Shown: positions 1 through 20,151 of the stretch, piece by piece
Numbering within the stretch: the first letter of the stretch is position 1
Layout of the letters: each line of letters opens with the position of its first letter
Origin: a virus
DNA: 20,151 nt
Virus record (IMG/VR): IMGVR_UViG_3300028883_000260
Location: 1-20,151 of that record
Direction: 5' to 3' (one strand)
The notes under the pieces: model-generated
The model's input: the letters and a program-made list of their open reading frames with translations, nothing else
Databases searched by the model: none
Told to the model about the DNA's origin: nothing
Made by a program: the position numbers and the translations under genes

Positions 1-1401
1 TTTTGAAACTATCCAACTTGTTCCAGTCCCAGTATCACTTGACTTATACCAAGCAGAAATAGTCATATCATTCGTTCTCATATCAAGAACATCACCAAAA
101 TCTACACTATCCGTATCATCAGTATTCCCTGCCAACTGAATACATTTTCCTAACTGCCCTGTCTGTGCATAAGCATTTATATTTTCTGCTGTACTATCGT
201 GATTTCCTGCCGAGTCATAAATAGTTCCACTCGCTTCTCCTAAGTGCCAAACTGATTCATAAGTAACCCACACATTTTCAGCACCATAGGTAGCATCATC
301 AGCGTAATCACTAGCACCTGAATTTCCATAATAAATATAAAATTCTGTATCCTCACTTGAAGATAATGAACTTGCTAAAAAATGTAATTCACCTGTATCA
401 GTCCCAGAATCATAGTAAACCACCTCTCTTGGAACTTCTGTTTCACCACCATCAGTAGTAACCCTTATATCCCTAGCATCAGTTTGATTACAATTACTAT
501 GAAACCCTGCAGGTAAATCATTTAGGTCAACATAAACAGGAAAATTAGATAAAGTAGTATCTATTTCACTTGCTTGGACAGTTATTTTCACCCTATAACT
601 CCAATCTCCGTCATACCAACCCTCTACTGCCGAGTCGTCGTGTGCATCAAAATAATCTGTATAAAAAGTGTCTCCATTTCCGTCTGGGCTAGAATTATCA
701 TCATTGGGATTATCAACCACCATATTAGCAATTAGTATTCCAGTTCCGTTAATTGTCCCTTCTGCACCCCAATTCCCCCCCGAATAGTCCGAAGGGTCTA
801 GACAAGCAGACTGCAAGGGGTGGTCTGCGTTACTATCTCCTATTTGTGGATTCCCAGACCCATACTGTAACTGTGCTGTACGAGTCCCACTTCTTACTTT
901 TTCCCCGTTTATCCATAAAGCCATATCCCCCTGACTACTTCCTGCAGAACAATACTGAAATCCAACCATAAACCATCCAGGTAACAAAGCATCTGGAATC
1001 TCGTATATTACATTATCCTGCGGCGTACCTCCTGCATTATGAGTACAACATATTTCAACCCCTGTTGTAGTAGCCCTTAAAAACCCTGCCTGTGCGTGAG
1101 TTCCTCCCCCGTTATGAAATATCCCCCGCACCTGACTGTGAGTGAGGTCTGCAGGAATGTACAAAAGCATACACGCATCTGTAATAATATAATTATCCAT
1201 ATTCCCACTTGTATCTGGACTACAAGTAGCCGCTAGCCCATAGTTAGGGTAATTATCGGTATCTGCTTGGTCGTAAGTACTTGAATTAGCGTCGTGTGTT
1301 GTGTCTGTCCCAGTATTAGCATCTGTATTATTAAAGGAATAAGCAGTATGTACACCTGACCAAGTTGCAAGAAAAGTTGCTAAACCGTCTTTAAATGCCA
1401 T
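1..1401 (-). CDS. DUF2341/LamG-type phage adhesin or tail-fibre protein, C-terminus off window
   Basis: The reading frame is open for 467 codons from an ATG at 1401 to the left edge, so the C-terminus is missing. The start follows a strong AGGAGG ribosome site about 7 bases upstream and overlaps the stop of the preceding gene by one base (TAATG). Residues 1 to about 245 are rich in Gly, Thr, Asn and Asp and look like a concanavalin/LamG-type beta sandwich (GIFHNGGGTHAQAGF, MALWINGEKV). A DUF2341 domain follows at about 267-345, recognised from WSYRVKITV, the DARDIRVT segment and FYIYYGNSGAS. A second LamG-like domain starts near 380 (VWHLGEASGTIYDSAGN, then ISAWYK at 448-453) and is cut by the edge. 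These domains usually bind glycans or act in adhesion. Its position behind head genes and beside another repeat protein suggests a virion host-recognition protein; that role is inference. Confidence 0.8.
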   Translation of the reverse strand, partial: MAFKDGLATFLATWSGVHTAYSFNNTDANTGTDTTHDANSSTYDQADTDNYPNYGLAATCSPDTSGNMDNYIITDACMLLYIPADLTHSQVRGIFHNGGGTHAQAGFLRATTTGVEICCTHNAGGTPQDNVIYEIPDALLPGWFMVGFQYCSAGSSQGDMALWINGEKVRSGTRTAQLQYGSGNPQIGDSNADHPLQSACLDPSDYSGGNWGAEGTINGTGILIANMVVDNPNDDNSSPDGNGDTFYTDYFDAHDDSAVEGWYDGDWSYRVKITVQASEIDTTLSNFPVYVDLNDLPAGFHSNCNQTDARDIRVTTDGGETEVPREVVYYDSGTDTGELHFLASSLSSSEDTEFYIYYGNSGASDYADDATYGAENVWVTYESVWHLGEASGTIYDSAGNHDSTAENINAYAQTGQLGKCIQLAGNTDDTDSVDFGDVLDMRTNDMTISAWYKSSDTGTGTSWIVSK

Positions 1402-3083
1402 TATGTTACCTCCTGATAAATTCGGAAGGCAACAACATAATTCTCATCAAAATAATCGCTTAAATCAGTTGATTGGCTACCTGATAAAGTAAATTCCGTA
1501 TTTTCTGCTGTACTATCATCACTATCTAAATTCTCCCAAGCAGTATCTTCTCTATTATAGATTTGTAAATATACAGTTGAACTTGAGGGTGCTTCTGTAC
1601 TCTTACCTTTCCAAGTAATACTAACTGGTGATTGTGATTCTCCGTCATTATATTTCTGAAAAAGAAACTTACAATAAGCACTAGTTCCCTCTGCACAAAC
1701 ATAAATATCATTATCGCTTTCAACATCAGTATAATCCTGCTCAACAAAAGTATTACTTAATGTCGCATCATCTGACTCTAAATCACTGGCATTTTCATAG
1801 GAAAATATATCATCAACATCAGCATCTAAATAAATACTTCTTTCACTATCAGCAGTAAGTTTTCCCTGTATATAAACAACCCTTTCTGAATCAGAAGTAG
1901 TCAAACCCTTTAGATAAATATTTCTTTCTGAATTTCCAGTACCTCCAACTTCTGGTATTTCTACTTCAAAAACCTGTGCACAACCAGCATCATCCCCCCT
2001 TATAACAGTAAAGTAATGCCCATCTTCTATTTCAACAACAGAAGCGTTTTGTGAAACACCACTATCAATAGTACACAATAATGGACTACTAGCAGTAGTT
2101 ATAGCCCAAGTAGAAGTATTTACTGAAAATACCTGCGCATACATATTAAAAGTAGGGTTTTCATCTTTTTCCCAATAAAGAATAAAGTGACTACTATCAA
2201 TAGCAATAGCTTCTATTATACCCGAATCCTCTGTAGTTGTTACCTCTAAGGCACTACCAGCCGTTGTAACTGCATAAGTAGAGGTGTTAACATTAAATGC
2301 CTGTACCTGAATATTTCCACCATTAAAAGAATCATCCTCTGCCCAAGAATTTATATAATAATTACTATCTATTTGAATTGCCGACCCTGATACACCAATA
2401 TCTGTAGTAAATGTTAGAGCAGAATTGCTTGTGCTAACAACATATGTACTTGTATTAACTTCTAAAACCTGAGCATTTCCATCACCATCAGATACACGAT
2501 AAAATAATAACAGGTGATTATCGTCTATTTTAGGTGGTCGGGTTCTAGGTTCATAAATAGTAGCACTTGGATATATATCCAATAAACCACCATTATCATC
2601 ATAAGCATAAGAACCATCATAATGTAAACCAACTGCATATAATTGAGTACCATACTTAAATATCCACGAAACTACACCATCACTAATATAATTAACCAGC
2701 GCATTACCAGAATAAGTCCCTAATAGTGCTTGATAAGCCCCAGTTGTAGTAACTGCATAAGTAGAGGTATTAACAGTTAAAACTTGAGAGTGAACATAGT
2801 CATATTCTTGATATATGACAACACAATGATTTGAATCCAACCAGCACAAATCATTTCTAGCTGTACTTGTATTTGTATGTATATCAAGCACAGAATTAGC
2901 AGTTGTAACAGCCCAAGTAGAAGTATTAACAGTAAATGTCTGAGCAGAGAATTCTTGATAATAATAACTTTGAAAGACAGTTATGTAGTGATTACTATCT
3001 ATAGTTAAAGAATGCTGGTAATTACAATAGGTAGTATCAAATGTCAAATAATTATTTGCTGTTGTTATATCCCAATTTGCCAT
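1401..3083 (-). CDS. Repeat-rich probable tail or host-recognition protein
   Basis: This 560-residue protein has three visible parts. Residues 1-378 contain a repeat with the core VNTST(Y/W)AVTTA, seen at 52, 104, 209, 265 and 321, each unit also carrying an IDSNHY-like segment. The spacing is 52, 105, 56 and 56, so one copy in the middle is degenerate or double length and there are about six units. The unit size fits beta-propeller blades, but no known propeller family is recognised. Residues 381-420 hold three 14-residue repeats with SER at 385, 399 and 413. The last 135 residues are acidic and beta-rich and look like a carbohydrate-binding-module type sandwich. No signal peptide or membrane segment is visible. 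The gene shares one base with the upstream GT-A gene (TAATG), has no clear ribosome site there, and precedes the DUF2341/LamG gene. A virion fibre or appendage role is inferred. Confidence 0.7.
   Translation of the reverse strand: MANWDITTANNYLTFDTTYCNYQHSLTIDSNHYITVFQSYYYQEFSAQTFTVNTSTWAVTTANSVLDIHTNTSTARNDLCWLDSNHCVVIYQEYDYVHSQVLTVNTSTYAVTTTGAYQALLGTYSGNALVNYISDGVVSWIFKYGTQLYAVGLHYDGSYAYDDNGGLLDIYPSATIYEPRTRPPKIDDNHLLLFYRVSDGDGNAQVLEVNTSTYVVSTSNSALTFTTDIGVSGSAIQIDSNYYINSWAEDDSFNGGNIQVQAFNVNTSTYAVTTAGSALEVTTTEDSGIIEAIAIDSSHFILYWEKDENPTFNMYAQVFSVNTSTWAITTASSPLLCTIDSGVSQNASVVEIEDGHYFTVIRGDDAGCAQVFEVEIPEVGGTGNSERNIYLKGLTTSDSERVVYIQGKLTADSERSIYLDADVDDIFSYENASDLESDDATLSNTFVEQDYTDVESDNDIYVCAEGTSAYCKFLFQKYNDGESQSPVSITWKGKSTEAPSSSTVYLQIYNREDTAWENLDSDDSTAENTEFTLSGSQSTDLSDYFDENYVVAFRIYQEVT
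1806..1931 (-). repeat. Three 42-base repeats encoding a 14-residue SER motif
   Basis: Three in-frame units of exactly 42 bases start at 1931, 1889 and 1847, reading down the minus strand. They encode SERNIYLKGLTTSD, SERVVYIQGKLTAD and SERSIYLDADVDD (the last is incomplete). The alternation of charged, aliphatic and aromatic residues with a Gly turn suggests short beta hairpins or a beta-solenoid-like linker between the propeller-like part and the C-terminal domain of the same protein. Confidence 0.75.
2091..2936 (-). repeat. Five DNA copies of the VNTST(Y/W)AVTTA repeat core
   Basis: Related segments of about 37-40 bases occur at roughly 2091-2129, 2261-2297, 2431-2467, 2743-2782 and 2901-2936. 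They share the plus-strand core AAGTAGA(A/G)GTATTAAC with small differences; the 2431 copy is the most diverged. Each encodes the VNTST(Y/W)AVTTA core of the 560-residue protein. The other parts of each repeat unit have diverged much further. The pattern fits tandem duplication of a coding unit followed by drift everywhere except the core. Confidence 0.75.
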
Positions 3084-3760
3084 TAGTTATACTGAACAAA
3101 ATTATATGTACTCATATGTAACGGTCTTATCCTTTCATCTAACCATATTTCAAAACCTTCATTTATTGCCCTTTCACTAAACTCACAATCTTCACTCATA
3201 GTCCTTCTGTCATACTCTTTCCCATCTATCTCTATTTTCTTACTAAACCTAATCTCACCAAACTCAAATATTCTTTCTTGATATTTTTTGTTTAACTTCC
3301 TTAAAACCTCTCTTTTAATAAGCATTGCTCCTGTTCCTGCTGCATCTATTCTGTGTAAATATCCTTCATCTCTAAATTCTTTGATATTCTCATATAAATA
3401 AATTCCCTCTACTTCTTTTTTGTAGAACGCACATAACGGGTGTACCCCTTTCTCATTAGGATTTCTACCCAATATAGGTGCGATTACAATATCTTTATCA
3501 TCTTCAATAAACTTTTCTAAAGTATCTGGTGGTATAGGATTGTCATCATCTACAAAAAACAAATAATCAAAATCACCCCTTAATGCTTCCATAGCAATAG
3601 CATTTCTTGCTTTATCTATTCTTTGCCTTTCTATAATCATAAATGCACAAGGGTATGGCTTGTGTAATTGCAGTAAACTCTGAACCATAGTAGCAGGTAT
3701 CATCCCACTATAACTAGGCATACCTATTAAAATCTTTTTACTTTCCTGCTTGTACTCCAC
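3083..3760 (-). CDS. GT-A fold glycosyltransferase (family 2-like)
   Basis: This 225-residue protein resembles short GT2-like glycosyltransferases found in phages. KKILIGMPSYSG at 8-19 is the first nucleotide-binding strand. DYLFFVDDDNPIP at 65-77 carries the DxD-type metal/nucleotide-sugar site (Asp71-73). AGTGAMLIKREVL at 141-153 is the acceptor-side loop. SEDCEF at 189-194 supplies the usual general base region, followed by H215 near the end. The start is a GTG, chosen because the first beta strand begins eight residues later and the next ATG lies inside it. It overlaps the upstream gene by 23 bases and shares its last base with the following repeat-protein gene. It lacks membrane helices, so it is likely cytosolic. 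Sugar donor and acceptor cannot be read from sequence. Its place between structural genes suggests it may glycosylate a virion protein. Confidence 0.8.
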   Translation of the reverse strand: MEYKQESKKILIGMPSYSGMIPATMVQSLLQLHKPYPCAFMIIERQRIDKARNAIAMEALRGDFDYLFFVDDDNPIPPDTLEKFIEDDKDIVIAPILGRNPNEKGVHPLCAFYKKEVEGIYLYENIKEFRDEGYLHRIDAAGTGAMLIKREVLRKLNKKYQERIFEFGEIRFSKKIEIDGKEYDRRTMSEDCEFSERAINEGFEIWLDERIRPLHMSTYNFVQYN

Positions 3761-3992
3761 TTTCTTGCTTGAGCGAAGTTAGCTCTTTCTCCTCCCTCTC
3801 CATTTTCTCTAGAGTTTCCTCTTTCAACCTATTGTAATTAGATATCACCTCTGGCTTTTCAGAATAATGTTCTAGTTTCCCATCTAATTCTTTCAAATAC
3901 AAAGTATCTCTATAATGTTGTGTTTCTATTTTTTTGATATATTCTACCCTTAATACTTCCTGTTCCTCAACTGTCAAATAGTCGTATTTCAT
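3738..3992 (-). CDS. Small coiled-coil protein of unknown function
   Basis: This is an 84-residue, highly charged, helical protein (many Glu and Lys, with heptad-like leucines) that starts MKYDYLTVEEQEVLRVEY. An in-frame GTG at 4031 would add 13 residues (MLGKCYLIYIISF), but that version would overlap the preceding gene. The ATG at 3992 lies 17 bases after the preceding stop and is preferred, although neither start has a clear ribosome site. No family is recognised. The predicted character is a long helical hairpin or coiled coil, as in small phage structural or chaperone proteins, and the neighbours are probable virion genes. No function is claimed. Confidence 0.6.
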   Translation of the reverse strand: MKYDYLTVEEQEVLRVEYIKKIETQHYRDTLYLKELDGKLEHYSEKPEVISNYNRLKEETLEKMEREEKELTSLKQESGVQAGK

Positions 3993-4009
3993 AAAACTAA
4001 TAATATAAA

Positions 4010-4411
4010 TTAAATAACATTTACCCAGCACTTGTCTGGGTCTATCTCACTTACATATAAACGCACCTTAAAGTCATCATAAATTGCTTCAGCAACAGTA
4101 TATAATTCATACCCTGAAGCACCCGTTAAACCATCAATAGCACCTCTCCTGAAACAGTTGTAACTGTTAGGAACTTTCCCTTGAAACTTAGATTTGCTAT
4201 TCGGTAAATGATAGTGCCTATTACCTATCTCCGTCTTAACATTAAGCGACATAGAAGTAATAGTTAAACTATTTTCTTTTAAGTATGATTGTAGTTTATG
4301 CCACGGACTAAGTTCATTAGGTTTCTTTTCTAATATACCAACACCCTCTACCAAACTTTCTCCGTTAGATAAACCTACAACAAATTTTACTTTACACTCT
4401 GGTAATTCCAT
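4010..4411 (-). CDS. Hypothetical phage protein, probable virion-module gene
   Basis: This 133-residue protein begins MELPECKVKFVVGLSNGESL after a GAGGAG ribosome site seven bases upstream, a good start. It is mixed alpha/beta with a hydrophobic first strand, a central NRHYHLPNSKSKFQGKVP segment and a conserved-looking end (AEAIYDDFKVRLYVSEIDP, then CWVNV). No membrane segment or signal peptide is visible. I do not recognise the family. It lies between a beta-rich acidic protein and a small coiled-coil protein in the region where head-completion or tail genes would be expected, so a connector or tail role is possible but unsupported by motif. Confidence 0.6.
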   Translation of the reverse strand: MELPECKVKFVVGLSNGESLVEGVGILEKKPNELSPWHKLQSYLKENSLTITSMSLNVKTEIGNRHYHLPNSKSKFQGKVPNSYNCFRRGAIDGLTGASGYELYTVAEAIYDDFKVRLYVSEIDPDKCWVNVI

Positions 4412-4442
4412 AACCTCTCCTCAGATGTTAAATTATTTATTT

Positions 4443-4994
4443 TTACTGATAGGTGAATTCTATTCTCACCTTGTTTGAACTCTTTACTCCTACTGTTGAT
4501 GGACTTGCACTCATTAGTATATAGAAGTAATGGTCAGTAGCAGGTGTATCACTATCATCTATTGATAAAGCAGCACCACTTCCGTCTGCATTTGTCCACT
4601 CTGTATCACCTACTTCTGCTAACTGCACATCAGTTCCAGTTGGAGCTGTCGCTGGTGTAGTACCATCGTAAGCATACATTGTGATATCTGTAACTGTGAT
4701 ACTTGAAGATTCACTTATAGTGATTTTTAGAGTCGCTTCTCCATCTAAACAATCCTCTATATCTTCTGTACCATCACCCCAGTCGGCTGTACCACTAGCG
4801 ATATACTTTACATTGTTAGGGGTATTACCATCGGAATCATCAGCACCACCTGAACTTCTTACGTGTGTTCCGTCATTATAGGAACTTACTGTAATAGGAT
4901 TATCAAATGTACCATCAGAGAACTGAATCAAGTCAGTTGCCTCTATGGTGGTACCTGAACTCCCTTGTAATTCCCAAGTTTGTGTTAACGCCAT
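4443..4994 (-). CDS. Acidic beta-rich protein, probable tail or decoration protein
   Basis: This 183-residue protein is very rich in Thr, Ser, Asp and Gly with few basic residues, and reads as a chain of beta strands (WELQGSSGTTIEATDLIQF, TLKITISESSSITVTDITMY, HYFYILMSASPSTVG, NKVRIEFTYQ). The composition is that of virion surface or tail-tube-type proteins. There is no signal peptide and no recognised enzymatic motif. It is the first gene after the sugar cassette and has its own extended -10 promoter upstream, which suggests it is needed in larger amounts. It could be a tail tube, a head decoration protein or part of a fibre; sequence alone does not separate these. Confidence 0.6.
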   Translation of the reverse strand: MALTQTWELQGSSGTTIEATDLIQFSDGTFDNPITVSSYNDGTHVRSSGGADDSDGNTPNNVKYIASGTADWGDGTEDIEDCLDGEATLKITISESSSITVTDITMYAYDGTTPATAPTGTDVQLAEVGDTEWTNADGSGAALSIDDSDTPATDHYFYILMSASPSTVGVKSSNKVRIEFTYQ

Positions 4995-5017
4995 ACTTTT
5001 TACTTAATAATTTAACT

Positions 5018-5033
5018 ACTTTATATTATACCA
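5018..5033 (-). promoter_or_regulatory. Extended -10 promoter for the beta-rich structural gene
   Basis: The minus strand reads TGGTATAAT, a perfect TGn extended -10 followed by TATAAT (plus-strand 5025-5033). No good -35 box is visible at 16-18 bases, which extended -10 promoters can tolerate. The expected start of transcription is near 5018, leaving about 24 untranslated bases before the ATG at 4994. It lies just beyond the stop of the dehydratase gene, in one of the few small non-coding gaps. Confidence 0.5.
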
Positions 5034-5040
5034 TTTTTTA

Positions 5041-6048
5041 CTAAACCTTATCCCATACCATATCAGAAACTAATTGTTCAATATCAGTTTCAGGTTGCCA
5101 ACCAAACGATTCTCTTGCTTTACTGCTATCTCCTAAAAGCACCTCAACATCATTCGGTCTGTAAAACTTTTCATTTATACGAACTAAAACATTTCCATTA
5201 TCTTTATCAATACCTTTTTCATCTATACCTTTTCCCTGCCAATCTAACTCTATTCCAAGAACTCCAAACGCCATATTGACAAAATCTTTAACAGAATATT
5301 TTTCACCACTAGCAATAACATAAGTATCAGGAACTCCCTCCATCATCATTGCCATTGCCCTTACATAATCTCTACTATGCCCCCAATCCCTTTCAGAATA
5401 AATATTGCCCAACTCCAAAGGCATTTCATACTCACCTTTATTATCGTAAAACTCCCTGACCCAATTAGTAATCTTTTTCGTAACAAATTCGTTACCTCTT
5501 AATGCCGATTCGTGATTAAACAATATTCCACAATAACCATTGAAACTATAACTTTTTCTGTATACTTCAACAAAGTTGTGTGCCATTAGTTTTGCTATTC
5601 CATAAGGACTACTAGGGTTAAAAGGTGTAGTTTCACTCTGCATAGGTTCTCTAATATCACCATACATTTCACTTGTACTCGCCTGATAAAACTTTGCCTC
5701 TGGTCTATATTCTAATAACATTTCAACTAATTCACATACTGCCAAACCATTACATTTCAATGCATAAAACGGTTGCCTAAAAGAAGTTCCTACAAAAGAT
5801 TGTGCTGCTAAATTATAAAACTCATCCATATCACAACTTTTCACAACATCAACCATATTATGATAATCAAGTAAGTCAAAATCAACTATCTTAACATCAT
5901 CTTTAATACCTAGTTTCTCTAACCTCCAAAATGTTCTCTCTGAACTTCGCCTTGCCCCACCTATAACATTATTACCCTTTTCTAAATGATACTTTGCTAA
6001 ATAAGCACCGTCTTGTCCAGTGATTCCAGTAATAAATATATTTTTCAT
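5041..6048 (-). CDS. gmd: GDP-mannose 4,6-dehydratase
   Basis: The enzyme converts GDP-D-mannose to GDP-4-keto-6-deoxy-D-mannose, the precursor of GDP-L-fucose, GDP-D-rhamnose and GDP-perosamine, in the cytosol. This 335-residue protein is an extended short-chain dehydrogenase/reductase. TGITGQDG at 7-14 is the NAD(P)-binding glycine motif. ARRSSERTFWRLEKLG near 32-47 resembles the loop that binds the cofactor adenosine phosphate. NLAAQSFVGTSFRQP at 79-93 is typical of Gmd. ASTSEMYG at 123-130 and SPYGIAK at 147-153 give the expected catalytic Thr125, Glu127, Tyr149 and Lys153. FNHESALRGNEFVTKKI matches the substrate-binding stretch of Gmd. Length is close to the bacterial norm. An AGGAGA ribosome site precedes the ATG, which overlaps the methyltransferase stop (TAATG). 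No Fcl, Rmd or perosamine synthase is in the window, so the next step must come from elsewhere in the genome or from the host. Confidence 0.93.
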   Translation of the reverse strand: MKNIFITGITGQDGAYLAKYHLEKGNNVIGGARRSSERTFWRLEKLGIKDDVKIVDFDLLDYHNMVDVVKSCDMDEFYNLAAQSFVGTSFRQPFYALKCNGLAVCELVEMLLEYRPEAKFYQASTSEMYGDIREPMQSETTPFNPSSPYGIAKLMAHNFVEVYRKSYSFNGYCGILFNHESALRGNEFVTKKITNWVREFYDNKGEYEMPLELGNIYSERDWGHSRDYVRAMAMMMEGVPDTYVIASGEKYSVKDFVNMAFGVLGIELDWQGKGIDEKGIDKDNGNVLVRINEKFYRPNDVEVLLGDSSKARESFGWQPETDIEQLVSDMVWDKV

Positions 6049-6587
6049 TATTCTCCTAAATCTACTTTAGATAATACAGTAATATTTTCTTTCTTTTCTG
6101 TTAAAGTATAAGTACCTTTCTTTAAGAACTCATCAACTGCTCTCCATACTTCAGGTTTTATTGTATCGTGTAAAACTATAAATCTAGGGTCAGATTGTGA
6201 AAACTTTTCTAAATCGTGTTTTACCATATCGTAAGTATGAACTGCATCTATAAATAACAATCCTGTTTTACCTATATTTGCTATTGCTGCTTTTTCTGCA
6301 GTTGTAGGAATAATTACAACCCTATGGTCTAAATTCAATGACCTAATATTATTCACCAAATTAGGAACAACAAACGGTTCAACTATCTGAATATAACTCT
6401 CACTTGCTAACAGTAAAGATATAGTAGATTGCCCTTCTGCACTTCCTATCTCTAAAATGCTCTCATCTTTTTCTAACATACCTGCATACTTACAAAGGAT
6501 TTCATTATCCTCTTTTGTATGCCAACTTCTAGTCCAACTCAAACTTGGTAGTAATTCACTCCAAATTCCTTGATGCCTGTATTTCAT
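6048..6587 (-). CDS. Class I SAM-dependent methyltransferase
   Basis: This 179-residue protein has the Rossmann methyltransferase layout. LEIGSAEGQST at 45-55 is motif I (SAM-binding glycine loop), VEPF near 69-72 ends strand 2, LLFIDAVHTYDMVKHDLE at 110-127 is the motif IV region, and IVLHDT at 137-142 follows. The order and the DAVHTYDMV signature match the Methyltransf_24/CmcI-like group, whose members often methylate sugars or small molecules. It overlaps the end of the upstream glycosyltransferase by 32 bases and the dehydratase start by one base. In this context sugar O-methylation is the likeliest role. Methylation of another substrate cannot be excluded, and no DNA-methyltransferase target motif (DPPY or PC) is visible. 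Confidence 0.8.
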   Translation of the reverse strand: MKYRHQGIWSELLPSLSWTRSWHTKEDNEILCKYAGMLEKDESILEIGSAEGQSTISLLLASESYIQIVEPFVVPNLVNNIRSLNLDHRVVIIPTTAEKAAIANIGKTGLLFIDAVHTYDMVKHDLEKFSQSDPRFIVLHDTIKPEVWRAVDEFLKKGTYTLTEKKENITVLSKVDLGE

Positions 6588-7404
6588 TTTTAATTATTTT
6601 CCAAAACTTAAATTGAGATTGGGTGTTTTTTCTTATCTGTTCATAGTTGCCAAAATCCCAACCCCAACTGATAGCACCTATGTTTTCGTTAATCAGTAAA
6701 CTACAACCACAATAATACGATTCTATAACAGTTCTGCCAAACGGTTCACTATATATTATCGGCTTATGAAAAAAATACTGACACCGTTGATATTCTTTTA
6801 TCAATTCGGCTGTAGTTAATTCACCTAAATACTTTATATTATCTACTCCCTTAATATCATCTATATTAGCACCCCAACCTGCTATATAACACTTCATATT
6901 AGGATTCTGTTTAGCAAACTCAATATACCCATCAGAATTCTTAAACTTACAAAAATTCCCTGCCCAGAGAACTGTATTCGGTTCTTTTTCTCCTTTCGGT
7001 TTGAACCTTATATTATCAACACTTGATGGCACTAAACTATAGTTTTCTATATCATATCCAACCTTTTTACAAACTGCTTTATAATGTAACGGACTTAAAA
7101 ATATGTTGTGTTTAACTTTCTTAAATAATTCTGGAAAATGGTCTGAAACCCAGTAGTCGTGCTCATACCTTATACAGGGTTGTGAATCCACCAGTTCCAA
7201 TATAAACTCTTTCTCCCACTTGGTAATGTTGTTCAATATCACCATATCATAATCGGTCTTAGATTGGACTACAGAACCTCCAGTAAGCATCTCTATATCA
7301 TATCCGTGCTTTTTACCATACTCAATCATTATCTGATTAGTTCTCTGTGCTCCTCCCTTGTGTTCTTTACTTGTAAAATCTGCAACCCATAAAATCTTAT
7401 ACAT
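6556..7404 (-). CDS. GT4-like glycosyltransferase (GT-B fold)
   Basis: This 282-residue enzyme is a short GT-B transferase. The N-terminal half (ILWVADFTSKEHKGGAQRTN, with a glycine-rich acceptor loop) is followed by the SSVDNIRFKP segment at 127-136 that usually closes the first domain in GT4 proteins. The C-terminal half has the VLWAGNFCKFKN strand and the EX7E donor-binding motif at Glu220 to Glu228 (EPFGRTVIE). It is about 70-100 residues shorter than typical GT4 enzymes, mainly in the N-terminal domain. The ATG at 7404 follows a GAGGA ribosome site. It overlaps its neighbours by 8 and 32 bases. Donor and acceptor are unknown; GDP-mannose or a Gmd-derived sugar is a reasonable guess from context. 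Confidence 0.85.
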   Translation of the reverse strand: MYKILWVADFTSKEHKGGAQRTNQIMIEYGKKHGYDIEMLTGGSVVQSKTDYDMVILNNITKWEKEFILELVDSQPCIRYEHDYWVSDHFPELFKKVKHNIFLSPLHYKAVCKKVGYDIENYSLVPSSVDNIRFKPKGEKEPNTVLWAGNFCKFKNSDGYIEFAKQNPNMKCYIAGWGANIDDIKGVDNIKYLGELTTAELIKEYQRCQYFFHKPIIYSEPFGRTVIESYYCGCSLLINENIGAISWGWDFGNYEQIRKNTQSQFKFWKIIKNEIQASRNLE

Positions 7405-7591
7405 CTTTATCTTCCTCTAATTTATTGAATATCTTTCTTGTAACTGAAGTTGATAATCTTAACTTATCTTCATCCCTTGGTGGTAATAAATGATTTACTG
7501 CATCACTACAAATTGCCATATGAATAAACATAAGTTCCTCCCTGGTAAACTCATTTGATTTTTCTAACTCTATGCTCGGTTCTTGTTCCAT
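7397..7591 (-). CDS. Small hypothetical protein inside the glycosyltransferase cassette
   Basis: This 64-residue acidic helical protein (begins MEQEPSIELEKSNEFTREEL) has a GGAGGT ribosome site six bases before its ATG. It is linked to both neighbours, sharing one base with the upstream GT stop (TAATG) and overlapping the downstream GT start by 8 bases. The ribosome site and tight packing support a real gene. No family is recognised. The helical segments FTREELMFIHMAICSDAVNH and SVTRKIFNKLEED could be a small helix bundle. Function unknown. Confidence 0.6.
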   Translation of the reverse strand: MEQEPSIELEKSNEFTREELMFIHMAICSDAVNHLLPPRDEDKLRLSTSVTRKIFNKLEEDKDV

Positions 7592-8493
7592 TATAGTACC
7601 TCCAATATTTTATTTTCTATATTATCTACAATCGCTTTAGGACTTCTTTCCTGAGCAATTATATTCCTAGCACTTAAATCATAGGTATGTGGCAACCTCT
7701 CAACCAAATTTCTTATACCCTCTACATTGTCAGGTTTGACAAAATGAACCCTATCACCAAACCTTTCTAAATCTCTATGTCCTGCCACTTTTGTAGTTAT
7801 AACCTGTAAACCCATACATAATGCTTCTAAAACTAAAGTTGATATGCCCTCAGTATCTTTATTTTTTGCTACTCTTGATGGTGCTATCAATAACCACGAT
7901 TTTTCCATTAAATCTTTTACCTCATCTCTATCTAACCAACCTACAAAATCTGCCTGATTAGATAACGCCTTTAATTTAGGTGCTAATTCTCCATCTCCAA
8001 ATACAGTTATATTAGGAACTGCTTTAATAGCAGTATCCAAACCTTTCTTTTCTACAAACCTACCACCACAAATAATCTTACCCCCCATAGTTCTTAATCT
8101 TTTTAATCGGTCTATATCAATACTAGCACCCCAAAAGATTAACTTGTCCTCTGGAACTCCCCACTCTAAAAACTTCTCTTTATGATAACTTGATATATAC
8201 CCTACGAATTTACAATTATCTTTACTAATAACTTGTCTAAACTTCTCCCCATCGTCTGTCCAAATATCCCAGGCGTGTGCCACAAACCCAAAAGGTTTTT
8301 CAAATGTACTTGCTTTTAATGCTATATGAGCAAAATGAGATAGTATAAAATCACAATCACTCAAATCCATATAAGGATATTGCAATCGGTGGACTTTCAC
8401 ATTATGTCCTCTCATTGTTAGTTCCTCTATCTCTAGTGGTATCCAAGTTTCACTAGGTAACGGATAATCGTAAAGTACATACCCTATATTCAT
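7591..8493 (-). CDS. GT4-family glycosyltransferase (GT-B fold)
   Basis: This 300-residue protein carries the hallmarks of GT4 transferases. The N-terminal domain starts MNIGYVLYDYPLPSETWIP, a form common in exopolysaccharide GTs, and has HAWDIWTDD near 73-81. The C-terminal domain has IICGGRFVEKKGLDTAIKA at 140-158 (phosphate and donor loop), FGDGEL at 165-170, and the EX7E motif from Glu215 to Glu223 within EGISTLVLEALCMG. It begins within an ATGA overlap with the stop of the large double GT and has no ribosome site of its own, so translation is probably coupled. It is cytosolic or membrane-peripheral. The closest familiar group builds surface polysaccharides, but the acceptor here is unknown. 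Confidence 0.87.
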   Translation of the reverse strand: MNIGYVLYDYPLPSETWIPLEIEELTMRGHNVKVHRLQYPYMDLSDCDFILSHFAHIALKASTFEKPFGFVAHAWDIWTDDGEKFRQVISKDNCKFVGYISSYHKEKFLEWGVPEDKLIFWGASIDIDRLKRLRTMGGKIICGGRFVEKKGLDTAIKAVPNITVFGDGELAPKLKALSNQADFVGWLDRDEVKDLMEKSWLLIAPSRVAKNKDTEGISTLVLEALCMGLQVITTKVAGHRDLERFGDRVHFVKPDNVEGIRNLVERLPHTYDLSARNIIAQERSPKAIVDNIENKILEVL

Positions 8494-10685
8494 TCAATTA
8501 TAGTTTTCAAATTATTTACTAAGGTTTCAAACTTAAACTGTTTTTTTCTTGCTATAAATTTCTTACTATTCATTGCTTTTTTAAGTTTATTCGCTAGGTC
8601 AAAGTCATCACCCCTTTTAGCAATATGAATATGTTTATCATTTCCTGCAACCTCTCTTAAAGCACCACTATCAATAATTACACACTCTAACCCCATATAC
8701 CTACCCTCTGCCAACCACATACCATAACCCTCATACGGACTAGGGCAAAACATTACCTTTGCTTTAGAATACATTTCAAACTTTTCCTCATCTGGTCTAT
8801 CATAATGAGCAACAACTCTATCCTTTAACCCATATCTTCTAATCCAATTATCTAACTGAGAACTCATACTGCTAGTAAATATATGGAACTCCCAATCGTC
8901 AGGTGTTAAACTAAATATCTGTAACGCTTTCTCAAACCCCTTATCCCTTTCCCCAGTAGTGGCACTAGCAATAACAATATTCTCCCTGTCGTTTTTATAT
9001 TTATCTGCTACTTTATCATTAACACAGGGTTGTAAAACATAAGCAGGATTGTTTCCATAATAATCAATACTCTTTTCTTTAGCATATTCAGTTAAAAACA
9101 CCAAATTAACATCAGTATCTTTAACTAAATTATCTAATTCATAATAACCATTTTTCTCACTTTCAATCCTACTCTTGTCTGGGTCAAACTCCTCTATCAT
9201 AGGAATAGGGTCAAAGATAAAACTATAAGCAGGGTTTCCTGTTCTAATATGATTTTTTACACAGGCAACATTTCCCTCAAATACAGAACCCATATAAATA
9301 TCTGCATCTACCTCAACATTTTTAATACTTCTCTCATCATCTAATAAAACAGTTTTATAACACCTATTCCAATCTAACTCATCTTCCCAAGGTGGGTGCA
9401 TATTAGTATAAATGGTCGTATCATAACCTAGTTCACACAATGCTTGTAATATCTGGTATGAAAATATTCTACCTCCTGAATACATATCCCTATTTTTCAT
9501 AAAAAATGCTACCGACTTTTTGTTCTGTTTAGGATTAGGTATAACAACATCTACTGCCTTATTTTTAATCCCTATCTCTTTTAATCGGTCTGCTAATATA
9601 ACCCCTGTTTTTTGTATAGGATAATTTCTCCTGACCCACTCTGCACCCTCAAACCCCATTTCCCAACACTTACCTCTATGCTCGTATGCCCATCTTAGTT
9701 TCTTTCGTAAATCTTTCTTACTGGGTTCAACCATTTCACCAACCACTTTAATATCAAAGTTTTCGTATATTGGTGGTCGTGTTCCTTCAATTTCTAATTC
9801 AATAAAATACTTATCATCAAAATATTCACTCATACCACTCGCATTAGGAATAATTGAGGTAGTTCCACAGGCAAGTGCTTCTAATGGTGGTAAACCAAAT
9901 CCCTCTCCACGACTTGGAAACACAAAACAATCAGTTTGCCATAGTAATTCTCTTAACCTTTCCTGATTATACCTTTCTAAAATAACCTCTACATTAGGAT
10001 ATTTGCTTCTCAATATTGGAAAGGGTAATCTACCAACAACACTCTTTAGTATAAGTTTTACATCTTCCTGCTGACCAAACTCCTCTACAAACGCACCAAA
10101 TAGAATATCCCAACCCTTTCTCTGGTCAAAGGCATTGTACATAGTAAAAGTAAATATATCATCATCTTCCTTTTCCTTGTAATAGAATAAGTCCTGATTA
10201 TACCCCAATGGTATTACTTCTGTATTAACACCTCTACTGGCAAACGCTTTCTGGCAAAAATGACTAGGTACAAATATTTTATCTGCAATATCTAAATACT
10301 CAACCCAATCTGGGTCAATCATAGTAGATTCAAACATTGAATATAAAACTTTCTTATCTGTCTGTAAACTCTTTAACGGATGTGGGTAAGAATAAACTAC
10401 ACCAACCTTTTGCCCAGTATAATCGTGGACTACTGGAACTCCTGCCTGTTCTAACGAATAAATAAGAGGTGCAGTAGATTGTCCATATCCGTGTGGACTG
10501 TTATTATTTTTCCTAAAAAAAACACCTTCGCCATCACACCTTTCAGGAGGGTTTTTCCTTTCTCTATAATAGACACCTTCCTGCACCTTATCAGCGAACT
10601 TAAAACCTCTTTCAATCAGATACTCAATTCTCTTTTGTTTATCAACTTCAACTGTCCTGCCTTTTAAGTTTACTAATAAAGCCAT
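8490..10685 (-). CDS. Large protein with two GT-B glycosyltransferase units
   Basis: This 731-residue protein contains two glycosyltransferase units. Residues 1-50 form a short helical leader (MALLVNLKGRTVEV, then KQKRIEYLIERGFK). Unit one, about 55-370, has HGYGQSTAPLI (acceptor-side loop), VPSHFCQKAF, a PLGYNQDLF segment and the donor motif EX7E at Glu261 to Glu269 in EGFGLPPLEALACG. Unit two, about 388-731, restarts with KKSVAFFMKNRDMYSGGRIF and has EX7E at Glu652 to Glu660 in YEGYGMWLAEGRYMG. Both units keep the key glutamates, so both may be active. It is about twice the size of a single GT4 enzyme and is the first gene of the sugar cassette, just after the capsid terminator. Such double enzymes can add two successive sugars; which sugars is not visible. 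Confidence 0.87.
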   Translation of the reverse strand: MALLVNLKGRTVEVDKQKRIEYLIERGFKFADKVQEGVYYRERKNPPERCDGEGVFFRKNNNSPHGYGQSTAPLIYSLEQAGVPVVHDYTGQKVGVVYSYPHPLKSLQTDKKVLYSMFESTMIDPDWVEYLDIADKIFVPSHFCQKAFASRGVNTEVIPLGYNQDLFYYKEKEDDDIFTFTMYNAFDQRKGWDILFGAFVEEFGQQEDVKLILKSVVGRLPFPILRSKYPNVEVILERYNQERLRELLWQTDCFVFPSRGEGFGLPPLEALACGTTSIIPNASGMSEYFDDKYFIELEIEGTRPPIYENFDIKVVGEMVEPSKKDLRKKLRWAYEHRGKCWEMGFEGAEWVRRNYPIQKTGVILADRLKEIGIKNKAVDVVIPNPKQNKKSVAFFMKNRDMYSGGRIFSYQILQALCELGYDTTIYTNMHPPWEDELDWNRCYKTVLLDDERSIKNVEVDADIYMGSVFEGNVACVKNHIRTGNPAYSFIFDPIPMIEEFDPDKSRIESEKNGYYELDNLVKDTDVNLVFLTEYAKEKSIDYYGNNPAYVLQPCVNDKVADKYKNDRENIVIASATTGERDKGFEKALQIFSLTPDDWEFHIFTSSMSSQLDNWIRRYGLKDRVVAHYDRPDEEKFEMYSKAKVMFCPSPYEGYGMWLAEGRYMGLECVIIDSGALREVAGNDKHIHIAKRGDDFDLANKLKKAMNSKKFIARKKQFKFETLVNNLKTIIE

Positions 10686-10705
10686 AATCTATATTACACA
10701 TTTTA

Positions 10706-10745
10706 TTATAAAAAGACAATAGGGGGCAACAAAACCCCCTATGTC
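10706..10745 (-). terminator. Intrinsic terminator of the capsid transcription unit
   Basis: On the minus strand an eight-base-pair stem ATAGGGGG/CCCCCTAT (plus-strand arms 10719-10726 and 10735-10742) closes an eight-base loop. With one bulged base it extends by three more pairs (GAC/GTC). A run of five T residues follows directly. It lies 21 bases beyond the capsid stop codon, so it should end most capsid transcripts before the sugar cassette. Confidence 0.88.
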
Positions 10746-10765
10746 CTCTTAATATCCCATAAATC

Positions 10766-11686
10766 TTAACTTCTGCCTACATCAAATAAGAACTCATCTC
10801 TTACTGTGTCAACTCCGTATAACATATCTAGGGTTACCTGTCTGCCAAGAGCATTTGCATCATAACTTGAAGTCAATCTCATTGAGATTCCACTTTCTGG
10901 GTCTGATACAACTGTCTGTGAAACACCCTCTCCATTACCATCAGTTGGTAACGCTCTCATACATAGAACTATTGCATCTTTTGTATAAGCAAGATTGTGG
11001 TCAGTAGCAGGAGAACCAGTAGCAGCAATGATTTGAGATTCAAATACATTGATACCAAAAATATCTCCTATTGCTCCTTCAACCAAAGGTGCGTTAGAAC
11101 CATACTCATTAGCTTTCGTAAATTTATCAACACCAAGCAACGCATTTACTGTAGCAGGACTTGCATAAAAATACTTAGGGTCTAATCTAGGTGCTTTAGC
11201 ATCTACAAATGCTTTTCTAATTAGTAGCATACTTGCTTCTATTGTATCATCTGTTGAATCATCAAATGTGATATCACTACCTGCGTTTGCATACTCGGCT
11301 GCAATATCTCCTTCAACTTCCTCTGCGAGTGCTATAACTGCATCTCTAATATATAAACCTCTAATATCTTGATACGCTTGTGCTCTTGCTACATCTTCAA
11401 CCATAAAAGTAACCTCATTATGGCTATCCAGGGTAACGGTTTCCTCACTGTCGGCTGGGGCTTGTCTTGTAACATTCTGATTTGTTACTTTAGGATTAAC
11501 TGACAAACTTCCTGTTTTAGGAATATGGATTATATCTCCATATCTAGCCACAGCAGAATCAACATCTCTCCTTACTGTTTTAGCAAGGTTGAGGTATGAA
11601 CGCAGAGCAGTAATTGCTTCGTTCAACCATACTTCTGGAATAAAAGAGTCGGCTTGAGTTGCGTTTATTGAACTATAATCTGCCAT
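10766..11686 (-). CDS. Major capsid protein, HK97 fold, P22 coat-like
   Basis: This 306-residue protein forms the icosahedral head shell. It starts MADYSSINATQADSFIPEVWLNEAITAL, the FIPE(V/I)W opening typical of P22 gp5-like coat proteins. It continues with NLAKTVRRDVDSAVARYGD, then IHIPKTGSLSVNPKV, a long N-terminal region with QNVTRQAPADSEETVTLD, and MVEDVARAQAYQDI leading into the spine helix (RDAVIALAEEVEGDI). RKAFVDAKAPRLDPKYFYASPAT resembles the A-domain segment seen in this family. No prohead protease gene is present, and the separate scaffold gene directly upstream fits a scaffold-dependent P22-like assembly route. It is followed by a strong terminator. The ATG has only a weak AAAAGAAA ribosome site. 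Confidence 0.9.
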   Translation of the reverse strand: MADYSSINATQADSFIPEVWLNEAITALRSYLNLAKTVRRDVDSAVARYGDIIHIPKTGSLSVNPKVTNQNVTRQAPADSEETVTLDSHNEVTFMVEDVARAQAYQDIRGLYIRDAVIALAEEVEGDIAAEYANAGSDITFDDSTDDTIEASMLLIRKAFVDAKAPRLDPKYFYASPATVNALLGVDKFTKANEYGSNAPLVEGAIGDIFGINVFESQIIAATGSPATDHNLAYTKDAIVLCMRALPTDGNGEGVSQTVVSDPESGISMRLTSSYDANALGRQVTLDMLYGVDTVRDEFLFDVGRS

Positions 11687-11704
11687 TTTCTTTTAATCAT
11701 TAAA

Positions 11705-12391
11705 TTATCTACTGTAATCAATTCTACCTTCTTTTTCCCATTGAGCAATATTATCTTTATTCTCCACATACCAATTGTGGTCTTGTAATTTTGCCCTGAG
11801 TTCGGATTTAGTAATAATAAAATCTCCACTCTGAGATTCGGTAGTCGCATTGGCATTGCTTCCTATGTTTGAGCGAACATCTGAACCTGCTTTTGCTAAA
11901 TAAGGTTTTTCAGAAATGAGTTGTTTTATTGCTTCCTCTAGGTTAGTATAATTACCATCCTTGTCTATATCTAAACTGTTTCTATCTAGTAATTTTACTA
12001 CTGCATCGGTGTCCACTACATTGAGTTTGTTTGCAATAGATACTACCTCAAGATTTAGTTTATACTCTGACAAATTGGAACTCAATTTATCTAACTCTTT
12101 TTCTTTTTCCTCAAGAAGTTCTTTGTACTTACCTTCCTCCTTCAACTTCTCCTGAAGTTCTTTTTCCTTTTCTTTTTCTAACTTACTGAGTGCTTGTTCT
12201 GCTTCCTTAGCCCTTTCATTTAGTTTAGAAAATCGTGGGTGCTTAAAAACCTGTTCCCATTGCTCATCAGTCAAATTAAAATCCTTTTCCTCTGGACTCT
12301 CGGTATTTTGCTTCTCCGCAGAAGTATCCTTTGTATCGGATTCAACTTTCTGATTTCCTTCAGAAGTTGCATTATCGGTTGATTTTGCCAT
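11705..12391 (-). CDS. Capsid scaffolding protein
   Basis: This 228-residue protein fits a phage scaffold, which guides coat assembly and then leaves the head. The first 35 residues are polar and disordered. A long, charged coiled coil runs from about 55 to 115 (KLEKEKEKELQEKLKEEGKY is typical). A small folded segment with DTDAVVKLLDRNSLDIDKDG at about 127-146 is common in scaffold proteins of capsid operons. The basic C-terminal tail (IITKSELRAKLQDHNWY region) is a likely coat-binding end. The start at 12391 has a good AAAGGAG ribosome site. The gene lies 18 bases upstream of the major capsid gene and directly behind a promoter. A head-protease function is unlikely, as no Ser/His/Asp or ClpP-like motif is visible. 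Confidence 0.85.
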   Translation of the reverse strand: MAKSTDNATSEGNQKVESDTKDTSAEKQNTESPEEKDFNLTDEQWEQVFKHPRFSKLNERAKEAEQALSKLEKEKEKELQEKLKEEGKYKELLEEKEKELDKLSSNLSEYKLNLEVVSIANKLNVVDTDAVVKLLDRNSLDIDKDGNYTNLEEAIKQLISEKPYLAKAGSDVRSNIGSNANATTESQSGDFIITKSELRAKLQDHNWYVENKDNIAQWEKEGRIDYSR

Positions 12392-12423
12392 AAAAACTCC
12401 TTTCTACCGTGATTCATTTTTTC

Positions 12424-12437
12424 CGAGTTTGTACTCG
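12424..12437 (-). other. Short hairpin in the scaffold/capsid leader
   Basis: The sequence CGAGT-TTGT-ACTCG forms a five-base-pair stem with a four-base loop in the untranslated leader between the promoter and the scaffold start. There is no U-run after it, so it is not an intrinsic terminator. It may stabilise the 5' end of the transcript or be incidental. Confidence 0.4.
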
Positions 12438-12460
12438 TTCACAGTAAATAATATTATATA

Positions 12461-12496
12461 CACTAATAATGTAGCATAATCGTAACAATTTGTAAA
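12461..12496 (-). promoter_or_regulatory. Promoter for the scaffold and capsid genes
   Basis: On the minus strand a -35 box TTTACA (plus-strand 12491-12496) is followed by a 17-base spacer and a -10 box TACATT (12468-12473) that is preceded by TGn. This gives near-consensus spacing plus an extended -10. Transcription would start near 12461 and give a leader of about 70 bases before the scaffold ATG. It lies in the largest non-coding gap of the head module. Confidence 0.7.
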
Positions 12497-12499
12497 GAC

Positions 12500-13390
12500 C
12501 TATATTTTCATTTCCATACGCTTACGGTTATACCCCTGACTCTCTAGTCCTTTCATTTGCACTTCATACATATCAGCAAATGGGTCAGTTTCTTTTTCCT
12601 CAAACTCCTCTATATACGGTCTTAGGTTATGTCTGCAATTAGGGTGGAACATACCATCAGCATAAGCATCATCTAAACTAGGGTATCCTAAAGTTTTTCC
12701 AGTAATACTTACAACCTTACCTTCCCAAGCAAGACATATATCACAAGTACAACCTGCATAACTTGTAATGTATGCTAAATCTCCACCTCTGTGTAAAATC
12801 TGATTTGATATTCCCTGATTGTACGAATTCATTAGGTCTGTTCTTGCCATCATTTCTGCATAACTATCTAATTCCCAATTCCTGCCTGCACTATCTTTAA
12901 TCTTAACCCCTTTTTTCTGTAAATAATCCAATAAATCGCCCTTGATTTCCCTTAACGATATTGAACCTACAGTATCCTCTGCTATTATCTGCTGTAATCG
13001 TTTTGCTGTTAATTCATCTAATACTCTACTTGAACTTCGTTTTATACCACTTATCGCTTCGTGTGTGAACTTCTGAGATGCCTCTACCAACTGGTCAATA
13101 GTATCATAATCCTCTTTTGTATATATAACGCTCTTTACACCCAGTCGCTTCAGGTAATCCATAACATCATATGAACCACTTTTATATGCACTCTTTAAGT
13201 TAGTTTGATACCATTTGTCTGACTTGTCTGTTAACCTTTTAAGTTCTGTATCTAGTGCTTTAATTATTCTTTTTTTCTCTACAATAGTAAAATTTTCAAA
13301 ACCAAGTAATACTGCTATTAGTTTTCTTTTAGTTAACTTATAAATGCCACTAAGCAGTTTCACCTTCTTTGTTAATTCTTTCTCTATCAT
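12500..13390 (-). CDS. Phage minor capsid protein (minor head protein 2 / Mu gpF-like)
   Basis: This 296-residue protein carries the signature of phage minor capsid protein 2, a minor head component encoded next to the portal in many siphophages. The N-terminal 130 residues are helical (YKLTKRKLIAVLLGF, then LKSAYKSGSYDVMDYLKR). MARTDLMNSYNQG at 181-193 is the family's ARTD segment, followed by YAGCTCDICLAWEGKV at 211-226 with Cys214, Cys216 and Cys219, and FHPNCRHNLRPYI at 248-260 with His249, Cys252 and His254. The Cys/His set could bind a metal. The gene overlaps the portal stop by 41 bases, a usual arrangement for the pair. The ATG at 13390 is the natural start. Confidence 0.88.
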   Translation of the reverse strand: MIEKELTKKVKLLSGIYKLTKRKLIAVLLGFENFTIVEKKRIIKALDTELKRLTDKSDKWYQTNLKSAYKSGSYDVMDYLKRLGVKSVIYTKEDYDTIDQLVEASQKFTHEAISGIKRSSSRVLDELTAKRLQQIIAEDTVGSISLREIKGDLLDYLQKKGVKIKDSAGRNWELDSYAEMMARTDLMNSYNQGISNQILHRGGDLAYITSYAGCTCDICLAWEGKVVSITGKTLGYPSLDDAYADGMFHPNCRHNLRPYIEEFEEKETDPFADMYEVQMKGLESQGYNRKRMEMKI

Positions 13391-14813
13391 TAGTTCTTGA
13401 CATTAAATGAAATGTTTCTTCTGAAATGTCTGCTCCCTCTTTATCCTCACCATCTATTTCCTCTAATAAGGCATCTGCCTCATCACCATCCATATCTTCA
13501 ATTATTTCTATTGCTCTTTTCTTAGATGTCAAACCTGCATTAAGTTTCATAGTTTCATTTGTTATTTCCTCTACCTTATCATCAACAACACCATCAGCAA
13601 ATGTAATTGTAGGAATAATATCATCTCCCTTATACTTTACTTCTCCTGCTAATGCACCTGTATTAGCAAACATACTAGCAATCTCTATTGCTTTCTGTAT
13701 ACCTAACTCATAATACAACGCCTTTCTATTCTTTTTAGCAAGTGTTCTCAACATCCTTAATTTTAATGCCCTACCACTTTCAGCACTACTTCTTTTATCT
13801 GACTCTAATCCAACAACATCAGGACTTATTTCACCCATTAAGAATATCATTTTAACTATTTCATCTATCTGCTTAAAAGCAATATCTAAATTTGCGTTCC
13901 ATACAATATACTCTGGCTTACCTTCGCCCTCTTGCATTTCAATCATATTCATACTTTCCTTTCTGACATTACCATCTTCATCTAAAATACCAGGTGGAAC
14001 TGCCAATATAGGGTCGCTGTGTTTATCCAATATATTATCAATACTCGTTAATCGGTTGTTAATAGCAAAAAATAGTGATTCTAAATCTACATAATCAGAA
14101 GCACCCCAATATCTGTTATTCAACCTAAAGTTCGGTATATGTACTAACGGTATTGCTTCTATCCCAGTTTCAACCTTTTCCTCATAATCTGTACCTGCCA
14201 ATTCATTGTAAACTTTCACAGGTACTTTCTTTACTATCTCCTGACTCTCCCTATCCTTCATTTCATATACACTCGTTTCTATCAAACCCTTTGTATAGAT
14301 TTCTTTAATCAAATACACAACCTCTTTGTCTTTGTTCTTTACATATTCTTTCCAAGCGAGAGTTACCTTTTCAGGTTCACTTCTAAAATTGTTCCCCAGC
14401 TCTGGAAAATACATTGCAGGGTTAATATCCTCAATCTTAATCTGATTATCTTCAACCCTTATTCTTAACAAGGCATCACCCCTAGCAGAGTTCAATAATG
14501 CTGACTCATAAAACTGCACATCTAGTTTGTTCTGGTATATGAGTTCATTTATAAACCCTTGCTGAATTTCGTTTTTGTCAGGAGATTCTATTTTTACCTT
14601 TTCTCCAAACATAACATCTGCCATCACCTTAGAAATTAAACCTGCGAAGTTGCAGGTCATATATCTCAAGTATTTATATCTATCAGAAAACTTATCTCCA
14701 ATTTCTGACATATAGGCAGTATAATGATTGCCCTCTAACAACCTCTCATATTGACTATACTGTCGCAATCTGGAAACTTCTGATTCATTAGGAAATTTGT
14801 CTAATTTCGCCAT
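13350..14813 (-). CDS. Portal protein (SPP1 gp6-like)
   Basis: The portal forms the dodecameric ring at one head vertex through which DNA enters and leaves. The protein is 487 residues from the ATG at 14813. A TTG at 14828 would add five residues but has no better ribosome site. The N-terminal part has ERLLEGNHY and YLRYMTCNFAGLISKVMADV. YWGASDYVDLESLFFAINNR near 235-254 and the following helix IDNILDKHSDPILAVPPG are typical of the SPP1-type portal stem and clip region. The C-terminal part has SAESGRALKLR at 343-353, a strongly conserved portal helix. The last 70 residues are acidic. Genome order terS, terL, portal, minor head protein supports the call. Confidence 0.9.
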   Translation of the reverse strand: MAKLDKFPNESEVSRLRQYSQYERLLEGNHYTAYMSEIGDKFSDRYKYLRYMTCNFAGLISKVMADVMFGEKVKIESPDKNEIQQGFINELIYQNKLDVQFYESALLNSARGDALLRIRVEDNQIKIEDINPAMYFPELGNNFRSEPEKVTLAWKEYVKNKDKEVVYLIKEIYTKGLIETSVYEMKDRESQEIVKKVPVKVYNELAGTDYEEKVETGIEAIPLVHIPNFRLNNRYWGASDYVDLESLFFAINNRLTSIDNILDKHSDPILAVPPGILDEDGNVRKESMNMIEMQEGEGKPEYIVWNANLDIAFKQIDEIVKMIFLMGEISPDVVGLESDKRSSAESGRALKLRMLRTLAKKNRKALYYELGIQKAIEIASMFANTGALAGEVKYKGDDIIPTITFADGVVDDKVEEITNETMKLNAGLTSKKRAIEIIEDMDGDEADALLEEIDGEDKEGADISEETFHLMSRTNDRERINKEGETA

Positions 14814-14852
14814 AGTTCTAAATTTCAAGTTATATTATATATTTTACCATAT

Positions 14853-16322
14853 TTACCGAAATACTTTTGCTTTCTGGGTAAATACTCTAGTACTCCTATG
14901 ATACTTATTACCTTGTAATGCTAAAAATGAAGCAAACAGGTTGTCATCGTGGTATCCCTCATCGTGTTCTCTTTTTCCATTTTCCTTTCTAACAAATGTT
15001 TTCATTTCATTTATTAAGTAATTTGAATTGATAATAAGTTTATCACTCTCAAACAGTTCAACAAAATCGTCAATCATCATATCCCTATTAACACCTGTAG
15101 TTCTCCACCCATACTCATTTTTTACCTTAGCAGTTTTCTTGTCAACAGTTTTATTAACAAACAAATTCTGATACCCCTTTTCTTTAATCTTTAATACAGT
15201 AGTTAATCCACTACCATTTCTCTCTGGTATTAGAAACGCATCATTATATTTTTTACCCAAATCAATCAATACATCTGCTGTCTGGTCTGGTCTAATAGTA
15301 TTATCCTGAAAACTTGCAACTTCCTCTATATTATCTAAATCAGTAAAATCCCAAACCTCTATTGCTGTTCTATCACTTCCAATACCTTCGGCTGTATCAC
15401 AACCTACAATATACTTATGACCGTTCTTAGGTTCATAATATATATTTACCCCTTTCATTTTAGTAATAGGTTGCTTAGATTGTATCTGGCTAACCTTAAA
15501 CAAATCAAATACTGATATACTAGAAGTTAAAAATGCTTCCTCTGGTACAGTTGGATACTCCTGTTTAACTGATTCTCTTAATCGTCTTGCTTTTAAGTAA
15601 TACCAGTAGTATTGTTCATCAGATATTTGAAACCTATTCTGTATATCTTCTATTAAGTTACATTTTTTTGCTAAAACCTTATAGTCGTCTTTCCAAGTAT
15701 TATCTTCTGGTGGAGTTTCCCAGTAGTCATCATCCCAAGTCCAGTTGTAAAAATGTGGAGTAAATTCGTTTTTACCCTCTACTGCATCCATCCAAACATC
15801 GTGTGCCCTATTTAATCCGTTAGCAGTAGTTTCAAGAGTTATTACACCGTCTTTAGGTACAGTTTCCAAAGATGAAGCAAACAACCCCTCTATATCTTTA
15901 ATCATAGCAAATTCAGATATATGCAAATCGTTAACTGTTCCTGACCTAGTATTCAAATCAACATAATATCTACTTGAAGTTTTACCAAAGTACAGTTCCC
16001 TTACATTATCATACTTTACCTCATATAGTTCTCTTACTCCCTCTGGTAGATTTTCCCAAGCAAACCTAGCAATTCTAAATATGTCATTAGTTTTATCTCT
16101 CCTATGCGCTATTGTAGCAACCGTTATGTTCGGATTTAACATTGCCTTTTTAAGTTTCCTAACCTGTTCAAGAGTAGTAAAACCCATCTGCCTTGCTTTA
16201 AGTATAAAATCCCTGCCAGTTCTTTTTTTAATATAATCTAACTGTGCTCGTTTCGGCTTAAACTTAACCTTATTAAACCCTTTATCTTTAATGCAGAATT
16301 CATTTAGTAAATCTCTACTCAT
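14853..16322 (-). CDS. terL: Terminase large subunit (packaging ATPase and nuclease)
   Basis: The enzyme drives DNA into the head and cuts the concatemer. From the ATG at 16322 it is 489 residues. A TTG at 16355 would add 11 residues but lies deep in the small-subunit gene, whereas the ATG overlaps its stop by 8 bases and has GGTGA upstream. The ATPase domain has the Walker A variant KARQMGFTT at 42-50, Walker B with catalytic Glu in DLHISEFA at 132-139, and the coupling motif TLETTANG at 162-169. QEYPTVPEEAF follows near 254. The RNaseH-like nuclease has VGCDTAEGIGSDRTA with Asp309, IPERNGSG with Glu367, and GYHDDNLFA with the Asp459/460 pair. All expected catalytic acids are present. Confidence 0.95.
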   Translation of the reverse strand: MSRDLLNEFCIKDKGFNKVKFKPKRAQLDYIKKRTGRDFILKARQMGFTTLEQVRKLKKAMLNPNITVATIAHRRDKTNDIFRIARFAWENLPEGVRELYEVKYDNVRELYFGKTSSRYYVDLNTRSGTVNDLHISEFAMIKDIEGLFASSLETVPKDGVITLETTANGLNRAHDVWMDAVEGKNEFTPHFYNWTWDDDYWETPPEDNTWKDDYKVLAKKCNLIEDIQNRFQISDEQYYWYYLKARRLRESVKQEYPTVPEEAFLTSSISVFDLFKVSQIQSKQPITKMKGVNIYYEPKNGHKYIVGCDTAEGIGSDRTAIEVWDFTDLDNIEEVASFQDNTIRPDQTADVLIDLGKKYNDAFLIPERNGSGLTTVLKIKEKGYQNLFVNKTVDKKTAKVKNEYGWRTTGVNRDMMIDDFVELFESDKLIINSNYLINEMKTFVRKENGKREHDEGYHDDNLFASFLALQGNKYHRSTRVFTQKAKVFR

Positions 16323-16698
16323 AATCTTCACCAGTTGTATTAGGGTCTTTATCAAATTCCTTAATAAAATCCTCTATTGTTACACTTGTTACTACTGATT
16401 CCTCTCTTGTACTAAACTCACCCTTACTTTTCCTTTCTAAATACCACTCTGCGTGTCTAGGGTCATCTAAACTATTTACAACTGTTTGCCTTGCCTTTAA
16501 CAGGGGCTTTTCTTTTAACAACCTTTTTCTCTCCAAAAACTCAGGATTTTCGTTCTGATAATTATATAAAGTTGAAGTACTAATATCTGCATAAGTACAC
16601 GCTTCTATATCACTTGCACCAATAGCAAATGCTGATTCTAATTTCTGGAGTACATCATCCGTCATAACAGTAGGTCTACCTTCTTTATTTTCACTCAT
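16315..16698 (-). CDS. terS: Terminase small subunit
   Basis: This 127-residue protein recognises viral DNA and regulates the large subunit. KEGRPTVMTDDVLQKLESAF at 5-24 is the common opening. A helix-turn-helix lies at about 25-52 (GASDIEACTYADISTSTLYNY), followed by NPEFLERKRLLKEKPLLKAR, the usual oligomerisation helix. The acidic C-terminal tail likely contacts TerL. An AAGGGA ribosome site precedes the ATG, which overlaps the stop of the preceding glycosyltransferase gene as ATGA. The stop overlaps the TerL start by 8 bases. Confidence 0.93.
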   Translation of the reverse strand: MSENKEGRPTVMTDDVLQKLESAFAIGASDIEACTYADISTSTLYNYQNENPEFLERKRLLKEKPLLKARQTVVNSLDDPRHAEWYLERKSKGEFSTREESVVTSVTIEDFIKEFDKDPNTTGEDYE

Positions 16699-17534
16699 TT
16701 TTGTTCCCTTAATATTTTAGGTACACATTTTGCCCAATCAATATAATGGTGTATTCTTTTATGAACACTACCTAATTGCCCTATTTTAACACAAGACGGA
16801 TTATACATCACAGTGAAAAATGATTTTACATAAGTTCCATAATCCAAATATACATCTGTTAATCCACTTTCCTGCGATTGGTGCATAGTTTGTATTACTT
16901 TTATCATAGTAGTAGTAAAAAATAACATACCCTTTATTCCTAAATTCACATAGGTAGTAACATCTTCATTTAATCTGCCCATAAACTTAAAAGGTCTTTC
17001 AGTACTACATAAAAAAGTATTCATTGCCTTTCTTAACAATTTCGGTTCTGCTCTACTCCCTAATTGCCCACCCATAAAATCTCCACCCTGTGCAAATGCT
17101 ATAGTTGTGGTAGGTGTGTTTTTATAAAATTCCAATAATGCTTCAATTACCCTGTCTAAATCTTTTACCTGACTTGACCTAAATTCCCAGTTTTTATTGA
17201 AACTATATTGAAATTGAGTGTAATCATCACACATAATCATAAAATACTTAACACCTTTTTCCTTTGCCAATTTAGGTATTGTATTAACTGCATATAAGGT
17301 ACTTCTTAAATCCCCACTATTGTCCCCACCGTCTGATTCTAATGCTGCCTTTTCTTTATCAAATACTAACAAATCATCTCCGTATTTTTCTTTATACAAG
17401 TGCAATGTAGGGTCTAAATTATCAGCAACAAAATATATCTTTCCAGTATAACCACTTTTTCTCAATGTGCTATAAGTCCACATCTTATTAGGTCTGCCGT
17501 GAACCATTATAAATATAGCAAAATCATTCAGCAT
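16695..17534 (-). CDS. TET-associated glycosyltransferase-like protein (TAGT family)
   Basis: This 279-residue protein matches the layout of TAGT glycosyltransferases, which in phages add sugars to modified DNA bases. HGRPNKMWTYSTLRKSGYTG near 12-31 is the opening, followed by IYFVADNLDP, a YKEKYGDDLLVFDKE stretch, SDGGDN, and YFMIMCDDYTQF at about 97-108, whose Asp-Asp pair is the metal/nucleotide-sugar site. GRLNEDVTTY near 186-195 carries a second acidic cluster. The ATG at 17534 overlaps the ParB-like stop by 11 bases; a TTG at 17543 would add three residues. The gene ends in an ATGA overlap with the terminase small subunit. Family membership is recognised from motifs only. No TET/JBP dioxygenase or hydroxymethylase is in the window, so the DNA substrate is inferred. 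Confidence 0.75.
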   Translation of the reverse strand: MLNDFAIFIMVHGRPNKMWTYSTLRKSGYTGKIYFVADNLDPTLHLYKEKYGDDLLVFDKEKAALESDGGDNSGDLRSTLYAVNTIPKLAKEKGVKYFMIMCDDYTQFQYSFNKNWEFRSSQVKDLDRVIEALLEFYKNTPTTTIAFAQGGDFMGGQLGSRAEPKLLRKAMNTFLCSTERPFKFMGRLNEDVTTYVNLGIKGMLFFTTTMIKVIQTMHQSQESGLTDVYLDYGTYVKSFFTVMYNPSCVKIGQLGSVHKRIHHYIDWAKCVPKILREQK

Positions 17535-18264
17535 CAGTTTCAATACTCATTAAGAAATTAGTTAATCTAACAAAACCGTTCTCTATTGCCTTATCATAAT
17601 CCACTATTACTAATGCTAGTTTTTCCATTATATCCTTTATCTCTCCATCTGAATTGGCATAATAATCAGCAATTTTAGAATAATTAAACTCATAAAACCT
17701 CGTTGATGCTTTTATTAAAAACTCTTTTTCTTTTTCAGGCAGTTTAGATTGCTTTATTAACTCTTGTAATTCATCTGCTTTTTCTGAATTATAAATTTCA
17801 CTCAGTTTAGGTTTCTCATTTTTAGGTTCATATATAGGTGATTTTATTTTTTTAGTATAAAATTCATCTTCCAAATCTTCTAAACTAAACCCTGTTAATT
17901 GCTGTAGTTTTATATCTAACTGTTCTAATTCTACTTGAACTAAATCCATATCCCAAGGGCTTTCATTGAGTTTATTATCTGCTATTCTATATGCATTTAT
18001 TTCATCTTCAGTAAGGTCATCTGCAATGATATAAGGTATAAATTCCTCTCCTTTTTTAGAATATACTGCCTCCTTTAATTCCGTATAACCCAATTTTTTC
18101 ATTGCTAAATACCTACCGTGTCCAACTATTAAAGTTCCATCAGATTTTATTAACAAGGGTTGTTTACACCCAAACGCTTTAATAGAATTTGCTATCGCTT
18201 CTATCTGTTCTTTAGGGTGTTTCTTTGCATTTCTTGGATAAGGTTTTATCTCTATATTGCTCAT
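17524..18264 (-). CDS. ParB/Srx-domain protein with phage C-terminal domain
   Basis: This 246-residue protein has a ParB-like N-terminal domain. IKPYPRNAKKHPKEQIEAIA and SIKAFGCKQPLLI at about 6-40 lead to LIVGHGRYLAMKKLG at 45-59 with the GHxR nucleotide-binding motif, then LTEDEINAYRIADNKLNES at 84-102. Residues 140-165 are a proline/lysine linker. Residues 180-235 (ASTRFYEFNYSKIADYYANS region and IMEKLALVIVDYDKAIENGF) form a C-terminal segment I have seen described with phage ParB-like proteins. No helix-turn-helix typical of plasmid ParB and no DNA methyltransferase fusion is visible. It shares an ATGA overlap with the upstream HEXXH gene and an 11-base overlap with the TAGT-like gene, so the two probably act together. 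Confidence 0.8.
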   Translation of the reverse strand: MSNIEIKPYPRNAKKHPKEQIEAIANSIKAFGCKQPLLIKSDGTLIVGHGRYLAMKKLGYTELKEAVYSKKGEEFIPYIIADDLTEDEINAYRIADNKLNESPWDMDLVQVELEQLDIKLQQLTGFSLEDLEDEFYTKKIKSPIYEPKNEKPKLSEIYNSEKADELQELIKQSKLPEKEKEFLIKASTRFYEFNYSKIADYYANSDGEIKDIMEKLALVIVDYDKAIENGFVRLTNFLMSIETDAE

Positions 18265-18659
18265 AATAGTTCTTTTGCTTCATTAAACTTAATTATTCCT
18301 CCATACATATCAGAAGATAAATCCATTATCACCTTAGCAATCATTTTATCCTTTAATACAAAACCCTTAACATTATCCTTAATCCACTCAACCTCTGCTT
18401 TGTATGCTTCTAACTCCTGGTCTAATCTAAACTCTTTGTCTTTAATATACTTATCCCACCATTTTTCAACACCCATTTCTTTCTGCTGTTTTATATGTAC
18501 TTTCTCGTGTGTAATTTTAGGTTCTTTTATTTTCCACTTGCAATAAACAGTATCCCCATATGTGATTATAACACCTTTTTTCCAGTTAATCTTAAAGTGT
18601 TTTTTTAGTTCCCAGTATATATCTGGTATCTCTTTAGATTGTTTTATTTTGTAATTCAT
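18261..18659 (-). CDS. Small HEXXH zincin-like protein
   Basis: This 132-residue protein contains THEKVHIKQQ at 50-59, which fits the HEXXH zinc-binding motif (His51, Glu52, His55). Downstream, QELEAY at 81-86 offers Glu82 or Glu84 as a third zinc ligand. RLDQELEAYKAEVEW is a pattern seen in small phage zincin-like proteins. No signal peptide or membrane helix is present. The gene starts with a normal ATG inside the end of the NinG-like gene (26-base overlap) and shares ATGA with the ParB-like gene. A metallopeptidase activity is plausible but the substrate is unknown. Confidence 0.6.
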   Translation of the reverse strand: MNYKIKQSKEIPDIYWELKKHFKINWKKGVIITYGDTVYCKWKIKEPKITHEKVHIKQQKEMGVEKWWDKYIKDKEFRLDQELEAYKAEVEWIKDNVKGFVLKDKMIAKVIMDLSSDMYGGIIKFNEAKELL

Positions 18660-19053
18660 TTAACTTATTTTTATATTCCTCATACTTTTCTTTATAATAA
18701 TCACTATCATACTTAACAATAGTATTGCTTAATCTAACCTTTTCCTCCCAAGTATCTAAACCATATTTATTGATAAACCAAACAGAATATTTACCATAAT
18801 TTCCATCTCTGAAGTGATTACAACCCCTACATTGTGCATTTACTAATTGTTCATCCAATAGAATAGCAGGTGCTCTCCCACCTATTGCGTGTCCTGCTTG
18901 TAATTCATTAAACGGAAACTCTTTTCCACAAGTAACACATTTGCCTCTTGTTAAAGTTTTTGTAGTCGCCAAACAATCCCTAGTCCTAATATATTTACTA
19001 AACATTCTCCACGCCTTGTTCTTGTAATAACTAAGGTTCTTTTTTTTAGCCAT
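18634..19053 (-). CDS. NinG-like recombination protein (HNH/zinc type)
   Basis: This 139-residue protein resembles lambda NinG (Rap), a structure-specific endonuclease acting on recombination intermediates. KYIRTRDCLAT near 20-30 is followed by CVTC at 39-42, LQAGHAIGGRAPAILLDEQ at 51-69 with His55, and AQCRGCNHFRDGNYGKY at 73-89 with Cys75 and Cys78. The QAGH...AQC..CN order is a clear NinG match. Cys39, Cys42, Cys75 and Cys78 likely bind zinc. The C-terminal helix is lysine/glutamate rich. The ATG at 19053 is preferred to a TTG at 19065; it overlaps the stop of the upstream nuclease gene by 8 bases. Confidence 0.87.
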   Translation of the reverse strand: MAKKKNLSYYKNKAWRMFSKYIRTRDCLATTKTLTRGKCVTCGKEFPFNELQAGHAIGGRAPAILLDEQLVNAQCRGCNHFRDGNYGKYSVWFINKYGLDTWEEKVRLSNTIVKYDSDYYKEKYEEYKNKLNELQNKTI

Positions 19054-19537
19054 ACAGAGTATCAATAGAACTTAATTCATCTTTATTCACACAATAACAA
19101 GCACTATGATACATTTTCAACTCTGCTATTTCTATAAATCGCTTCTTAGATATAACACCCATAATTTCACCACCATCAAATTCTTTAGTTACTTTAACCA
19201 GTATATAAGCATCAACATTATCTGCTTTTTTATCCCCATCTATATGCCACCTTGCCACTATTAACTCGTTAGCAGAATATGAACTTTTAACATCACAGGT
19301 AATTGCCTTATCATTATAAAGTAAAACTATATCGTCATACCTCTTTTTCTTATCAAAATCCCATAGAAAGGGTTTATTAAAATACTTGTGAACTATATAC
19401 TCACCTGTGAAACCTAAAATATCATACTCTAAAGCATCACCTTTACCCTGCTTTTTTCCTGCACCTTTCTTATGCTCTAAAAACCTCTCGGCATAATCCC
19501 TAATCTTTTTCTGTTCCGTCTGGGTCAGTTTTATCAT
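19046..19537 (-). CDS. PD-(D/E)XK-type nuclease-like protein
   Basis: This 163-residue protein shows the core layout of PD-(D/E)XK nucleases: GFTGEYIVHKYF at 42-53 with Glu46, RYDDIVLLY near 66-74 with Asp68/Asp69, and TCDVKSSY at 80-87 giving Asp82 and Lys84. The spacing of E, D and DxK fits a Mg-dependent nuclease fold. The first 35 residues are basic and helical (QKKIRDYAERFLEHKKG), perhaps contacting DNA. The ATG at 19537 is used in preference to a TTG six bases earlier. It overlaps the upstream gene by 38 bases. Activity is inferred from the motif only; it could act in recombination, replication or restriction of host DNA. Confidence 0.6.
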   Translation of the reverse strand: MIKLTQTEQKKIRDYAERFLEHKKGAGKKQGKGDALEYDILGFTGEYIVHKYFNKPFLWDFDKKKRYDDIVLLYNDKAITCDVKSSYSANELIVARWHIDGDKKADNVDAYILVKVTKEFDGGEIMGVISKKRFIEIAELKMYHSACYCVNKDELSSIDTLYG

Positions 19538-19748
19538 TTTCAAAAACAGGTTTCCCTACATAATTTATATCTTCAATCCATAGATTAAGTTTATCGGCAG
19601 GAACATATTTTTTAATACTGCCATCTGGTCGTTTTTCTGTTATAACTCCCCACCTCTTATTGGCATACTTAGAGTTAAACCTAAAATTGACTGTCTGCCA
19701 GTTTTTATCAAACATTTTACTAATTTGTGAAACTGTGTATTTTTCCAT
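19500..19748 (-). CDS. Small putative DNA-binding (wHTH-like) protein
   Basis: This 82-residue protein opens MEKYTVSQISKMFDKNWQTVNFRF, which reads as a winged helix-turn-helix of the MerR/excisionase type, then a basic wing-like stretch (KRWGVITEKRPDGSIKKYV) and LNLWIEDINYVGKPVF. This layout is common in small phage DNA-binding proteins. No ribosome site is evident upstream. The end overlaps the PD-(D/E)XK gene by 38 bases. A regulatory or excisionase-like role is possible but untested, and no integrase is in the window to support the latter. Confidence 0.5.
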   Translation of the reverse strand: MEKYTVSQISKMFDKNWQTVNFRFNSKYANKRWGVITEKRPDGSIKKYVPADKLNLWIEDINYVGKPVFENDKTDPDGTEKD

Positions 19749-19760
19749 ATTTATAATATA

Positions 19761-20151
19761 TCATATTATATCACTATCATCAAACTTCTCTTTGTAATGA
19801 CTACAAATCTTTTCATATTCTCGTTTATAATAATCAGCAAACTCCTCTTTACTCGGTTTATGCCCTAATTCTTGTTCCAGTAAACGCCACAGTATATCTC
19901 TAAACCGTTTTGAAGGACTTTTGTAATTATCATATATATCATTTTCAGGCAGGTTGCTTAGAATTTCATCTACATCAATCTTAACCTCATTTCCTATAAT
20001 TTCATCAGTAATAACTACAACTGTGATATCTCCCCTATGAGAATCAATTTCTGCTATATCCTGACTTGTTAATTCTAACAACGAATCCAACCTTAAACTA
20101 ACACTATTATCTGTCCTACGGTTGTACCCTTTAAGTTCTGTTTGTATTACT
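19761..20151 (-). CDS. Hypothetical phage protein, N-terminus off window
   Basis: The frame is open to the right edge, giving 129 visible residues and no reliable start; a TTG at 20090 is possible but the frame continues with sensible protein sequence before it (VIQTELKGYNRRTDNSVSLR). The visible part is a basic beta-rich opening, then DITVVVITDEIIGNEVKIDV, and a helical end (SKRFRDILWRLLEQELGHKP, then EEFADYYKREYEK). No family is recognised; the ELKGYNRRTDNSVSLR stretch looks like the start of a small conserved phage protein that precedes replication or recombination genes. The stop is TGA. Confidence 0.6.
   Translation of the reverse strand, partial: VIQTELKGYNRRTDNSVSLRLDSLLELTSQDIAEIDSHRGDITVVVITDEIIGNEVKIDVDEILSNLPENDIYDNYKSPSKRFRDILWRLLEQELGHKPSKEEFADYYKREYEKICSHYKEKFDDSDII

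Follow-up and report, generated by a model that had tools for sequence, protein, structure and literature searches.

The TAGT-like gene that stands directly before the terminase genes of this virus encodes a GT-A glycosyltransferase, and sequence comparison of its relatives indicates that this TAGT clade has its obligate partner in the uncharacterised C-terminal domain (C-domain) of the ParB-like protein encoded just upstream, the ParB head of that protein having apparently been swapped. Judged from the loci recovered, the pair is widespread among phages, and the tail domain of the partner travels with the TAGT. We regard as evenly poised the proposal that the two proteins make up a self-contained two-component glycosylation unit, acting most likely on phage DNA and usually at packaging, with the C-domain replacing the hydroxylation step. 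The window (the whole stretch of DNA that was analysed) is a 20,151-bp virus record, a genome fragment, and searches of the phage's own genome were confined to it.

Gene layout and the TAGT fold

The features of the locus are as follows.
17524–18264 (−): ParB/Srx-domain partner gene, ATG start, 246 aa; phrog_620; relatives in Escherichia coli Rac-type prophages are named ynaK
17920–18252 (−): ParB N-terminal (NTP-binding-type) domain, residues 5–115, exchangeable; GHGR at residues 48–51
17557–17859 (−): C-terminal TAGT-partner domain (C-domain), residues 136–236, uncharacterised; all-helical in the model
17830–17838 (−): P-x-Y motif (P143, Y145), invariant, in the flexible segment with which the C-domain opens
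17524–17534 (−): 11-bp overlap of the ParB stop with the TAGT start, comparable in most relatives
16695–17534 (−): TAGT glycosyltransferase, 279 aa from ATG; PF20691, GT-A fold
17223–17228 (−): Asp-Asp (D103, D104) of the TAGT DDD/DxD-type motif, invariant
16315–16698 (−): terminase small subunit (terS), phrog_4102 (1e-19), with an ATGA join to TAGT
14853–16355 (−): terminase large subunit (terL), Terminase_6C (1e-8)

The arrangement described in the initial annotation, a ParB/Srx gene overlapping a TAGT-like gene by 11 bases with an ATGA junction into terS, is present in full, the ATGA at 16695–16698 being common to the TAGT stop and the terS start. The packaging-locus position is likewise as described, with terS and terL directly following the TAGT gene. 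An alternative in-frame TTG at 17543, 9 nt upstream of the TAGT ATG, would give a protein of 282 aa. A second ATGA (18261–18264) is common to the ParB gene and the ORF upstream of it (18261–18659, −), which encodes a small protein with a THEKVHIKQQ segment (HExxH-like) and a weak match to a phage protease family.

The TAGT protein matches Pfam PF20691 with an E-value of 1.3e-28 and 100.7 bits (curated cut-off 27.5) and phrog_842, labelled 'beta-glucosyl-HMC-alpha-glucosyltransferase', with an E-value of 5e-61. It carries the motifs from which the family had been proposed, namely HGRP (residues 12–15), DNLDP (38–42), SDGGDN (67–72) and MCDDYTQF (101–108). The AlphaFold2 model (mean pLDDT 92, pTM 0.90) adopts a GT-A fold, and profile and model together bear out the proposed assignment to TAGT and to a GT-A family. 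A fold search with the model returned 118 PDB matches at E ≤ 0.001; among the matches listed, nearly all are GT-A glycosyltransferases and the rest GT-A-like enzymes, the neighbours including WrtF, TarP, GalNAc-T2 and SunS. A sequence search of the PDB with the TAGT profile gave nothing credible. The acidic DxD-type motif is present, with D103-D104 invariant among relatives; at 17223–17231 the motif reads MCDDY in the window copy and in one relative (L003), with Cys for the first Asp, and LDDDY in most relatives. As a GT-A glycosyltransferase, the protein is predicted to take the sugar that it transfers from a nucleotide-sugar donor; for the window TAGT, glycosyl transfer to a hydroxymethylated DNA base is a predicted activity at the level of the family.

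Distribution of the pair and its constant domain

TAGT relatives occur in named phages of Escherichia, Salmonella, Vibrio, Lactobacillus, Nocardia and Porphyromonas and of Haloarcula hispanica, a haloarchaeon; usually a ParB-like gene immediately precedes TAGT and the terminase follows it. A further 113 loci came from alignment-based scans of IMG/VR and genome contigs, in which the 80 best of some 600 hits were kept. Across the first 128 sources, the window and its one duplicate included, a ParB-like ORF lies upstream of every TAGT that has enough flank, mostly with an overlap of 3–40 bp; ParB–TAGT fusion ORFs were found in none of the loci examined. At least 80% of the Rac-type ParB–TAGT region is present in 865 of 5,426 complete E. 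coli genomes. The E. coli Rac-type prophages (for example, L126 and L208) have the partner labelled ynaK and the TAGT mostly labelled 'hypothetical' or 'GREB1-related', and ynaK is annotated as incomplete in ATCC 8739.

The partner protein matches phrog_620 (1.4e-47) and, under Pfam's own cut-off, ParB_N (6e-5). Its profile matches in the PDB (ParB, Noc, Spo0J and KorB) cover the N-terminal domain only, as do those from a fold search of the PDB with its model; comparison of the model with viral predicted structures gave ParB-like matches and no informative function for the C-domain. The ParB heads of phage DNA methylases are among the closest phage relatives (phrog_498, 1.6e-33), and residues 5–158 align by tblastn with phage 'DNA modification methylases', in agreement with the earlier view of a ParB domain of the kind that recurs in phage DNA-modification contexts. 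The G-x-x-R box is present in the window head as GHGR, its G being invariant in 119 of 119 dereplicated loci, and NTP binding is predicted from it. A classical plasmid-partition ParB was considered and rejected, because no parA was recognised among the window ORFs and the protein has no ParB HTH; the C-domain is also unrelated.

The initial annotation had stressed the ParB domain as the associate of TAGT; the conserved partner appears instead to be the C-terminal domain of the same gene. Nine of the ten invariant positions in an alignment of 51 partners fall in the C-terminal ~100 residues, and P143 and Y145 are invariant in 135/135 and 136/136 dereplicated loci, respectively. The domain has no Pfam match and no PDB match in profile and fold searches. 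When 50,697 phage records were searched with the C-domain only, the 28 matches were all in TAGT phages, and the corresponding search of IMG/VR gave 76 new loci, all 76 with a same-strand TAGT at most 1 kb downstream. Overall, 199 of the 203 loci, from scans that retained the 80 best of some 600 hits, have the C-domain next to TAGT, and the remaining four are contig edges. These loci were found with patterns of the window clade (at least 36% identity for most), more distant PF20691 members lying outside.

In 169 of the 199 C-domain loci the ORF also encodes a ParB head, in 24 it does not, and six are cut by a contig end. Among the 24, a ParB_N ORF adjoins in two (L112 and L119) and lies further downstream in one (L027), so that the C-domain occurs without any ParB head in about 21 loci. 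The ParB_N protein of L027 (7799–8299) is encoded downstream of TAGT, on the terminase side, and a lone C-domain upstream, as if head and C-domain had been separated. The 191-kb Vibrio phages have as partner a C-domain protein of 139 aa, whose gene adjoins TAGT amid replication genes and far from the terminase. Over 119 dereplicated loci, TAGT distances track those of the C-domain (Spearman 0.39) and hardly those of the ParB_N head (0.08; difference 0.31, bootstrap 0.19–0.41), even head and C-domain of one ORF reaching only 0.19, which argues that the head is exchangeable and that C-domain and TAGT form the unit. Of the 56 dereplicated loci with a ParB head, 34 have a TerL no more than 2.1 kb away, and none of the five loci without a head stands beside a detected terminase (p = 0.014), a comparison of small numbers with incomplete terminase detection.

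The complete genomes of Lactobacillus phage c5 and halovirus HHTV-2, compared end to end, have only the partner and TAGT in common (E ≤ 1e-4). Deletions in two sisters of c5, Lactobacillus phages Ld17 (L210, 75–833) and LL-Ku (L211, 90–938), took out the C-domain along with the greater part of the partner gene and a portion of TAGT, forming a natural loss series; the pair is dispensable, and its members appear to be lost together. Two genes suffice for testing what the pair does, both in E. coli prophages and in the cultured Lactobacillus phages, among which intact and deleted forms are available together.

Some loci carry additional genes. In 18 of those fetched with the C-domain, the C-domain gene and TAGT are separated by a further gene that abuts or overlaps both; in 17 of the 18 it encodes 315–331 aa (L133, L134, L135, L139, L142, L144, L151, L155, L159, L163, L169, L181, L188, L189, L190, L203 and L205). 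Each of the three that were scanned (L134, L169 and L203) is a His_Phos_1 phosphatase fused to a cytidylyltransferase-like domain; for L134 the Pfam E-values are 4e-40 and 1e-15, respectively, and the protein is HldE-/TagD-like by NCBIfam. Such a phosphatase–nucleotidylyltransferase would be suited to making an activated sugar or polyol, in keeping with a role in donor supply. A SAM methyltransferase-type gene lies between partner gene and TAGT instead in L197, L040, L042 and L064, and four loci (L004, L044, L093 and L100) have tandem full-length TAGTs behind one partner gene. The N6/N4 methylase family, considered as a general associate, was rejected with only 6 of 79 loci. No third conserved gene was detected within 7 kb in 79 dereplicated neighbourhoods beyond terminase/packaging and head genes.

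Acceptor-making enzymes and known modification loci

The initial annotation had allowed for a TET/JBP oxidase or a hydroxymethylase elsewhere in the genome, an idea that related genomes do little to sustain. A Tet_JBP search of 50 related records, including the two genomes read end to end (c5 and HHTV-2, which share just the two proteins), gave no match, the same search finding the TET of Gordonia phage CaiB as a positive control; a search of the 50 records for thymidylate synthase/hydroxymethylase gave a single homologue, carried by a Vibrio phage of 191 kb. From the other side, among 13 contigs that bear a CaiB-like TET, ParB_N is present in 12, PF20691 in eight and the C-domain in none, and the C-domain was not found in T6 or CaiB. 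The C-domain and TET are mutually exclusive in the loci examined; since the C-domain never occurs there with TET or the T6 hydroxymethylase, they are alternative partners of TAGT. A large TAGT subset thereby gains a defining partner, a domain that is without function by annotation.

The TET/JBP–TAGT hypermodification systems resemble the window type in having a TAGT of the same Pfam family and a ParB_N protein upstream (the order in L220 is ParB–TET–TAGT), and differ in having TET in place of the C-domain. T6 ggt, the glucosyl-hmC glucosyltransferase that is called TAGT in PMC13216743, is also a PF20691 member of GT-A type; unlike the window locus, T6 has an adjoining dCMP hydroxymethylase and an alpha-GT. 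An hhalign comparison of the window-clade TAGT profile with T6 ggt alone gave no similarity, and the kinship of the two therefore rests on their common Pfam profile. The thymidylate-synthase-type dCMP hydroxymethylase of T-even hmC hyperglucosylation has a single possible counterpart in the 50 related records. A 2026 study found a TAGT but no alpha- or beta-glucosyltransferase in 288 of 753 GT-bearing phage genomes and suggested that the TAGTs of those 288 are novel transferases (PMC13216743).

With a ParB-domain gene, a modifier gene and the terminase large subunit in order, the window locus is of the known 'ParB-Tls' type. PMC6536676, citing Iyer et al. 2013, describes ParB–modifier–TerL as a phage DNA-modification locus, in which ParB is proposed to direct modification at packaging. 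The window shares with these loci a ParB-domain protein, modifier and terminase in one operon-like run; it differs in having a lone TAGT as the modifier and a dedicated C-domain on the ParB gene, which is absent from the other ParB-Tls loci tested (the 13 TET contigs and CaiB). Phage ParB–DNA methylase fusions have the same type of ParB head, whereas here the place of the fused methylase as catalytic part is taken by TAGT, encoded by its own gene, together with the C-domain. No paper on the ParB–TAGT pair was found, and Iyer et al. 2013 may already list ParB–TAGT operons; the C-domain and its exclusivity with TET were found in no paper, those operon tables aside.

Proposed mechanism and candidate acceptors

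The C-domain would bind TAGT and would present, prepare or supply the acceptor, and the ParB/Srx head, where present, would load the complex onto phage DNA at the terminase during packaging. TAGT would then transfer the sugar, most likely to phage DNA, the product being a glycosylated base, and the glycosylated genome would be shielded from host nucleases. The C-domain would fill the role that a TET oxidase or a hydroxymethylase has for other TAGTs. Family, fold, conservation of the pair, the lack of TET and single thymidylate synthase in 50 relatives, and the C-domain/TET exclusivity in the loci examined are what sequence analysis provides; the physical complex, DNA substrate, sugar donor, acceptor, timing and protective role we infer. 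Because C-domain and TAGT are far from the terminase in the Vibrio phages, timing at packaging would not be universal.

DNA is favoured as the acceptor because of T6 ggt, the methylase-type ParB head and the ParB-Tls precedent. Against DNA, an unmodified base is a poor acceptor, and the relatives contain no known base-hydroxylating enzyme (one thymidylate synthase aside), although hypothetical ORFs could hide one. A bolder form of the DNA reading, possible but on balance doubtful, makes the C-domain a new enzyme or adaptor with which TAGT glycosylates DNA without a prior hydroxylated base, a third route beside those of TET and the T-even phages, carried as a portable two-gene cassette by bacterial and archaeal phages. 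Such a route, if true, would amount to new chemistry.

The main rival to a DNA acceptor is a protein acceptor, which we consider unlikely but deserving of weight: the partner itself (for example, at the P-x-Y tyrosine, in a glycogenin-like manner), the terminase or a capsid protein would be glycosylated, and the ParB head would merely bring the pair to the packaging machine. The invariance of P-x-Y within a flexible segment is one hint, and the lack of an acceptor-making enzyme in the 50 related records, bar the one thymidylate synthase, fits as well. The closest solved folds include the protein glycosyltransferases GalNAc-T2 and SunS, but neighbours at a TM of ~0.45 are uninformative on the acceptor. 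A second hint is GREB1, which we take to be related to TAGT, as the E. coli label 'GREB1-related' also has it. Eukaryotic GREB1 is reported to glycosylate protein (PMC12645433). However, the sole characterised phage member of PF20691 acts on DNA (PMC13216743, PMC13390438), and the ParB head is common to DNA methylases. If true, a protein target would be just as unexpected for the TAGT family.

It is improbable that the hydroxylated base is made by an unrecognised enzyme, from an unannotated ORF or supplied by the host, with TAGT glycosylating it as in the TET and T-even systems. Every genome has many hypothetical ORFs and the family offers the precedent, but the 79 dereplicated neighbourhoods have no common third gene, and c5 and HHTV-2 share nothing besides partner and TAGT. 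Modification of the host surface or of a small molecule (superinfection exclusion or host-takeover glycosylation), with the packaging-locus position a coincidence, is very improbable: phages carry many such glycosyltransferases and the window has its own glycan cluster, but the 79 neighbourhoods hold no conserved membrane protein or flippase partner, and the TAGT is tightly paired with a ParB-type protein across bacterial and archaeal phages.

The glycan cluster (3083–10685, −) lies downstream of the major head protein and encodes several GT4-type glycosyltransferases, a GT2/Anp1-like protein, a methyltransferase and a GDP-mannose 4,6-dehydratase (5041–6048, E=4e-110). It was excluded from the module because no close TAGT relative has such a cluster adjoining. 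The cluster probably serves virion or surface glycosylation, and it could be a source of the donor sugar.
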